A stretch of 64,000 nt of DNA. Origin: Oerskovia douganii. GTDB lineage: Bacteria > Actinomycetota > Actinomycetes > Actinomycetales > Cellulomonadaceae. The translations under genes were made by a program, and so were the position numbers. Location: the NCBI RefSeq assembly GCF_015142735.1, contig NZ_JACSPN010000007.1, positions 62,001-126,000 of the forward strand, given 5' to 3'. Below are positions 1-64,000 of this stretch, in pieces. The notes beneath the pieces were generated by a model. The model saw only the letters and a list, made by a program, of their open reading frames with translations. It did no database searches and was not told the DNA's origin. The stretch's first letter is position 1. The number at the start of each line of letters is the position of its first letter.

Positions 1-508
1 TGGCGATGTCGACGACCGCGGACCCGGAGGCCGCGGCGGCCGGGGCGGCGGCCGGAGCAGCCTGCGCGGCGGGCTGGGCACGCTCGACGCTGCGCGAGGC
101 CGCGGCGGTGGTCCGCTCGGGAGCAGCAGCGGCGGCGGGCGCCGGTGCGGGGGCGGGCTCCGGCTCGGGCTCGGGCTCCGGTGCGGGGGTGACCGCGACG
201 GTGGCCTGCTCGATCGGGAGGACCGCGTCGGCCGCGACGGTGACGGCAGGGCTGGTCGCGAGGGCCTCGCGAGCCTGCGCGGTCAGGGCGTCGAGGTCGA
301 CGCTGCCGACCGACTTCGACTGGTCGCTCGCGGGAGCCGCGTTCGCGGGGGCTGCGAAGACCGAGAACAGCAGACCGGACGACGCGGCGACGACCGCGCT
401 GCGACGGGCGACGGTGCTGACGCCGGACGCGGCGGAGCGGCTGAGAGAGGTCAAGGGCGTGATGGGGCGGTGCGCGGCACGGTGGCGCGCACGTGAGCGA
501 GAGGTCAC
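1..508 (-). CDS. Secreted cell-wall hydrolase, N-terminal part (probable NlpC/P60 C40 peptidase)
   Basis: Only the first 169 codons are in the window; the gene runs off the left edge. The GTG start at 508 follows an AGGAG ribosome binding site. Residues 1-60 form a long signal peptide: a basic N-terminus, a hydrophobic core around VVAASSGLLFSVFAAP, and a likely cleavage near ANA-A. A low-complexity linker follows (alternating Pro-Glu and Pro-Ala, then Ala-rich). The last visible residues, GSAVVDIA, resemble the first helix of an NlpC/P60 catalytic domain, but the catalytic Cys-His lies outside the window. The c-di-AMP riboswitch directly upstream is known in Actinobacteria to control Rpf and NlpC/P60 muralytic enzymes. 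An Rpf or other hydrolase remains possible. The secreted, riboswitch-controlled nature is well supported; the exact peptidase family is inferred. Confidence 0.72.
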   Translation of the reverse strand, partial: MTSRSRARHRAAHRPITPLTSLSRSAASGVSTVARRSAVVAASSGLLFSVFAAPANAAPASDQSKSVGSVDLDALTAQAREALATSPAVTVAADAVLPIEQATVAVTPAPEPEPEPEPAPAPAPAAAAAPERTTAAASRSVERAQPAAQAAPAAAPAAAASGSAVVDIA

Positions 509-521
509 GTGTGTTTCTCCT

Positions 522-697
522 GGACGCCTGAGAGGTCAGCTGTCGGGTTCGGGTCGGAGAAAGCTCTACCCGGCCGTGCGGACCGAGGTCCGTCCGGCTT
601 CACCCCAAGGGCACCGTCTCCGGTGCCCACAAGAATGGGTCCCCCACCCCTGCCATGGGTGTAGTACGTGGCTCCGGAGGTGACAGGGTTCGGCGTC
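522..697 (-). promoter_or_regulatory. c-di-AMP riboswitch (ydaO-yuaA class)
   Basis: Read on the minus strand, the element opens with GGACGCCGAACCCTG and closes with GGCGTCC. The two ends pair perfectly as a 7-bp P1 (697-691 with 528-522). Class-typical segments occur in order: CCGGAGCCACGTA, GGGGGACCCATTCTTG, TTGGGGTGAAGCCGG, GGTAGAGCTTTCTCCGACC and CGAACCCGACAGCTGACCTC. P1 ends one or two bases before the AGGAG ribosome binding site of the downstream hydrolase gene, and no terminator hairpin separates them. Known members bind c-di-AMP and turn expression of wall-remodelling genes off. The position here suggests control of ribosome access, which is inference. Confidence 0.93.
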
Positions 698-741
698 CAC
701 CGGAGCACTCCAGCGAGAGGGTTCTCAGCGGAGCACGTTCG

Positions 742-771
742 ACCGTACATGGCGGCGCAGCGATTGTCACA
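742..771 (-). promoter_or_regulatory. Candidate promoter for the riboswitch-hydrolase transcript
   Basis: On the minus strand a TGTGAC -35-like hexamer (771-766) is followed, 18 bases later, by TACGGT (747-742), a TANNNT -10. Transcription would begin near 735, about 40 bases before the aptamer's P1. The match is from eye only and the -35 is imperfect. Confidence 0.35.
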
Positions 772-895
772 ATGCGGTAACGAACCTCGCGAGTCGGACA
801 CCTGTCCAACTCAGTGACGTGGCTCACCTCTGCGCGAGCACGGCGCGCGCCACCGTCCGTCGTCCCGCGCCGCGGATGCCCGGTCGGACGTCCGC

Positions 896-1186
896 TCAGG
901 CGGGCTTCGTCGCCTTCCCGTCGAGCCACAGGGTGTCCGACGCATCCCGGTGCGTGCCCGTCGACCCGACGTGCTTGCTGTCGATCGTGGGCCCCTTCCT
1001 GATCACGTGGACGAGCGCCATCGCGTGCCCGCGCCCCAGGTCGTAGTCCTCCTTGAGCCACTCCACGATCACCCCCGCCGTGACCGACGGGTCGTCGAAC
1101 CCCTTGTCCTGCGCGATCGTCACGAGCTGGCGCGGCGTGAGACCGGTCTTGTCCTCGACGGCGTCCAGGTAGGCCTGGAAAGACAT
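896..1186 (-). CDS. DUF4287 domain protein
   Basis: A 96-residue protein beginning MSFQAYLDAVEDKTGLTPRQ, the characteristic start of the DUF4287 family. It continues with a predicted helical segment containing VIVEWLKEDYDLGRGHAMAL, also family-typical. The C-terminal 30 residues (HVGSTGTHRDASDTLWLDGK) are less conserved. There is no signal peptide or membrane segment, so it should be cytoplasmic. Biochemical function is unknown; the domain often occurs alone or next to DUF5655 in actinobacteria. It stands alone, separated by about 125 bases from the DUF305 gene's stop on the same strand. Confidence 0.88.
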   Translation of the reverse strand: MSFQAYLDAVEDKTGLTPRQLVTIAQDKGFDDPSVTAGVIVEWLKEDYDLGRGHAMALVHVIRKGPTIDSKHVGSTGTHRDASDTLWLDGKATKPA

Positions 1187-1311
1187 GGTGCTCCTCGATC
1201 TCAGCGGGGCTCAGGACGGTGCGGGACGCACGGTCGAGGGGAGAGACCGCCCGCGCGACCGGAACTCATCGGTCCCCCCGGCCTGCCCGCGCCGCGCCCG
1301 GCGGGCACCGC

Positions 1312-1926
1312 CTACCGCCCGAGCAGCGCGTCGATCTCCGCCATCTCCGCGGTCTGGACGTCGACCATGACCTGCGCGAGGTCGCGGAGCCCGGCGTGCC
1401 CACCGCCCTGGATCTCGCCCTCGGTCATGGCGATCGCGCCCTCGTGGTGCGCGTGCATGAGCTCGAGGAACGTCGTCTCCGCCTCCGCGACCGCGGTCGC
1501 GTCACCCGTGCTCGTGTCCGCGAGCCGCTCGAGCGAGCCCATCTGGTCGCTCGTCAGCATGCCGTTCGCGACGTGCACCGAGTGCATCTCCATGAGGTCG
1601 CCCATGGCCCAGGCGTCGGCCCAGCCGAGCATGGTCTCGATCTCCTCGGCCTGACCGTCGAGGATCCGCTGCGCGAGGTCCCGGGTCGGCGCGGTGACAC
1701 CGTCGACGGCCAGGATGATCTCGCTCATCTCGACGGCCTGCTCGTGGTGCGGGGTCATCATCGCGATGAAGTGCGTGTCGACGTCGTTGACCTCTGCCGG
1801 GGCCGCCCCGGCCCCGGCGGGCGACGCGCTCGCGTCCCCCGCGGAGGGTGTCCCACCGCCCGTCGAGCACCCCGCGAGGGTCGCGGCCAGGACGAGCGCG
1901 GTGAGGACGGCGGGCAGCTTCTTCAT
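1312..1926 (-). CDS. DUF305 family lipoprotein
   Basis: 204 residues with a lipoprotein signal peptide: MKK, a hydrophobic stretch, then the lipobox LAGC (Cys about 20). A short Gly/Ser/Ala/Pro-rich linker leads into a DUF305 (ferritin-like four-helix) domain, recognised by FIAMMTPHHEQAVEMSEII and a second His-rich helix, LMHAHHEGAIAM. The paired HH motifs and Met residues suggest metal binding; members are often linked to copper or other metal stress, but no reaction is established. It should be anchored to the outer face of the membrane. A second DUF305 lipoprotein lies at 20949-21692. It is divergently oriented from the flavoprotein gene at 2206. Confidence 0.92.
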   Translation of the reverse strand: MKKLPAVLTALVLAATLAGCSTGGGTPSAGDASASPAGAGAAPAEVNDVDTHFIAMMTPHHEQAVEMSEIILAVDGVTAPTRDLAQRILDGQAEEIETMLGWADAWAMGDLMEMHSVHVANGMLTSDQMGSLERLADTSTGDATAVAEAETTFLELMHAHHEGAIAMTEGEIQGGGHAGLRDLAQVMVDVQTAEMAEIDALLGR

Positions 1927-2058
1927 GAGGACTCCGGTGTGTCTCGGGATCGCCGGGGCACGCGGGCGCCGGTTCCGGCGAGCGTCTCACCAGCGTAGAC
2001 GCGAAGTCTGGGAACGGGCTGAGCAGTCCCTGCCCCACCGGGCCACCGACCCGCGGTA

Positions 2059-2090
2059 CCCGACGGCGCGACGCACGCGACGCCGTCGGG
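2059..2090. repeat. CCCGACGGCG hairpin
   Basis: A perfect 10-bp inverted repeat (CCCGACGGCG at 2059-2068, CGCCGTCGGG at 2081-2090) with a 12-base loop. It lies between two divergent genes, so a terminator role is not the obvious one. The same half-site recurs in hairpins at 3578 and 23626. Confidence 0.6.
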
Positions 2091-2205
2091 CGCGGGCGGG
2101 CGAGGCCCTCCACGGACGGGTCGCAGACTCGTCACGCTTCCAGGCCCCACGAACCGGCGCTCCCTGCCACAGTATGGTCACCGCACTCGACGAGGAGGCC
2201 ACCGC

Positions 2206-3564
2206 ATGAGCCCGTCCCGCTCCACCGCCCAGTCCTTGGCCCCGCACAGCACGACGACCGCCCCGGAGAGAGCCGACCTCCCGCCCCTGCTCACGGGGTG
2301 GCGACGCCTGTGGACCCGGCCCGCCCTGATGCCGTACGTGCGGCTCCTGGTCCTGGTCCTGGCGGTCAACGTCGGGACCGCGGTCGTCGTCCTGCCGGGG
2401 ACGACGACGGCCACCCGGCTCGACGTCGCCCTGACCGCGACGGCGCTCAACCTGGGGGCGGCGGCGCTCATCCGGCAGCAGCACGTCGTCAACCTGCTCT
2501 TCCGTGTCGCGACGAGCGCGCCGGTGTCATGGCCGCTGCGCGTCCGGGCAGCGCTCGCGAAGGTGTACCACCTGGGCGGGATCCACGTCGGCGCCGCGCT
2601 CGCCGCGACCGCGTGGTTCGGGGTGCTCGCCGTGACGGCCCTGAGCCCCGCGGGGCGCGACGGGCTGTCCCCGACGACGCTCGGCGTGGTCGTCGCGCTC
2701 GCGCTGCTGCTGGTCCTGATCGCCGCCCTCGCGACCGCGCCGCTGCGCCGCCGACATCACGAGGCGTTCGAGATGAGCCACCGGTTCGGCGGCTGGCTCA
2801 CGCTCGCCCTGTTCGTGGTCCTGACCGTCCGGTACGCGCACGACGTCGCGCCCGGCAGCGCGTGGGACGTGATCCTCACGGAACCCGCGACGTGGGTCCT
2901 GCTGGTCGTCGTCGTGAGCGTGGCGCTGCCGTGGCTGCACCTGCGCAAGGTCGCCGTGGACGTGCACACGCCCTCGTCGCACGTCGCGCTCGTCCGCCTC
3001 CACCACCACCCGCGGACGTTCGTCGGGTCGTCGACCACGATCGCCCGGCACCCGCTCGGGCAGTGGCACCCGTTCGCGAACCTCGTCACGCCGAGCCGAC
3101 CCGAGCTGCGCCTCGCGATCTCCCGGGCGGGCGACTGGACGGGGTCGTTCATCGACTCGCCGCCCGAGCACGTCTGGGTCAGGGGCGTGCCCACGGCCGG
3201 GGCGGGCAACGTCGGCAAGCTCTTCCGCAAGGTCGTGTGGGTCACGACCGGCAGCGGGATCGGCCCGTGCCTGCCGAGCCTGCTCGCGGGCGCGCCCGCG
3301 CACCTGGTGTGGGCGACGCGGACCCCGGAGGCCACGTTCGGCCCCGAGCTCGTCGCCGAGATCACCGAGTCCCTGCCCGACGCGCTCGTGTGGGACACGC
3401 GCGCCCAGGGCAAGCCGGACCTCGTCGCGCTCGCGCTCGACGCCGTCGCCACCACGGGGGCCGAGGCCGTCATCTGCATCTCGAACCGGCCCACGACCTT
3501 CGAGGTCGTCGAGGCCCTCGAGTCGCGCGGCATCCCCGCCTACGGCGCCATCTGGGACTCCTGA
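2206..3564 (+). CDS. Ferric-reductase-like transmembrane flavoprotein
   Basis: 452 residues. The N-terminal half is membrane-embedded: hydrophobic segments near 45-65, 75-95, 120-140, 165-185, 195-215 and 225-245. His residues lie in LAKVYHLGGIHVGAA and in RRHHEAFEMSHRFGGW, the arrangement expected of haem-binding ferric reductase-like proteins. From about 250 the protein is soluble and resembles a ferredoxin-NADP reductase module: a beta-rich region with RPELRLAISRAG, and a glycine-rich nucleotide motif VWVTTGSGIGPCLPSLL near 340. It probably moves electrons from NAD(P)H through flavin to haem across the membrane; acceptor and partner are unknown. An ATG start follows GAGGAGG. A TATGGT hexamer at 2173-2178 could be the -10. 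A hairpin terminator follows the stop. Confidence 0.72.
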   Translation: MSPSRSTAQSLAPHSTTTAPERADLPPLLTGWRRLWTRPALMPYVRLLVLVLAVNVGTAVVVLPGTTTATRLDVALTATALNLGAAALIRQQHVVNLLFRVATSAPVSWPLRVRAALAKVYHLGGIHVGAALAATAWFGVLAVTALSPAGRDGLSPTTLGVVVALALLLVLIAALATAPLRRRHHEAFEMSHRFGGWLTLALFVVLTVRYAHDVAPGSAWDVILTEPATWVLLVVVVSVALPWLHLRKVAVDVHTPSSHVALVRLHHHPRTFVGSSTTIARHPLGQWHPFANLVTPSRPELRLAISRAGDWTGSFIDSPPEHVWVRGVPTAGAGNVGKLFRKVVWVTTGSGIGPCLPSLLAGAPAHLVWATRTPEATFGPELVAEITESLPDALVWDTRAQGKPDLVALALDAVATTGAEAVICISNRPTTFEVVEALESRGIPAYGAIWDS

Positions 3565-3577
3565 CGCGCCTCCCGCA

Positions 3578-3611
3578 GCCCGACGGCGGCACGCGCGCGA
3601 CGTCGTCGGGC
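3578..3611. terminator. Bidirectional terminator hairpin
   Basis: GCCCGACG at 3578-3585 pairs with CGTCGGGC at 3604-3611. It sits in the 55-base space between the flavoprotein stop (3564) and the convergent DoxX-like stop (3620), so it could serve both transcripts. Confidence 0.6.
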
Positions 3612-3619
3612 GGCGGGGT

Positions 3620-4150
3620 TCACGCGTCGCGGGCGCCGCACGTGAGCCGTGCCCCGAGCGTGACCGCCGCGACCACGCTCGCCCCCGCGACGAACACGAC
3701 GTCCTTGAGGACGTACTGGCCCATGAGCGTCATGCCGTCACCGAAGAGCTCGTCGGCGAACAGCACCACGGGCGACATCATGCCGACCAGGGCGACCGCG
3801 AGCACCACGAGGCCCGCCCGCAACCACCGCCCGCTCAGGAGCGTCAGCCCGATGAAGGTCTCGACGACCGCCGTCAGGAGCACCGCCCCGGCCCCCTCGA
3901 CGACACCCAGGGTCAGCGCCTCGACCGTCTGCGTGACGATCTGCTCCGCCGGGCTCGCCCCGGGGAAGAACTTGAGCACCCCGAATCCCAGGAACACCAG
4001 GCCGAGCATGACCCGGAGCGCGGGGACCGACCACCGGACGAGGACGGCGGTCAGGGCGACGAGGGCGGCGTCGGAACGATCCGTGAACCACGTGGCAGGG
4101 CGTGCACGGGTGACTGTCGGCAACGACGTGTCGGGTCGGGCGGCGGTCAT
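3620..4150 (-). CDS. DoxX-like integral membrane protein
   Basis: 176 residues with four hydrophobic segments: LRVMLGLVFLGFGVLKF, the VEGAGAVLLTAVVETFIGL region, LRAGLVVLAVALVGMMSP and a C-terminal VVFVAGASVVAAVTLG. The FGVLKFFPG motif after the first helix is typical of DoxX/DoxD-like proteins. The ATG at 4150 was chosen because AGGAG stands eight bases upstream; the open frame continues far beyond it with no sign of coding. Function is unknown beyond a link to membrane redox or thiol stress in some family members. It converges on the ferric-reductase-like gene. Confidence 0.82.
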   Translation of the reverse strand: MTAARPDTSLPTVTRARPATWFTDRSDAALVALTAVLVRWSVPALRVMLGLVFLGFGVLKFFPGASPAEQIVTQTVEALTLGVVEGAGAVLLTAVVETFIGLTLLSGRWLRAGLVVLAVALVGMMSPVVLFADELFGDGMTLMGQYVLKDVVFVAGASVVAAVTLGARLTCGARDA

Positions 4151-4286
4151 CTGGTCTCCTCGTCGAGAACGTGCGGACAAGGACCCTGCGACGGTGCCGG
4201 GAGGTCCGTGTCCGTGAACGGTGGCCGAGCGTAGCCACGGCACATGAGGGACAGATGAGGTCCACCTGGTCGGTTTTCGGGGCGGC

Positions 4287-4331
4287 GGGACGCGGTGGGG
4301 CGGGACGCGGTGGGACGGGACGCCGTGGACC
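4287..4331. repeat. Three tandem 15-bp repeats
   Basis: Units GGGACGCGGTGGGGC, GGGACGCGGTGGGAC and GGGACGCCGTGGACC follow one another directly in front of the stop codon of the GNAT gene. A small CGCCGGC/GCCGGCG hairpin (4332-4348), whose loop contains the stop codon, follows. Probable slippage product without a clear role. Confidence 0.75.
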
Positions 4332-4338
4332 CGCCGGC

Positions 4339-4908
4339 TCAGCCGGCGACGAGCCCGTGCACGTGCGTGTCGTGCCAGCCGTCGACGTGCTTGCCGCTCT
4401 CCCGGAGCGTCCCCTCGTGGGCGAAGCCGGCCGCGAGCGCGACCTTGCACGACGCCTCGTTGCGCGTCGAGTGCATGAGCCGCAGACGGTGCAGCCCCAG
4501 GTCGCCGAACGCCCAGGCGGCGAGCAGCCCGACCGCGCGCGGCGCGACCCGGCGCCCCCGGGCGGCGGGCAGCACCCAGTAGCCGACCTCTCCCCCGCCG
4601 TCGTGCAGGTCGAGGTGGTGCAGGGCGATGCGGCCGACCACGACGCCGTCGGACTCGACGGCCCAGTCGCCCGCGGTCTCCAGCGCCCAGCCCTCGTGCC
4701 GAGAGTCGATCCAGGCCTCGGCCTCGGCGACGTCGGCCATGGTGCGGGCGTGCCAGCGCTGGATCGCGCCGTCCTGGTAGGCGGCGAAGACCGTCGGCGC
4801 GTCGGCGCGGGTCCACGGACGCACCGTCAGCCCGTCCCCCACGAGGACGGGCGGGGACTGTCCGCTCAGGCGACCGGGGTGGACGGTGGGCTCGGTGAGG
4901 ATCGGCAC
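4339..4908 (-). CDS. GNAT-family N-acetyltransferase (RimJ/RimL type)
   Basis: About 189 residues. The fold is recognised from LTVRPWTRADAPTVFAAYQD at the start, the central VVVGRIALHHLD and EVGYWVLPAARGRRVAPRA (beta4 and the acetyl-CoA-binding loop), and LHRLRLMHSTRNEASCKVALAAGF (beta5-alpha4), which match the RimJ/RimL subgroup. Members acetylate protein N-termini or small amines with acetyl-CoA in the cytoplasm; the substrate cannot be told here. I chose the GTG at 4908 (VPILTEPTV); the reading frame continues upstream to 5007 but that part has no family similarity. It is divergent from the gene at 4996. Confidence 0.85.
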   Translation of the reverse strand: MPILTEPTVHPGRLSGQSPPVLVGDGLTVRPWTRADAPTVFAAYQDGAIQRWHARTMADVAEAEAWIDSRHEGWALETAGDWAVESDGVVVGRIALHHLDLHDGGGEVGYWVLPAARGRRVAPRAVGLLAAWAFGDLGLHRLRLMHSTRNEASCKVALAAGFAHEGTLRESGKHVDGWHDTHVHGLVAG

Positions 4909-4995
4909 GCCGTGATGATGCCACGAGGGTTGCGGACCGGTCACGATCCGGCACCGGGCGGCCTGGGGCGAGGCGCCGCCTGCCAGGATCGCCGC

Positions 4996-5589
4996 ATGAC
5001 GACGCATCCGGGACCCATGCCGTCACCCTCGCCCTCGGAGACCGCGCACCGACGACGCGGCCGCGGGCGGGCCTGGGCGCTCGGAGCGTCGGGCCTCGCC
5101 CTGCTCGGAGCCTGCGTCTGGGGCGTGGTCGCGGCCCTCGGGACGTACGGGTCGCACGACCGGCCCGAGCTCGTCGACAGCCCGCCGGTGATCGATGCGC
5201 TGGAGGCGCCCTGCGCGGCGGTCCGGACGGCCGCCGCCGCGGTCGACGCAGCCGCTCCGCCGCCCGAGCGTGCGGCACGGCTCACGAGCGTGGTCACCGC
5301 GATCGACGGTCTCACCGCCTCGGTCTCCGGACTTCCGGCCGACCAGGTCGAGGCCGACGACCCGACCCGGCTCTGGGTGAGCGACTGGGAGACCCTCGGG
5401 GCGCGGATCACCGACTACTCGGCGGCGCTCACGGACGGGGCGCCGGCAGAGCTCGACACCCCGGTCACCGCGGACGGCTTCACCGTCGTGGCGCGCATGG
5501 ACGTGGCCGCGCCGCCGGGGTGCGAGGTACCCGCCGTCCTGGTGGCTCTCGACCCGACGCCGCCCCCGGCACCGTCGACCGGGAGCTGA
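4996..5589 (+). CDS. Hypothetical membrane-anchored protein
   Basis: 197 residues, not recognised as a named family. The N-terminus is basic (RRRGRGR), followed by one hydrophobic helix (LGASGLALLGACVWGVVAAL, residues about 32-51). An extracytoplasmic domain of about 145 residues follows, beginning EAPCAAVRTAAAAVDAAAPP; it is helical and contains two Cys (one near the start, one in APPGCEVPAV) that could form a disulfide. Start chosen at the ATG in the sequence GCCGCATGACGAC. It stands between divergent GNAT and downstream arsR-sulP genes, so context says nothing about its job. Confidence 0.75.
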   Translation: MTTHPGPMPSPSPSETAHRRRGRGRAWALGASGLALLGACVWGVVAALGTYGSHDRPELVDSPPVIDALEAPCAAVRTAAAAVDAAAPPPERAARLTSVVTAIDGLTASVSGLPADQVEADDPTRLWVSDWETLGARITDYSAALTDGAPAELDTPVTADGFTVVARMDVAAPPGCEVPAVLVALDPTPPPAPSTGS

Positions 5590-5667
5590 CCGCGCCGCGG
5601 CCCGCTGCGCCCCGGGCGGACCATGACTTGAGGAGTTGCTAAACTCGCCAAGTCCCCAGGAGGTCCC

Positions 5668-6054
5668 GTGCCCACCACCGCCACCACGGCGCCGCTCTAC
5701 GCGATCAAGGCCGAGCTGTTCCGCTCGCTCGCGCACCCCACCCGCATCCAGGCCCTCGAGGTGCTCAGCGCCGCGCCCCACCACGAGGCCCCCGTGTCCG
5801 ACCTGCTCTCCGCGACCGGAGTCGAGGCCTCGGTCCTGTCCCAGCACCTGGCGGTCCTCAAGCGCGCCGGTGTCGTGGAGTCGTCGCGCACGGGCAACAC
5901 CGTCGTCTACCGGCTGAGCCGGCCCCTGGTCGCCGAGCTGCTCGTCGTGGCGCGCGCCTTCCTGCGCGAGACCCTCGACGCGTCCGGCCGCCAGCTCGCG
6001 GCCGCGGACGAGCTGCCCCCGCTCCACGGGGAGAGCGAACGGACCGGACAGTGA
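5668..6054 (+). CDS. ArsR-family winged-helix regulator
   Basis: 128 residues; residues 10-95 form the ArsR winged helix (AELFRSLAHPTRIQALEVL, recognition helix SVLSQHLAVLKRAGVVESSR, wing GNTVVYRLS). The classic ELCVC-type metal-binding Cys motif is absent: the corresponding helix reads VSDLLSATG. It is therefore not an obvious arsenic or cadmium sensor. GTG start six bases after AGGAGG. The stop codon overlaps the GTG of the SulP gene (GTGA), so the pair is translationally coupled, and the regulator probably controls this transporter operon. ArsR-SulP pairs are common in actinobacteria; the signal is not known. Confidence 0.92.
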   Translation: MPTTATTAPLYAIKAELFRSLAHPTRIQALEVLSAAPHHEAPVSDLLSATGVEASVLSQHLAVLKRAGVVESSRTGNTVVYRLSRPLVAELLVVARAFLRETLDASGRQLAAADELPPLHGESERTGQ

Positions 6055-7814
6055 GCCGGGCGGGTCGCTCGGTACGCGACCTGCTGCCGTCGCGCGCCGA
6101 CGTCGACCTCCGGCCGAGGACGCTGCGCGCCGACCTGCTCGCGGGAGTCACGGTCGGCGTGGTCGCCCTGCCCCTCGCGCTGGCGTTCGGCGTGAGCGCG
6201 GGGGTCGGCCCCGGCCCCGGCCTCGTGACGGCCGTGGTCGCGGGCATCGTGGCCGCTGTGTTCGGCGGCTCGCGCGTCCAGGTCAGCGGCCCGACGGGCG
6301 CGATGGCCGTCGTCCTGGCCCCGATCGTCGCCCAGCACGGCCCCGCGGCGGTGCCGCTCGTCGCGATCCTCGCGGGCGTCGTCGTGCTGCTGGCCGGGGT
6401 GACGCGGCTCGGGCGCGTCGTGACCTTCATCCCGTGGCCCGTGGTCGAGGGGTTCACCGCAGGGATCGCGGCGATCATCTTCCTCCAGCAGGTTCCCGCC
6501 GCCCTGGGCGTCACGGGCGCGGTGGGCGGCAACCCGCTCCGCATGGCCGTCGACTCCGCCGTCGTCGCGTTCGGCGACGGCCCGACCGCCCTGTGGACGC
6601 TCGGGACGGTGGCGCTCGTGGCCGTCGTGATGCTCGTCCTCCCCCGCGTCGCGCCCGCACTGCCCGCCTCGCTCGTCGCGGTCGTGCTCGCGACCGTCGT
6701 CGCTCAGCTCGTCGACGCACCCGTCGCACGCATCGGCGCGCTCCCCGACTCCCTGCCGCTGCCGTCCGTGCCGCACCTCGACGCCGGGATGCTGCGGTCG
6801 CTGATCGGCCCCGCGGTCGCGGTCGCGGCGCTCGCCGCGATCGAGTCCCTCCTCTCGGCCCGCGTCGCCGCGGCCATGCCGTCCCCCGAGCCGGCCGGGC
6901 GGCGCGGGGCGACCGGGAGCGTGCCCGACGACGCGACCCACCGCTACGACCCCGACCGGGAGCTCGTGGGACAGGGGCTCGCGTCGATCGCGAGCGGCGC
7001 GTTCGGCGGCATGCCCGCGACCGGGGCCATCGCCCGCACCGCGGTCAACGTGCGCGCCGGGGCCCGCACGCGGCTCGCGGCCGTCGTGCACTCGGTCGTG
7101 ATCCTGGGCGTCATCTACCTCGCGACCGGCCCCGTCTCCGCCATCCCGCTCGCCGCGCTGGCCGGGGTCCTCATGGTCACCGCGGTGCGCATGGTCTCGG
7201 TCGCGACCCTCCGGGCCGTGCTGACCTCGACGCGCGCGGACGCCGTGGTGCTCGTCGTGACAGCGGTCGTGACCGTCGCGGTAGACCTCATCGAGGCGGT
7301 GCAGATCGGGCTGCTCGTCGCGGCGTTCTTCGCGCTGCGCTCGGTCGCGAAGGCCGCCGCGGTGCACCGCGAGCCCCTCCCGGGGCCGGCCCAGCCGGGT
7401 GACGAGCACATCGCGCTCTACCGTCTCGACGGCGCGATGTTCTTCGGTGCCGCCGACCGCATCCACGCGCAGATCCGGGACGACCAGGACGCCCTGGTCG
7501 TCGTCCTGCGGCTCTCGCACCTGCGTCTGGTCGACGCGACGGGCGCGCACGCGCTCGGGGAGCTCGTCGCGGACCTCGAACGCTCGGGCGTCACGGTCCT
7601 GGTCAAGGGCATCCAGCCCGCCCACCTGCCCGTGCTCACGCGCGTCGGCGTGCTCGACGAGCTGCGCCACGAGAAGCACCTGTTCGAGGACCTCCCGCCC
7701 GCGATCGAGCATGCGCGCTCGCACGTCGCGCGGGCTCAGGCGGGGGTCGGGGCCGTGACCCGGCCCCCGGGCCCTGCCGCGGTCGTGGCTCCCGGGGACG
7801 CCCTCAGCGGTTGA
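6051..7814 (+). CDS. SulP family anion transporter with STAS domain
   Basis: 587 residues. Residues about 20-435 form the SulP membrane domain, with the signature region LLAGVTVGVVALPLALAFGVSAG in the first helices and QVSGPTGAMAVVLAPI in TM3. A cytoplasmic STAS domain (about 455-560, containing HLRLVDATGAHALGELVADL) closes the protein. SulP proteins carry sulfate, bicarbonate or related anions by symport or exchange; the substrate is not decided by the sequence. The GTG at 6051 overlaps the arsR stop by four bases. The 3' end overlaps the convergent DUF1905 gene by 11 bases. Confidence 0.93.
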   Translation: MSRAGRSVRDLLPSRADVDLRPRTLRADLLAGVTVGVVALPLALAFGVSAGVGPGPGLVTAVVAGIVAAVFGGSRVQVSGPTGAMAVVLAPIVAQHGPAAVPLVAILAGVVVLLAGVTRLGRVVTFIPWPVVEGFTAGIAAIIFLQQVPAALGVTGAVGGNPLRMAVDSAVVAFGDGPTALWTLGTVALVAVVMLVLPRVAPALPASLVAVVLATVVAQLVDAPVARIGALPDSLPLPSVPHLDAGMLRSLIGPAVAVAALAAIESLLSARVAAAMPSPEPAGRRGATGSVPDDATHRYDPDRELVGQGLASIASGAFGGMPATGAIARTAVNVRAGARTRLAAVVHSVVILGVIYLATGPVSAIPLAALAGVLMVTAVRMVSVATLRAVLTSTRADAVVLVVTAVVTVAVDLIEAVQIGLLVAAFFALRSVAKAAAVHREPLPGPAQPGDEHIALYRLDGAMFFGAADRIHAQIRDDQDALVVVLRLSHLRLVDATGAHALGELVADLERSGVTVLVKGIQPAHLPVLTRVGVLDELRHEKHLFEDLPPAIEHARSHVARAQAGVGAVTRPPGPAAVVAPGDALSG

Positions 7815-8097
7815 CGTCGAGCGTCAGCACGACCGTGACCGTGTCGCCCAGCTCGACGTCCTCGGCCGCGCGGACCCGGTCCTTGAGCGGGACGACGTAG
7901 AGCCCGTCCTTGGCGAACAGCGACGTGGTCCACGTCGTCGCCCCGATCCGGGCCGAGACGGGGATCATGCCCCAGCCGTAGGTCACGAGCGACGCGACCT
8001 CGCGGATACGGGCGCTCTCCGCGTCGGGCACGGACACGAAGTGGAAGGGCGCGGGTCCACGCCAGTGCCACACCTCGCCGACGGCCTCGATCTCCAT
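7804..8097 (-). CDS. DUF1905 domain protein
   Basis: 97 residues matching the DUF1905 beta-barrel family: GEVWHWRGPAPFHFVSVPD at the start, YGWGMIPVSARIGATTWTTS in the middle and YVVPLKDRVRAAEDVELGD near the end. These small cytoplasmic proteins have no known reaction. ATG at 8097; the frame continues upstream to 8859 without recognisable content. It overlaps the sulP gene tail to tail. Confidence 0.88.
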   Translation of the reverse strand: MEIEAVGEVWHWRGPAPFHFVSVPDAESARIREVASLVTYGWGMIPVSARIGATTWTTSLFAKDGLYVVPLKDRVRAAEDVELGDTVTVVLTLDVNR

Positions 8098-8199
8098 CTG
8101 CCCAGCATCACCCCTGCGCGCGGAGCCCGCCGCACCGACGCCCGGGCGGCACGTGTCGACGCGCGCCCGCAGGCACGAAGGCTGGCAGACTCTGCCTCC

Positions 8200-8982
8200 A
8201 TGACGCCCGACCTCGCCATGCTGCGCGACCTCGTCGAGTCGACCCCGGAGATCCGGCGGTGGCCGGGGACCGGGGCCCCGGAGAGCTGGGTCCGGGCGGC
8301 CGAGACCCGGGTGGGGCGGCTCCCGGCGTCGTACCGCTGGTGGCTCACGGAGACCCGCGCGAGCCGCGTCGGGCACGTGGACGTCGCGTCCCTCGCGGAC
8401 CCGGAGCACGTCGCGGAGGCCGACGACGCGCTCACCGCCGAGTGGCGCCTCACTGGGGACAGGTTGTGCTTCGCGAGCGACCCCGACGGCGCGGAGACCT
8501 TCTCCTTCGCACTCGACCGGACCAGCGCCAGCGGTGAGCACCCGGTCGTGCGCGTCGACGGCATCGACGGGTCCGAGGAGGTCGTCGCCGAGACGTTCGC
8601 GGGGTTCGTGTCCGTGCAGGTGGCCCTGCTGCGCGGCCTGGGTGACGGACCGAACCCCGTGGTGGCCGAGCTCTGGCGCTCGACGCCGGGCGTGCTGCGC
8701 CCCGACGGGATCACGGTCCACGGCCCGCACCGCTTCTCCGAGGTCAACGCAGCGCACGACGTGCCGCACCTCGCACCCCACTGGATGCTGGTCGGTGAGG
8801 ACGGTGAGGGGGCGGGTCTGTTCATGCGGCGTCACGGCCGCGACCGGACGAGCGTCCACCGCCTCGACCTCTCGGCGTTCGCGAGGTCACGCCCCGGCGA
8901 GGGCGGGTCGCGCATCGAGGCCGAGGGCGAGCTCGTCACGACCGACCTGCTCGGCCTCCTCGGGGGCGACCCCGCCGCCTGA
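8200..8982 (+). CDS. SUKH (SMI1/KNR4) family protein
   Basis: 260 residues. The first 150 have the SUKH pattern: an N-terminal helix with a Trp (PESWVRAAETRVGRLPASYRWWL), then strand-rich DRLCFASDPDGAETFSFALD, then FAGFVSVQVALLRG. The last 100 residues (GVLRPDGITVHGPHRFSEVN to TDLLGLLG) may be a second, divergent domain. SUKH proteins frequently act as immunity proteins against contact-dependent nuclease toxins, but many have other or unknown roles. No toxin gene is adjacent. The ATG start is preceded by a CAGACT hexamer eight bases upstream, so the mRNA may be leaderless. Confidence 0.7.
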   Translation: MTPDLAMLRDLVESTPEIRRWPGTGAPESWVRAAETRVGRLPASYRWWLTETRASRVGHVDVASLADPEHVAEADDALTAEWRLTGDRLCFASDPDGAETFSFALDRTSASGEHPVVRVDGIDGSEEVVAETFAGFVSVQVALLRGLGDGPNPVVAELWRSTPGVLRPDGITVHGPHRFSEVNAAHDVPHLAPHWMLVGEDGEGAGLFMRRHGRDRTSVHRLDLSAFARSRPGEGGSRIEAEGELVTTDLLGLLGGDPAA

Positions 8983-9038
8983 GGGCGCCGCGCGGGACAG
9001 GTCGGTCGCCGTCGGGCCTGAGACGACCGGTCGCTGCC

Positions 9039-9443
9039 CTAGCGTCTCGCCGCGGCCGCCACCGCTCGTTCGAACGCGCCCGCGAGCGCCGCGCGCACTG
9101 CGTCCGGTTCGGCGGGAACGCACCGTGACGCCACGGTCGCGGCCAGCTCGGCGAGGTGGGGCAGCAGGGCGTCGAGCTCGGGGGTGGCCGCGTCGAGCTC
9201 GGCCGCAGGGACCGTGACGGTCGCCGTGATCCGTCGCCGGGACCGCGAGAAGCGCACGTTCCGCACCCCCGCCTGGCCTGCCGAGGGGGTGATCGAGCCG
9301 CCGAGCGCGAGCATCACGTCGAGCTCGTCGAGCCCGGGGACCTCGATCGGGACGCACTCGGCCTGGAGCGCCCGCCGCAGGACGATCGCCGCGGCGAGGT
9401 CGCGCTCGGGGCCGCCCAGGATGTTGCGCTGCGTGAGGATCAT
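9039..9443 (-). CDS. Hypothetical protein coupled to a SUKH gene
   Basis: 134 residues, no recognised family. It begins MILTQRNILGGPERDLAAAI, has a central SRSRRRITATVTVPAAELD strand region and an Ala-rich C-terminal helix. No signal peptide or membrane segment. Its ATG overlaps the upstream SUKH gene's stop by four bases (ATGA), so the two are translated together and probably work together or share regulation. Whether it is a second immunity-type protein cannot be told. Confidence 0.7.
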   Translation of the reverse strand: MILTQRNILGGPERDLAAAIVLRRALQAECVPIEVPGLDELDVMLALGGSITPSAGQAGVRNVRFSRSRRRITATVTVPAAELDAATPELDALLPHLAELAATVASRCVPAEPDAVRAALAGAFERAVAAAARR

Positions 9444-9883
9444 CTCTCGCCCTCGGGCGTTGCGAGGTCGGGAACGTTCTGGTCGAGCAGGTCCGCGAAG
9501 GTCTCCGCGAGGACGTACCGCTCCCCCGTGTCGTGGTCGGACGTCACGACCGGCCCGTCGTCCGTGACGACGAGCGGGTTTCCCGACCCGTCGAACCCGA
9601 TCACGAGGCCTTCCTCCGCGACGTCCCAGCCGTCCGTGCGAAAGGTGCGCGTCAGGGTCGCGACGTCGGTGTCCTCGAGCAGCGGGGCGTTGCGCAGCCC
9701 GTGGACGGGGACACCCACGAAGCAGCCGCCGTGCCGCCCGACGAGCTCGACGTAGCCCGGGTCGAGTTCTACCCCGAGGCCGCGCACGGCCTCCTCGAGC
9801 TGGGCGCGCGTCGCGGGCTCGCCCGCACCGTAGAGGGCGACGGCCGCGTCGAGCCGGGCCAGGAGGTCGGGTGGGAGCGCCAT
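9440..9883 (-). CDS. SUKH (SMI1/KNR4) family protein
   Basis: 147 residues with SUKH features: GVELDPGYVELVGRHGGCFV, and the strand pair GLVIGFDGSGNPLVVTDDG (a common SMI1/KNR4 element), then ERYVLAETFADLLDQ. Likely cytoplasmic and possibly an immunity protein. The frame is open far upstream, but the ATG at 9883 is where family-like sequence begins. First gene of a two-gene unit with the hypothetical protein at 9039-9443. Confidence 0.75.
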   Translation of the reverse strand: MALPPDLLARLDAAVALYGAGEPATRAQLEEAVRGLGVELDPGYVELVGRHGGCFVGVPVHGLRNAPLLEDTDVATLTRTFRTDGWDVAEEGLVIGFDGSGNPLVVTDDGPVVTSDHDTGERYVLAETFADLLDQNVPDLATPEGER

Positions 9884-10006
9884 GCCGGCCACGGTAGCCG
9901 CGGGGTGGGACACCCTGCCCGACGGCGCCACGCACGCAGGTGCGTGTGTCACCGGCGAGCGTGACGATGAGGCGACACGTCCCGCCCCTGACCCGCGAGG
10001 TGCACC

Positions 10007-10414
10007 ATGACCAGGTTCGTCGTCGACGCCGGCACCGCCCTGCGACTCGTCGCGGAGGACGCCCAGGTCCCGGACGCCCACGGGCTGCTCGCCCCGACGC
10101 TCCTGAGGTCGCAGACGCTGTCCGCGCTGCACGAGGCCGTGCACCGCGGCGACCTGACCGCCGAGGTCGGGCGCGAGCACCTGGCGCGCGTCGGCCGCCT
10201 CCCGGTCAGGTTGTTCGGGGACGCCGTGCTGCGTCGTACGTCGTGGAAGATCGCCGACGAGCTGGGCCTGGCCTCGACGTACGACGCCGAGTACGTGGCC
10301 CTCGCCCGGCTCCGGGGCATCGCGCTCGTGACCGCGGACGCCGACCTGGCCCGTGCCGTCGTCGGGGTGACCGAGACGGCGCCGTACGAGGCGCTGCTCG
10401 ACGCGGAGGCATGA
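10007..10414 (+). CDS. PIN-domain protein, VapC-like, without visible antitoxin
   Basis: 135 residues of PIN fold: FVVDAGTALRL (first Asp), APTLLRSQTLSALHEAV, STYDAEYVALARLRG and ALVTADADLA (further Asp residues). PIN proteins are Mg-dependent ribonucleases, and VapC toxins cleave tRNA or rRNA. The usual second acidic residue, Glu in LLRSE, is Gln here (LLRSQ), as in a group of actinobacterial PIN proteins I recall; activity is therefore uncertain. No antitoxin-sized gene lies just upstream. The following gene starts about 95 bases downstream and shows no antitoxin features. Confidence 0.8.
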   Translation: MTRFVVDAGTALRLVAEDAQVPDAHGLLAPTLLRSQTLSALHEAVHRGDLTAEVGREHLARVGRLPVRLFGDAVLRRTSWKIADELGLASTYDAEYVALARLRGIALVTADADLARAVVGVTETAPYEALLDAEA

Positions 10415-10508
10415 ACGACTCCACGGCTGCGGCGCACCGGCCGAGCCGGACAGCCGGTAGTGTCGCTCTCTTCGGCGGGCCTGCTCGCTGGAGTCTTGAA
10501 GGAGTGCC

Positions 10509-11162
10509 ATGCTCCCTGACCCCGACGTCACCGCAACAGTCGCCAGGATCTCGACCCTGTTCTCGAGGGCGACGGCCCGCCCCGACGACCGCGGGTGCGG
10601 TCGCTGCTTCAGCGACGAGGAGAGCGCGCTGCTCCGTACCCCGAACCGGCCGCTCCCGGACGACCTGGTGCTGCGGGTCGCCGCGAAGGACCCGCTCCAC
10701 TGGGCCGACCAACCGAGGGTCTTGCGCCGCGTCCTCCCGAGGCTCGTCGTCCTGCTCGTCGACGGCGTCGACATCGACGCCCGGTGGTGCGCCAGAGGCC
10801 TGGCCGCAGCCCGCTGGTCCACCTGGCCCGCTGACGAGAGCGAGGCCGTCGAGGCCTTCCTCAATGCCTGGTGGACGCACACCCTGAGATCGGGCGCGTC
10901 GTTCGAGCGGGTCGCAGAGGTCTTCATGAGCTGCGCGATCGCGGGCCTGCTCGTCGATCCCTGGCTCGCGACCTGGGACGACGAGGCCGCGAGGAGCAGC
11001 GTCGTCCGCGAGCGCCGCGAACGCTGTATCGAGGACTGGTGGGAGGACCTCGACCGGATCGCGTCCCCCTTTCCCTGCTGGTGGGGCACGGACGAGAGCG
11101 AGGAGAGAGCCGTCAAGACCTTGCGGTCCTGGATGGGCTGCGCCGAGCGATCCGTTCACTGA
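10509..11162 (+). CDS. Hypothetical actinobacterial protein
   Basis: 217 residues, not assigned to a named family. Features: an N-terminal Cys pair (GCGRC) close to a Phe-Ser-Asp segment; LPDDLVLRVAAKDPLHWADQ; a Trp-rich middle (WSTWPADESEAVEAFLNAWW); and EDWWEDLDRIASPFPCWWG near the end. It is acidic and Trp-rich, with no signal peptide or membrane segment. An ATG start follows GAAGGAG. Possibly a small globular cytoplasmic protein; no functional claim is made. Confidence 0.75.
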   Translation: MLPDPDVTATVARISTLFSRATARPDDRGCGRCFSDEESALLRTPNRPLPDDLVLRVAAKDPLHWADQPRVLRRVLPRLVVLLVDGVDIDARWCARGLAAARWSTWPADESEAVEAFLNAWWTHTLRSGASFERVAEVFMSCAIAGLLVDPWLATWDDEAARSSVVRERRERCIEDWWEDLDRIASPFPCWWGTDESEERAVKTLRSWMGCAERSVH

Positions 11163-11168
11163 CGAGGC

Positions 11169-12203
11169 TCAGGGGCTCGGTGCCTCCAGGCGGTCGAGCG
11201 CGCCGATGCTCGCCTCGATGATCTGCGCCTGCGCGTCGGCCCGGCTGGTTGCCGGCTGACCGTCTCCCGGTTGCTCGCCGTAGTCCGCGAAGAAGGCGTG
11301 GACGCCCCCTGGTACCTCGACGAAGTCGGCGGTGGCGGGCAGGTCGGCGCGGGACGCCTCGATCTTGTCGGGCGTCGTCAGGCCGTCGCGCGATCCCCAC
11401 ACCGAGGTCACCTCGACGTCGGCCGTGCTCATGTCACCCGACGGGTACGAGGCGTGCAGGAGCAGGCCGGTGACCTCGTCGTCGTGCGCGGCGGCGAACG
11501 ACGCCGCGACGACGCCGCCCAGGGAGTGACCGCCCACCGCCCAGGTGTCGACCTCGTCGAACGCTGCCATCGCCGACGCCGACTGGTTCGGCGACGTGAA
11601 GGCGATGCCCAGCGGTTCCTTGAGCGCCACGACCAGGTACCCGGCCTCGGCGAGCGGGCGCAGCACGGCGGCGGTCGCACGCACGTCCACCCGGGCGCCG
11701 GGCGAGTAGACCAGTCCGGTCGTCGCCGCACCGTCCTGCGGGACGAACGCGATCCAGCCCGCCTCGTCGCGGACCTCGACCGAGCCGTCGCTCTCGAGAG
11801 CTGCGAGCGCGGGCGCCGTCGCGGAGAAGGGCCGGAGCCACACGACCCCCGCGGCGAGGACCACGAGCGCTGCCACGCCGACCCCCAGTGCGGTCCCGCG
11901 CAGCACGCGGCGAGGTCGCGAGCGCTCGGGCGCCGGGTGCTGCGTGCGTCGTCGGGCGCTCAGCGCGGTCGCCAGGAGAACGAGCACCCCGGCGGTCGCG
12001 CTCACCACCAGCAGCGCGGTGAGCGCCCAGTGCTGGTGGCGCACGGTGTCGCCCGTCGTCACGACGACCCATCCTGGTGCGGCGATCAGCGCCACACCCA
12101 GCAGGACGAGCAGCAGGCGTCCGACCAGGCCCGCCGGCGAGGTGCGGCCCGGGGTGCCCGCCCGTCGGGGCTCGGGGGTGGTCGGGACGTTCGACGTGCT
12201 CAT
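11169..12203 (-). CDS. Membrane-anchored alpha/beta hydrolase
   Basis: 344 residues. Three hydrophobic helices (about 26-48, 58-80 and 105-124) precede an extracytoplasmic alpha/beta hydrolase domain (about 150-340). The nucleophile elbow is GGHSLGG with Ser227. The acid is probably the Asp of WGSRDGLT, and the His is in GGVHAFF. The fold resembles the Abhydrolase_5 (dienelactone-hydrolase-like) group. The substrate is unknown; an exported esterase or lipase-like activity is likely. It stands alone, with its 3' end seven bases from the end of the preceding plus-strand gene. Confidence 0.85.
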   Translation of the reverse strand: MSTSNVPTTPEPRRAGTPGRTSPAGLVGRLLLVLLGVALIAAPGWVVVTTGDTVRHQHWALTALLVVSATAGVLVLLATALSARRRTQHPAPERSRPRRVLRGTALGVGVAALVVLAAGVVWLRPFSATAPALAALESDGSVEVRDEAGWIAFVPQDGAATTGLVYSPGARVDVRATAAVLRPLAEAGYLVVALKEPLGIAFTSPNQSASAMAAFDEVDTWAVGGHSLGGVVAASFAAAHDDEVTGLLLHASYPSGDMSTADVEVTSVWGSRDGLTTPDKIEASRADLPATADFVEVPGGVHAFFADYGEQPGDGQPATSRADAQAQIIEASIGALDRLEAPSP

Positions 12204-12389
12204 CGCTGCTCCGTGCTTCTCGACGACGCCCTGGCGGCCAGGGCGATCGCCACGCTAGCAAGTGCTCCTGGATCCTCGGCCGGATCCTCGGCACGGGCGG
12301 GCGGTCCCGCCCGAGGCGAGCGGCGCCGTCGGGCACGACTCCCTGCGCTCCCGGATGCCAGACCCCTCGACCGCGAGGACCATGGCCGC

Positions 12390-12836
12390 ATGACGAACCC
12401 CCTGACCGCCGACCCGCCGCCCGACACCGTGACCCGCCGGATCGGGCGCGTCGCGCTCGGACTGGGCCTCGTCTTCGCCGGGATCAGCCACCTGACCTTC
12501 TCGCGCGAGGAGTTCCAGGCCCAGGTCCCCGACTGGTTCCCCGTGGACGAGGACGTCACGGTCCTCGCGTCGGGGGCGGTCGAGATCGCGCTCGGCTCGT
12601 CGCTCGTGGTGCTGTCCCGACGCCGCGTCGCGGTGGGGCTGATCGCCGCCGCCTTCTTCGTGGTCATCTTCCCGGGCAACATCGGCCAGTGGCTCGAGCA
12701 CAAGGACGGGTTCGGGCTCGACACCGACGCCAAGCGATTCGGTCGGCTGTTCTTCCAACCCGTGCTCGTCGCATGGGCCCTGTGGTCGACGGGCGCCTTC
12801 AGCGCGCTACGGCGGGCGCGGTCGGCGCGTCGCTGA
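12390..12836 (+). CDS. DoxX-like membrane protein
   Basis: 148 residues with four predicted helices: IGRVALGLGLVFAGISHLTF, the VLASGAVEIALGSSLVVL region, VAVGLIAAAFFVVIFPGNIGQ, and VLVAWALWSTGAF. The GISHLTF and FPGNIGQWLEHKDGFGLDTD motifs are those of small DoxX-like proteins of Actinobacteria. Function unknown. The ATG at 12390 is preceded by a GAGGACCATGGCCGC stretch without a strong Shine-Dalgarno. A plus-strand hydrolase follows after 100 bases. Confidence 0.82.
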   Translation: MTNPLTADPPPDTVTRRIGRVALGLGLVFAGISHLTFSREEFQAQVPDWFPVDEDVTVLASGAVEIALGSSLVVLSRRRVAVGLIAAAFFVVIFPGNIGQWLEHKDGFGLDTDAKRFGRLFFQPVLVAWALWSTGAFSALRRARSARR

Positions 12837-13778
<942 letters not shown>

Positions 13779-13834
13779 GGTCGTCGGGTCGTCGGGCAGC
13801 ACGTCCGGGGTGGGACGACGAGGACGGAGGCCGC

Positions 13835-14506
13835 ATGACCGTGACCCTGGCGCTGCCGTTCCGCGGTCGGTGGCTCGTGCAGAACAGCCCGGCCCGTCGG
13901 GTGCCGAGCCACGGCGTCGACGTCCTGGGAGAGCGGTACGCGATCGACTTCGTGGGGGTCGACCGGCGGGGCCGCACGTCGGCGGTCCGCGACTGGCGCA
14001 CGGTCCTCGCGGCCGAGCCTCCCGAGCGCTTCGTCGCGTTCGGTCGCCCGATCCTCGCGCCTGCGGACGGCGTCGTGGTCCAGGTGCACGACGGCGAGGA
14101 GGACCACGCGGCCCGCCGCTCCCAGCTGGCCCTCGTGCCCTACGCGCTGGGGGCAGCGGCCCGGCTGCGCGAGGGGGTGCACGCCGTCGCCGGGAACCAC
14201 GTGACCATCGCGCTGCCGGGCGCGCGAGCCTTCGTGTCCCTCGTGCACCTGCGGCGCGGGTCGCTGCGGGTCCGGGAGGGCGACCCGGTGAGCGTCGGGC
14301 AGCCGCTCGCGGAGTGCGGCAACTCCGGGAACTCGACCCAGCCGCACGTGCACGTGCAGGTCACGGACTCCGCCGACTTCTCGCTCGCCCGTGGCGTGCC
14401 GGTCGCGTTCCGTGACTTCCGCGAGTGGCCCCGCGGGCGGGGGGAGCCCGTCGACCGGGTGACGGGGCTGCCGGACGAGCGCTCCGTCGTCGGGCCGCTG
14501 GCGTGA
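13835..14506 (+). CDS. M23 (LytM-like) metallopeptidase without signal peptide
   Basis: 223 residues. LytM zinc ligands are visible: HGVDVLGERYAIDF (His26 and Asp38) and the HxH pair in QPHVHVQV. The core also shows PILAPADGVVVQVHDGE and AGNHVTIALPGARAFVSLVHL. M23 enzymes normally cut peptidoglycan cross-bridges outside the cell, yet no signal peptide or membrane helix precedes the domain from the ATG at 13835, which has GGACGGAGG upstream. Either it acts in the cytoplasm, leaves by a non-classical route, or is not a wall enzyme. Confidence 0.85.
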   Translation: MTVTLALPFRGRWLVQNSPARRVPSHGVDVLGERYAIDFVGVDRRGRTSAVRDWRTVLAAEPPERFVAFGRPILAPADGVVVQVHDGEEDHAARRSQLALVPYALGAAARLREGVHAVAGNHVTIALPGARAFVSLVHLRRGSLRVREGDPVSVGQPLAECGNSGNSTQPHVHVQVTDSADFSLARGVPVAFRDFREWPRGRGEPVDRVTGLPDERSVVGPLA

Positions 14507-14552
14507 CGACCGGCCGCACAGGTCCTGACGAGGCACTCCCCCCGCGCTCCGC

Positions 14553-15041
14553 TCACGCGACCGGCTGGAGCCGGAAGAGCCGCACGACCCGCCCCGACTC
14601 GCGCTCGTAGGCGCGGTAGCCCGGCCACTGCGCCTGGATCAGGTCCCACGCGGCCTCGCGCTCGTCACCGGGCTCGACGGGCGTCGCCCGGACGCGCATG
14701 TCGTGGCCGCGGACCGTGATCGACGCGTCCGGGTGCGCGAGCAGGTTGTACGTCCACGCGGGGTGCCGGTCGCGCGCGAACGACGTGCCCGCCACGATCG
14801 CCCGACCGTGACCGTCCGGCGTGTACATGAGGTAGGTGCTGCGCGGCTCCCCCGACCGCGCACCCGTCGTGTGCAGGACGAGCGACGGGACGAGGATCGC
14901 GCTGACCTGCCACCGCCCGCCCGACACGCGCGCGAGGAACCGCTCGACCGGCGGCAGCACCACCGGGCCGACCGTGCGGAACGCCCGCGTACGCGTGAGC
15001 GGGGCGACCACCGACCGGACGACCTGCAGCAGCGAGGGCAT
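14553..15041 (-). CDS. Deazaflavin (F420)-dependent nitroreductase family protein
   Basis: 162 residues of the DDN/DUF385 split-barrel family: VLHTTGARSGEPRSTYLMYTP, AIVAGTSFARDRHPAWTYNL, LLAHPDASITVRGHDMRVRA. These strands bind F420 or related cofactors in characterised relatives. The reaction here (reduction of an unsaturated or nitro compound) is family knowledge and not shown. A hydrophobic N-terminal helix may rest on the membrane. Monocistronic on the minus strand. Confidence 0.88.
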   Translation of the reverse strand: MPSLLQVVRSVVAPLTRTRAFRTVGPVVLPPVERFLARVSGGRWQVSAILVPSLVLHTTGARSGEPRSTYLMYTPDGHGRAIVAGTSFARDRHPAWTYNLLAHPDASITVRGHDMRVRATPVEPGDEREAAWDLIQAQWPGYRAYERESGRVVRLFRLQPVA

Positions 15042-15109
15042 GCCCCCAGGATGGACCGGGAGGCGGTGGCGTGCGCGCGGCAGACGAGGCGGGGCCTACC
15101 GTCGTCTGC

Positions 15110-16150
15110 TCAGGGGCACGGGATCGGCTTCCACGTCTTCCCGCCGGGCGCATAGGCACGACAGCCCGTGTAGCCGCTCGACCCGCCCGACGAGGACCCG
15201 CCCGACGAGTTCTTCGGGGCGCTCGCGCTGCGTCGCCGCTGCTCCGCGGCGAGACGGTCGGCCTCCGCCTGACGCGCCACCTCGGCCTGGCGGGCCACCT
15301 CCGCCTGACGCGCCACCTCGGCCTGACGCTCGACCTCTGCCAGGCGAGCGGCCTCCGCCGCCGCCTCGGCCGCGCGCAGGGCGGTCTCCGCCTCGGCCAG
15401 TGCGGTGTTGGCGACCGCGACCCCGGTGTTGGTCCGGCCACGGAGAGCGTCGCGCGCGACCGCGCTCAGGACGGTCGCAGGAAAGTCGTCCGCCTCGTGC
15501 CAGAGGACCTGTTCGAGGTGCGCGTGCGCGGCGGCCACGGCGGCGTGCGCGGCCAGCGCCTCGTCCAGGACGTCGACGTCCTGGCTCAGGGCCGCCGCGG
15601 CCGACTCGTCGACGAACTCCTCGACCTGTGCCTCGTAGGAGGCGACGAGTGCAGCCGGGGTGCACGGGACGGTGGGGTCGAAGTACCCGAGCTCGGAGAC
15701 CGACGCCTGGGAGTGCGCCGCCCACACCTCCTTCGTCAGCTCCGGGCGGCCGGGCGCGTCGGCGAGCGCGGCGAGCCCGGTCCCAGCCAGCTGCGCGTCG
15801 ACCAGCACGTCGTCGACCAGGAGGCCGGTGACGTAGGACCCGTCGGTCTCGTGCGCGGTCCCGTGGACGAGGGACACGGTCGTCCCGGCCGGAAGGAGCC
15901 GGCCGAGCGCTTCGACGCCCTCCTCCCCCAGGCACTGCTCCTCGGATCCCGCCAGATCGACGAAGGCGAGGCGCAGGTGCTCGGTCCGTCCCTCGAGCTC
16001 GACGGCGATCACGCCGTCCGCGTCGACGTCCTGGACGACGGCCGTCATGTCGTGGGGCCAGACGGCGTTGAGGACGAGGCCGGTCGCGATGAACGCCCCG
16101 ATCGCGGTGAGCGCTCTCCAGCGAGTCCTGAACCACCGTCGACGCACCAT
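15110..16150 (-). CDS. Membrane-anchored SNase-like protein with coiled coil and C-terminal Cys motif
   Basis: 346 residues. A basic start and one hydrophobic helix (about 13-33) anchor it. A staphylococcal-nuclease-like region (about 36-165) shows DVDADGVIAVELEGRTEHLR, followed by LAFVDLAGSEEQCLGEEGVE and DGSYVTGLLVDDVLVDAQLA. A helical part then ends in four EVxRQA-type repeats (about 255-300), probably a coiled coil. The last 20 residues, TGCRAYAPGGKTWKPIPCP, look like a compact Cys-bounded variant of the excalibur Ca-binding motif. The usual catalytic Arg/Glu set of SNase is not clearly conserved, so nuclease activity is uncertain. Confidence 0.72.
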   Translation of the reverse strand: MVRRRWFRTRWRALTAIGAFIATGLVLNAVWPHDMTAVVQDVDADGVIAVELEGRTEHLRLAFVDLAGSEEQCLGEEGVEALGRLLPAGTTVSLVHGTAHETDGSYVTGLLVDDVLVDAQLAGTGLAALADAPGRPELTKEVWAAHSQASVSELGYFDPTVPCTPAALVASYEAQVEEFVDESAAAALSQDVDVLDEALAAHAAVAAAHAHLEQVLWHEADDFPATVLSAVARDALRGRTNTGVAVANTALAEAETALRAAEAAAEAARLAEVERQAEVARQAEVARQAEVARQAEADRLAAEQRRRSASAPKNSSGGSSSGGSSGYTGCRAYAPGGKTWKPIPCP

Positions 16151-16215
16151 CTGGAAAGGCCACCTGTCTTCTGCACGATCGGACAGCGGATGCTATCCCG
16201 AAGCCGGCACCTTTA

Positions 16216-16276
16216 TGGAACACCTGTTCCACAATTGACCGCATCTCTTGACTTCCGATATAAACCCATCGATCAT
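16216..16276 (+). promoter_or_regulatory. Promoter region with palindromic operator for the DUF2975-HTH pair
   Basis: TGGAACA-CC-TGTTCCA (16216-16231) is a 7-bp inverted repeat just in front of two candidate promoters: TTGACC (16235) with ATATAA (16258) at 17-base spacing, and TTGACT (16248) with GATCAT (16271) at 17-base spacing. The second -10 ends six bases before the ATG, so that transcript would be leaderless. The tract is unusually AT-rich for this genome. Confidence 0.5.
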
Positions 16277-16282
16277 CGATAG

Positions 16283-16759
16283 ATGAACACGACGGTGACG
16301 ATGCTGCTCCGCCTGACCCTGATCACCATGTTCCTGGGGGCGCTGCTCGCCCAGCTCCTGGTCCCCGTGGTCGCGACCGAGCAGGCGACCCTGTACCCCG
16401 AGGTCGAGCACCTCGTGCTCCCCTACTCGGTCGCCGCGATCCTCGGGTTCGTGTGCGTCCAGGCGGCGCTGGTCGCGGTGTGGCGGCTGCTGTCGATGGT
16501 CGGCGACGACCGGATCTTCGCCGACGGCTCGCTCCGGTGGGTCGACACGATCACGGTGTGCTCCGCGGCCGCGACGGGCCTGTCGGCGGTCGTCTGGGTC
16601 CACCTGATCCTGGTCGAGGAGACCGGCGGGCCGGGCATGTTCCTCGCCCTGGGCGCGTGCGTCGTGGGGGGCGCTGCGCTCGCCCTCCTGATGGTCGTGA
16701 TGCGCGGGCTCCTCGACGCCGCGATCGCCGACCGCCGCGAGCTCGCGGAGGTGATCTGA
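16283..16759 (+). CDS. DUF2975 membrane protein
   Basis: 158 residues with four predicted helices (about 7-30, 45-68, 88-110, 118-140) and the family segments LYPEVEHLVLPYSVAAILGF and VGDDRIFADGSLRWVDTI. DUF2975 proteins are nearly always encoded just before a small YozG-type HTH protein, as here. The pair is thought to sense an envelope signal, but no mechanism is established. The TGA stop shares a base with the ATG of the next gene, so translation is coupled. Confidence 0.9.
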   Translation: MNTTVTMLLRLTLITMFLGALLAQLLVPVVATEQATLYPEVEHLVLPYSVAAILGFVCVQAALVAVWRLLSMVGDDRIFADGSLRWVDTITVCSAAATGLSAVVWVHLILVEETGGPGMFLALGACVVGGAALALLMVVMRGLLDAAIADRRELAEVI

Positions 16760-16968
16760 TGCCCATCGTCGTCGACCTCGACGTCATGCTCGCCCGGCGC
16801 AAGATGTCCGTGGGCGACTTCGCGGACGCGGTCGGCATCTCGCCCGCGAACGTCGCGGTCCTGAAGAACAACCGCGCCAAGGCCGTCCGCTTCACGACCC
16901 TCGACGCGATCTGCCGCGTCCTCGACTGCCAGCCGGGGGACGTCCTGCGCTGGGAGCCGGAGGACTAG
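16759..16968 (+). CDS. Small XRE/YozG-type helix-turn-helix regulator
   Basis: 69 residues, essentially one HTH_26-type domain: MLARRKMSVGDFADAVGIS, recognition helix PANVAVLKNNRAKAVRFTTL, and the closing CRVLDCQPGDVLRWEPED, which is typical of the family. It likely binds DNA as a dimer, possibly the TGGAACA palindrome in its own operon's promoter (inference). Coupled to the DUF2975 gene through a TGATG overlap. Confidence 0.92.
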   Translation: MPIVVDLDVMLARRKMSVGDFADAVGISPANVAVLKNNRAKAVRFTTLDAICRVLDCQPGDVLRWEPED

Positions 16969-17024
16969 GACGGGCCCGACGGCGCCGGGACCTCCCGCTC
17001 TCGCGGCCTCCGCCCCGGGGCGCC

Positions 17025-18662
17025 TCAGGAGACGGGCTCGGGCGCGGGGTCGGGGATCTCGCCCGGCCGGTACCGCGGGAGCCGGCTCGCGGGCAGGATC
17101 GCGGTCGCGCTGACCGCGGCGAGGATCAGCAGCCCGATGCGCAGCGTGTCCAGGCGGCTCTGCTCGTTGAGCGCGACGGCGGCGTCGACCTGCGCCTCGG
17201 TGGCGTCGGTTCCCTCCAGGACGGCGCGCAGCTCGTCGTTGCTCACGAAGTTCACGTTGTCGAGGTCCACCTGGGCGACGAGCGAGGGCGGCAGCTCGGG
17301 GTGCTCGACGACGGAGCGCGCCACGCTGATGCCCAGGATCGTCACGAGCAGCGCCCCGACCACGGCGGTCCCGACCGCCGACGCGAGGTTCTGCGTCGTC
17401 CCGCGGATCGATCCGACGTCCCCGGCGAGCGCCTTGGGGACGGCCGTGACCAGCACGTTGAAGACGAGCGTCACCAGGGCCCCCTGCCCGACGCCGAAGA
17501 CGAAGAGCCCGAGGATCGTGGGCAGCGTCTCCCAGTTGTTGGTCACGACGAGCGAGAGCCACGCGAGGGCGCCCGTCGTCAGGACGAACCCGGTCACGCC
17601 GATCACCCGTGGGCTGAACCGCCCGTAGAAGCGCACGACGAGCGTCGCGGTGACGAACACCGTGAGGTTGAACGGCATCATCGCGAGCGCGGTGTCGAAC
17701 GGTGTCCGCCCCTGCACGATCTGGATGTACAGCGGGACGGTGAAGTTCAGGGCGGCCTCGAGCGCGACGACGATGAACATCGCGTACACCGCGGCCCGCT
17801 CGCTCGACGACCCCAGGACCGTCAGGTCGACCAGGGGGACCTTTCCCGTGGCGGCCCGGCGTCGGGTCCACCAGAAGAACGTCTGCCCGAGCACGACGCC
17901 CGCGACGACGAACAGCGGGGCGGGCGACACCCCGACGACCGAGAAGGGCGCGTCGGGCGTCGCGTAGAGCAGTCCCCAGGCGTTGAGGTTGTTGAACCCC
18001 AGGGTCAGGAGCACGATCGCCGCACCGATGAGCACCGCGGCCACGAGGTCGATCCGGATGCCGGGATCGCCGCGGTCCGAGCGCAGGCGGAAGCTGAACA
18101 CGAACACGACGACGGCGAGGAGCAGCACGATCCCGAACACGGGCCGCCACCCGACGAGGGTCCCGAGCGCTCCCCCGATGAAGAACGCGCTCACGCCGGA
18201 GATGGCGCGGGCCGAGCCGAGCGACCCGATCGCGGTCGCCTGCTGAGCACCGTGGTAGTTCTCGGCGATGAGCGCGACGAGCGCCGGCACGATGATCGCG
18301 GCGGAGGCCCCCGCGAGGGCCTGCCCGGCGATGGCCCAGCCGACGGTGGGCGAGAGGATCATCAGGAGCGCCGACGCAGCGAACGTCGCGACCACGACGC
18401 GGAAGACGACGACCCACCCGATCCGCTGACCGAGCTTGGCCCCCGTCATCACGAGCGCAGCGACCGCGAGGCCGTACACGACGATGGTCGAGCTGACCAC
18501 GGTCGGCGGCACGCCGAACTCCTCGACCATCCCGCCCAGGGACACGGGCAGGGCCGCGACGTTGAACGACATGAGGACCTGGGCCAGGAACAGGCCCACC
18601 ATCGGGACCCAGGACCGCCGCTCCTCGGCGACGACGACCTCGTCGGGCGTTGCTCGGCTCAT
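17025..18662 (-). CDS. MFS transporter, DHA2-like multidrug exporter
   Basis: 545 residues, about 14 membrane helices, with the family pattern VSSTIVVYGLAVAALVMTGA followed by KLGQRIG (motif A region) and AISGVSAFFIGGALGTLVGW (motif C region). A large extracytoplasmic loop occurs between the last helices (around SNDELRAVLEGTDATEAQVD), as in EmrB/QacA-type exporters. Substrate unknown. The ATG at 18662 overlaps the glutaminase stop (ATGA), so the two are one operon with glsA first. That gives a possible but unproven link to amino-acid metabolism or acid stress. Confidence 0.85.
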   Translation of the reverse strand: MSRATPDEVVVAEERRSWVPMVGLFLAQVLMSFNVAALPVSLGGMVEEFGVPPTVVSSTIVVYGLAVAALVMTGAKLGQRIGWVVVFRVVVATFAASALLMILSPTVGWAIAGQALAGASAAIIVPALVALIAENYHGAQQATAIGSLGSARAISGVSAFFIGGALGTLVGWRPVFGIVLLLAVVVFVFSFRLRSDRGDPGIRIDLVAAVLIGAAIVLLTLGFNNLNAWGLLYATPDAPFSVVGVSPAPLFVVAGVVLGQTFFWWTRRRAATGKVPLVDLTVLGSSSERAAVYAMFIVVALEAALNFTVPLYIQIVQGRTPFDTALAMMPFNLTVFVTATLVVRFYGRFSPRVIGVTGFVLTTGALAWLSLVVTNNWETLPTILGLFVFGVGQGALVTLVFNVLVTAVPKALAGDVGSIRGTTQNLASAVGTAVVGALLVTILGISVARSVVEHPELPPSLVAQVDLDNVNFVSNDELRAVLEGTDATEAQVDAAVALNEQSRLDTLRIGLLILAAVSATAILPASRLPRYRPGEIPDPAPEPVS

Positions 18663-19669
18663 GCGTGGGGCTCCGTCTTCTCGGGGACGTGCACGGACGA
18701 CGCGAAGAGGTTGAGGCCGAGCGCCCGCGACAGGTAGGCCGTCGCGCGCTGGCCGCGCACGCTGTTCCCGGCAGGGTCCAGGGGTGGGGAGAACGTGCCG
18801 ATCCCGCCCTTGCCCGGGGCCACCGCGACGATCCCGCCCGCGACGCCGGACTTCGCCGGGAGCCCGATCTCGAAGAGCCACTCGCCCGAGCGCTCGTACA
18901 GGCCGGTCGAGGCGAGCACGGCCAGGGTGTCGCGGCACACCTGCGCCGAGACGACGCGCTCACCGGTGACGGGGTTGACGCCGCCGTCGGCGAGGGTCGC
19001 GCCCATGACCGCCAGGTCGCGGGCCGTCACGCGCAGCGCGCACTGGCGCGTGTACACGTCGACCACCTCGAGCGGGTCGGTCTCGATCCGTCCGTAGCTC
19101 TGCAGCAGGCGGGCGATGGCCCGGTTGCGGATGTTCGTCTCGGACTCGGACCGGTAGACGACGCCGTCGAGCTCGAGCGCCCGCCCGGCGAAGCGCGAGA
19201 GGCCGGTACGGACGTTCTCCCACTGCTCGGCGGGCGTCGCACCGGGCATCATCGCGGTCGTCGCGAGCGCGCCGGCGTTGACCATGGGGTTCATGGGGTG
19301 CCCGTCGTTGAGCTCGACGGCCATGACGGAGTTGAACGGGAGCCCGGTGTTGTTCACCCCGACCCGTTCGCGCACCGCGTCGTGCCCGTAGGCCTCGCAC
19401 ACGAGCGCGTAGACGAACGCCTTGGAGATCGACTGGACGGAGAACTCGACCTGGGTGTCGCCGGCCTCGTGCATCTCGCCGTCGACCACGGCGACGCTCA
19501 CGCCGAACAGTGCGGGGTCCGCTGCTGCCAGGACCGGGATGTAGTCCGCGACCGCGCCCGCCGCGAGGTCGCGGTAGCGCGCGTGGGCGTCGACGACGAG
19601 GTGCTCGACGCGGTCCCACCGGGGCAGCGTCCCGGTGGACGCCACCTGTTCGACGTCCTGGACATCCAT
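18659..19669 (-). CDS. glsA: Glutaminase A
   Basis: 336 residues. It hydrolyses glutamine to glutamate and ammonia in the cytoplasm. The serine-dependent beta-lactamase-like fold is recognised by the S80-I-S-K83 motif in SVQSISKAF, NNTGLPFNSVMAVE, HPMNPMVNAGALA, YRSESETNIRNRAIARLL and AKSGVAGGIVAVAPGKGGIG, all conserved in bacterial GlsA. Start chosen at ATG 19669; a GTG two codons upstream is an alternative. Translationally coupled to the MFS gene downstream. In several bacteria glutaminase serves acid resistance; no evidence for that role here. Confidence 0.95.
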   Translation of the reverse strand: MDVQDVEQVASTGTLPRWDRVEHLVVDAHARYRDLAAGAVADYIPVLAAADPALFGVSVAVVDGEMHEAGDTQVEFSVQSISKAFVYALVCEAYGHDAVRERVGVNNTGLPFNSVMAVELNDGHPMNPMVNAGALATTAMMPGATPAEQWENVRTGLSRFAGRALELDGVVYRSESETNIRNRAIARLLQSYGRIETDPLEVVDVYTRQCALRVTARDLAVMGATLADGGVNPVTGERVVSAQVCRDTLAVLASTGLYERSGEWLFEIGLPAKSGVAGGIVAVAPGKGGIGTFSPPLDPAGNSVRGQRATAYLSRALGLNLFASSVHVPEKTEPHA

Positions 19670-19981
19670 GTGCACACCCCGTCGCTCGAGCCTGACGTGA
19701 TGCTCCCACCGGGCTCGGGTGCGTGCATGCCGAGAGCTCGAGCCGTCACCGGTCCCGGGGCCCCGGCGCCGCGAGGACCAGCTCGACGTCGGCGCCGATC
19801 TCCGTGCCACGGACGGGCTCGGTGGCCCCCGGGCCGCGGCTGCCCGGTTGCCGAGGCGGCACGGCGGGCAAAGACTGAGGGCTGTCGGAGCCCTTCACGA
19901 CCACGCGGCGCGCACCCCGGTGCCCGCCGTCGGCGTCGAACCGTGCGGGGCCGTGGTGATCGCTGACCAGGGGGTACACCC

Positions 19982-20863
19982 ATGACTCGGAACCGTGTCG
20001 TCGTCGGGATCGACGGCTCGACCAGCAGCCGGTCGGCGCTGGTCTGGGCCGCGCACGAGGCCCGGCTGCGCGGCCTCGGGCTGCTCGTGGTGCACTCCCG
20101 CTTCCGCCCGTCCTACGACGTCGTGTTCGCGGGCGGCTTCTACCTCCCCCCGATCGCCGACGAGGAGGACGAGATGGCCGAGATCCTGCGCGTGGCCGTC
20201 GAGCTGGCCCGTGAGGTCGACGCGCAGCTCGAGGTCGAGGTCTCCGCGCGCACGGGACCGCCCGCGGCCTCCCTCCTCGAGGCGGCCGGCGAGCGGGCGG
20301 AGCTCGTGGTCGTGGGGTCCCGCGGCCTGGGGGCCTTCGGATCCCTCTTCCTGGGCTCGGTCAGCATCCACCTGGCGGCCCGCTCCCCCGTTCCCGTGGT
20401 CGTGGTGCCCGCGGAGACGCCGTTCTCGACGGTCGGGCCGGTGGTCGTCGGCGTCGACGGGTCCCCGCACTCCCGGACCGCGGTGGTCGAGGCGGCGCGC
20501 GAGGCCGTGCGACGGCAGGTCCCCCTGGACGTCGTGGCCTCCTACACGGTGCCCGCAGACCTGCTCGTCACGCCCCTCACGACAGGTCGGGAGGAGCTCC
20601 GCGAGGCCTTCCGCGCCCAGGCCCAGGAGAACGCCGACGAGGCCGCGCGGGCGGCGAGCGCCGAGGACGACGACCTCCTGGTGCGGACCCACGTCGTCGA
20701 GGGCCCGCCGGCCGAGGAGATCGCACGCGTCGCCGACCCTGCGTCCCTGGTCGTCGTCGGCTCCCGGGGGCACGGGGAGCTGACCGGTCCGATGCTCGGG
20801 TCGGTCAGCCAGCACCTGCTGCGCCACGCCCGCTGGCCCGTCCTGGTCACGCACGAGCACTAG
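19982..20863 (+). CDS. Universal stress protein, tandem UspA domains
   Basis: 293 residues, two UspA folds (about 1-140 and 150-293). Both carry the ATP-binding signature: GSRGLGAFGSLFLGSVS in the first and GSRGHGELTGPMLGSVS in the second; each starts with a VVVGIDGS-type strand. Such tandem USPs are cytoplasmic and induced by hypoxia, starvation or nitric oxide in actinobacteria. No DosR box was recognised upstream. The 310-base spacer from glsA holds a small GGGCT-AGCCC hairpin and nothing else I can name. Confidence 0.95.
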   Translation: MTRNRVVVGIDGSTSSRSALVWAAHEARLRGLGLLVVHSRFRPSYDVVFAGGFYLPPIADEEDEMAEILRVAVELAREVDAQLEVEVSARTGPPAASLLEAAGERAELVVVGSRGLGAFGSLFLGSVSIHLAARSPVPVVVVPAETPFSTVGPVVVGVDGSPHSRTAVVEAAREAVRRQVPLDVVASYTVPADLLVTPLTTGREELREAFRAQAQENADEAARAASAEDDDLLVRTHVVEGPPAEEIARVADPASLVVVGSRGHGELTGPMLGSVSQHLLRHARWPVLVTHEH

Positions 20864-20880
20864 TCGCACCACGGGTCGAG

Positions 20881-20913
20881 CCGCGGCGCCGGGCCGACCC
20901 GGCGGCGCCGCGG
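20881..20913. terminator. Bidirectional terminator hairpin
   Basis: CCGCGGCGCC (20881-20890) pairs with GGCGCCGCGG (20904-20913), extended by an inner GGG/CCC, in the 85-base space between the convergent universal stress protein and DUF305 genes. Confidence 0.75.
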
Positions 20914-20948
20914 GCAGGCCGGTCCGGCGCGGGCAGCCCGGCGCGACC

Positions 20949-21692
20949 TCAGAGCCCGTCGAGCAGGTCTCGCATGCGGTCGATCTCGCCCCCCTGACCC
21001 GACGCGGTGTCGGCCGCGATCTCGTTCGCGTACAGGTCCTGCCCGTCGACGAGCACGACGTCGACCATGTCGAGCGCGCCCTGGTGGTGCGTGATCATGC
21101 CTTCGAGGAAGAGCCGGTCGAACTCCGGGCCGCTCGCGGCCGCGAGCGCCGCCATCTGCTCGTCGGTCAGCATCCCGACGACCCCGTCGCCGTGGTCGCC
21201 GTGCCCGGTCCCTGTCCCTGCGGGCGCGCGCGGCCCGGTTCCACCGGCGTCCTGGGCTCCCTCGGGCACGACGACGTCGCGCGCCTGGAGCCAGGACGCG
21301 AGCGCGTGGATCTCGGGCCCCTGGGCGGCGGTGACCCGCTCGGCGAAGGAGCGCACGCCGTCGGACCCTGCCCGGTCCGGGGCGAGCGCGGCGATCTCGA
21401 GCGCCTGCAGGTGGTGCTCGATCATCCCGGTGACGAACCCGACGTCGGCCTGGTTCCAGGCGCCTTCCTCGGGTGCCGCGCCGTAGTCGTCGGGCGCGAT
21501 GGTCGCGGCCTCCTCCCCGGGCAGCCCGGGCTGGACGACGACGCTCGACGGCGTGACGGTCGGACCGGGGTCGCCCGTGCACGCCGCGACCCCCAGCACG
21601 AGGCCGGCCACGGCGAACCCGCAGGTCACGACCCGCACGACCTGACGGGCGCCCGCTGACCGCGCCGCGTTTCCGCTCTGAAAACTTTGCAC
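20949..21692 (-). CDS. DUF305 family lipoprotein (second copy)
   Basis: 247 residues from the GTG at 21692, chosen because GGAGGG stands about ten bases upstream; the frame stays open to 21827 but that part is unlike protein. A signal peptide (VVRVVTCGFAVAGLVLGVAAC) ends in a lipobox. DUF305 helices carry FVTGMIEHHLQALEIAALA and FLEGMITHHQGALDMVDVVL, each with the HH pair. A Gly/His-rich insert (GTGHGDHGDG) between the halves could add metal ligands. It is longer than, and only partly similar to, the lipoprotein at 1312-1926. Divergent from the LVIVD protein gene. Confidence 0.9.
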   Translation of the reverse strand: MQSFQSGNAARSAGARQVVRVVTCGFAVAGLVLGVAACTGDPGPTVTPSSVVVQPGLPGEEAATIAPDDYGAAPEEGAWNQADVGFVTGMIEHHLQALEIAALAPDRAGSDGVRSFAERVTAAQGPEIHALASWLQARDVVVPEGAQDAGGTGPRAPAGTGTGHGDHGDGVVGMLTDEQMAALAAASGPEFDRLFLEGMITHHQGALDMVDVVLVDGQDLYANEIAADTASGQGGEIDRMRDLLDGL

Positions 21693-21802
21693 CCGCTCTG
21701 TTCCCTCCGTGTAAACCTTCGCCAGAACCGCTCGGTTGCAGTGGTGCAGATCACATTTCCCGGTCAGAATGCGCAGAACCCTACCAAGGAGGTGTTTCCC
21801 CC

Positions 21803-23587
21803 GTGCATCGAAGAACGCACAGGCCACGAAGCCGGATCCTGCTCGCCTCGTCCCTGGCGGCCACTCTGGCCGTCTCCTCGCTCGCTGTCGCGTCGGCGGC
21901 GTCCGCCGAACCGTCCGACGGGTCGCCCGAGGCGGTGGCCGAGCTCGTCGAGCAGGCCCCGTCGTCGCTCCCCGCCCAGCGCCTCGCTCCCCTCGCCCAG
22001 GCCACCGACGTCCTGGCTCCCGGGCAGATCGCAGGCAGCCCCAACCTGACCCTCGTCGCGAACATCCCCAAGAACGGCGCCTTCACCCCTGAAGGCCAGT
22101 ACAACAGCGACCTCGCGTTCCAGGGCAGGTACGCGTTCGCCGGCAACTACGGCGGGTTCACCGTGTACGACGTCGCCGACCCGACCAACCCGCAGCAGGT
22201 CGCCCAGGTCGTGTGCCCCGGCTCCCAGAACGACATCTCCGTCTACGGGGACCTCCTGGTCCTCAGCACCGACTCGTCGCGCAGCAACGCCTCGTGCGAC
22301 AACGTCGGCCAGAGCGCGGTCGTCAAGGACTCGTGGGAGGGCGTCAAGGTCTTCGACATCTCCGACCCGACGTCGCCGCAGTACGTGTCGGCCGTCGAGA
22401 CGCAGTGCGGCTCGCACACGCACTCGCTCGCACCGTCGAAGGACGGCGAGGACCTGTTCGTCTACGTCTCGTCGTACTCGCCGAACGCGGCGTTCCCCGA
22501 CTGCCAGCCGCCGCACGACCTGATCAGCGTCGTCCAGGTCCCCCTCGACGACCCGGCGTCGGCCGCGGTCGTCTCGACGCCCGTCCTCTTCCCGGACGGC
22601 GGCAACCCCGGCGGCAACGGCTCGAGCACGACGTCGGGCTGCCACGACATCACGACCTACCCGTCGAAGGACCTCGCGGCGGGCGCGTGCATGGGCGACG
22701 GCATCCTCATGGACATCTCCGACCGCGCCCACCCCGTGGTCACCGAGGTCGTCCGGGACACGACGAACTTCGCGTTCTGGCACTCGGCCACCTTCAACAA
22801 CGCGGGCACCAAGGTCGTCTTCACCGACGAGCTCGGCGGCGGCGGCGCACCGACCTGCAACGCGACGGTCGGACCGGAGAAGGGCGCCGACGCGATCTAC
22901 GACATCGTCGACGGCCAGCTCGTGTTCAAGAGCTACTACAAGATCCCGCGCGAGCAGGCCGCGACGGAGAACTGCGTCGCGCACAACGGCTCCCTCATCC
23001 CCGTCCCGGGCCGCGACATCATGGTCCAGGCCTGGTACCAGGGCGGGATCTCGGTGTGGGACTTCACGGACTCGGCCAACCCGGTCGAGATCGCCTGGTT
23101 CGACCGCGGGGCGCTGTCGCCCGACCGGTTGATCCTCGGCGGTTCGTGGTCGGCCTACTGGTACAACGGCGCGATCATCTCGAACGACATCCAGAAGGGC
23201 CTCGACGTCCTCCTGCTCGACGACCCGGTGACCAACGCCGCGAAGCAGGTCGTGACGGACGAGTTCAACCCGCAGGCCCAGCCGACGTACGTCGAGCCCG
23301 CGGCGTGGTCCAAGAAGACGGCCTACGCAGGTGGCACGACCGTCACGTACGGCGGCGCCGTGTGGCGGGCCCAGTGGTGGACCAAGGGCCAGACGCCCGG
23401 CGACCCGTGGGGTCCGTGGGAGGAGATCGCAGGTGTCGACTCGAAGGGGGTCGGGGCGTGGAAGCCCACCCGGGTCTACTCCTCGGGCGACACCGTGATC
23501 CACGACGGCACCACGTACACCGCCAAGTGGTGGACGAGGAACCAGGCCCCCGGCGACCGCTGGGGACCGTGGGCGCCGCAGGGCTGA
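21803..23587 (+). CDS. Secreted LVIVD-repeat protein with two CBM5/12-like modules
   Basis: 594 residues. A signal peptide with cleavage near SAASA (about residue 34) sends it outside. Residues about 70-490 are a beta-propeller-like domain with LVIVD-type repeats (YAFAGNYGGFTVYDVADPTN; VKVFDISDPTSPQYVS; ILMDISDRAHPVVTEV; ISVWDFTDSANPVEIAW). The two C-terminal modules (about 500-545 and 550-594) share WxxxxAYxxGxxVxYxGxxWxAxWWTxxxxPG, the chitin/cellulose-binding CBM5/12 pattern. No catalytic motif is recognised. Likely a surface or secreted protein attaching to insoluble polysaccharide. GTG start after a strong AAGGAGG; a hairpin terminator follows. Confidence 0.88.
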   Translation: MHRRTHRPRSRILLASSLAATLAVSSLAVASAASAEPSDGSPEAVAELVEQAPSSLPAQRLAPLAQATDVLAPGQIAGSPNLTLVANIPKNGAFTPEGQYNSDLAFQGRYAFAGNYGGFTVYDVADPTNPQQVAQVVCPGSQNDISVYGDLLVLSTDSSRSNASCDNVGQSAVVKDSWEGVKVFDISDPTSPQYVSAVETQCGSHTHSLAPSKDGEDLFVYVSSYSPNAAFPDCQPPHDLISVVQVPLDDPASAAVVSTPVLFPDGGNPGGNGSSTTSGCHDITTYPSKDLAAGACMGDGILMDISDRAHPVVTEVVRDTTNFAFWHSATFNNAGTKVVFTDELGGGGAPTCNATVGPEKGADAIYDIVDGQLVFKSYYKIPREQAATENCVAHNGSLIPVPGRDIMVQAWYQGGISVWDFTDSANPVEIAWFDRGALSPDRLILGGSWSAYWYNGAIISNDIQKGLDVLLLDDPVTNAAKQVVTDEFNPQAQPTYVEPAAWSKKTAYAGGTTVTYGGAVWRAQWWTKGQTPGDPWGPWEEIAGVDSKGVGAWKPTRVYSSGDTVIHDGTTYTAKWWTRNQAPGDRWGPWAPQG

Positions 23588-23625
23588 CCTGCGTCGCACC
23601 CGGGCTGCGGCCCGGGTGAGCCACC

Positions 23626-23670
23626 GCCCGACGGCGTCGCTCACCTGCGAGGTGAGCGGCGCCGTCGGGC
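23626..23670 (+). terminator. Hairpin terminator of the LVIVD gene
   Basis: GCCCGACGGC (23626-23635) pairs with GCCGTCGGGC (23661-23670), with an inner GCTCACCT/AGGTGAGC stem. It lies about 40 bases after the stop codon. Confidence 0.75.
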
Positions 23671-23857
23671 CTGCTCGTGGCCGGGCGACGCAGAGCGTGT
23701 CCGGACCCGCAGCGCACGAGCGGGAACCGGATCGACGCTGCCCGGCTCGTCCGCGTCCGGCGCGCGCTGCTCCGTGGGCACGTTCCCATGCCGCCGGGTC
23801 GACGGGTGATCGGCGCGCTTCCTGGACCTGCGCCGCCGAACCTGGTAGTTGGTTGAG

Positions 23858-24697
23858 GTGAAAGCACGAGAGACGCCCAGTCAGACCGCCCTGTTCTCCG
23901 CCGCCGCGCGCGCGGCGCACCCGCTCGTCGACGACGAGCCCCATCTCCTGGCCGACGAGGTCGCCCAGCGGCTGTGCCGAGCAACGAGCCCGTCCCCCCT
24001 CGACTACCAGCTGGCCCAGCCGGAGGCCGCCGTCCTCGCTGCAGCCCGCCTGTCCGCCTGCACCAGGTCCCGCTACGCAGAAGCCGTCGTCTCCGAGGCC
24101 GGAGCGGAACAGGTCGTCGTGATCGGCGCAGGGCTGGACACCCTCGCCAACCGCCTGCCACCGGGTGCCCGGGCGTCGGTGTGGCTCGTCGACCGACCCG
24201 GTGTCCTCGCATGGCGCGCTCGGCTCTTCGCGGAAGCAGGCCTCGTCGACGCCGCCCACGGCGTCACGGCCGACCTGGCGCAAGGGTTCGACCTCGCCGA
24301 CCTCGCGGCGACCGGCGTCGACCTGCGACGCCCGGTGACGGTGGTCTGGCTGGGCGTGAGCATGTACCTCACCCCGCAGGAGTGTCGCCGGTTCATCGCC
24401 ACCCTCGCCGGGCTCGCCGACGGGTCGTCGCTCGTCTTCGACCACCACCTCCCGGCGGACCTGCGTAACGACGCCGGGAAGGAGTACACGCAGGCGGTCG
24501 CCACCATGGCCGGGCACGTGGGCGAGCCGTGGCAGTGCTCGCCCGCCCCCGGCACCGTCCGGACCTGGCTCACCGAGCACGGGTGGCAGGTCGAGGCCGA
24601 CGTCGACGAGGCAGCGGCGACGCCGGAGGGGTTCTTCGACCGCCAGCAGCACCTCTCGCCGATGCGGCTCGTCCGGCTCGTCCACGCCACTCGCTGA
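23858..24697 (+). CDS. SAM-dependent methyltransferase, LCM/PPM1-like (TIGR00027 type)
   Basis: About 279 residues. The leucine carboxyl methyltransferase-like fold is shown by AEAVVSEAGAEQVVVIGAGL followed by DTLANRL (the SAM-binding motif I of this family), VWLVDRPGVLAWRARLF (acidic strand) and VVWLGVSMYLTPQECRRF. Family members in actinobacteria methylate unknown small molecules, often in secondary metabolism. GTG 23858 was preferred over the TTG at 23849; neither has a clear Shine-Dalgarno. Monocistronic, with a strong terminator directly behind. Confidence 0.85.
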   Translation: MKARETPSQTALFSAAARAAHPLVDDEPHLLADEVAQRLCRATSPSPLDYQLAQPEAAVLAAARLSACTRSRYAEAVVSEAGAEQVVVIGAGLDTLANRLPPGARASVWLVDRPGVLAWRARLFAEAGLVDAAHGVTADLAQGFDLADLAATGVDLRRPVTVVWLGVSMYLTPQECRRFIATLAGLADGSSLVFDHHLPADLRNDAGKEYTQAVATMAGHVGEPWQCSPAPGTVRTWLTEHGWQVEADVDEAAATPEGFFDRQQHLSPMRLVRLVHATR

Positions 24698-24712
24698 GCC
24701 ACGCCCCGGAGG

Positions 24713-24758
24713 CGTCACGGGGGACCCTGCCCTCCCAGGAGCAGGGTCCCCCGTGACG
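24713..24758 (+). terminator. Strong hairpin terminator
   Basis: An 18-bp perfect stem (24713-24730 with 24741-24758; core GTCACGGGGGACCCTGC) and a 10-base loop, 16 bases after the methyltransferase stop. Confidence 0.85.
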
Positions 24759-24965
24759 GCGGCACGTCGGCTGCGCGGCCCCCGCACGGGAGCCCGCCCG
24801 GGTGGGCTCGTCGTCGTCGGAACCCGCGGCCGGGTGCGGATCAGTGGCCGTCTCCTCGACGGATGGACGGGGAAACCGGCGGGGCGGGGCGCTCCTCCTG
24901 CCACGGTAGGACCCTCTTGCACCCGCGTCCCACGACGGGGTGACGCCCGGAGACGAGCACGCGCC

Positions 24966-24971
24966 TAGCGT
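24966..24971 (+). promoter_or_regulatory. Candidate -10 for a leaderless transcript
   Basis: TAGCGT, a TANNNT -10 hexamer, ends six bases before the ATG at 24978, and no Shine-Dalgarno precedes that start. This is the spacing seen for leaderless actinobacterial genes. Confidence 0.4.
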
Positions 24972-24977
24972 CGAGGC

Positions 24978-25649
24978 ATGACCGACGCGACCTCCCTTCC
25001 CGACCGCTCGTCCTCCGCACCGCGCCGCCGTGCCCTGACCACGGCGCCCGGCGGACAGCCCTGGTCGCGCGCCGCCGTCGTGCTCACCGCGAGCCTCCTG
25101 CTCGGCGGACTCACGTCCTTCGCCCAAGGCTTCCTGCCCGACGCCGCAGCTCCCTTCACGAACTCCGCGAGCGGCTGGACCCTGCTCACGGCCCTCCTCG
25201 TCGTCTGGGCGGCAGGCGACCCTCGGGCCCGGACACGGCATGCCGCACTGCTCGGCGTCGCGAGCTTCGTGCTGCTCGTCCTCGGCTACACCGTCGCCGC
25301 CGACCTCCGCGGCCTCTTCTACGACCCCACGCTGTTCGGGGTCGTCGGCGTGATCGTCGGGCCGTTCGTCGGGGTCGCAGCGGCCTGGCTTCGCGAGCCG
25401 GGCGTGCGTGCGGCCCTGGGCACGGCGCTGCTCGCGGGGATCGGGCTCGGCGAGTCGGTGTACGGACTCACGACCGTCGTCGAGACGACAGGCGCCAGCT
25501 ACTGGGTCGCGATCGGGCTCGTGTCCCTCGTCCTGCTCGCCGCCACGCTGGCGCGTCGCGCCCGCGGAGCCCTGGAGATCACCATCGCCGCGGCGGGCAC
25601 CGCCGTCGTCTCCCTGGTGTTCCTTCTCGCCTACCGGGCGCTCGGCTGA
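24978..25649 (+). CDS. DUF6518 family membrane protein
   Basis: 223 residues with six predicted helices. The sequence VLTASLLLGGLTSFAQGFLP, WTLLTALLVVWAAG and YTVAADLRGLFYD matches the DUF6518 family, whose function is unknown. The first 30 residues are Ser/Arg-rich and cytoplasmic. It has no Shine-Dalgarno and a -10 just upstream, so it is probably leaderless. It converges on dnaB, 34 bases from its stop, with no clear terminator between. Confidence 0.85.
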   Translation: MTDATSLPDRSSSAPRRRALTTAPGGQPWSRAAVVLTASLLLGGLTSFAQGFLPDAAAPFTNSASGWTLLTALLVVWAAGDPRARTRHAALLGVASFVLLVLGYTVAADLRGLFYDPTLFGVVGVIVGPFVGVAAAWLREPGVRAALGTALLAGIGLGESVYGLTTVVETTGASYWVAIGLVSLVLLAATLARRARGALEITIAAAGTAVVSLVFLLAYRALG

Positions 25650-25683
25650 GCCGTCAGACCAGGGAAGATGACGAAACTACCGG

Positions 25684-28341
25684 CTAGACCTGCATGTCCA
25701 CGAAGCGCGCGTAGTGCCCTTGGAACGCGACGGTGATCGTGTCGGTCGGGCCGTTACGGTGCTTGGCGACGATCAGGTCGGCCTCACCTGCTCGCGGGGA
25801 CTCCTTCTCGTAGGCGTCCTCACGGTGCAGAAGGATGACCATGTCGGCATCCTGCTCGATGCTGTTGTGGACGGCGATACCGTTGGCGACGAAGTTGTGG
25901 GTCCCGACGACCGTCGCGTCGTAGACGGGCTTCTCGCCCTCGGGGGTGATGGAGACGACCTCGTCCCACAGCAGGTCGTTGACCGCCATGATCTCGAGCT
26001 CCTCGCTGTCGAGGACTTCCGCGATCTTCCCGAGCCGCTGCCGGGAAGGCGATGCCTTGAACATCGCGCTCCCGCTGAACTGCGTCCCCATGGCCTCGGC
26101 GAACTTGCGGTGCGACATGCCGCGTTCCTCGAGGAGCACGCGGACGTCGTCCCACACCTGGCGCGGCACGGTGTCGACGTTGGTGTTCGCGCGGGTGTCC
26201 CGGATGATCTCGAGGAGGCGCTCGGCGGCGGCACCGCGCTCGCCGTGCACCCCGATCTCCTGGAGGAACCGTCGCTGGTCGTCCACGCCGGAGATGTCGA
26301 GCGTGTACCCGGTCCGGTACGCGCCCTTGGCGGTTGCCGTCCGCAGGCGTGTCGAGATGCCGAAGCGCAGCAGCAGGCGGGACAGCCCGTCGACGAGCTG
26401 ACGCGAGGTCGAGGCGTAGTAGATGCGACCGCTGCGACCGTTGGCGTTGACGGTCACCGAGCCGTCGGTCGCCCAGATGTGCCGGATGAAGAGCGCGATC
26501 TGCTCCTTCGGCAGGTGGAACACGGTGGACGGCACGAACTTCTCGTGGCTCCGCGCCCCGAAGAGCCCCATGTCGTCGAGCCACTCCGCCACGGGGTTCC
26601 GCTTGCCCCGGGCGAGCCGGTACGGCGCGGGGAGCCGAAGCGTGGTGCAGCGGGCGACCGCGTACTCGTCGCGGATCGGGGTGATGCCGAAGGCACCCGC
26701 GGCCTCCGAGACGACCGCGAGGTTCTTCTCGTCGATCGACGCGTAGCGGATGGGCTGGCGCTTGACGAACGAGCCGTCGCCCAGCATGTGGGCGAGCATG
26801 ACGACCTTGCGGTCGTCCCACGCGACGCTCTGCTCCGGTCCGGGGACGTGGCGCGGCACGCCGAGGCGCGAGCCCACCTGCAGCTCGCCGAGCGGCGTCC
26901 AGCCCTCGTAGGTGAGGAACGGGTGGTTGGCGGTCGCGCTGATCTCCTTGCCGGAGGCCAGCTTGAGGCGGAACGTCTCGCGCGTCCCGGTGGGGAACAC
27001 GTGCGTGAGGTGGCGTCGCACGTACTGGAGGCGCTCGTTGAGCGCCCACACGGGCACGTCCTTGGCACCGAGGGCGTACAGCTCACCCATCGTGGTCTCG
27101 GCACCCGTGTCGGCTCGCAGGATCTTGGTGTCCTCGGTGAGGCAGCCCGACTCACGCAGGTCGCTCATCGCGGGCTTCTTGTCCGTGCGCTGCTCGGCGC
27201 CACGGTTCAGCTGCGAGATCGCGATGACCGGCACCTCGAGCTCCTTCGCGAGGAGCTTGAGCGCACGCGAGAACTCGGAGACCTCCTGCTGTCGGGACTC
27301 GACCCGCTTGCCCGACGTCATGAGCTGGAGGTAGTCGATCACGACGAGCTTGAGGTCGTGCTTCTGCTTGAGCCGGCGGCACTTGGCGCGGATCTCCATG
27401 AGCGACATGTTGGGCGAGTCGTCGATGAAGAGCGGCGCCTCGGAGATCTTGCCCATGGTGCCGGCGAGCTTCTGCCAGTCGTCCTCCCCCATGGAGCCGT
27501 TGCGCATCTTCTGCAGGTGGATGCGCGCCTCGGCAGCCAACAGACGCATCGTGATCTCGTTGCGGCTCATCTCGAGCGAGAACACGACGGACGTCATGTT
27601 ATGCTTTATGGAAGCACTCCTAACAATGTCGATTCCCAGCGTCGACTTGCCGATGGCCGGGCGCGCCGCGATCACGATCATCTGCCCGGGGTGCAGCCCG
27701 TTGGTCAGGCGGTCGAGGTCCGCGAACCCGGTCGGGACCCCCACCATGCCCTCGCCGCGGTGCCCGGCGGCCTCGATCTCGTCGACGGTCCCGCCGATGA
27801 CCTCGCCCAGGACGATGTAGTCCTCGGCGGTGCGTCGTTCGGTGACCGCGTAGACCTCGGCCTGCGCGTTGTTGACGACGTCGTCGACGTCACCCCCGTC
27901 GGTCGCGTACCCGAGCTGAACGATGCGCGTCCCGGCCTCGACGAGGCGGCGCAGCACGGCCCGCTCGCGCACGATGCGGGCGTAGTAGCCCGCGTTCGCG
28001 GCGGTGGGGACCATGGCCATGAGGTCGTGGATGTAGGGCGCTCCGCCGATCCGTCCCAGCTCGCCGCGGCGCGTGAGCTCGGCGACGACCGTGATGGCGT
28101 CGGCAGGCTCACCACGACCGTAGAGGTCGATGATGACGTCGTAGATCGACTCGTGCGCGGGCTTGTAGAAGTCGGTGCCGCGGATCTGCTCGATCACGTC
28201 CGCGATGGCGTCCTTGGACAGGAGCATGCCGCCGAGGACGCTCTGCTCGGCCGCGATGTCCTGCGGCGGGGTGCGGTCGAAGCCGGGACCACCGCTGCCT
28301 GCGGGCGGTCCGAAGCTCGACTCGAGCTCGTCGATCGACAT
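25684..28341 (-). CDS. dnaB: Replicative DNA helicase DnaB with inserted intein
   Basis: 885 codons: 458 extein residues (normal DnaB length) plus a 427-residue intein. The N-terminal domain (PPQDIAAEQSVLGGMLLSKD) and the RecA-like helicase domain (Walker A ARPAIGKST with Lys232; Walker B region VVIDYLQLMTS; AISQLNRGAEQR) are intact. DnaB is the hexameric helicase that unwinds DNA ahead of the replisome. The intein breaks RESG/SIEQDAD, the site used by the Synechocystis DnaB intein. Activity therefore requires splicing. Codons 236-249, just after Walker A, are strikingly AU-rich for this genome. Transcribed away from a cluster of DnaA boxes in the dnaB/MATE spacer. Confidence 0.97.
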   Translation of the reverse strand: MSIDELESSFGPPAGSGGPGFDRTPPQDIAAEQSVLGGMLLSKDAIADVIEQIRGTDFYKPAHESIYDVIIDLYGRGEPADAITVVAELTRRGELGRIGGAPYIHDLMAMVPTAANAGYYARIVRERAVLRRLVEAGTRIVQLGYATDGGDVDDVVNNAQAEVYAVTERRTAEDYIVLGEVIGGTVDEIEAAGHRGEGMVGVPTGFADLDRLTNGLHPGQMIVIAARPAIGKSTLGIDIVRSASIKHNMTSVVFSLEMSRNEITMRLLAAEARIHLQKMRNGSMGEDDWQKLAGTMGKISEAPLFIDDSPNMSLMEIRAKCRRLKQKHDLKLVVIDYLQLMTSGKRVESRQQEVSEFSRALKLLAKELEVPVIAISQLNRGAEQRTDKKPAMSDLRESGCLTEDTKILRADTGAETTMGELYALGAKDVPVWALNERLQYVRRHLTHVFPTGTRETFRLKLASGKEISATANHPFLTYEGWTPLGELQVGSRLGVPRHVPGPEQSVAWDDRKVVMLAHMLGDGSFVKRQPIRYASIDEKNLAVVSEAAGAFGITPIRDEYAVARCTTLRLPAPYRLARGKRNPVAEWLDDMGLFGARSHEKFVPSTVFHLPKEQIALFIRHIWATDGSVTVNANGRSGRIYYASTSRQLVDGLSRLLLRFGISTRLRTATAKGAYRTGYTLDISGVDDQRRFLQEIGVHGERGAAAERLLEIIRDTRANTNVDTVPRQVWDDVRVLLEERGMSHRKFAEAMGTQFSGSAMFKASPSRQRLGKIAEVLDSEELEIMAVNDLLWDEVVSITPEGEKPVYDATVVGTHNFVANGIAVHNSIEQDADMVILLHREDAYEKESPRAGEADLIVAKHRNGPTDTITVAFQGHYARFVDMQV
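25864..27144 (-). mobile_element. DnaB intein with LAGLIDADG homing endonuclease
   Basis: Residues 400-826 of the DnaB reading frame. The N-terminal Hint block starts CLTEDTKILRADTG with Cys1, and block B is ATANHPFLTYEGW. The C-terminal blocks are KPVYDATVVGTHNFVANG and the terminal VHN, followed by Ser of the C-extein; all splicing residues (Cys1, block-B His, His-Asn, Ser+1) are present. Between them lie two LAGLIDADG helices, VMLAHMLGDGSF and LFIRHIWATDGSV, each with its acidic residue, so the endonuclease may be active. A helix-turn-helix-like segment (WDDVRVLLEERGMSHRKFAE) precedes the C-terminal splicing part. Codon use is like the host, which argues against very recent arrival. Confidence 0.95.
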
Positions 28342-28536
28342 GCGGGCCCCTCACTCCCCCGGCGTGGCCGGGTATCGTCCTGCGTCGCACATCTGTTCTA
28401 CTCCGGCCCACCGACACGTCCTTGAGCCCGCGTCGTCGAGGGGTGTCGTGTGGTGCTGCACCGTCGACCGTCCGTAGGCCCGAGCATGCACGACTCAGCG
28501 ACAGTAGATCGCGCTTCCATCCCCCGCAAACGACCC

Positions 28537-28613
28537 TGTTCACAGAGGTGTGGACAGCCTGTGGACAGACCCCGCCAGCCTGTTCACAGCCATGTGGACA
28601 ACCATGTGGACAA
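28537..28613 (-). promoter_or_regulatory. DnaA-box cluster between dnaB and the MATE gene
   Basis: Two perfect TTGTCCACA boxes on the minus strand (28593-28601, 28605-28613), two CTGTCCACA (28549-28557, 28560-28568) and two CTGTGAACA (28537-28545, 28581-28589), all in the same direction. This is a short version of the array found in the dnaA-dnaN spacer, 33 kb away. It lies 200-270 bases upstream of the dnaB start and just upstream of the MATE start. Confidence 0.8.
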
Positions 28614-28657
28614 CTGACGAGTTGTCCCCTGTACAGGCCCATGAGCAGCCTGTTCAC

Positions 28658-28663
28658 TAGGCT
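28658..28663 (+). promoter_or_regulatory. Candidate -10 for the MATE gene
   Basis: TAGGCT ends seven bases before the GTG at 28671, fitting a leaderless transcript. It lies 45 bases beyond the last DnaA box, so DnaA binding could affect it. Confidence 0.35.
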
Positions 28664-28670
28664 CAGGGGT

Positions 28671-30146
28671 GTGGACGAAAGAAATTCCGGCGACACGCCG
28701 CACGCACGCCAGCCAGCTCCCGGTCAGCCCTCCGACGCCGGTCGTTCACCCCGTTCATCCGAGGACCCCTCCCCGGTCACCGCCGGTGCCCCGCACCCGC
28801 AGCCGTCGTCCACAGGGAGCGCCCCGCCGAGCCGTCGCGTGATCGACCGGCAGATCCTGGCCCTCGCGGTCCCTGCCCTGGGCGCGCTCGTCGCGGAGCC
28901 GATCTTCGTGCTCGTGGACAGCGCCGTCGTCGGGCACCTGGGGACCGCCGAGCTCGCCGGGCTCTCCCTCGCGTCGACGGTCCTCCTGACCCTCGTCGGC
29001 CTGTGCGTGTTCCTCGCGTACGCGACGACCGCGGCCGTGGCCCGGCGCATCGGCGCCGGGCACCGGCGCGAGGCGCTCCAGTCCGGGATCGACGGGATGT
29101 GGCTCGCGCTCGGGCTGGGCCTCGTCCTCGCGGCGACCCTGTGGGTCGGTGGCGGCTGGGCGATCGGCGCGATGGGCGGCACGGGCGAGGTCGCGGAGCA
29201 CGCCCTGGTGTACCTGCGGTGGTCGGGTCTGGGTCTGCCCGGCATGCTCGTCGTCCTCGCCTCGACGGGGGTCCTGCGCGGCCTGCAGGACACGCGCACG
29301 CCCCTCTACGTCGCCGCGGGCGGAGCGACGTTCAACGCGGTCCTCAACGTCGTCCTCGTGTACGGCGTGGGCCTGGGCATCGCGGGCTCGGGCATCGGGA
29401 CCGCCGTCGCACAGCTCACGATGGGCGCGGTGCTCGCGGTCGTCGTCGTGCGCGGGGCCCGACGCGAGGGTGCCTCCCTGCGCCCCGCCGCGGGCGGCAT
29501 CTGGTCCAACGCGCGCGCCGGCGCACCGCTGTTCGTGCGCACGCTCTCGCTGCGCCTCGCGATCCTCCTGACGGTCTTCGTCGCGACGGGGCTCGGCGAG
29601 GTCACGCTCGCCGGCTACCAGGTCGTGGCGTCGGTGTGGGGGCTCGCGGCGTTCGCGCTCGACGCCCTCGCGATCGCCGCGCAGGCCCTCGTGGGTCACG
29701 GCCTGGGCGCCGGTGACCGGTCGCACGTGCGCTCGGTCCTGCGTCGCACGCTCGAGTGGGGCGTCGCGGCGGGCGCGCTCCTCGGCCTGGTCATGGCGGC
29801 GGGCGGCTGGTGGTTCGCGCTGTTCTTCACGTCCGACCCCGACGTCCGCACCGCCGTCGCGCTCGGGATGGCCGTGTGCGGCCTGCTGCTCCCCATGGCG
29901 GGGTGGGTCTTCGTCCTCGACGGCGTGCTGATCGGAGCCGGGGACGGCCGCTACCTCGCGTGGGCGGGCATGGTCACGTTCGTCGTGTACGTGCCGTTCG
30001 CGCTGGCGGTCCGCGCCCTCGCGCCCGACGGCGCCGCCGGCCTCGCGTGGTTGTGGGCGGCCTTCGCGGGGGTCTTCATGGCGGCGCGTGCCCTGACCAC
30101 GGGGCTCCGTGCGCGCAGCGACCGGTGGATGGTCACGGGCGCCTGA
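28671..30146 (+). CDS. MATE family efflux transporter
   Basis: 491 residues. After a Ser/Pro-rich cytoplasmic N-terminus (1-60) there are 12 predicted helices. The MATE repeat is seen in ALGALVAEPIFVLVDSAVVG and HLGTAELAGLSLAST, with the second half at FVATGLGEVTLAGYQVVASV. It resembles the DinF/NorM branch that exports cationic drugs with H+ or Na+. GTG 28671 was chosen because a -10 hexamer lies seven bases upstream; an ATG at 28641 is in frame but falls within the promoter region. A bidirectional terminator separates it from rplI. Confidence 0.9.
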   Translation: MDERNSGDTPHARQPAPGQPSDAGRSPRSSEDPSPVTAGAPHPQPSSTGSAPPSRRVIDRQILALAVPALGALVAEPIFVLVDSAVVGHLGTAELAGLSLASTVLLTLVGLCVFLAYATTAAVARRIGAGHRREALQSGIDGMWLALGLGLVLAATLWVGGGWAIGAMGGTGEVAEHALVYLRWSGLGLPGMLVVLASTGVLRGLQDTRTPLYVAAGGATFNAVLNVVLVYGVGLGIAGSGIGTAVAQLTMGAVLAVVVVRGARREGASLRPAAGGIWSNARAGAPLFVRTLSLRLAILLTVFVATGLGEVTLAGYQVVASVWGLAAFALDALAIAAQALVGHGLGAGDRSHVRSVLRRTLEWGVAAGALLGLVMAAGGWWFALFFTSDPDVRTAVALGMAVCGLLLPMAGWVFVLDGVLIGAGDGRYLAWAGMVTFVVYVPFALAVRALAPDGAAGLAWLWAAFAGVFMAARALTTGLRARSDRWMVTGA

Positions 30147-30168
30147 GACGCCGCCCGGCCCGGACGCA

Positions 30169-30208
30169 CGAAGGCCCGGCCCCCTCCGCAGAGGGGACCG
30201 GGCCTTCG
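30169..30208. terminator. Bidirectional terminator hairpin
   Basis: CGAAGGCCCGG (30169-30179) pairs with CCGGGCCTTCG (30198-30208), continued inside by CCCCTC/GAGGGG. It lies between the convergent MATE and rplI genes. Confidence 0.85.
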
Positions 30209-30259
30209 GTGACGATCTCCGATCCATCCATCCCTCACGGGACAGGGGCGATCAGTCGA

Positions 30260-30709
30260 TCAGGCAGCCACCACGTTGACCGCGATGTTCGCCGAGACCT
30301 CGGCGTGCAGGCGGATGGTGACCGTGTACGAACCGGTCGACTTGATCGGCTGGCCGATCTCGATCTTGCGCTTGTCGACGGACGGGCCGCCGGCAGCCTT
30401 CACGGCCTCGGCGATGTCACCCGTGGTGACAGCACCGAAAAGACGGCCGCCCTGGCCCGCCTTCGCGGTGACGACGACGGGCTTCGACTGCAGCGAGTCG
30501 CGCGTCGCCTTGGCCTCGTCGAGCGTCGCGATCTCGCGAGCCTTGCGAGCCTTGCGGATCGCAGAGATCTGCGACTCGGCACCCTTGGACCATCCGGTCG
30601 CCAGGCCACGGGGCACGAGGAAGTTACGGGCGTACCCGTCCTTGACCTCGACCACGTCGCCGGGCTCGCCCAGGCCGGTGACCTCGTGGGTCAGAATGAG
30701 CTTTGCCAT
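30260..30709 (-). CDS. rplI: 50S ribosomal protein L9
   Basis: 149 residues, normal L9 length. The N-terminal RNA-binding domain reads [20 protein letters not shown] and [19 protein letters not shown], followed by the long connecting helix ([20 protein letters not shown]) and the C-terminal domain ([20 protein letters not shown]). It binds 23S rRNA near the L1 stalk and helps keep the reading frame. Last gene of the rpsF-ssb-rpsR-rplI cluster, 17 bases after rpsR. Confidence 0.98.
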
Positions 30710-30726
30710 GTTCTATCCCCTCTCGA

Positions 30727-30963
30727 TCAGCGTGCGGACGACGAGTACGGCAGGAGCGCCATCTCGCGAGCGTTCTTGACAGCACGTGCGATCTGACGCT
30801 GCTCCTGGACGGAGACGCCGGTCACGCGACGGGCACGGATCTTCCCGCGGTCGGAGATGAACTTCCGCAGCAGGGTCGTGTCCTTGTAGTCGACCGACTC
30901 GATCTTCGCCGACTTCAGGGGGTTGGACTTCTTCTTGGGCTTGCGCACCACTGGCTTCGCCAT
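30727..30963 (-). CDS. rpsR: 30S ribosomal protein S18
   Basis: 78 residues with the S18 core [20 protein letters not shown] followed by [20 protein letters not shown]. It pairs with S6 in the platform of the small subunit. The N-terminal zinc-binding Cys residues of C+ S18 forms are missing, so this is the zinc-independent type. AAGGAGCAACACC precedes the ATG. It lies between ssb and rplI, the standard order. Confidence 0.98.
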
Positions 30964-31060
30964 GGTGTTGCTCCTTCACAAGGTGCTATCCCCGGCCGGG
31001 GTGGGTGCCGTCGTCGGGCACCTGCCCCGCCGGGAAGGGTTTGTCTGGGGTGAGCGGTGA

Positions 31061-31600
31061 CTAGAAGGGGGGCTCGTCCGAGAACGAGGACCCACCCGAC
31101 GACGCCGGGCCAGCCGTGGCCCACGGGTCGTCGTTGTTCTGCTGGCCACCGCCGGAAGCGCTGAAACCACCGCCGTTCGAAGCGCCGCCGCCGCCGAAGC
31201 CGCCGCCGCCACCACCGAAGTTGCCGCCGCCCGAGCGCTGGGCCCGGGTGACCTTCGCGGAGGCGTACTTCAGGGAAGGACCGATCTCCTCCACCTGCAG
31301 CTCGACGACCGTGCGCTTCTCCCCCTCGCGGGTCTCGTACGAACGCTGGACCAGACGGCCCTGAACAACCACGCGCATGCCCTTGGTCAAGGACTCGGCG
31401 ACGTTCTCCGCGGCCTCGCGCCAGATCGAGCAGCGCATGAACAGCGTGTCGCCGTCCTTCCACTCGTTGCTCTGGCGGTCGAAGGTGCGCGGCGTGGACG
31501 CCACGGTGAAGTTGGCGACGGCAGCCCCAGCGGGGGTGAAGCGAAGCTCCGGGTCCCCGGTCAGGTTCCCGACCACCGTGATGACGGTTTCACCAGCCAT
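31061..31600 (-). CDS. ssb: Single-stranded DNA-binding protein
   Basis: 179 residues. The OB fold (1-110) is clear from [40 protein letters not shown] and [21 protein letters not shown] Gly/Phe/Asn-rich flexible tail (120-170) ends in the acidic tip SDEPPF, which recruits replication and repair partners. It protects single-stranded DNA during replication, recombination and repair. Cotranscribed with rpsF and rpsR, as in most Actinobacteria; 150 bases separate it from rpsF. Confidence 0.98.
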
Positions 31601-31749
31601 GCCAGCTCCTCATTGTTCGTTGCGTATCGAAGACTCTTCGAAGGGGATGACCCCCGTCCGCGGACATCCCACCACGTGCCACCGACGTCGTCCGTGAGGA
31701 CGCGCAGCGCACCGGGGGTGCCACGAGGGAAGTCAGACGTGCGAGGCGA

Positions 31750-32040
31750 TCAGCGAGCGTCGGTGCGCAGGACCTTCGTGCGCAGGACGACCTCGTTGAG
31801 GCCGAGCTGACGGTCCAGCTCCTTGGCCGTGTCCGACGTCGCGGTGAAGTCGACGACGGCGTAGATGCCCTCGGACTTCTTGTTGATCTCGAAGGACAGG
31901 CGGCGACGGCCCCAGATGTCCACCTTGTCGACAGTGCCACCGTCGGTCTTGATGACCGTCAGGTACTTGTCGAGCGACGGAGCAACGGTGCGCTCCTCGA
32001 TCTCGGGGTCGAGGATGATCATCAATTCGTACTGACGCAT
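31750..32040 (-). CDS. rpsF: 30S ribosomal protein S6
   Basis: 96 residues: [40 protein letters not shown] and [20 protein letters not shown] are S6 hallmarks. It forms the S6:S18 pair on the 30S platform. ATG with AGGAGG ten bases upstream. First gene of the cluster; its leader has a GTCACGG/CCGTGAC hairpin that might be a point of control by S6:S18. Confidence 0.98.
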
Positions 32041-32070
32041 GCGGTTAACCCACCTCCTGCGGACTCAGCG

Positions 32071-32089
32071 GTCACGGTCTCTCCGTGAC
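32071..32089 (-). promoter_or_regulatory. Leader hairpin upstream of rpsF
   Basis: A 7-bp stem GTCACGG/CCGTGAC with a 5-base loop, about 30 bases before the rpsF start. S6:S18 autoregulatory leaders are known in many bacteria, but I cannot match this hairpin to their consensus with confidence. Confidence 0.3.
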
Positions 32090-32205
32090 AGGAGGGTTGT
32101 GCGTCGCTGTGCGGTCACCGTGCTGATGGCAGCGCGGAACAAGACACAGCAAGATCCCAAGGTACCCGGTCATGGCCGGGGTCGGGAAATCTGGGTGGTG
32201 GGGCC

Positions 32206-32219
32206 GGGGGGGGGGGGGG
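32206..32219. repeat. Homopolymer of 14 G
   Basis: An uninterrupted run of 14 G on the plus strand, 41 bases beyond the stop of the PBP gene (so C14 in its transcript) and within the rpsF upstream region. Prone to slippage and to sequencing error. Confidence 0.9.
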
Positions 32220-32260
32220 CGCCGGGGGCCGCGCGGACCGCGCCGCCACCGGCGCAGGAG

Positions 32261-34711
<2,451 letters not shown>

Positions 34712-34957
34712 GGTTCACCTTCCTCTGGGAGTCACTTCTGGCCCGGACAGGCGCCGCGCTACGCCCAGGAAGGGGCGAGGGGGGACGCGGACATGCATCG
34801 GACCACCCTGAACAATAGGCCGTCGGTCCGCCGGGGCAAGGACCGCGACGGGCGGATCGCCATTGTTTCGCCACAGCCACGCTGCAGGTCCGCCAGTCCT
34901 TCACATCTGCTCGCCTGCAGGAAGACATTGCGCGCAGGAGCGATTCCACCTAGCCTG

Positions 34958-34982
34958 TCGATGTATCGACTCGATACATCGA
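34958..34982. promoter_or_regulatory. PadR-type operator palindrome
   Basis: A perfect inverted repeat with 12-base arms, TCGATGTATCGA and its complement, around one central C. The ATGTA...TACAT core is the known PadR signature. It starts two bases downstream of a possible -10 (TAGCCT, 34951-34956) and lies 62 bases before the padR start. Confidence 0.75.
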
Positions 34983-35044
34983 GTAGGTGAACCAGCCCGA
35001 ACCGCCCTCCGCGCGGCAACGGTCCCAGCGGAAGAGGAGGTGTC

Positions 35045-35653
35045 ATGGCACGCAGCCGTTCCGACGTGCTGGAGACAGCCATCCTCGGCCTCCTCAACGA
35101 GTCCCCGCTGCACGGGTACGAGCTCCGCAAGCGGCTCAACCTGATGCTCGGCTCGTTCCGCGCCTTCTCCTACGGTTCCCTCTACCCGGCGCTCAAGGCG
35201 ATGGTCGCGCACGGCCACATCGTCGGCACCGAGTCACCCACCACCCCTCCCCACGCACTGTCCGGCAAGCGTGCCCGGATCGTGTACCAGCTGACGGCCG
35301 AGGGCAAGGAGCGTCTTCAGACGGTCCTCGCGAGCTCGGGACCGGCGGCCTGGGAGGACGAGAGCTTCGACGTCAGGTTCGCGTTCTTCGCGCAGACCGA
35401 CGCCGAGACCCGTCTCCGCATCCTCGAGGGCCGGCGCAGCCGGCTCACCGAGAGGCTGGAGTCGGTCAGGGAGTCAGCGGCTCGCACTCGCGAGCGGCTG
35501 GACGAATACACCCTTGAGCTGCAACGTCACGGCCTGGAACAGGTCGAACGTGAGGTTCGCTGGCTCGACGGACTGATCACGACCGAGCGCGACCGTCGTC
35601 GCACCCGGCCGTCGAGCGGCCCCGAGAACCGTCACGGGCACGACAACCACTAA
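35045..35653 (+). CDS. PadR family transcriptional regulator
   Basis: 202 residues. The winged helix (1-95) shows VLETAILGLLNESPLHGYEL, RKRLNLMLGSFRAFSYGSLY and PALKAMVAHGHI. A C-terminal coiled region (125-180, RRSRLTERLESVRESAARTR) is the dimerisation arm of the long PadR type. The ligand is unknown. A perfect ATGTA/TACAT palindrome upstream is a likely autoregulatory operator. It lies 53 bases before ino1; this padR-ino1 order is conserved in Actinobacteria, so control of inositol synthesis is plausible. Confidence 0.93.
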   Translation: MARSRSDVLETAILGLLNESPLHGYELRKRLNLMLGSFRAFSYGSLYPALKAMVAHGHIVGTESPTTPPHALSGKRARIVYQLTAEGKERLQTVLASSGPAAWEDESFDVRFAFFAQTDAETRLRILEGRRSRLTERLESVRESAARTRERLDEYTLELQRHGLEQVEREVRWLDGLITTERDRRRTRPSSGPENRHGHDNH

Positions 35654-35705
35654 TTACGAAGCCGTCGGCGCGCAGCGCCTCCGGCACTGACAGCAAGGAG
35701 CGAGG

Positions 35706-36797
35706 ATGTCCTCCATCCGCGTCGCCATCGTTGGCGTCGGAAACTGCGCATCTTCCCTGGTCCAGGGCGTGCACTACTACCGCGATGCTGACCCGAGCAG
35801 CACCGTGCCCGGACTGATGCACGTGCAGTTCGGTGACTACCACGTGTCCGACCTGGAGTTCGTCGCCGCTTTCGACGTCGACGCCAAGAAGGTCGGCTTC
35901 GACCTCTCGGAGGCCATCAACGCCTCGGAGAACAACACGATCAAGATCGCCGACGTCCCGCCGCTGGGCGTGCCCGTCCAGCGCGGTGTGACGAACGACG
36001 GTCTCGGCAAGTACTACCGCGAGACCATCGAGGAGTCCGACGCCGAGCCGGTCGACATCGTCGCCGCTCTCAAGGAGTCGGGCGCGGACGTGCTCGTCTG
36101 CTACCTGCCGGTCGGGTCGGAGATCGCTGCCAAGTACTACGCGCAGTGCGCGATCGACGCGGGCGTCGCGTTCGTCAACGCCCTGCCGGTCTTCATCGCG
36201 TCGGACCCGGAGTGGGCTGCGAAGTTCGAGGCCGCCGGTGTCCCGATCGTCGGCGACGACATCAAGTCGCAGGTCGGCGCGACCATCACGCACCGCGTCC
36301 TCGCGAAGCTCTTCGAGGACCGCGGCGTCGTGCTGGACCGCACGTACCAGCTGAACGTCGGCGGCAACATGGACTTCAAGAACATGCTGGAGCGCACGCG
36401 CCTCGAGTCCAAGAAGATCTCGAAGACGCAGGCCGTGACGTCGAACCTCGAGGGTCCCCTCGGCGGCAAGACCGAGGACCGCAACGTCCACATCGGCCCG
36501 TCGGACTACGTCGCGTGGCTCGACGACCGCAAGTGGGCGTACGTCCGCCTCGAGGGTCGCGCGTTCGGCGAGGTGCCCCTGAACCTGGAGTACAAGCTCG
36601 AGGTCTGGGACTCCCCCAACTCGGCCGGCATCATCATCGACGCCGTCCGCGCCGCGAAGATCGCCAAGGACCGTGGCGTCGGTGGCCCCATCCTGTCGGC
36701 GTCGACGTACTTCATGAAGTCCCCGCCGGTCCAGATGGAGGACACGAAGGGCCGTGCGGCTCTGGAGGCCTTCATCGCCGGTGAGAACGAGCGCTGA
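35706..36797 (+). CDS. ino1: Inositol-3-phosphate synthase
   Basis: 363 residues, usual size for actinobacterial Ino1. The NAD-binding start [20 protein letters not shown], and [60 protein letters not shown] and [14 protein letters not shown] are family-specific. It converts glucose 6-phosphate to inositol 3-phosphate, the entry to phosphatidylinositol and mycothiol. An ATG start follows AGCAAGGAGCGAGG. The last codons and the stop lie in a 54-bp unit that is duplicated behind the gene, before a terminator. Confidence 0.97.
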
Positions 36798-36909
36798 TCC
36801 GTAGCGAGCCTGCGAGCGCAGGACCAGCGCGACCATAGCCACCTGCGCTGATCCGTAGCGAGCCTGCGAGCGCAGGACCAGCGCGACCATAGCCACCTGC
36901 GCTGATCCG
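36791..36909 (+). repeat. 54-bp tandem duplication across the ino1 stop
   Basis: Two identical 54-bp copies (36791-36844, 36845-36898) and 11 bases of a third. The unit begins with the last codon-and-a-half and stop codon of ino1 (GCGCTGATCCGTAGC) and contains a small CCTGCG-AG-CGCAGG hairpin. Identity between copies is complete by eye, so the event is recent. Confidence 0.92.
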
Positions 36910-36921
36910 ACCGCTCACGAC

Positions 36922-36953
36922 GAGGGTCCGGAACCTGAGGGTTCCGGGCCCTC
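36922..36953 (+). terminator. Terminator after ino1
   Basis: A 14-bp stem, GAGGGTCCGGAACC with GGTTCCGGGCCCTC (one T-G wobble), around a TGAG tetraloop; it lies 125 bases after the stop because of the tandem repeats. Confidence 0.85.
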
Positions 36954-37153
36954 TTCGCGTGCCGACGGCGTCGGTCGCCCACGCCCCTCGTCGCACCCGG
37001 GGTCGGGCACCGGCACGAGACGGGTGGTCCCGTACGAGACTGGTGGTTCGGGCCGTGTCCGGGGCACCTGTCTCGTACCGGACCACCCGCCTCACGGTTC
37101 AGCCCTCCCGGCCCGGGGCGTGGATCCCTCCCGCCACCGCATACCCTGAACCG

Positions 37154-38491
37154 GTGGGTGTGATCTCGGAACTCGGCGTCCTGCTTCGGCTGCGCGACTT
37201 CAGGAAGCTCTTCGCCGTCCGTCTGGTGAGCCAGGCGGGGGACGGGATGTTCCAGGTCGGGCTGGCGTCGCTCCTCTTCTTCTCCCCGGAGTCCCAGGGC
37301 ACGGCAGCCTCGATCGCTGCGGCGTTCGCGGTGATGCTGGCTCCGTTCACGATCGTGGGACCGTTCGCGGGGGTCTTCCTGGACCGCTGGAGCAGGCGGC
37401 AGGTGCTGGTGTGGGGCAACGCGGTGCGGGTGGTCCTGACGGCCGCGACCGCCGTCCTGATGCTGACCACGGGCGTGACGCCGTGGATCTACGTCCTGGC
37501 GCTGGCGACGCTCTCGGTCAACAGGTTCCTGCTCGCGGGCCTGTCGGCGGGTCTGCCGCGCGTGGTCGACGGGCCGCTGCTCCTCACGGCGAACTCGCTG
37601 ACGCCGACGCTCGGTGCCGCGGCGGCCTTCGTGGGCGGCGGCATCGGCTTCCTGCTGAGCCTCACGTTCGAGCCGGGCCGCGTCAAGGACTCGGTCGCGC
37701 TGGTGTGCGCGGCGGTCGTGTTCGGGCTGGCGTCTCTGCTGGCGCTGCGCATGTCGCGCGGGCTGCTGGGTCCGGACAAGCCTGCCGAGGCGGCGATCAC
37801 GACCGAGATCGCGAAGGTCGCGCGCGGGCTCGCGGACGGTGCGCGCTATCTCGTGGCGCGCCGCACGCCGGGTCAAGCCCTCATGGTCATGGCGACGCAC
37901 CGGTTCCTGTACGGGGTGACGTTCATCGCGTCGATCCTCATCTCGCGCAACCTCCTGTCGGACCCGGGGAACACCAACGCGGGGCTGGCGACGTTCGCGA
38001 CGGTCGTGGGGCTCACGGGGGCGGGCGGTGCGCTGGCCGTCGTCCTGACCCCGACGGTGTCGCGGTACACGGGCCCGCACCTGTGGATCGCGCTCATGCT
38101 GGGCCTGGCGGCGGTGAGCCAGCTGCTGCTGGCGACGACGCCGTCGCGCACCGTCGTCTACGCGGGGGCGCTGCTCCTGGGCCTGGCCGCGCAGGCGACC
38201 AAGATCGCGGTGGACACGATCGTCCAGCGGGACACCGCGGACGCCTACCGGGGTCGCGCGTTCGCGTTCTACGACGTCCTGTACAACGCCGCGTTCGTGG
38301 GGGCCGCGGCCCTCGCGGCGTTCACGCTGCCGGACTCGGGGTACTCGCGCCCGGTCTTCGTGGTGCTCGCGGTCGCGTACGTCGCGGCGGCGGTGGTGTT
38401 CGGCCGGTTCGGGGCGCGGCACGCCGCGGGGCCCGACGACGTCGCTCGCCTCCCGGCGGGACCTTCCGACGAGCGGACCACGGCGGGCTGA
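37154..38491 (+). CDS. MFS transporter (MFS_3/enterobactin exporter-like)
   Basis: 445 residues, 12 predicted helices. It begins with LRDFRKLFAVRLVSQAGDGM and FQVGLASLLFFSPESQGTA, typical of the MFS group related to EntS/macrolide exporters; GVFLDRWSRRQVLVWGNAVR is motif A. The substrate is unknown. The GTG at 37154 is preceded at six bases by TACCCT, so the transcript may be leaderless. It follows ino1 after a terminator and is not part of that operon. Confidence 0.87.
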   Translation: MGVISELGVLLRLRDFRKLFAVRLVSQAGDGMFQVGLASLLFFSPESQGTAASIAAAFAVMLAPFTIVGPFAGVFLDRWSRRQVLVWGNAVRVVLTAATAVLMLTTGVTPWIYVLALATLSVNRFLLAGLSAGLPRVVDGPLLLTANSLTPTLGAAAAFVGGGIGFLLSLTFEPGRVKDSVALVCAAVVFGLASLLALRMSRGLLGPDKPAEAAITTEIAKVARGLADGARYLVARRTPGQALMVMATHRFLYGVTFIASILISRNLLSDPGNTNAGLATFATVVGLTGAGGALAVVLTPTVSRYTGPHLWIALMLGLAAVSQLLLATTPSRTVVYAGALLLGLAAQATKIAVDTIVQRDTADAYRGRAFAFYDVLYNAAFVGAAALAAFTLPDSGYSRPVFVVLAVAYVAAAVVFGRFGARHAAGPDDVARLPAGPSDERTTAG

Positions 38492-38704
38492 GCCGGCCCG
38501 CCCCTCGCGCCGGGCGCCGCGATCTCGCGGTGCAGAGCGACCGATGAGTCGTGCCCGGAAAAGGAGTCGTCAGGACCGGGGGGAATATCCGAGGATGGAT
38601 GAGCGTCGTTCTCGTAGGGCGTACGACATCACGACCGGCGCTCCCCCCGTTCCTCGCTGCGTGCTGTCCTCAGTCGCGTGCGCACCGACCCCACAGGAGA
38701 GCAC

Positions 38705-40240
38705 ATGCAGGTACCTCAGAGCACCGCCCCGTCCTTACGCACCCCGGAGAAGCTGTCACGCGAGAACTTCCTCGTGATCGCGCTCCTGCTCGTGTCGGCC
38801 TCGGTCGTCATCCTCAACGAGACCACCATGGGCGTCGCGCTCCCCCACCTCATGGAGGAGATGGGCATCACGGCGACGACCGGGCAGTGGTTGACCACGG
38901 CCTTCATGCTGACCATGGCGGTCGTCATCCCCGCGACGGGTTTCCTCCTGCAGCGGCTGGGCACGCGTGGCGCGTTCCTGCTCGCGATGTCCCTGTTCAG
39001 CGCGGGGACGGCTCTCGCGGCGTTCGCGCCCGGCTTCGGCTGGTTGCTGGGCGCTCGCGTGGTGCAGGCGTCGGGCACGGCGATCATGATGCCGCTGCTC
39101 ATGACGACGATCATGACGCTGGTCCCGCCGAGCGCGCGCGGCCGCATCATGGGCAACGTCGCGATCGTCATGGCGGCCGCGCCGGCCCTGGGCCCGACGC
39201 TGTCCGGCCTGGTGCTCGAGGCCCTGTCGTGGCGGTGGATCTTCGGCTTCGTGCTGCCCATCGCTCTCGTCGCCCTCGCGTTCGGCGCGAAGTACGTCAA
39301 GGACTCGGCCGACCGTACACACACCCGTCTGGACCCGTTGTCGCTGTTCCTGGCCGTGCTGGCGTTCGGCGGGCTGGTCTTCGGCCTGTCCAACCTGGGC
39401 GAGGCGGCACGCGCCACCCCGGCCGTGCCGGTGTGGATCCCGCTCGTCGTCGGGCCGGTGGCGCTCGCGCTGTTCGTCGCGCGCCAGCTCGTGCTCCAGC
39501 GTCGCGACGCCGCGCTGCTCGACCTGCGCGTGTTCTCCTCGCGCGGTTTCACGGTGTCGCTCGGCATCATGTCGGTCGCGATGATCGCGCTGTTCGGGTC
39601 GATCATCCTGCTGCCGCTGTACCTGCAGACCGCGCTGGGCCTCGAGCCCGTGCTCACGGGTCTGCTGATGCTGCCGGGCGGGCTGATCATGGGTCTGCTG
39701 GGCCCGACGGTCGGCCGCCTGTACGACCGCATCGGTCCGCGGCCCCTGATCCTGCCCGGGCTGAGCGCGGTCGCGGTCTCGCTCGCGACGCTGACGACGG
39801 TCGGCGCGACGACGTCGCCGTGGTTCGTCCTGGGCGCGCACGTGGTCCTGAGCCTGGGTCTGGCGTTCGTGTTCACGCCGCTGTTCACGGGGGCGCTCTC
39901 GTCGCTCAAGCCGTCGCTGTACTCGCACGGCAGCGCGATGATCGGCACGGTCCAGCAGCTCGCGGGTGCCGCGGGCACGGCGCTGTTCGTCGCGGTCATG
40001 ACGTCGCGCGAGGTCGCCCGGGCGGCGGAGGGTGCCACCGCCCGGGTCGCCCTGGCCGACGGTGTGTCCACGGCGTTCGTCTGGGGCGCGGTGGTCATGC
40101 TGGTCGCGGTCGCGCTGTCGTTCCTGCTGCGCAGGCCCGCGGCCGAGGAGCCCACGGACACCGTGCCCGACGGCGCCGCGTCCGCCACGCAGGACGCCCC
40201 GGTCCTCGAAGGGGTCGGGGAGGCGGCCGAGCGCCGCTGA
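38705..40240 (+). CDS. MFS transporter, DHA2 (EmrB/QacA) multidrug exporter
   Basis: 511 residues, 14 predicted helices. Motif region: LNETTMGVALPHLMEEMGIT, TGQWLTTAFMLTMAVVIPAT, GFLLQRLGTRGAF (motif A) and AAPALGPTLSGLVLEALSWR followed by WIF (motif C), all typical for proton-driven drug exporters. The substrate is unknown. ATG 38705 follows AGGAGA; the frame continues a short way upstream. A TCGTA-5-TACGA inverted repeat near 38615 may be a repressor site. A strong bidirectional terminator follows. Confidence 0.92.
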   Translation: MQVPQSTAPSLRTPEKLSRENFLVIALLLVSASVVILNETTMGVALPHLMEEMGITATTGQWLTTAFMLTMAVVIPATGFLLQRLGTRGAFLLAMSLFSAGTALAAFAPGFGWLLGARVVQASGTAIMMPLLMTTIMTLVPPSARGRIMGNVAIVMAAAPALGPTLSGLVLEALSWRWIFGFVLPIALVALAFGAKYVKDSADRTHTRLDPLSLFLAVLAFGGLVFGLSNLGEAARATPAVPVWIPLVVGPVALALFVARQLVLQRRDAALLDLRVFSSRGFTVSLGIMSVAMIALFGSIILLPLYLQTALGLEPVLTGLLMLPGGLIMGLLGPTVGRLYDRIGPRPLILPGLSAVAVSLATLTTVGATTSPWFVLGAHVVLSLGLAFVFTPLFTGALSSLKPSLYSHGSAMIGTVQQLAGAAGTALFVAVMTSREVARAAEGATARVALADGVSTAFVWGAVVMLVAVALSFLLRRPAAEEPTDTVPDGAASATQDAPVLEGVGEAAERR

Positions 40241-40276
40241 CGCTCCGTCCCGGTCCCTGCGGACCGGGCACGGGAG

Positions 40277-40315
40277 GCGCGAAGGGCGGGCACCGTGGGT
40301 GCCCGCCCTTCGCGC
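40277..40315. terminator. Strong bidirectional terminator
   Basis: An 18-bp perfect stem (40277-40294 with 40298-40315, core GAAGGGCGGGCACC) and a GTG loop, between the convergent MFS and cca genes. Confidence 0.9.
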
Positions 40316-40358
40316 GTCGGGACGCCGTGCGGGGTCCGTGGTCACGACCCCTGGTCGG

Positions 40359-41906
40359 TCACGCCTCGCGCGCTGCCCACCACGTCAACAGCTCCTCGCG
40401 TGCCGCGTCCTCACCGAGGGGCCCCCGGTCGAGACGCAGCTCCAGGAGGAACTTGTAGGCCTGCCCGACCTCCGGGCCCGGCGGGATGCCCAGGATCGCC
40501 ATGATCTGCTGCCCGTCGAGGTCGGGACGGATCGACGCCAGCTCCTCCTCGCCACGGAGCCGCTCGATGCGCTGCTCGAGGTCCGTGTAGGCGTCGGAGA
40601 GCCGCTGCGCCTTGCGCTTGTTGCGCGTCGTCGAGTCCGCGCGGGTCAGGCGGTGCAGGCGTTCCAGGAGCGGCCCGGCGTCGGTCACGTAGCGGCGCAC
40701 GGCGGAGTCGGTCCACTCCCCCTCGCCGTAGCCGTGGAAGCGCAGGTGCAGCTCGACGAGGCGGGACACCTGCTTGACGGTGTCCTTGTCGAAGCGCAGC
40801 GCCTTGAGCCGCTTCGCGGTGAGCTTGGCCCCGACGACCTCGTGGTGGTGGAAGCTCACGCCGCCGCCGGGCTCGAACCGGCGCGTGGCCGGCTTGCCGA
40901 TGTCGTGCAGGAGCGACGCGAGACGGAGGACGAGGTCCGGGCCGGGGACCGCGCCGTCGGGCCCGGTCTCCTGGGCGATCGCCTGCTCCAGGACGGTCAG
41001 CGAGTGCTGGTAGACGTCCTTGTGCCGGTGGTGCTCGTCGATCTCGAGGCGCAGCGCCGGGAGCTCGGGCAGGACGTGGTCCGCCAGGCCCGTGTCGACG
41101 AGGACCTCGAGGCCCTTGCGCGGGGCGTCGGACAGCAGGAGCTTCGTCAGCTCGTCGCGCACCCGCTCGGCGGAGACGATCTCGATGCGTGCGGCCATGT
41201 CGACGATCGCCGCACGGGTCGCGGGCTCGACGTCGAACCCGAGCTGGGCGGCGAAGCGCGCCGCCCGCATCATGCGCAGCGGGTCGTCGTCGAACGAGCG
41301 CTCGGGGGCGATCGGGGTGCGCAGGACACCCAGCGCGAGGTCCGCGAGGCCGTCGTGCGGGTCCACGAACAGCATCTCCGGGACCCGGACCGCCATCGCG
41401 TTGACCGTGAAGTCACGTCGCGACAGGTCGCCGACCAGGGTGTCGCCGAACGCCACGAGCGGCTTGCGCGACGCCGGGTCGTACTCGTCCGTCCGGTAGG
41501 TCGTGACCTCGACCACCAGCTCCCCCGTGCCCCGCGGGCTGCCCTTGGGCGCGAAACGCTTGGCACCGATCGTGCCGAACTCCTTGCCGATGTCCCAGTG
41601 CGCGTCCCCCCACGCCGCGAGCAGGGCCTGCGTCTGGTCCGGGTCGGCCGACGTCGCGAAGTCGAGGTCGTTGCTCGCGCGCCCCAGGAACGCGTCGCGG
41701 ACCGGGCCGCCGACCAGCGCCAGCTCGTGGCCGGCCTCACGGAACAGCTCACCCAGCTCGATCGCGGCCGGGGCCATCTCGGTCAGGACCGCGAGCGCAC
41801 GGCGCAGCAGCTCGAGCTGCTCGGGCGTCGTCGGCACCCCGCGGGACCCCTCGGCGGGCAGCGCGAGAGGATCGGGGACGGGAGAGTTCTGGGAAGGAGT
41901 GGGCAC
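40359..41906 (-). CDS. cca: CCA tRNA nucleotidyltransferase
   Basis: 515 residues. The nucleotidyltransferase head has LALVGGPVRDAFLGRASNDL followed by DFAT (catalytic DxD type), RRDFTVNAMAVRVPE and FDDDPLRMMRAARFAAQLGF. An HD domain follows (LVLRLASLLHDIGKPATRRF, and VSFHHHEVVGAKLTAKRLKA). It adds or repairs the 3' CCA end of tRNAs. Start chosen at GTG 41906 (VPTPSQNSP); a TTG nine bases upstream is an alternative. Divergent from the NUDIX gene, the usual actinobacterial arrangement; also named pcnA. Confidence 0.96.
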   Translation of the reverse strand: MPTPSQNSPVPDPLALPAEGSRGVPTTPEQLELLRRALAVLTEMAPAAIELGELFREAGHELALVGGPVRDAFLGRASNDLDFATSADPDQTQALLAAWGDAHWDIGKEFGTIGAKRFAPKGSPRGTGELVVEVTTYRTDEYDPASRKPLVAFGDTLVGDLSRRDFTVNAMAVRVPEMLFVDPHDGLADLALGVLRTPIAPERSFDDDPLRMMRAARFAAQLGFDVEPATRAAIVDMAARIEIVSAERVRDELTKLLLSDAPRKGLEVLVDTGLADHVLPELPALRLEIDEHHRHKDVYQHSLTVLEQAIAQETGPDGAVPGPDLVLRLASLLHDIGKPATRRFEPGGGVSFHHHEVVGAKLTAKRLKALRFDKDTVKQVSRLVELHLRFHGYGEGEWTDSAVRRYVTDAGPLLERLHRLTRADSTTRNKRKAQRLSDAYTDLEQRIERLRGEEELASIRPDLDGQQIMAILGIPPGPEVGQAYKFLLELRLDRGPLGEDAAREELLTWWAAREA

Positions 41907-41960
41907 GACATCCAAGCGTGCCAGATCAGGCCGGGACTCCACACTCGGTAATGTTGGGTC

Positions 41961-42620
41961 ATGTCCACCCCAGCGCACTCTCCGGACCATCGCGGTGTAC
42001 CAGCGCCGCCCGGTGGGCACGCGCTGCGGATCGACCCGGACACCGCGCGGCCCCCCGACCCGTCGCCCGCCCCGACCGCGCCGCTGCCCGTCGTCGAGGA
42101 GATCTCCGCAGGTGGGCTGGTCGTCGACACCTTCGAAGGGCTCTACCGGGCCGCGGTCATCGCGCGGCGCAACCGCGGCGGTCGGCTCGAGTGGTGCCTG
42201 CCCAAGGGGCACCTCGAGGGCGAGGAGACCCCGGAGGAGGCGGCCGTCCGCGAGATCGCGGAGGAGACCGGGATCACGGGCGTCGTCCAGGTCCCGCTCG
42301 GCATCATCGACTACTGGTTCACCGGCGAGGACCGCCGCGTCCACAAGGTCGTCCACCACTTCCTCCTCCGGGCGACCGGCGGTCACCTCACGGTCGAGGG
42401 CGACCCCGACGGCGAGGCCGAGGACGTGGCCTGGATCCCCTTCGAGGACCTCTCCGACCGCCTGTCCTACCCCAACGAACGGCGCCTCGCGGCCGTCGCC
42501 CACGACGTCCTGCGAGGACGACGCACGGGCGCCCGCTTCCGGGGTACCGTGACTCGCACCGTCGTCCGTACCAGCCGGCCGGCACCCGACGACCCACGGA
42601 ACCCGACCGACCTTCCATGA
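41961..42620 (+). CDS. NUDIX hydrolase
   Basis: 219 residues. A complete Nudix box is present: KGHLEGEETPEEAAVREIA followed by EETGI (G-x5-E-x7-REU-x-EE-x-G-U). The N-terminal 35 residues are Pro-rich and disordered. It hydrolyses a nucleoside diphosphate linked to another moiety; the substrate is unknown. ATG preceded at six bases by TAATGT, suggesting a leaderless transcript. Its stop overlaps the next ATG (ATGA), beginning a run of coupled genes to murJ. Confidence 0.95.
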   Translation: MSTPAHSPDHRGVPAPPGGHALRIDPDTARPPDPSPAPTAPLPVVEEISAGGLVVDTFEGLYRAAVIARRNRGGRLEWCLPKGHLEGEETPEEAAVREIAEETGITGVVQVPLGIIDYWFTGEDRRVHKVVHHFLLRATGGHLTVEGDPDGEAEDVAWIPFEDLSDRLSYPNERRLAAVAHDVLRGRRTGARFRGTVTRTVVRTSRPAPDDPRNPTDLP

Positions 42621-44848
42621 GCTCCCACTTCTCCGGCGGCGCGCCCCGCACGCCGACCCGCCGTCCGGCACCGCGCAGACCCTTCTCGTCCGCGGGCAGG
42701 CCTGCCCGCGGTCTCCTGGCCGCGCTGCTCCTGCTCGGCCTCTCCGTCGTGCCCTCGACGGCTCTCGCCACGGCACCGACCGCGACGCCGGTCTCGACCG
42801 GCACCTCGACGGACACCCACACGGCCGGGTCCACCGGGGCGGTGACGACGACCCTCGTGTCGATGACCCCGACCACGGTCCGGCCCGGCGACACGGTCAC
42901 GGTCGCCGTGAAGGTCCACAACGGCACCGACGAGACGATCGACGACCCCCAGGCGACCCTCGGGGTCAGCTGGCGCACCATGACGAGCCGGTCCGCGCTC
43001 GAGGCCTGGGCCGACGCACCCACCTCGCAGCAGTCCGCCGAGCGCATGGCCGTCGAAGACCTCGACCCTCTCGGCCCGGGCCGCGACGCCACGGTCACGT
43101 TCACGGTCGCCGCCGACGACTTCAACCTCGAGCCCGGCTCGAGCTGGGGTCCCCGCCCGCTCTCCGTCACCGTGACCGACGGCGGCGAGCGCCTCGACGT
43201 CCTGCGCTCGTTCTTCCTGTGGGAGGAGTCGCAGGCCCCGCTGCCCGTCCGCGTCAGCGTCGTCGCGCCCGTCACGGGGCCCGCCCTGGGCCTCCTGGAG
43301 AGCACGGCCGACACCGGCACCGAGATCCAGTCGACGGTCGACGTCCGGGCGGTGGACGAGGCGCTCCGGCCCGACCAGCGGCTGAGCCGCCTCCTGGCCG
43401 CCACCGCGGGAGACCCCGTGATCTCGTGGGCCGTCGACCCGGCCCTCGTCGCTGCCGCGGAGACGTCGTCGGACGCCGACTCCGTCGCGTGGGCAGCGCA
43501 GCTGCACGACGGGACCGCCGGGCGGACCGTCTTCGGCCTGCGCCCCTACGACCCCGACGCCGCGGCCTACGCCCAGGTGGGCGCGCTCCTCCCTGCCCCC
43601 ACGATCCCCCTGCCGGGGGCCGTCGCGACCGACCCCGCGTGGCGGACCGACCTCACCTACCCGGCCGACGACGTCCCCGACCTCGCGACCGTGCGCACGA
43701 GCGTCCAGTCGGGCTCACCCCTGGTGGTCGTCCGGGGAGACGGGCTCACCCCCGAGACCTCGGTGAGCTACACCCCGACCGCGCTCGCCACCGTGCAGAC
43801 CGACGCCGGTCCGGCGACGGCGCTCGTCGCGGACGACACCCTCGGCCAGGTCCTCGTCGACGCGACCCGCTTCGAGCCCGGCGCCGAGGAGCCGTCCACG
43901 GCCGACGGCCTGCAGCGGCTGCTCGCCGAGACGGCCGTCGTCGCGTCCGAACGACCGACCGACTCGCGCCACGTCCTCATCGCCCTCCCGCGGTCGTGGG
44001 ACCCGGACCCGGGCGCGCTCGCGACGGTCCTCGACACCCTGGGTACCGTGCCGTGGGTCGACGTCGCCCCCGTCCAGGACCTCCTCGACTCCCCGGTCCC
44101 GGACGTCCCACGGACGGCCCTGCCCGAGTCGTCGACCGACGAGGACACCCTGCCCGCGTCCGAGATGGACGCCCTCCAGCGGGCCCGGACCCAGGTCGCG
44201 ACGTTCGCGACGATCGCCACGGACCCGGCGCCCATCGTCCAGAGCGCCGAGCCCGCGCTCGTGGTCCCCACCGCGGTCGCCTACCGGAACCGCCCCGACG
44301 ACCGCAGGAAGGCCGTCGGCACGGCCGTCCAGGACGCCGCGGTGATCCGGTCCGCGGTGTCGATCGTCCCGCGCGGCTTGGACGTCACCCTCATCAACAC
44401 GTCGGGCAACCTTCCCGTCTGGGTCCGCAACACCCTGGACCAGCCCGTCACCGTGCAGGTCGCGCTCCGACCCGACAGCGGGCTCCTCAAGGTCGTCTCC
44501 TTCCCCGTGGGGACGGTCGCGCCGGGGACCGAGACGGACTTCAAGGTGCCGGTCCAGGCGATCGGCAGCGGTGACGTGAGCGTCGAGGTCGAGCTGCTCA
44601 GCGTCCCGGCGGGCACGGTCGTGTCCCCGCCCTCGGAGTTCGTGGTGCAGGTTCGCGCCGAGTGGGAGAACACGGGGACGGCGATCTTCGCCGGGCTCGT
44701 CGCGCTCCTGCTGATCGGCGGGATCTGGCGCACGATCCGTCGCGGCCGTTCGCCGCGCCGTGTCGCCGAGCTGACGCCCGCCGCAGGCGTGCCGACCGCC
44801 CGGGGTGCGGCCGCGCCGTCGGGCACGACGAGGGGCGACGCCGGGTGA
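42617..44848 (+). CDS. DUF6049 family exported membrane protein
   Basis: 743 residues. A signal peptide or N-terminal anchor (about 29-51) leads to a large extracytoplasmic part with an Ig/NEW3-like strand domain (MTPTTVRPGDTVTVAVKVHN) and a second near the end (LINTSGNLPVWVRNTLDQPV). One C-terminal helix is at about 690-710. DUF6049 genes sit between NUDIX and murJ in most Actinobacteria, so a role in lipid II export or septal wall assembly is suspected. ATGA overlap with the NUDIX gene and GTGA overlap with murJ show tight coupling. Confidence 0.9.
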   Translation: MSSHFSGGAPRTPTRRPAPRRPFSSAGRPARGLLAALLLLGLSVVPSTALATAPTATPVSTGTSTDTHTAGSTGAVTTTLVSMTPTTVRPGDTVTVAVKVHNGTDETIDDPQATLGVSWRTMTSRSALEAWADAPTSQQSAERMAVEDLDPLGPGRDATVTFTVAADDFNLEPGSSWGPRPLSVTVTDGGERLDVLRSFFLWEESQAPLPVRVSVVAPVTGPALGLLESTADTGTEIQSTVDVRAVDEALRPDQRLSRLLAATAGDPVISWAVDPALVAAAETSSDADSVAWAAQLHDGTAGRTVFGLRPYDPDAAAYAQVGALLPAPTIPLPGAVATDPAWRTDLTYPADDVPDLATVRTSVQSGSPLVVVRGDGLTPETSVSYTPTALATVQTDAGPATALVADDTLGQVLVDATRFEPGAEEPSTADGLQRLLAETAVVASERPTDSRHVLIALPRSWDPDPGALATVLDTLGTVPWVDVAPVQDLLDSPVPDVPRTALPESSTDEDTLPASEMDALQRARTQVATFATIATDPAPIVQSAEPALVVPTAVAYRNRPDDRRKAVGTAVQDAAVIRSAVSIVPRGLDVTLINTSGNLPVWVRNTLDQPVTVQVALRPDSGLLKVVSFPVGTVAPGTETDFKVPVQAIGSGDVSVEVELLSVPAGTVVSPPSEFVVQVRAEWENTGTAIFAGLVALLLIGGIWRTIRRGRSPRRVAELTPAAGVPTARGAAAPSGTTRGDAG

Positions 44849-46698
44849 AGCACGTACGCCCAGCGGGAGCCGCGCGCACGCGCCGCGACCGACCCGACGA
44901 CGGCACGCCCGCCGTGCCGTCCGGCACCGCTCCCGCAGAGGACGGGTCCGCCACCACCGCCGACGCACCCACCCCGGCGCGGGCGACGAGCAGCCTGGGG
45001 CGGAGCTCGGCCCTCATGGCTTCCGGCACCGCCGTCTCACGCGTGCTCGGACTGGTCCGCAACGTCCTGCTCGTGACCGCGATCGGGACGACCGGTCTGG
45101 CCGCGGACGCGTTCGACGTCGCCAACAAGATCCCCAACGTGCTGTTCGCGATCCTCGCCGGGGGTGTGCTCAACGCCGTCCTCGTCCCGCAGATCGTCCG
45201 CGCGTACCGCTCCAAGAACCCGCAGGAACGCCTCGACAAGCTGCTGACGCTGTCCGGGACCCTGATCCTCGGGCTGAGCCTCGTCCTCACCGCGGGCGCT
45301 GCCGTGATCGTGTCGCTCTACACGGACGGCTGGGGCTCTGCCCAGTTCTCCCTCGCGGTCGCGTTCGCGTTCTGGTGCACACCCCAGCTCTTCTTCTACG
45401 GGCTCTACACCCTGCTCGGGCAGGTCCTCAACGCGCGCGGCCAGTTCGGGCCGTTCATGTGGGCCCCGGTCGTCAACAACGTCGTCTCGATCGTCGGGTT
45501 CGGCGCCTTCATCGCGATCTACGGGCCCTACGCCACGGGAGCGGCCGACGACCTCGGCACCTGGGACGGCGCCAAGATCGCAGTGCTCGCCGGCACGGCG
45601 ACCCTCGGCGTCGCCGCGCAGGCGCTCATCCTGCTCGTGCCGCTGTGGCGCTCCGGCTTCCGGTGGCACTTCCGTCTCGGCCTGCGCGGCATCGGGCTGC
45701 GCTCCGCCGGGCAGGTCGCGATCTGGACGTTCGGCGCCGTCATCCTCGAGCAGGTCGGCGTCCTGTTCACCACGCAGTTCGCGTCGAGCGCCCCCGCCGC
45801 CGCGCTCCGCGAGACGTTCGGGGCGTACGAGGGCGACCCGATCGCGAGCGGCATCGTGACCGGGGTCGTGACCGGGGCACCCGAGGTCTTCGCGGTCGCG
45901 GGGAACGCGGCCTACACGCAGGCGCTCATGATCTACCTGCTGCCCCACTCTCTCGTCACCGTGTCGATCGCGACGGCCCTGTTCACGGGGATGAGCGCCG
46001 CTGCGGGAGCGGGCGACTACGCCCGCGTCCGGCACGACCTCTCACGCGGTGTGCGGACGGTGGGCGTGTTCACGGTGTTCGCGACCGCGGTGTTCGCGAT
46101 CCTCGCCCTCCCGATCACCAAGCTCCTGCTCATCAACGTCACACCCTCGAGCGCCGTGGCGGTCAGCCAGATCCTCGTCGCGATGGCCTTCGGCCTGGTC
46201 CCGCTCGGCGGCATGGTCCTCATGAAGTGGGTCTACTACGCGTACGAGGACGGCCGGACCGTCTTCTGGATCCAGGTCCCCGCGACGATCGCCCTCGTCG
46301 GCGTCGCGTGGCTCGCGACGCGCACCCTCGACCCTGTCTGGTGGGTCGTCGGGGTCGGCGCGGCCATGTCGATCTCGAACGTCGTCGCGGTCCTGCTGCG
46401 GACCGCGGGGCTGCGTCGCAAGCTCCACGGGCTCGACGGTTTCCGGATCGTCCGGATGCACGTCAAGACCGTCCTCGCCGCGGGGCTCAGCGCCGCAGCC
46501 GGCTGGGGGGTCCTCCAGCTCTTCGGCGACCTGTACGGACTCTCGTGGCTCCGTGCCGCCCTGGTCACTACAGTCGTCGGGATCGTCATGACCGCCGTGT
46601 ACATCGGCGGTCTCAAGGTCATGCGCGTCCGCGAGCTCGACCAGCTCGCCGACCCGCTGCTCCGCAAGCTCGGGCGGCGACGCCCGGCCCCGAGATAG
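44845..46698 (+). CDS. murJ: Lipid II flippase MurJ (MviN)
   Basis: 617 residues: a disordered Arg/Pro/Ala-rich start (1-50), then 14 predicted helices of the MOP superfamily. SALMASGTAVSRVLGLVRNV, TGLAADAFDVANKIPNVLFA, ILAGGVLNAVLVPQIVRA and IAFWCTPQ-type segments mark MurJ. It carries lipid II across the membrane for peptidoglycan synthesis. Unlike mycobacterial MviN it has no C-terminal pseudokinase; a separate kinase-like protein is encoded next. GTG start overlaps the DUF6049 stop. Confidence 0.96.
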   Translation: MKHVRPAGAARTRRDRPDDGTPAVPSGTAPAEDGSATTADAPTPARATSSLGRSSALMASGTAVSRVLGLVRNVLLVTAIGTTGLAADAFDVANKIPNVLFAILAGGVLNAVLVPQIVRAYRSKNPQERLDKLLTLSGTLILGLSLVLTAGAAVIVSLYTDGWGSAQFSLAVAFAFWCTPQLFFYGLYTLLGQVLNARGQFGPFMWAPVVNNVVSIVGFGAFIAIYGPYATGAADDLGTWDGAKIAVLAGTATLGVAAQALILLVPLWRSGFRWHFRLGLRGIGLRSAGQVAIWTFGAVILEQVGVLFTTQFASSAPAAALRETFGAYEGDPIASGIVTGVVTGAPEVFAVAGNAAYTQALMIYLLPHSLVTVSIATALFTGMSAAAGAGDYARVRHDLSRGVRTVGVFTVFATAVFAILALPITKLLLINVTPSSAVAVSQILVAMAFGLVPLGGMVLMKWVYYAYEDGRTVFWIQVPATIALVGVAWLATRTLDPVWWVVGVGAAMSISNVVAVLLRTAGLRRKLHGLDGFRIVRMHVKTVLAAGLSAAAGWGVLQLFGDLYGLSWLRAALVTTVVGIVMTAVYIGGLKVMRVRELDQLADPLLRKLGRRRPAPR

Positions 46699-46757
46699 AG
46701 GACGCCCGTACCATGTGGGGGGAAGATGTCGACGGCAAGGAAGTTCGAGGTGGGCAG

Positions 46758-48692
46758 GTGACCACAGCAGGACCCGGCACGACACTGGTGGGGCGCTACC
46801 TGCTGGCCGAACGGCTGGCGAGCGACCTGGTCGACGTCACCGCCTGGTCCGCGCACGACTCGGTGCTGAACCGTACCGTGCGCGTCTCGCTCGTCACCGG
46901 TGAGCACGTCGCGGAGGCCATCGACTCGGCGCGGCGCGCTGCGCTGGTCGCCGACCCGCGCCTGACCCGCGTCCTGGACGTCGGCACCGACGACGGTGTC
47001 GCGTACGTCATCACCGAGCCTTTTGCGGGCATCACGCTGTCCGAGGTCGTCGCGGGCGGGATCGTGGACGCCCAGCAGGCCCGCGCCATCGTCGGCGAGG
47101 CGGCGGCGGCGCTCGAGGTCGCCCGACGACGCGGCGTCCACCACCTGGCACTGCGCCCGGAGGCCCTCCGGGTCGACGGCGACCGCGTCGTCGTGACGGG
47201 CCTCGGCCTCGACGCGGGCATCAGCGGGCAGGACCAGCACGACGCCGAGAAGACCTCACGCACGGACACCGTCGGTCTCGTCGCGCTCCTGTACTACGCC
47301 ATGACGGCGCGCTGGGCCGGCCCCAGCCTCGACGTCCCGTGGATCAGCCCGGACTCCGTCCACCCGCTGCCCGCGCAGCGCGACGCCTCCGGCATCGTCC
47401 CGCTCGCGACGCTCGTCCCCGGCGCGCCCACCGACCTGTCGGACCTGTGCGCCGCGGTGCTCGCCGACGAGGAGCCACGCTCGTCGTCCGCGACGAGCGG
47501 CTCGTCCACGACGAACGACGACACCCAGGAGTTCGACAGCCTGAACGCGCCCCCCTCGTCCCCCGCGGACCTGGTCAGCGCGCTCGAGCCCTGGGGCGCG
47601 CTGTCCGTGGTCGCTGCGCTGCCGACGTTCGTCCAACCGCCGCCCGCACCGCCCGCCGCGAACCGGGTCAGCCGCCAGTCCATCCGGAACGCGTTCGACG
47701 TCCCGCTGTCGACCCCGCCGGGGACGCCGCCGCCCGCCGTCCCGTTCCATCGCCCGACCACGGGGCGGATCCACCGCGTCCCCCTGACCGGTGCCTCGGC
47801 CCTGCCCGACGGGGCAAGCTACCCCGCCCCCACGTACGCCGACCCGGCCCCGGCCTACGCGGCTGCGCCCGTGGTCCCGACCGCACCGGTCACGGGCTCC
47901 TACCCGACGCACGCTGCACCCACCGGGCAGTACCCCACCGCGCCGCCGCCCCTCCCCGTGCCGCCGCCCCCGGCGCAGCCCACGGCCGCCGCCGCGGAGG
48001 GCGCTCCCCGCACGGGTCCCTTCGCCACGACGAGCGCCAAGAAGCGCGGGGTCCGGACCACCTGGGTCGTGATGCCCATCGTGCTGCTCCTGGTCGTCGT
48101 CGCCGTGGTCTGGGGCGTGAAGATCGGGCTGCAGGGCTTCGACCCCGTCGTGACGCCGAACGCCGGCCAGGGCGGGACGACCTCCGAGGGCTCGGGGACG
48201 TCCCCGGACGCCTCCGGGGACGACGACGGCGACGAGGTGGTCGTGAACACCGAGCCCCTCGCGATCGCCTCGGGTGGGCTCCTCGACCCCGACGTGACCG
48301 ACCCGAACGACGTCGGTGAGAAGCCCGAGGCGGTCCCGCGCGCGATCGACGGGGACGACTCCACGTACTGGTTCACGTACTCGTACAAGTCTGCCGACTT
48401 CGGTCGCCAGAAGTCCCGGACGGGCTACACCGTGACGCTCGAGGAGCCCGCCACGGTGCAGCGCATCGTGCTGAGCACGAACAACACCGGTGGTCACGTC
48501 GAGGTCCGCGCGGTCACCGACGACGGGAAGGCCGGCGACGAGGTTCTCGCGTCCTCCGACCTGTCGGGCACGGTCGAGCTGGAGCTCGACCCCACGACCG
48601 AGGGCACCACCTTCGTCCTCATGTTCACGGAGCTCCCGCCGACCTCGGACGGGTTCTTCCGCGTCGAGCTCAACGAGGTCACGGTCTACTGA
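46758..48692 (+). CDS. Transmembrane pseudokinase with extracellular discoidin-like domain
   Basis: About 644 residues. The cytoplasmic start (TTLVGRYLLAERLASDLVDV) and 1-230 have a Ser/Thr kinase-like layout, but the VAIK lysine is absent (VRVSLVTGE), HRD is replaced (HHLALRPEALRVDGD) and DFG is lost (GLGLD). It is therefore a pseudokinase. A Pro/Ala-rich linker (about 290-425), one helix (435-457) and an acidic spacer lead to a discoidin-like domain (about 490-644; AIDGDDSTYWFTY, GYTVTLEEPATVQRIVL). It matches the two parts found fused to MviN in mycobacteria. ATG 46713 is an alternative start; GTG 46758 fits the family better. Confidence 0.85.
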   Translation: MTTAGPGTTLVGRYLLAERLASDLVDVTAWSAHDSVLNRTVRVSLVTGEHVAEAIDSARRAALVADPRLTRVLDVGTDDGVAYVITEPFAGITLSEVVAGGIVDAQQARAIVGEAAAALEVARRRGVHHLALRPEALRVDGDRVVVTGLGLDAGISGQDQHDAEKTSRTDTVGLVALLYYAMTARWAGPSLDVPWISPDSVHPLPAQRDASGIVPLATLVPGAPTDLSDLCAAVLADEEPRSSSATSGSSTTNDDTQEFDSLNAPPSSPADLVSALEPWGALSVVAALPTFVQPPPAPPAANRVSRQSIRNAFDVPLSTPPGTPPPAVPFHRPTTGRIHRVPLTGASALPDGASYPAPTYADPAPAYAAAPVVPTAPVTGSYPTHAAPTGQYPTAPPPLPVPPPPAQPTAAAAEGAPRTGPFATTSAKKRGVRTTWVVMPIVLLLVVVAVVWGVKIGLQGFDPVVTPNAGQGGTTSEGSGTSPDASGDDDGDEVVVNTEPLAIASGGLLDPDVTDPNDVGEKPEAVPRAIDGDDSTYWFTYSYKSADFGRQKSRTGYTVTLEEPATVQRIVLSTNNTGGHVEVRAVTDDGKAGDEVLASSDLSGTVELELDPTTEGTTFVLMFTELPPTSDGFFRVELNEVTVY

Positions 48693-48693
48693 C

Positions 48694-48729
48694 CCGGGCG
48701 GCTGCGCCCTGGTCGGCGCAGCCACCCGG
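48694..48729 (+). terminator. Terminator after the pseudokinase gene
   Basis: CCGGG-c-GGCTGCGCC pairs with GGCGCAGCC-a-CCCGG around a six-base loop, one base after the stop codon. It ends the NUDIX-to-pseudokinase transcript just ahead of the trxB promoter. Confidence 0.8.
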
Positions 48730-48771
48730 TGCGGCCGAACGTCCTGAAGCCATCCTGCCGCCGGTGCCACC

Positions 48772-48797
48772 GGAACAGAACGACGCCTCGTGGCGTT
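48772..48797 (+). promoter_or_regulatory. SigR/SigH-type promoter of trxBA
   Basis: GGAAC (48772-48776), 18 bases, then GTT (48795-48797). This fits the GGAAT-N18-GTT consensus for the thiol-stress sigma factor SigR/SigH, which is known to drive trxBA in other Actinobacteria. The start codon lies 36 bases downstream. Confidence 0.7.
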
Positions 48798-48832
48798 GGA
48801 CCCGGTGCACCACCCACCACTGAGGAGTACAC

Positions 48833-49879
48833 GTGACGGAACAGACCCCCACGACCGCGCCGCGGAACGTCATCATCGTGGGTTCGGGCCCCGCCGGGTA
48901 CACGGCCGCCGTGTACGCCGCTCGCGCAGGCCTCGAGCCCCTGGTCCTGGCGGGTTCGATCACCGCGGGTGGCGCGCTGATGAACACGACCGAGGTCGAG
49001 AACTTCCCCGGCTTCCCCGACGGGATCATGGGCCCCGAGCTCATGGAGAACCTGCAGAAGCAGGCCGAGCGCTTCGGTGCGCAGGTCGAGTGGGACGACG
49101 CGATCGAGCTGCAGCTCGACGGTCCCGTCAAGACCGTGGTCACCGGGAACGGTGAGACCTACACGGCACGCGCCGTGATCCTGGCGACCGGCTCGGCGTA
49201 CCGCGAGCTGGGCCTGGAGGACGAGAAGCGCCTGTCCGGCCGCGGTGTCTCCTGGTGTGCGACGTGCGACGGGTTCTTCTTCCGCGACCAGCACATCGTG
49301 GTCGTCGGCGGCGGGGACTCGGCCGTCGAGGAGGCCACGTTCCTGACCCGCTTCGCGTCCAAGGTGACGATGGTGCACCGCCGTGACGAGCTGCGCGCCT
49401 CCAAGATCATGGCCGACCGTGCCAAGGCCGACCCCAAGATCGAGTTCGCCTGGAACAGCGAGGTCGTCGGGATCCACGGCGAGAACAAGGTTGAGTCCCT
49501 GACGCTGCGCGACACGGTCACGGGCGAGGAGCGTTCGATCGACGCGACGGGCCTGTTCGTCGCGATCGGGCACGACCCTCGCTCGGAGCTCGTCAAGGGG
49601 CAGGTCGACCTGGACGACGAGGGCTACATCAAGGTCCTCGGGCGCACCACCGCGACCAACCTGGAGGGCGTGTTCGCGTGCGGCGACGCCGTGGACCACA
49701 CGTACCGCCAGGCCATCACGGCCGCCGGCTCGGGCTGCTCCGCGGCTCTCGACGCCCAGCGTTACCTGACCGAGCTCGTCGATGCGGTCGAGACCGAGAA
49801 GGGACTGCCGGAGATCGCCGGCACCCCCGACTCCCCCGCACCGGAGGAGCTGCCCCGCGCACTGGAGGAGATCCGATGA
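48833..49879 (+). CDS. trxB: Thioredoxin reductase
   Basis: 348 residues. FAD-binding [20 protein letters not shown], the redox-active CATC in [11 protein letters not shown], and NADPH-binding [19 protein letters not shown] are all present, with the FAD-binding [20 protein letters not shown] near the end. It reduces thioredoxin with NADPH. GTG start after GAGGAG. The stop overlaps the trxA ATG (ATGA). A SigR-type promoter upstream fits induction by disulfide stress. Confidence 0.98.
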
Positions 49880-50202
49880 CCAACACCGTCAAGGTCACCG
49901 ACGACACGTTCAAGACCGAGGTCCTCGAGTCCGACATCCCCGTCATCGTGGACTTCTGGGCGACCTGGTGCGGTCCGTGCCTCCAGATCGCCCCGATCCT
50001 CGAGGAGCTCGCCGGTGAGTACGCCGGCAAGGTCAAGATCGCGAAGCTCGACTCCGACGAGAACCCCGCGATCACTGCGGCCTACGGCGTGGTCTCGATC
50101 CCGACGCTCAACTTCTACTCGGGCGGCGAGCTCGTGAAGTCCATCGTCGGTGGTCGTCCCAAGCGCATCCTCGCCGAGGAGATCGACGCGCTGATCGCCT
50201 GA
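49876..50202 (+). CDS. trxA: Thioredoxin
   Basis: 108 residues, one thioredoxin fold with the active site WCGPC in [17 protein letters not shown] and the cis-Pro segment [20 protein letters not shown]. It reduces protein disulfides and gets electrons from TrxB, with which it is translationally coupled. A 12-bp hairpin terminator follows 36 bases after the stop. Confidence 0.98.
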
Positions 50203-50238
50203 TCCACCGTCGCGGCTCGCGACACGCAGCACGCCCTG

Positions 50239-50268
50239 GGGCGGCCGGTCTCGTCGGACCGGCCGCCC
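50239..50268 (+). terminator. Terminator after trxA
   Basis: GGGCGGCCGGTC pairs perfectly with GACCGGCCGCCC around a six-base loop. Confidence 0.88.
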
Positions 50269-50366
50269 TTCGTCGTCGGAGCCAGGCCGGACGGCACGGG
50301 CCGGCCGCCGTCCGGGGAGCGGCCCCTTCACTGTTTCCCCCGATCCGTCGTGCGAGACTGGGGATC

Positions 50367-51698
50367 GTGAGCACGACACCGACGCACCCCGCTCAGTCTG
50401 CCGCTTCAGGCGGCACCCGCCTCGACCCCTGGTTCGGCGCCTACGCCGAACGAGCGCACGGGATGCGAGCGTCGGAGATTCGCGCCCTGTTCGCGGTCGC
50501 GAATCGCCCCGAGGTCGTCTCGCTCGCCGGCGGCATGCCCTACCTCGAAGGACTCCCGCTCGACGTCATCGCCGCCGCCATGCAGAAGCTCGTCGCGACG
50601 CGCGGGACCACGGTCCTGCAGTACGGCTCGGGTCAGGGAGACGAGTCGCTGCGCGAGAAGATCGTCGACGTCGTGCGACTCGAGGGCATCGACTGCCACC
50701 CGGACGACGTCGTGGTCACGACCGGATCCCAGCAGGCGCTCGACCTCGTGACGCGGATCTTCATCGACCCCGGCGACGTCATCGTCGCGGAGGCTCCCAG
50801 CTACGTCGGGGCGCTCGGTGTCTTCCGGTCCTACCAGGCCGACATCGTCCACGTCCCGCTCGACGAGCACGGGCTGGTCCCGGAGGCTCTCGAGGAGACG
50901 CTGACGCGGCTCGCTGCCGAGGGCCGCCGCGTCAAGCTCCTGTACACCGTGCCCAACTTCCACAATCCTGCCGGTGTGACGCTCTCGGCCGAGCGGCGCC
51001 CCCGCATCCTCGAGATCGCGCAGCGGTTCGGGGTCCTCGTGATCGAGGACAACCCCTACGGCCTGCTGGGGTTCGACGGCGACCCGCTGCCGGCCATGCG
51101 GTCGCTCGACGACCAGGGCGTGCTCTACCTGGGCTCGTTCTCCAAGACGTTCGCGCCGGGCTACCGGGTCGGGTGGGTCGTCGCGCCGCACGCGGTCCGC
51201 GAGAAGCTCGTGCTGGCCAGCGAGTCGGCCATCCTGTGCCCGTCGAACGCGTCCCAGCTCGCGATCGCGACGTACCTGGAGACCTGCGACTGGCAGGGTC
51301 AGATCAAGCAGTTCCGTGAGCTCTACCGCGAGCGACGCGACGCGATGATCGGCGCCCTCTCGGAGTACCTCCCGTCGGCGTCCTGGAACGTCCCCGACGG
51401 CGGGTTCTACACCTGGGTGAAGCTTCCGGACGGGCTCGACGCACGGTCCATGCTTCCGCGGGCCGTGACCGCTCGCGTTGCCTACGTCCCCGGCACGGCG
51501 TTCTACGCCGACGGCACGGGGGCGGACCATGTGCGCCTCTCGTACTGCTTCCCGACGCCGGAGCGCATCAGGGAGGGCGTGCGCCGGTTCGCCGGGGTCG
51601 TCTCCGCCGAGCGAGACCTCGTCGACCTGTTCGGGACGTCAGGGGCCCAGGACCCGGACCTGACGGACGTCGAGAACCCTGGCCCCAACCTCGCGTGA
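50367..51698 (+). CDS. PLP-dependent aminotransferase (ARO8/LysN-like, class I)
   Basis: 443 residues, fold-type I aminotransferase. VVSLAGGMPYLEGLPLDVIA, LQYGSGQGDESLREKI, VTTGSQQALDLVTRIFIDPG, YTVPNFHNPAGVTLSAERRP and the PLP lysine in YLGSFSKTFAPGYRVGW mark the 2-aminoadipate/aromatic aminotransferase branch related to MocR C-terminal domains, but no HTH domain is fused. The amino-acid substrate is unknown. GTG start. The stop overlaps the next gene's GTG (GTGA), so it probably works with the ATP-grasp enzyme. Confidence 0.9.
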   Translation: MSTTPTHPAQSAASGGTRLDPWFGAYAERAHGMRASEIRALFAVANRPEVVSLAGGMPYLEGLPLDVIAAAMQKLVATRGTTVLQYGSGQGDESLREKIVDVVRLEGIDCHPDDVVVTTGSQQALDLVTRIFIDPGDVIVAEAPSYVGALGVFRSYQADIVHVPLDEHGLVPEALEETLTRLAAEGRRVKLLYTVPNFHNPAGVTLSAERRPRILEIAQRFGVLVIEDNPYGLLGFDGDPLPAMRSLDDQGVLYLGSFSKTFAPGYRVGWVVAPHAVREKLVLASESAILCPSNASQLAIATYLETCDWQGQIKQFRELYRERRDAMIGALSEYLPSASWNVPDGGFYTWVKLPDGLDARSMLPRAVTARVAYVPGTAFYADGTGADHVRLSYCFPTPERIREGVRRFAGVVSAERDLVDLFGTSGAQDPDLTDVENPGPNLA

Positions 51699-52816
51699 GC
51701 GCCACCCCTGCTCGTGCGAGAACCCCGCTGAACGTCGAGAGGACCAAGACCGTGGGCACCGCTGCGGAATCACTGACCGTCACCGAGGACGCCACCGAGA
51801 ACGTCTCGGCCGACCTCCCGACCCCCGACGGCGACACGGGGACCACCGGACCGGACCGACGTCCCGTCGAGCGGGTCGTCGTGCTCGCTGGCGGGTTGTC
51901 GCACGAGCGGGAGGTCTCGCTGCGCTCCGGACGCCGCGTCGCTGACGCCCTCCGGGGAACGGGGATCGAGGTCTTCGTCCACGACGTCGACGCGTCGCTC
52001 CTCCCCTTCCTCGACGAGATCAAGCCCGACGTCGTCTGGCCGCTCCTGCACGGCGCGAGCGGTGAGGACGGCTCGATCGGCGACGTGCTGGAGCTGCTCG
52101 GCATCGACTACGTCGGCACCGGCCCCCGCGCGTCGCGCGCGGCCTGGAACAAGCCGATCGCGAAGAACGTCGTGCTCGGCGCCGGCATCGACACCCCGGA
52201 CTACGTCACGCTGCCCCAGAGCCTCTTCCGGGAGCTGGGTGCGCAGCCGGTGCTGGACGCCGTCGTCGGGCGTCTGGGCCTGCCTCTCGTGGTCAAGCCC
52301 ACCCGCGGGGGCTCCGCTCTGGGGGTCACGCTCGTCCGTCGCGCAGAGGACCTCCCCCGCGCCATGGTGGACTGCTTCTCCTACGGCGACATCGCCCTCA
52401 TCGAGCGTGCCGTCGAGGGCACGGAGATCGCCGTGAGCGTGGTGGACGGACCTGACGGACCCGAGGCGCTTCCCGCCGTCGAGATCGTCACCGACGGCAC
52501 GTACGACTACGACGCACGGTACAACCCGGGCCGCACCCGGTACTACGCGCCCGCACGACTCACGCCGGAGATCGCCCGCCACGTCGGGGACGTCGCCGTC
52601 CGTGCTCATGTCGCGCTCGGCCTTCGAGGCCTGTCCCGGACGGACCTCATCGTCGACGCTGACGGGAACGCCCAGTTCCTCGAGGTGAACGTCGCACCTG
52701 GGATGACCGAGACGTCGCTCTTCCCCCAGGCCGCGCAGGCGGCGGGCCGTGACCTCGGAGATCTCTACCGGGCGATCGTGACGCAGGGCGTCAACCGTCG
52801 GGCAGCCTCGCGGTAG
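51695..52816 (+). CDS. D-alanine-D-alanine ligase family ATP-grasp enzyme
   Basis: 373 residues. The first 55 are disordered, then a Ddl-like enzyme: VVLAGGLSHEREVSLRSGRR, VVWPLLHGASGEDGSIGDVL, the LVVKPTRGGSALGVTLV ATP-grasp strand pair, DIALIERAVEGTEIAVSVVD and FLEVNVAPGMTETSLFPQA. It would join two amino acids (D-Ala-D-Ala or another pair) using ATP. Substrate specificity is not fixed by the motifs, and the coupling to an aminotransferase may point to a dipeptide other than D-Ala-D-Ala. The 3' end leads straight into a 40-bp palindrome. Confidence 0.88.
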   Translation: MSATPARARTPLNVERTKTVGTAAESLTVTEDATENVSADLPTPDGDTGTTGPDRRPVERVVVLAGGLSHEREVSLRSGRRVADALRGTGIEVFVHDVDASLLPFLDEIKPDVVWPLLHGASGEDGSIGDVLELLGIDYVGTGPRASRAAWNKPIAKNVVLGAGIDTPDYVTLPQSLFRELGAQPVLDAVVGRLGLPLVVKPTRGGSALGVTLVRRAEDLPRAMVDCFSYGDIALIERAVEGTEIAVSVVDGPDGPEALPAVEIVTDGTYDYDARYNPGRTRYYAPARLTPEIARHVGDVAVRAHVALGLRGLSRTDLIVDADGNAQFLEVNVAPGMTETSLFPQAAQAAGRDLGDLYRAIVTQGVNRRAASR

Positions 52817-52834
52817 AAGCCTCGGCCTGGTACG

Positions 52835-52874
52835 ACATCGGCCCCGATGAGCAGCTGCTCATCGGGGCCGATGT
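52835..52874. terminator. Perfect 40-bp palindrome between the ddl-like gene and parB
   Basis: Positions 52835 to 52874 are their own reverse complement with no loop (centre GAGCAG/CTGCTC). It lies 18 bases after the ATP-grasp stop and 30 bases after the convergent parB stop. The last three bases overlap the first parS site. A bidirectional terminator is the simplest reading. Confidence 0.85.
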
Positions 52875-52887
52875 TTCACGTGAAACG
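52872..52887. promoter_or_regulatory. parS site 1
   Basis: TGTTTCACGTGAAACG: 15 of 16 bases of the parS consensus. ParB binds here to load onto the origin region. Intergenic, 18 bases past the parB stop. Confidence 0.93.
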
Positions 52888-52904
52888 CTGGTGACGCCTG
52901 GCGG

Positions 52905-54155
52905 CTACCGCCGCAACAGGCCAGGATCCTGGGGGGCCATGAGATCGAGGATCCGGTTGAGGTCCTCGACCGACGCGAACTCGACCGTCAGGCGCCCCTT
53001 GTTCTTCCCCAGGTCGACCTTGACGCGCGTCTCGAACCTGTCGGAGAGACGCGAGGCCAGCTCGTCGATCGCTGCGCTGCGCTGCCCCGGACGGGGCGTC
53101 CGCTCGACCGGGCGCTTGGCGTCCAGTCCCCCGAGAGCGACGATCTCCTCGGTGGCTCGCACGGAGAGCCCCTCGGACACGATCCGCTGTGCGAGGCGTT
53201 CGATCTCCGCGCCGTCGGTCAGCCCCAGGAGGGCGCGAGCGTGACCCGCCGACAGCACTCCCGCGGCCACCCGTCGCTGGACCAGCGGCGGAAGGCGCAG
53301 CAGACGGAGGGTGTTGGAGATCTGCGACCTGCTCCGGGAGATCCGGCTGCCGAGCTCCTCATGGGTGCACCCGAAGTCGTCGAGGAGCTGCCGATACGCG
53401 GCCGCCTCCTCCAGGGGGTTCAGGGCGCTGCGGTGGAGGTTCTCGAGGAGCGCGTCGCGCAGCAGGTCTGCGTCCTCGGTCTCGCGGATGATCGCGGGGA
53501 TCACGTCGAGGCCGGCGGCCTGCGTCGCCCTCCACCGACGCTCACCCATGATGAGCTCGTACCCGCCGGCGTTCTCGGGGTCGCGGCGAACCACGACCGG
53601 CTGAAGAACCCCGATCTCGCGGATCGAACCGACGAGCTCGTCGAGCTCACCCTCGTCGAAGACCGTGCGCGGCTGTCGAGAGTTCGGCCGGATCAGCCCG
53701 ACGGGCAGCTCGGCGAAGGTCGCACCAGGGACCGGCAGGAGGCCGTCCTCTGCCGGTGTCGCGTCCTCGCTGCTCGACTGCGGGGTTTCACGTGAAACAT
53801 CGGCCTCCGCTTCACCGGAAGCCGTGGAGTCCGTCCCCTCTGCTGTCGACTCCTCCGGTTCCTGCGTGTCCTTCCCCGGGCCCGCCGCATCCTTCGGGGA
53901 GGCCGCCACAGGCTCCGTCTCCACGTCCGCGGGCAGCGAGGTCGGCGAGTCCGCCTCCGGCCGTTCGATCGTGAGTACGGAGGTGGCGGGCTCCGCTGGC
54001 TCCGCTCCCCCGGCTTCGACGGCGACCCGCTGACCACCTGCCTCGGCGACCCGCGGTGCCGAGGGGAAGAACACGTCCACGGGGCGCTCTCGCTCAGGAC
54101 TCGTCGGGATCAACGCCCCGAGTCCACGGCCGAGTCCACGGCGCTTCTCACTCAT
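52905..54155 (-). CDS. parB: Chromosome partitioning protein ParB
   Basis: 416 residues. A long acidic, disordered N-terminus (1-140) precedes the CTPase/sulfiredoxin-like domain ([40 protein letters not shown]) and the HTH ([20 protein letters not shown]). The C-terminal dimer domain ends [14 protein letters not shown]. It binds parS, spreads as a CTP-dependent clamp and works with ParA to move origins. One parS site lies inside this gene and is read as VSRET near residue 120. ATG overlaps the parA stop (ATGA). Confidence 0.98.
53784..53799. promoter_or_regulatory. parS site 2 (inside parB)
   Basis: GGTTTCACGTGAAACA, 15 of 16 consensus bases, in the disordered N-terminal coding part of parB and read there as VSRET. 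Confidence 0.93.
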
Positions 54156-55300
54156 CGTGCATCCTCCTGATAGCTAGGCAGCACTGCCCATCGCTCGGCG
54201 AGGTAGTTCTGCCGCGAGACGTTGCGAGACGCTCCGTCGACGGGTTGAACAGACAAAGGCTGAGGACGACCGCGGTCGGCAACCTCCCGCGCTGCTTCGA
54301 GATAGGCCAAGGCGCCCGTGGAGCTCGGGTCGTAGGTGATGACGCTCTGACCGTGACTCGGCGCTTCCGAGATCCGCACCGAGCGAGGGATCGACGTCTT
54401 GAGAGTCTGTTCGGGGAAGTGCTCGCGGACCTCGGCGGCGACCTGTTGCGCCAGGTTGGTCCGACCGTCGTACATGGTCAGCAAGATGGTCGAGACGTGG
54501 AGCTGCGGATTCAGATGCGCCTTGATGAGCTCGATCGTCTTGAGGAGCTGGCTGAGTCCCTCCAGTGCGTAGTACTCGCACTGGATGGGGATCAGCACCT
54601 CGCGGCCCACCACGAAGGCGTTGACCGTGAGCAGCCCCAGGCTCGGAGGGCAGTCCACCAGCACGTAGTCGATGGGCTCGAGGCCCTGTTGGACGCGCTC
54701 GGCCAGGAAGTCGTCCACAGCCTTGCGAAGCCGTGTTTCACGTGAAACCAAGGACACGAGCTCGATCTCTGCGCCCGACAGGTCGATCGTCGCCGGTACG
54801 CACCACAGGCTCGGGAGGTCGGGGCACTGCTGCACCGCGGAGGACAGGGGTGCGCCGTCCACGAGCACCTCGTAGACCGAGGGCGTGCCTGCTCGATGCT
54901 CGACCCCCAACGCGGTCGAGGCATTCCCCTGCGGGTCGTTGTCGATCACGAGCACGTTCAGACCCGCCTGCGCCAGGCCGGCAGCCAAGTTGACCGTGGT
55001 GGTCGTCTTGCCGACTCCGCCCTTCTGGTTCGCGATCGTGATGACGCGCGTCGACGCCGGACGTGGGAACCGTCGCCCTTGAAGGTCGATCCGACGACGC
55101 GCATCGATGGTGAGCTGAGCGGCGAGCGGCGTGTCCTCGTCCATCTCCGGAAGGCTCGCCATCAGGGCTTCCCGGCGGTCCTGATCGAAGCGGGACGAGG
55201 ACACCGAGTCGACAGGGGTTTCACGTGAAACATCCCTCAGGCTCATCCTGTCCTGCGCCTGGCCCGGACCGTCCTGTTGCTGGTCGGAACTCTCCGTCAC
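54152..55300 (-). CDS. parA: Chromosome partitioning ATPase ParA
   Basis: About 382 residues. A 90-residue N-terminal extension precedes the deviant Walker [21 protein letters not shown] (Lys98), then [19 protein letters not shown] (Walker A') and [18 protein letters not shown] (Walker B). It binds DNA non-specifically when ATP-bound and is released by ParB, pulling origins. GTG 55300 was chosen for AGGGAG six bases upstream; ATG 55306 is possible. Two parS sites are embedded, both read as VSRET. Overlaps parB by four bases. Confidence 0.98.
54734..54749. promoter_or_regulatory. parS site 3 (inside parA)
   Basis: TGTTTCACGTGAAACC, 15 of 16 consensus bases. It is in the middle of parA, read as LVSRETRL within the ATPase domain. 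Confidence 0.93.
55217..55232. promoter_or_regulatory. parS site 4 (5' part of parA)
   Basis: GGTTTCACGTGAAACA, 15 of 16 consensus bases, read as RDVSRETP in the N-terminal extension of ParA. Confidence 0.93.
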
Positions 55301-55528
55301 GCCCATCTCCCTCACTTGACCTACTACAGCATGCGCTCCGTGGCAGCCTCATTCGTGGACCGTCGAACGCGTGTCGTGCCGGGGTTCTGGCTACCCGAGA
55401 CCATGCGTCGACGCACCACTTCCCCGAGCCACCCTATGTGCTGCGCACCACTGGTGGTGTGATCAGTCCCGCTGGACATCGGGTGGTTCGGCGAGCGAGG
55501 CGGGCGAGGCGTGATCCGGACGCAACGC

Positions 55529-56209
55529 TCAGAACTGGGCCGGTGTCCGCCGAACGCGGAGCACGGTGGTGGGCTCGACGCCCTCGATGCTGAACGCTTC
55601 CAGAATCTCCGGCTCCTCGGTCTTGTACTTCCGAAGCACCTTGCGCGCGGGCTCGATCTCCTGCGTGACGTTGCGCCCCTTGAGCACGACCATCTCTCCC
55701 CCGCGTTCCACCAACGGGAGCGACATCCGGGCAAGCTTCTCCAAGGCAGCGACCGCGCGCGAAGTGACGGCCTCGCACTGGAACGCGCCGTGATACTCCT
55801 CGGCACGACCGCGCTTCACCTCGACGTTAGCCAGGCCGAGTTCCTCGATCACCTCGGACAGCCAGACGCACCGGCGCTCCATCGGTTCGATCAGCAGGAC
55901 CTCGGCCTCCGGTCGCATCGCGGCGATCACGATGCCCGGGAGTCCGGCCCCAGATCCGATGTCGGCGATGGTGCCGGTCTCAGGAAGGAACTGGACGACC
56001 GCCGCAGAGTTGAGGATGTGCCGGTCCCAGATGCGCGAGACCTCGCGAGGACCGATCAGCCCCCGGAGCTCGCCCTGATCGCGCAACATCTCGGCGAACC
56101 GAGCGACAAGCGGGTACGCGCTGCCGAAGTAGGTCTTCACCTCCGGCGAATCGGCGAGTGTTTCACGTGAAACATCACTCTCAGCAGCGTCGCTCGTCTC
56201 GTTGGCCAT
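55529..56209 (-). CDS. rsmG: 16S rRNA (guanine-527-N7) methyltransferase RsmG
   Basis: 226 residues. RFAEMLRDQGELRGLIGPRE, RIWDRHILNSAAVVQFLPET, the SAM loop IADIGSGAGLPGIVIAAMRP and ERRCVWLSEVIEELGL mark RsmG. It methylates G527 of 16S rRNA; its loss gives low-level streptomycin resistance. ATG after AGAGGAG. A parS site lies in its first codons, read as VSRET. It is separated from jag by about 920 bases, whereas most relatives place the two close together. Confidence 0.97.
   Translation of the reverse strand: MANETSDAAESDVSRETLADSPEVKTYFGSAYPLVARFAEMLRDQGELRGLIGPREVSRIWDRHILNSAAVVQFLPETGTIADIGSGAGLPGIVIAAMRPEAEVLLIEPMERRCVWLSEVIEELGLANVEVKRGRAEEYHGAFQCEAVTSRAVAALEKLARMSLPLVERGGEMVVLKGRNVTQEIEPARKVLRKYKTEEPEILEAFSIEGVEPTTVLRVRRTPAQF
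56159..56174. promoter_or_regulatory. parS site 5 (5' end of rsmG)
   Basis: TGTTTCACGTGAAACA, a perfect 16-bp parS, read as SDVSRETL near residue 15 of RsmG. Confidence 0.96.
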
Positions 56210-57078
56210 CTACTCCTCTTTCGATACTCGAGTACTCACCGGCAAACGTCGGTTCCTCACCGACAGCCTGGCACCCCATGGTGTCATGTCTCGCGGCCAC
56301 GCGGCGGAATGCCCACTCCGGTACTGCGTCGCGTCCACGACCGTCTCGTTCAATCACTCGCATCTGCCTCCCGTGCCGACGTCCGGTCCGTGACCGCTCC
56401 CTTGGGCAGCGTCCGTCAGGGACGCGACCCCGGCGGCACCACGGAACGCGCCGAGGACAGACCAGCCTGACACGTGAGCCGAACCAGCCCCCGGACCTGG
56501 ACTGTGCATCACTGTCGGTGGGAGTGCGGGCCGCCGACCACTCGGCTCAACGGGCATCGGACATCTGCCCCGGCTCCCTCGTGAGACACCACGGATGACA
56601 ACCGATGGGTACTGCCGCTGTGCTCGACCTGGCGCCCTGCACGCGTCACGCGGACCGTGGCACGCGGACCGTCGCACGCGGCGGAGGGCAATCGGCACTC
56701 GGCGCACAGGACCCGGAACTGACGACGCGGCGCCCGGGCGCGCCAACGCCGGACGCTGGACAGCGCCGGTCGCCCAGTCGTCACGAGACCCGGGTTGTCG
56801 GCCCCTGTCCCCACCCAACGCACCGTCGAGCATCGTCAGCACCGTCGAGCATCGCCAGTCCCCCGCTGGACCTGATGGGCGCGACAGGGACCCTCGACCG
56901 GGGCCACCATCGCTCAGAGGGACGCTGCGGACGGCGGCTCCCGCAGGGGCGCTGTGCCGCATCGCGCTCAGCGAGTCCCGTTCCCCGGCGTAGCGCGCCG
57001 TCCGTCATCTTCCCACCCGCGCACACGCGGAAGCACCCTCGCCCCCGTGGAATCGCCGCTCCCCCGTCGCACAGAGAA
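56210..57078. other. Gene-free spacer between rsmG and the jag operon
   Basis: About 870 bases. Open frames on both strands are Arg/Pro/Ala-rich without domain, start-site signal or credible composition, so I call no gene. It holds short tandem repeats: CACGCGGACCGTSG at 14-base period (56647-56681) and GCACCGTCGAGCATCG at 19-base period (56820-56857). The rsmG promoter should lie in its first 150 bases. Nothing else is recognised. Confidence 0.6.
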
Positions 57079-57118
57079 ACGGCCGCCTGATGTTTCACGT
57101 GAAACATCAGGCGGCCGT
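57079..57118. terminator. Perfect 40-bp palindrome carrying a parS site
   Basis: Positions 57079-57118 are a perfect inverted repeat; the outer 12 bases on each side (ACGGCCGCCTGA and its complement) extend a central parS. It begins 16 bases after the jag stop, so the rpmH-to-jag transcript would fold it as a terminator. Confidence 0.88.
57091..57106. promoter_or_regulatory. parS site 6 (inside the palindrome)
   Basis: TGTTTCACGTGAAACA, a perfect 16-bp parS at the centre of the 40-bp palindrome downstream of jag. Confidence 0.97.
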
Positions 57119-57133
57119 CTGTGGTGCGGACGA

Positions 57134-57655
57134 TCAGGAGGCGTCTGCAGGCCGGATCACGACGTATCGCTCGGGGTCCGTCCCCCGAGAGTCGCTCGTG
57201 AGCCCCGCGGCCGCGACGACGTCGTGCACGACCTTGCGCTCGAAAGCGTTGAGAGGCTCCATCGAGAGTTCTTCACCCGACTCGCGCACGGTCGCGATGG
57301 CCGTGGTCGCGAGCTCGGTCAGCTCGACCTTGCGCTGAGCCCGGAAACCGGCGATGTCGAGCATCAGTCGGCTTCGTTCGCCCGTCCGGGCCTGGACAGC
57401 GAGGCGGGTGAGCTCCTGGAGCGCGTCGAGGACCTCCCCTTCCTTGCCGACCAGGTGGCGCAGCGAGGCGGGCTCGTCGGCGACGATCTCGAGCGCGGCA
57501 CGACCGTGGTCGATGTCGATGTCGATGTCCCCGTCGAGGTCTGCGATGTCGAGGAACTCCTCGAGGTAGTCAGCAGCAACCTCGCCCTCTTCCTCGAGGC
57601 GCGTCATCTCGTCGGGCGCTTGGTCTTCGGCAGCGGGTGCGTCGGTCGACGACAT
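57134..57655 (-). CDS. jag: KH/R3H RNA-binding protein Jag (KhpB)
   Basis: 173 residues: an acidic N-terminus, a KH domain (DIDHGRAALEIVADEPASLR, then HLVGKEGEVLDALQELTRLA) and an R3H domain (SMEPLNAFERKVVHDVVAAA with RGTDPERYVVI). The Jag_N domain of Firmicutes is absent, as is usual in Actinobacteria. It binds RNA and is linked to cell-wall growth and membrane insertion. ATG after AAGGAGTCAGC. Follows yidC by 73 bases in the rpmH-rnpA-yidD-yidC-jag order. Confidence 0.96.
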   Translation of the reverse strand: MSSTDAPAAEDQAPDEMTRLEEEGEVAADYLEEFLDIADLDGDIDIDIDHGRAALEIVADEPASLRHLVGKEGEVLDALQELTRLAVQARTGERSRLMLDIAGFRAQRKVELTELATTAIATVRESGEELSMEPLNAFERKVVHDVVAAAGLTSDSRGTDPERYVVIRPADAS

Positions 57656-57728
57656 GCTGACTCCTTGGAGGTGGTCGGGAGAACCCGGGTCGGGAAGGAT
57701 CCTCGGTGCTCTCGGAACAGGACTGGGG

Positions 57729-58793
57729 CTACTTCTTCGGCTTCTTCGGCTTCGAGGAACCCGAGCCGGTTCCCTTGGGCTGACCGTCGGTCTCGTCGGT
57801 GACGGGCGCGTCCTCGACCTGGTCCGCGGGCACGGTGGTTCCCGTGATCACGCGGGGCGTGCCCGGCTTCCGGCGGTCCTTGCGCTTGGGCTGCTGCCGC
57901 TGGCCGCGAGGCTGCTCGATGACGGGGGCCGCATCTTCGACGATGCCCTTGGCCGCCGCCTTGCGTGCCTTGCGCTCCTTCATGAGGCGCTCGGCCTCGG
58001 ATCCCGGGGCCGGCATGCGCTTGATCGTGTAGAACTGCTGGCCCATGGACCAGAGGTTGGTGGTGGTCCAGTAGACCAGGACGCCGACGGGGAAGTTCAC
58101 GCCCGAGACGGCGAAGATGAACGGGAAGACGTAGAGCATCATCTTCTGCGTCGACGCCATGGGGCCCTCGAGCGCCGACTTCGGCATGTTCTTCATGGTC
58201 AGCTGGCGCTGCGTGAAGAACGTCGTGGCGCACATCGCGACGATGAGGGCGCCGATGACGATCTTCGCCTGCACGTCGTCGGTCTTGAGGAAGATGTCCG
58301 AGAGGTGCGCACCGAAGAGCGATGAGCTCTCGATGTCGCTCGCGACGCTCGCGTCGATCGGCCCGATCGCCTTGGCGTCGCCGTTGGAGATCGGCACCAG
58401 GCCGTTGAGCACGCGGAACAGGGCGAAGAAGATCGGCGACTGCAGCAGGATCGGCAGGCAGGAGGCGAACGGGTTGGTCCCGTGCTTCTTGTAGAGCTCC
58501 ATGGTCTCGCGGCTCATGGCCTCGCGGGACGCCGGGTCGGACTTGCCCTTGTACTTCTTCTGGATCGCCTGCATCTCGGGCTGCAGCATCTGCATGCCGC
58601 GGGAGGCCTTGATCTGCTTGAAGAACAGCGGGATCAGGAGGATACGGATGATGATCACGAGCCCGACGATCGAGAAGACCCAGCCGAGCCCCGGTCCGTC
58701 GCCCATGCCCAGGAACACGAGCCCCTGGTGGCACAGGTACATGATCCACGCGACCGCCCACTCGATCGGCGCGAGGAACGCGAAGAAGTCCAT
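57729..58793 (-). CDS. yidC: Membrane protein insertase YidC
   Basis: 354 residues. Helices at about 10-28, 35-58 and the conserved core after it; the YidC/Oxa1 domain is recognised by RGMQMLQPEMQAIQKKYKGK, TNPFASCLPILLQSPIFFAL and the later LVYWTTTNLWSMGQQFYTIK. The C-terminal tail (285-354) is Lys/Arg/Pro-rich, ending KPKKPKK, and should bind ribosomes. It inserts membrane proteins alone or with SecYEG. ATG after AGGGAG. Confidence 0.97.
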   Translation of the reverse strand: MDFFAFLAPIEWAVAWIMYLCHQGLVFLGMGDGPGLGWVFSIVGLVIIIRILLIPLFFKQIKASRGMQMLQPEMQAIQKKYKGKSDPASREAMSRETMELYKKHGTNPFASCLPILLQSPIFFALFRVLNGLVPISNGDAKAIGPIDASVASDIESSSLFGAHLSDIFLKTDDVQAKIVIGALIVAMCATTFFTQRQLTMKNMPKSALEGPMASTQKMMLYVFPFIFAVSGVNFPVGVLVYWTTTNLWSMGQQFYTIKRMPAPGSEAERLMKERKARKAAAKGIVEDAAPVIEQPRGQRQQPKRKDRRKPGTPRVITGTTVPADQVEDAPVTDETDGQPKGTGSGSSKPKKPKK

Positions 58794-58852
58794 CCGTACT
58801 ACTCCCTAACCTTCAACAAACTGGGTCCTGACCGACGTCGCCGGCAGGAGGA

Positions 58853-59170
58853 CTAGTGCGAGTGCTTCCTCGGCGCCTCGGGGACGTCGTCGACGCCTCC
58901 CTTGCTCCAGGGATTGCATCTCAGCAGCCGCCACACGGCGAGCCGTACGCCGCGCAACGCACCGTGTCGTCGTATCGCGACGAGCGCGTACTGCGAGCAC
59001 GAGGGGTAGTACTTGCAGGTGGGACCGGTCATCGGGGAGATCACGCTCTGATATCCCCGGATGAGCCCCACGAGCACGAGCATCGGAACTCGCCGGACGA
59101 ACCGCCACGACCGCACGCCCCACCCGGGCGAGGCGACCGCGGGGCGGTCCACCTGGGCGGTCGCGCTCAC
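58853..59170 (-). CDS. yidD: Membrane protein insertion efficiency factor YidD
   Basis: About 105 residues. [20 protein letters not shown] with [20 protein letters not shown] and [16 protein letters not shown] is the YidD core, with its three Cys residues. A short amphipathic N-terminal part may touch the membrane. GTG 59170 overlaps the rnpA stop (GTGA), so the two are translated together. A GTG/ATG-like start further upstream at 59194 is less likely. Confidence 0.96.
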
Positions 59171-59532
59171 GGCTCGGCCCTCCGGCGGTCCCACTGGGCC
59201 ACTGCTCGCGCGAGGCAGGACGCGAGGTCCTGCTCGAGCCGGGAGTAGTCGCTGTCGGCGGAGGCCGGGAGGGCTCGCACGACGACCCGTGTCCGTGGGG
59301 GCAGCGCTTCGAGGTACGCCGAGGACGCAGCGCGCAGGCGTCGCTTCACCTGGTTGCGGTGAACCGCGTTGCCGACGGCCTTGGATACGACAAAACCGAC
59401 CTGTGGTGGTTCTTCTCCCCCAGGATCCTGGGCGAGATGAACCACCACGGTCGATCGTCCCGCGCGCACGCCACGTCGCACCGCCCGCTCAAAATCTACG
59501 GAACGGCGCAAGCGGTGCGCCGCGGGTAGCAC
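59167..59532 (-). CDS. rnpA: Ribonuclease P protein component
   Basis: 121 residues: [40 protein letters not shown] and [20 protein letters not shown] contain the RNR-type motif NxxxRxxxKRR that binds the RNase P RNA. It assists 5' maturation of tRNAs. GTG start seven bases after the rpmH stop. Confidence 0.97.
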
Positions 59533-59538
59533 CTGCTG

Positions 59539-59676
59539 TCAGGCAGAGAGCTCGGCGCGGCCCTTGCGACGACGGGCTGCCAGGATGGCGCGGCCGGCGC
59601 GGGTGCGCATACGCAGCCGGAAACCGTGGGTCTTCGCACGGCGCCGGTTGTTCGGCTGGAAAGTCCGCTTGCTCAC
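59539..59676 (-). CDS. rpmH: 50S ribosomal protein L34
   Basis: 45 residues beginning [20 protein letters not shown] and ending RKGRAELSA, the universal L34 sequence; GTG start. It is a basic protein of the large subunit. First gene of the rpmH-rnpA-yidD-yidC-jag transcript, divergent from dnaA. Confidence 0.98.
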
Positions 59677-59844
59677 GAGGTACTCCAAGAACGTCGGGGA
59701 GGTACACCGTCTATGTCCTCGACGATGCAGTGCTACAGCTGGAAGAGATGCAGTTCTGCATCCCAGCCGCCCGTGTACCCGCCACGATCAGTCCGTGGAT
59801 TCGCCCCCGTGAGGGCGCGCGAAAGTACCTGGAACGGCTGTATG

Positions 59845-59874
59845 ACGTTACGCCGGGGACCCCCCTCGGGTCAA
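59845..59874 (-). promoter_or_regulatory. Promoter of rpmH
   Basis: On the minus strand TTGACC (59874-59869) is followed after 18 bases by TAACGT (59850-59845), good -35 and -10 matches. The leader to the rpmH start is about 160 bases. Confidence 0.6.
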
Positions 59875-60042
59875 ACCCAGGTACTCAGCGCCGAGCCTGT
59901 CATGATATGTCGCGCAGCAGGCGATACGTCTACCCTGGTCATGGGACCGTGGGCGCCCGGCCGGGGCACCAGACCGCCTGGCGTGCGCCGACGGCGCAGC
60001 AGGCCCGAGAGAGCCGGAGTGCTTCCGAGCATCCCCACAGGT

Positions 60043-60063
60043 TGTGGAAAACTATGTGGATAA
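60043..60063 (-). promoter_or_regulatory. DnaA boxes at the dnaA promoter
   Basis: A perfect TTATCCACA (60055-60063, minus strand) next to TTTTCCACA (60043-60051). They lie 71-91 bases before the dnaA start, where DnaA is known to repress its own gene. Confidence 0.8.
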
Positions 60064-60133
60064 CGTGCCGGCGTGGCACACTCCAGACTGATCCCCCGCA
60101 TCACGCCCCGCCCGACGACGAAGGAATCACCTG

Positions 60134-61567
60134 GTGTCCAACCCTGACGAGAACATCGCTGACGTCTGGGCCCAGACCATCGCCGTCCTCGAGGCCAGTC
60201 CCGACATGACGCCGCGGCAGATCGCGTTCATCAAGCTTGCCAAGCCTCTGGCGATCCTGGACGACACCGTCTTCATCGCCGTGCCGCACGAGCAGACGCG
60301 AACCTACCTGGAGACCCGGGTCCGGGACGAGCTCGTCTCGGCGATGGCCGGCGCCCTCGGCCGGGACGTCCGGTTCGGGATCACGGTCGACCCCGAGCTC
60401 GCGGCCGAGCCCCCCTCGCCCGCCGCTCTCACGGCGAGCGTGCCGGACCAGCCTCTTCCCATGCCCGTGCGCGTCGAGCCGGAGCGTGAGCGGATGCTCC
60501 CCGCCCCGGCGCAGCAGCGCCCGCACGCCGAGCCGACCCGGCTGAACCCGAAGTACATCTTCGAGACCTTCGTCATCGGTTCGTCGAACCGGTTCGCCCA
60601 CGCGGCCGCCGTCGCCGTCGCGGAGGCACCCGCCAAGGCGTACAACCCGCTGTTCATCTACGGCCAGTCCGGTCTGGGCAAGACCCATCTGCTGCACGCG
60701 ATCGGGCACTACGCGCACAACCTGTACCCCAACGTGCGCGTGCGGTACGTGAACTCGGAGGAGTTCACGAACGACTTCATCAACTCGATCGGTGAGGGCA
60801 AGGCAGGGGCGTTCCAGCGACGCTACCGCGACGTCGACGTCCTCCTCATCGACGACATCCAGTTCCTGCAGGGCAAGGAACAGACGATGGAGGAGTTCTT
60901 CCACACGTTCAACGCGCTGCACAACGCCAACAAGCAGCTCGTCATCACCTCGGACCTGCCCCCCAAGCAGCTCAACGGCTTCGAGGACCGGCTGCGCAGC
61001 CGGTTCGAGTGGGGCCTCATCACCGACGTCCAACCTCCGGACCTCGAGACCCGTATCGCGATCCTCCGCAAGAAGGCGGCGAGCGAGCGCCTGGCGGTCC
61101 CGACCGACGTCCTGTCGTACATCGGGTCCAAGATCTCGACGAACATCCGTGAGCTCGAGGGTGCGCTGATCCGAGTCACGGCGTTCGCGAACCTGAACCG
61201 GCAGCAGGTGGACCTGGCGCTCGCCGAGATCGTCCTCAAGGACCTCATCACCGACGACGACGCCTCGGAGATCACCCCGGCGAGCGTCATCGCGCAGACC
61301 GCGGCCTACTTCGGTCTGACCATAGAAGATCTGTGCGGCAGCTCGCGCTCGCGTGTGCTGGTGACCGCGCGCCAGATCGCCATGTACCTGTGCCGCGAGC
61401 TCACCGACCTCTCCCTGCCCAAGATCGGCCAGCAGTTCGGTGGACGCGACCACACGACGGTCATGCACGCGAATCGCAAGATCACGGAGCAGATGGCTGA
61501 GCGTCGTTCGACGTACAACCAGGTGACCGAGCTGACGAGCCGCATCAAGCAGCAGCACCGGGGTTGA
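60134..61567 (+). CDS. dnaA: Chromosomal replication initiator DnaA
   Basis: 477 residues. Domain I (1-85), a Pro/Glu-rich linker (90-145), the AAA+ domain with Walker [12 protein letters not shown] (Lys183), Walker [21 protein letters not shown] and sensor segments, and domain IV with [20 protein letters not shown] and [14 protein letters not shown], which reads the DnaA box. It opens oriC and loads DnaB. GTG start after AAGGAA. Terminator 24 bases behind the stop. Confidence 0.99.
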
Positions 61568-61590
61568 CCTTCGTCCCGTGCTCGTGAGGG

Positions 61591-61619
61591 GACCAGGCCG
61601 GCAGGGGCGAGGCCTGGTC
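61591..61619 (+). terminator. Terminator after dnaA
   Basis: GACCAGGCC (61591-61599) pairs with GGCCTGGTC (61611-61619). A second hairpin, GTCCCGGGA/TCCCGGGAC (61832-61857), lies further into the spacer. Confidence 0.75.
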
Positions 61620-61933
61620 ACGTGCCTGCGGCTCCTGTCCCGGTCCGGCCTGGAGCCGTGTGCCGCGGGCTCCTCCGTCCGTCGCCCTGCCGTGCTGACG
61701 TAGCGCCTCCGCAGCTCCTTCCTCGTCGTGGGGTGACCGCCTGGCGGTCCAGCGCGAACCAGCGCCGTCCAGCGCGGCCCCGCACCGTCTCCCCGTCCCG
61801 AGGTCACCCCGCGCCGCGCTCGTCTGGTCCGGTCCCGGGACGTCCCGATCCCGGGACGCAAGGACGGCCCAGGTTCGCCGGCCGTCAGCCCTGTGTGACG
61901 ACGGGGTCCACGCGCGTCGTCGCACGTCCAGGG

Positions 61934-62495
61934 TCTGTTATGCACTTTATGCGGCTTAACTGTGGATGAATTCTCGTCCGGCGCTCGACACTGTGCACAG
62001 ACGCCCCGACGACGTCGCTCACCCTGTTCACAACTGGCTGAGCCGTCCGCGAGGATGCACAGGCTGTCGGAACCGATGTGTACAAGTAGCTGTGGATACG
62101 ACGTCGTCCCCATGGTTGTCCACAGCGCCTGGGGGTATGTCCACCACTCACCCTCGATCGTCCCCAGATCGGTGGTCCTGCGTCCCCAACAGGCTGTGTA
62201 CAGGGCACTCTGTGCTGTGTACAGATCAGGTGGAGGCCGCGCTCCCCCACAACCTTGTGCACCTACCTGTGGATAACTGTGGATGAAGGGGCACATCGTG
62301 TGGACAGAGGAGGTGCCGTCGGTGGACGGCGATCTGTGGACAACTCGCCGTCAACAGTGCCTGCGATTTACCCACAGGTTCGTACCCGGCTCGTCCACAC
62401 GCAGAACATGCCTCTGACCTGCGAAGAGACCCGTTTTCCACACTTTGCACAACACCGATGACTACGACGAATGATCTCTAAGAGGAAAAATCCAC
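61934..62495. other. oriC: Replication origin oriC
   Basis: The dnaA-dnaN spacer (1,250 bases). Perfect DnaA boxes: TTGTCCACA at 62116-62124 (plus) and 62335-62343 (minus), TTATCCACA at 62268-62276 (minus). One-mismatch boxes at 61961, 62077, 62091, 62278, 62299, 62368, 62391 and 62434; CTGTACACA variants at 62195 and 62216. AT-rich stretches near 61934-61975 and 62463-62492 are candidate unwinding elements. Boxes run in both directions. The first 330 bases after dnaA and the last 320 before dnaN have few boxes. Confidence 0.92.
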
Positions 62496-62819
62496 ACGCC
62501 TTCATCTGGTGCCGCGCCGTTCGAGCTGCCTCAAGTCGCAGGTGTGACCGCAGTCACAGCACGTGCGTCCGAGAGCCCGGGCAGGACCAGGATCACCCGA
62601 GATCCACAGAGCGTGCCAGAGGTACCGGGCAGGGCCACGACTCGCGTAGGGTTCATGCGGGCACGACGACCCGAACAGGTCTCGTCCTCCCCGACGGTGA
62701 GGAGGTCGACGCGACGAACCGCGACGTGCGGTCTTCATGCACGAGCGAACTCACCCCTGTGTACCGCGCGGTCGAGTGCCTGACATGTGAAGATCGATCC
62801 ATGGACGAGAGGGTGTGGG

Positions 62820-63950
62820 ATGAAGTTCCGGGTTGAGCGTGATGTCCTGGCCGACGCAGTGACCTGGACGGCCCGTACGTTGCCGACACGGCCGCCGGCG
62901 CCCGTCCTCGCAGGGGTGCGGATCGAGGCCGACGCGATCGGCACGATCGGGCTGTCGAGCTTCGACTACGAGGTCTCCGCACGGTCCGAGATCCCGGCCG
63001 AGGTCGTCGAGCCGGGGACCGTCCTCGTGTCGGGCCGGCTCCTCGCCGAGATCTCGCGCGCCCTGCCGGCCAAGCCGGTGGACTTCGCGGTCGAGGGCAA
63101 CAAGGTGATCGTGACGTGCGGTGCGAGCCGCTTCACGCTGCTCACGATGCCCGTGGAGGACTACCCCGCGCTGCCCGCCATGCCGGAGCTGTCCGGGACG
63201 GTCTCCGGCGACGAGCTGACGCACGCGGTCGCCCAGGTGACGGTCGCGGCGAGCCGTGACGACACGCTGCCGCTCCTGACGGGCGTGCGCATGGAGATCG
63301 ACGGCGAGCGCATCACGCTGCTCGCGACGGACCGCTACCGTCTCGCGCTGCGCGAGCTCACGTGGACCCCGTCGTCCCCCGACTTCAACGCGGTCGCCCT
63401 GGTACGTGCCCGCACGCTCAACGACGTCGCGAAGTCCCTCGGTAGCTCGGGCCTGGTCAACGTGGGCCTCACGGCCGGCTCCGGCGTCGACCTCATCGGT
63501 TTCGAGGCGGGCGGGCGCCACACGACGTCGCAGCTCGTCGACGGCGACTACCCCGCGGTGCGTCGCCTCTTCCCCGACGAGACCCCGATCCACGCCGTGA
63601 TGGCGACGGCACCCCTGATCGACGCGGCCAAGCGCGTCTCGCTCGTCGCGGAGCGCAACACCCCGATCCGCCTGTCGTTCACGGACGGTCAGGTCGTGCT
63701 CGACGCCGGCCAGGGCGACGACGCGCAGGCGTCCGAGGCCCTCGAGGCGGTCCTGGTGGGTGAGGAGATCTCGGTCGCCTTCAACCCGCAGTTCCTGCTC
63801 GACGGGCTGGGGGCCCTGGGGACGGACTTCGTCCGCCTGAGCTTCACGCACCCCAACAAGCCGGTCGAGTTCACGGGCCAGGAGTCGCTGGACGGCGAGG
63901 ACTCCTCGCACTACCGCTACCTGCTGGTCCCCATCCGGTTCGCGAGCTAG
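62820..63950 (+). CDS. dnaN: DNA polymerase III sliding clamp
   Basis: 376 residues, three clamp domains: MKFRVERDVLADAVTWTART, TLPLLTGVRMEIDGERITLL followed by ATDRYRLALRE, and the C-terminal SSHYRYLLVPIRFAS (the usual P-M-R ending with I in place of M). It encircles DNA and tethers the polymerase. ATG 62820 was chosen because the family start MKFRV falls there; a weak GAGGGTG precedes it. Confidence 0.98.
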   Translation: MKFRVERDVLADAVTWTARTLPTRPPAPVLAGVRIEADAIGTIGLSSFDYEVSARSEIPAEVVEPGTVLVSGRLLAEISRALPAKPVDFAVEGNKVIVTCGASRFTLLTMPVEDYPALPAMPELSGTVSGDELTHAVAQVTVAASRDDTLPLLTGVRMEIDGERITLLATDRYRLALRELTWTPSSPDFNAVALVRARTLNDVAKSLGSSGLVNVGLTAGSGVDLIGFEAGGRHTTSQLVDGDYPAVRRLFPDETPIHAVMATAPLIDAAKRVSLVAERNTPIRLSFTDGQVVLDAGQGDDAQASEALEAVLVGEEISVAFNPQFLLDGLGALGTDFVRLSFTHPNKPVEFTGQESLDGEDSSHYRYLLVPIRFAS

Positions 63951-63987
63951 CAGCGGCGGGACGAGCCCTACGGCACGGAGGTACGCC

Positions 63988-64000
63988 ATGGTCATGCACA
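63988..64000 (+). CDS. First codons of a gene cut by the window edge
   Basis: GGAGG (63977-63981) precedes ATG at 63988 by six bases; four codons are visible, MVMH. In related genomes the gene after dnaN is gnd (6-phosphogluconate dehydrogenase, beginning MHIGL) or recF. The visible MH favours gnd slightly, but four residues cannot decide. Confidence 0.5.

What the first reader, a model, noticed from the sequence alone, without database searches (positions are those of the whole stretch)
28537..28613. Second DnaA-box array, 33 kb from oriC, at the dnaB/MATE spacer
Six DnaA-box-like nonamers, two perfect, all in one direction, occupy 77 bases upstream of dnaB. This could be a DnaA-titration site like datA, a DnaA-reactivating site, or a switch linking helicase expression to DnaA level. 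None is described for this position that I know of.
Basis: partly seen in the sequence, partly recalled or inferred. Interest (0 to 1): 0.68.

Follow-up and report, generated by a model that had tools for sequence, protein, structure and literature searches.

The report
DnaA-box array at helicase gene promoter
A row of binding sites for DnaA, the protein that starts chromosome replication, sits at fixed helical positions just upstream of the predicted promoter of the gene for the replicative helicase DnaB; it is conserved across the Actinomycetes class, and DnaA binding at this spot is already known from mycobacteria, so it most likely ties helicase supply to initiator activity.

Summary
The array is real. 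Of six nonamers at 28536-28613, four point toward dnaB (two TTGTCCACA, two CTGTCCACA). The other two are weak CTGTTCACA and point the opposite way, so 'all in one direction' is wrong. Closely spaced TGTGGACA direct repeats occur nowhere else in the 4.25-Mb genome. Upstream of dnaB, 59 of 61 Actinomycetes loci from 30 families carry such boxes (201 against 7.6 expected), as do all 80 named loci checked. The array stays with dnaB where MATE is not found, so it belongs to dnaB.

A sigma-70-type promoter motif (TTG-17/18-TAGCGT) lies just downstream. Box positions are locked to its -10 element (R=0.87; held-out 0.84) but not to the ATG (0.21; 0.04). All six window boxes fall at conserved positions.

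The best reading is that DnaA binds cooperatively on one helix face and regulates dnaB, probably activating it. It is not a second origin. Titration may be a side effect.

New here are class-wide conservation and promoter-phased geometry.

The parts
25684..28341 (-). dnaB, replicative helicase with an inserted intein (885 aa); the gene whose upstream region carries the array
   Evidence: Pfam DnaB N and C domains, intein splicing and LAGLIDADG domains
28605..28613 (-). DnaA box F1, TTGTCCACA (perfect), starts -107 from the predicted P1 -10 element
28593..28601 (-). DnaA box F2, TTGTCCACA (perfect), starts at -95
28580..28588 (+). weak reverse DnaA-box-like nonamer CTGTTCACA (2 mismatches), at -82, the position of the strong reverse box in many Arthrobacter-type loci
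28560..28568 (-). DnaA box F3, CTGTCCACA (1 mismatch), starts at -62
28549..28557 (-). DnaA box F4, CTGTCCACA (1 mismatch), starts at -51
28536..28544 (+). weak reverse nonamer CTGTTCACA, at -38, the position of a strong reverse box next to the -35 in several other families
28524..28529 (-). predicted -35 element of dnaB promoter P1, TTGCGG, spacer 17
   Evidence: two-block motif fitted over 61 loci; score 9.1, 8.8 with box-overlapping sites barred
28501..28506 (-). predicted -10 element of P1, TACTGT; transcription start inferred near 28494 (leader about 150 nt)
   Evidence: start site inferred
28395..28417 (-). predicted second promoter P2, GTGTCGGTG-N8-TAGAAC, resembling the mycobacterial DNA-damage promoter motif tTGTCRgtg-N8-TAnnnT
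   Evidence: motif as quoted in PMC5656591
28385..28400 (-). degenerate SOS/LexA-like box TAGAACAGATGTGCGA (3 mismatches to TCGAACRYRTGTTCGA), overlapping the P2 -10
28670..28678 (-). outlying single box TCGTCCACA (1 mismatch), 57 bp beyond the array, near the MATE gene start

Best explanation
The array is the DnaA-binding control region of the dnaB promoter. DnaA binds the four forward boxes (TTGTCCACA/CTGTCCACA), which lie 11-12 and 33 bp apart and so on one face of the helix, together with two weak reverse boxes. It forms a small oligomer that reaches to the -35 element of promoter P1. From there it contacts RNA polymerase and most likely raises dnaB transcription when active DnaA is plentiful, so that helicase supply follows initiator activity. 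Shown here: boxes, conservation, helical phasing, fixed distance to the promoter motif. Shown by others in mycobacteria: DnaA occupancy of the homologous place and lower dnaB mRNA in a mutant binding it less. Inferred: binding in this species, activation rather than repression, contact with polymerase, any cell-cycle timing.
For: Unique cluster in the genome. Conservation: all 80 named loci carry boxes; 59 of 61 class loci from 30 families have at least one box at -500..-80, 201 boxes against 7.6 (sd 2.9) in shuffles. Density is 13.6 and 8.2 per kb there against 0.16-0.26 further upstream. Unbiased k-mer and motif fits return the DnaA box as the strongest motif. The array stays with dnaB where no MATE match is found. 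Same-strand boxes repeat at a 10.8-bp period: R=0.735, 147 pairs; 0.754 with one genome per family. Promoter motif TTG-17/18-TAGCGT scores above all 10 shuffled sets. Boxes are phased to the -10 (R 0.876, n 68) and not to the ATG (0.208). On held-out loci R is 0.840 against 0.036; permutation maximum nR2 12.2, observed 69.9. The window's six boxes at -107, -95, -82r, -62, -51, -38r all match conserved positions. DnaA binds upstream of dnaB in Mtb (IDAP-seq) and M. smegmatis (ChIP-seq), and I282T DnaA binds it less and under-expresses dnaB (PMC7738170). The window's DnaA DNA-binding domain closely matches the Mtb one of PDB 3pvp.
Against: No binding or expression data exist for this species. 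Activation rests on one mycobacterial mutant allele plus box placement upstream of the -35. The P1 promoter is a motif prediction; the consensus sigma-70 scan finds no promoter here, and about a third of class loci give no convincing P1. The test whether box spelling at dnaB follows that at oriC was uninformative once GC was allowed for (partial correlation 0.16). Two class loci (L098, L138) have no box within one mismatch.
Confidence: 0.66

Rival explanations
1. DnaA binds the array and represses dnaB, as DnaA represses its own gene in several bacteria, so that helicase synthesis falls when free DnaA is high.
For: Same binding evidence; autoregulation of dnaA by DnaA is established in other bacteria (PMC8203912); a reverse box lies directly next to the -35.
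Against: No conserved box overlaps the -10 or start region; boxes lie upstream of the -35 as for activators; the mycobacterial mutant that binds less makes less dnaB mRNA, not more (PMC7738170).
Confidence: 0.15
2. The array is chiefly a DnaA titration or DnaA-inactivating/reactivating site (like datA, DARS, or the B. subtilis DnaA-box clusters) that happens to lie at dnaB.
For: High-affinity cluster near oriC that is duplicated early; strict boxes are rare in the genome (25 in all), so such a site would take a real share of DnaA.
Against: Titration does not need a fixed helical phase to a promoter, which is seen in training and held-out loci. The array stays with the dnaB promoter while leader length varies widely. 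A separate conserved cluster downstream of crgA, with another geometry, is the better candidate for such a role.
Confidence: 0.13
3. A protein other than DnaA is the main binder, for example a transcription factor with a TGTCCACA-like site.
For: The oriC-versus-dnaB spelling test was inconclusive; another unexplained element, GCAGGTCAG, is conserved in the same regions.
Against: The motif is the canonical actinobacterial DnaA box and DnaA itself binds the homologous site in two mycobacteria (PMC7738170).
Confidence: 0.04
4. A second or accessory replication origin.
For: It has an array of DnaA boxes next to the helicase gene.
Against: Lowest 50-bp GC is 54% against 42% in oriC; no DnaA-trio-like run by a simple pattern (which also missed oriC); the cumulative GC-skew minimum lies at 63.7 kb by oriC, with no switch at 28.5 kb.
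Confidence: 0.02

Closest known systems
DnaA-binding site upstream of dnaB (Rv0057 region) in M. tuberculosis and its M. smegmatis homologue (Hicks et al. 2020, PMC7738170)
   Same: Same gene, same place, same kind of box; one of five regions bound by DnaA in vitro (Mtb), with homologues bound in vivo (M. smegmatis).
   Different: Studied only in mycobacteria, and no box geometry is described in the text read; here four forward boxes plus two weak reverse ones in a Cellulomonas-like Micrococcales genome, with promoter phasing shown across the class.
DnaA regulation of dnaB in Caulobacter crescentus (Hottes et al. 2005, as cited in PMC8203912)
   Same: DnaA boxes upstream of the replicative helicase gene, which belongs to the DnaA regulon.
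   Different: Distant phylum; box and promoter arrangement not compared here.
datA, DARS1/2 of E. coli and the DnaA-box clusters of B. subtilis
   Same: Clusters of DnaA boxes outside oriC, some near it.
   Different: Those are described as controlling DnaA availability or nucleotide state; here the boxes are locked to a gene's promoter, and no IHF/Fis partner site or effect on DnaA was tested.

Membership tests
Actinobacterial dnaB-promoter DnaA site (as in Mtb/M. smegmatis) | Located in the spacer immediately upstream of dnaB | tested here: met
   Array 195-272 bp upstream of the dnaB ATG; 59 of 61 class loci alike
Actinobacterial dnaB-promoter DnaA site (as in Mtb/M. smegmatis) | High-affinity boxes TTGTCCACA in multiple copies above chance | tested here: met
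   Two perfect, two one-mismatch, two weaker; only such cluster of repeats in the genome
Actinobacterial dnaB-promoter DnaA site (as in Mtb/M. smegmatis) | DnaA occupancy | not testable with these tools
   Known for the homologous site in two mycobacteria (PMC7738170); not measured in this species
DnaA-regulated promoter (activator type) | Boxes at fixed distance and helical phase upstream of the -35 | tested here: met
   R 0.87 to the -10, 0.84 in held-out loci; not phased to the ATG
DnaA-regulated promoter (activator type) | Transcription changes with DnaA binding | not testable with these tools
   Only the mycobacterial I282T result bears on it (PMC7738170)
datA / DARS | Promotes ATP-DnaA hydrolysis, or ADP to ATP exchange, with IHF/Fis sites | not testable with these tools
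   Biochemical; no IHF or Fis site was sought and none could be assigned with confidence
Replication origin | AT-rich unwinding element and skew switch next to the boxes | tested here: not met
   Minimum 54% GC per 50 bp; skew minimum at 63.7 kb, by oriC

The most novel reading that the evidence does not exclude
Actinomycetes carry a class-wide, promoter-phased DnaA array at dnaB: boxes at fixed helical positions (about -117, -106, -95, -82 reverse, -72, -62, -51, -37 reverse from the -10). It couples helicase synthesis to active DnaA and works alongside a second class-wide DnaA cluster downstream of crgA, which would be the DnaA-modulating (datA/DARS-like) site. In several lineages the same dnaB control region also bears damage-response elements (a RecA-NDp/PafBC-like promoter and LexA boxes) and an unidentified element, GCAGGTCAG, that is also enriched at oriC.
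Probability: 0.4. Interest if true: 0.65.

Novelty: new member of a known kind. Interest (0 to 1): 0.5.

Why it matters
How actinobacteria match helicase supply to initiation is poorly known; mycobacteria have no identified homologues of the E. coli and B. subtilis helicase loaders and DnaA regulators (PMC5720831, abstract seen). A conserved, geometrically fixed DnaA array on the helicase promoter turns one mycobacterial ChIP peak into a class-wide, testable regulatory rule: shifting or flipping boxes by half a turn should break it. It also separates promoter-type DnaA sites (dnaB) from possible DnaA-modulating sites (crgA).

Tried and rejected
Chance: rejected. Array belonging to MATE: rejected, boxes persist where no MATE match is found, e.g. 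Arthrobacter-type loci. Second origin: rejected. Covariation of box spelling (A or G at position 3) between oriC and dnaB as a test that DnaA is the binder: rho 0.39, but partial correlation 0.16 after GC, so uninformative. A first two-block motif fit converged on the DnaA boxes themselves rather than on a promoter; the promoter was then taken from promoter-like seeds and checked against shuffles and held-out loci. GCAGGTCAG as an origin-specific element: 3-24 copies per genome of an extended form, so not origin-specific (114 copies of the 9-mer in the own genome). Rfam gave only a c-di-AMP riboswitch elsewhere. The consensus promoter scanner found nothing in the spacer. No structure prediction was run; it would not bear on the question.

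Full report
WHAT IS THERE. The window (C67:62001-126000 of a 4.25-Mb assembly in 69 contigs) comes from a Cellulomonas/Sanguibacter-like member of the Micrococcales, judging by its nearest named dnaB relatives. dnaB lies at 25684-28341 on the minus strand and carries an intein. Upstream are a divergent MATE gene and then rplI and ssb. The array at 28536-28613 holds four nonamers that point toward dnaB, in order 28605 and 28593 (TTGTCCACA), 28560 and 28549 (CTGTCCACA). It also holds two weaker nonamers, CTGTTCACA, at 28580 and 28536 on the other strand. The region is a 25-bp unit repeated at 44 bp, four helical turns, plus one more copy 12 bp on. TTGTCCACA is the listed high-affinity box for M. 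tuberculosis and S. coelicolor (PMC4285127, Table 1). The window's DnaA DNA-binding domain matches the solved M. tuberculosis one (3pvp, E 6.6e-34; that this chain is the M. tuberculosis protein is from general knowledge).

CHANCE. Only 25 strict TTRTCCACA sites exist in the genome, and TGTGGACA-N1-25-TGTGGACA occurs only in this spacer. The array is the strongest 100-bp cluster of the window, above the oriC pieces.

CONSERVATION. Eighty named dnaB loci, mostly Micrococcales, all have boxes in the 700 bp upstream of dnaB. Sixty further Actinomycetes genomes plus the window, from 30 families, give 201 boxes at -500..-80 against 7.6 (sd 2.9) in dinucleotide shuffles, and 59 of 61 loci have at least one. 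In other classes of the phylum 15 of 40 loci have boxes (31 against 2.8). A MATE match is found in only part of these lineages, while the boxes persist without it. An unbiased 7-/8-mer count puts TCCACAG, TGTCCAC, TATCCAC and TTGTCCA first.

GEOMETRY. Same-strand boxes lie at 11-12, 21-22, 32-34, 43-45, 53-57 and 64-67 bp, a 10.8-bp period (R=0.735, 147 pairs; R=0.754 with one genome per family). A two-block motif search started from generic promoter seeds converged on TTG-(17/18)-TAGCGT, with a log-likelihood of 23.9 against -1 to -36 in ten shuffled sets. Relative to the start of that -10, forward boxes begin at about -117, -106, -95, -72, -62, -51 and -40, and reverse boxes at about -82 and -37. 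The phase to the -10 is tight (R=0.876), while the phase to the ATG is not (0.208). The same holds for held-out named loci when sites overlapping a box are barred: R=0.840 against 0.036, nR2 69.9 against a permutation maximum of 12.2. The -10 lies anywhere from 43 to 299 bp before the ATG in those loci, yet the boxes keep their distance to it. In the window the positions are -107, -95, -82 (reverse, weak), -62, -51 and -38 (reverse, weak), with -35 TTGCGG at 28524-28529 and -10 TACTGT at 28501-28506. All six nonamers therefore sit at conserved places.

MECHANISM. Boxes on one face of the helix, ending next to the -35 and leaving the -10 and start free, are the layout of an activator site (general knowledge of promoter architecture). 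Hicks et al. 2020 (PMC7738170) found five DnaA-bound regions in M. tuberculosis by IDAP-seq and the homologous five in M. smegmatis by ChIP-seq, among them the region upstream of dnaB. Their I282T DnaA mutant binds less there and uniquely under-expresses dnaB. Together these favour DnaA-dependent activation. Binding in this species, the sign of regulation and cell-cycle timing remain inferred.

OTHER INPUTS IN THE SAME SPACER. Nearer dnaB the window has GTGTCGGTG-N8-TAGAAC (28395-28417). It resembles the mycobacterial RecA-independent damage promoter motif tTGTCRgtg-N8-TAnnnT (PMC5656591). Such a motif occurs in 19 of 61 class loci and 42 of 80 named loci, against about 2% of control windows. 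LexA-like boxes are found in 15 of 61 class loci against 6 of 793 control windows; the window's is degenerate. In M. tuberculosis, dnaB is overexpressed after mitomycin C, partly PafBC-dependent, and is listed among SOS-box genes (PMC8151990).

ALTERNATIVES. There is no AT-rich element (54% GC minimum per 50 bp against 42% in oriC), and the skew minimum is at 63.7 kb by oriC, so a second origin is unlikely. Titration cannot be excluded as a by-product but does not explain promoter phasing. The oriC-versus-dnaB spelling test was uninformative after GC correction.

WIDER PICTURE. Four of the five mycobacterial DnaA regions have counterparts here: oriC, the boxes before dnaA (60043-60063), dnaB, and a pair of TTATCCACA boxes between a rhomboid gene and crgA (L181:12354-12406). 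The crgA one is class-wide too: 37 of 40 genomes, 101 boxes against 3.3 expected. Hicks et al. found no obvious correspondence for it in other species.

LIMITS.

Noticed in passing
L181:12354-12406 (own genome C67:138354-138406), and L222-L261: A second conserved non-oriC DnaA-box cluster lies just downstream of crgA, at the position of the Mtb Rv0010c-Rv0011c DnaA site: 37 of 40 Actinomycetes genomes, 101 boxes against 3.3 expected, often two forward boxes then one reverse. Hicks et al. saw no obvious counterpart of it outside mycobacteria.
   Followed up: partly
upstream of dnaB arrays (e.g. L083, L099, L121, L135) and oriC regions L182-L221: An unidentified element GCAGGTCAG is enriched upstream of the dnaB arrays (25 of 61 loci, 1.3 expected), often at about -142, -152, -163 or -174 from the P1 -10, and also at oriC (16 of 40, 2.0 expected). 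It occurs elsewhere in genomes too, so its meaning is open.
   Followed up: partly
window 28385-28417: Downstream of P1 lies a RecA-NDp/PafBC-like promoter motif overlapping a degenerate LexA-like box; both are enriched at dnaB across the class, suggesting damage control of helicase expression.
   Followed up: partly
window 60043-60063: Two DnaA boxes (TTTTCCACA, TTATCCACA) 12 bp apart directly upstream of dnaA, matching the known rpmH-dnaA site.
   Followed up: no
window 25684-28341: DnaB carries an intein with a LAGLIDADG domain (splicing domain match at residues 410-826).
   Followed up: no
window 510-676: c-di-AMP riboswitch (ydaO/yuaA leader) on the minus strand, 56.7 bits.
   Followed up: no
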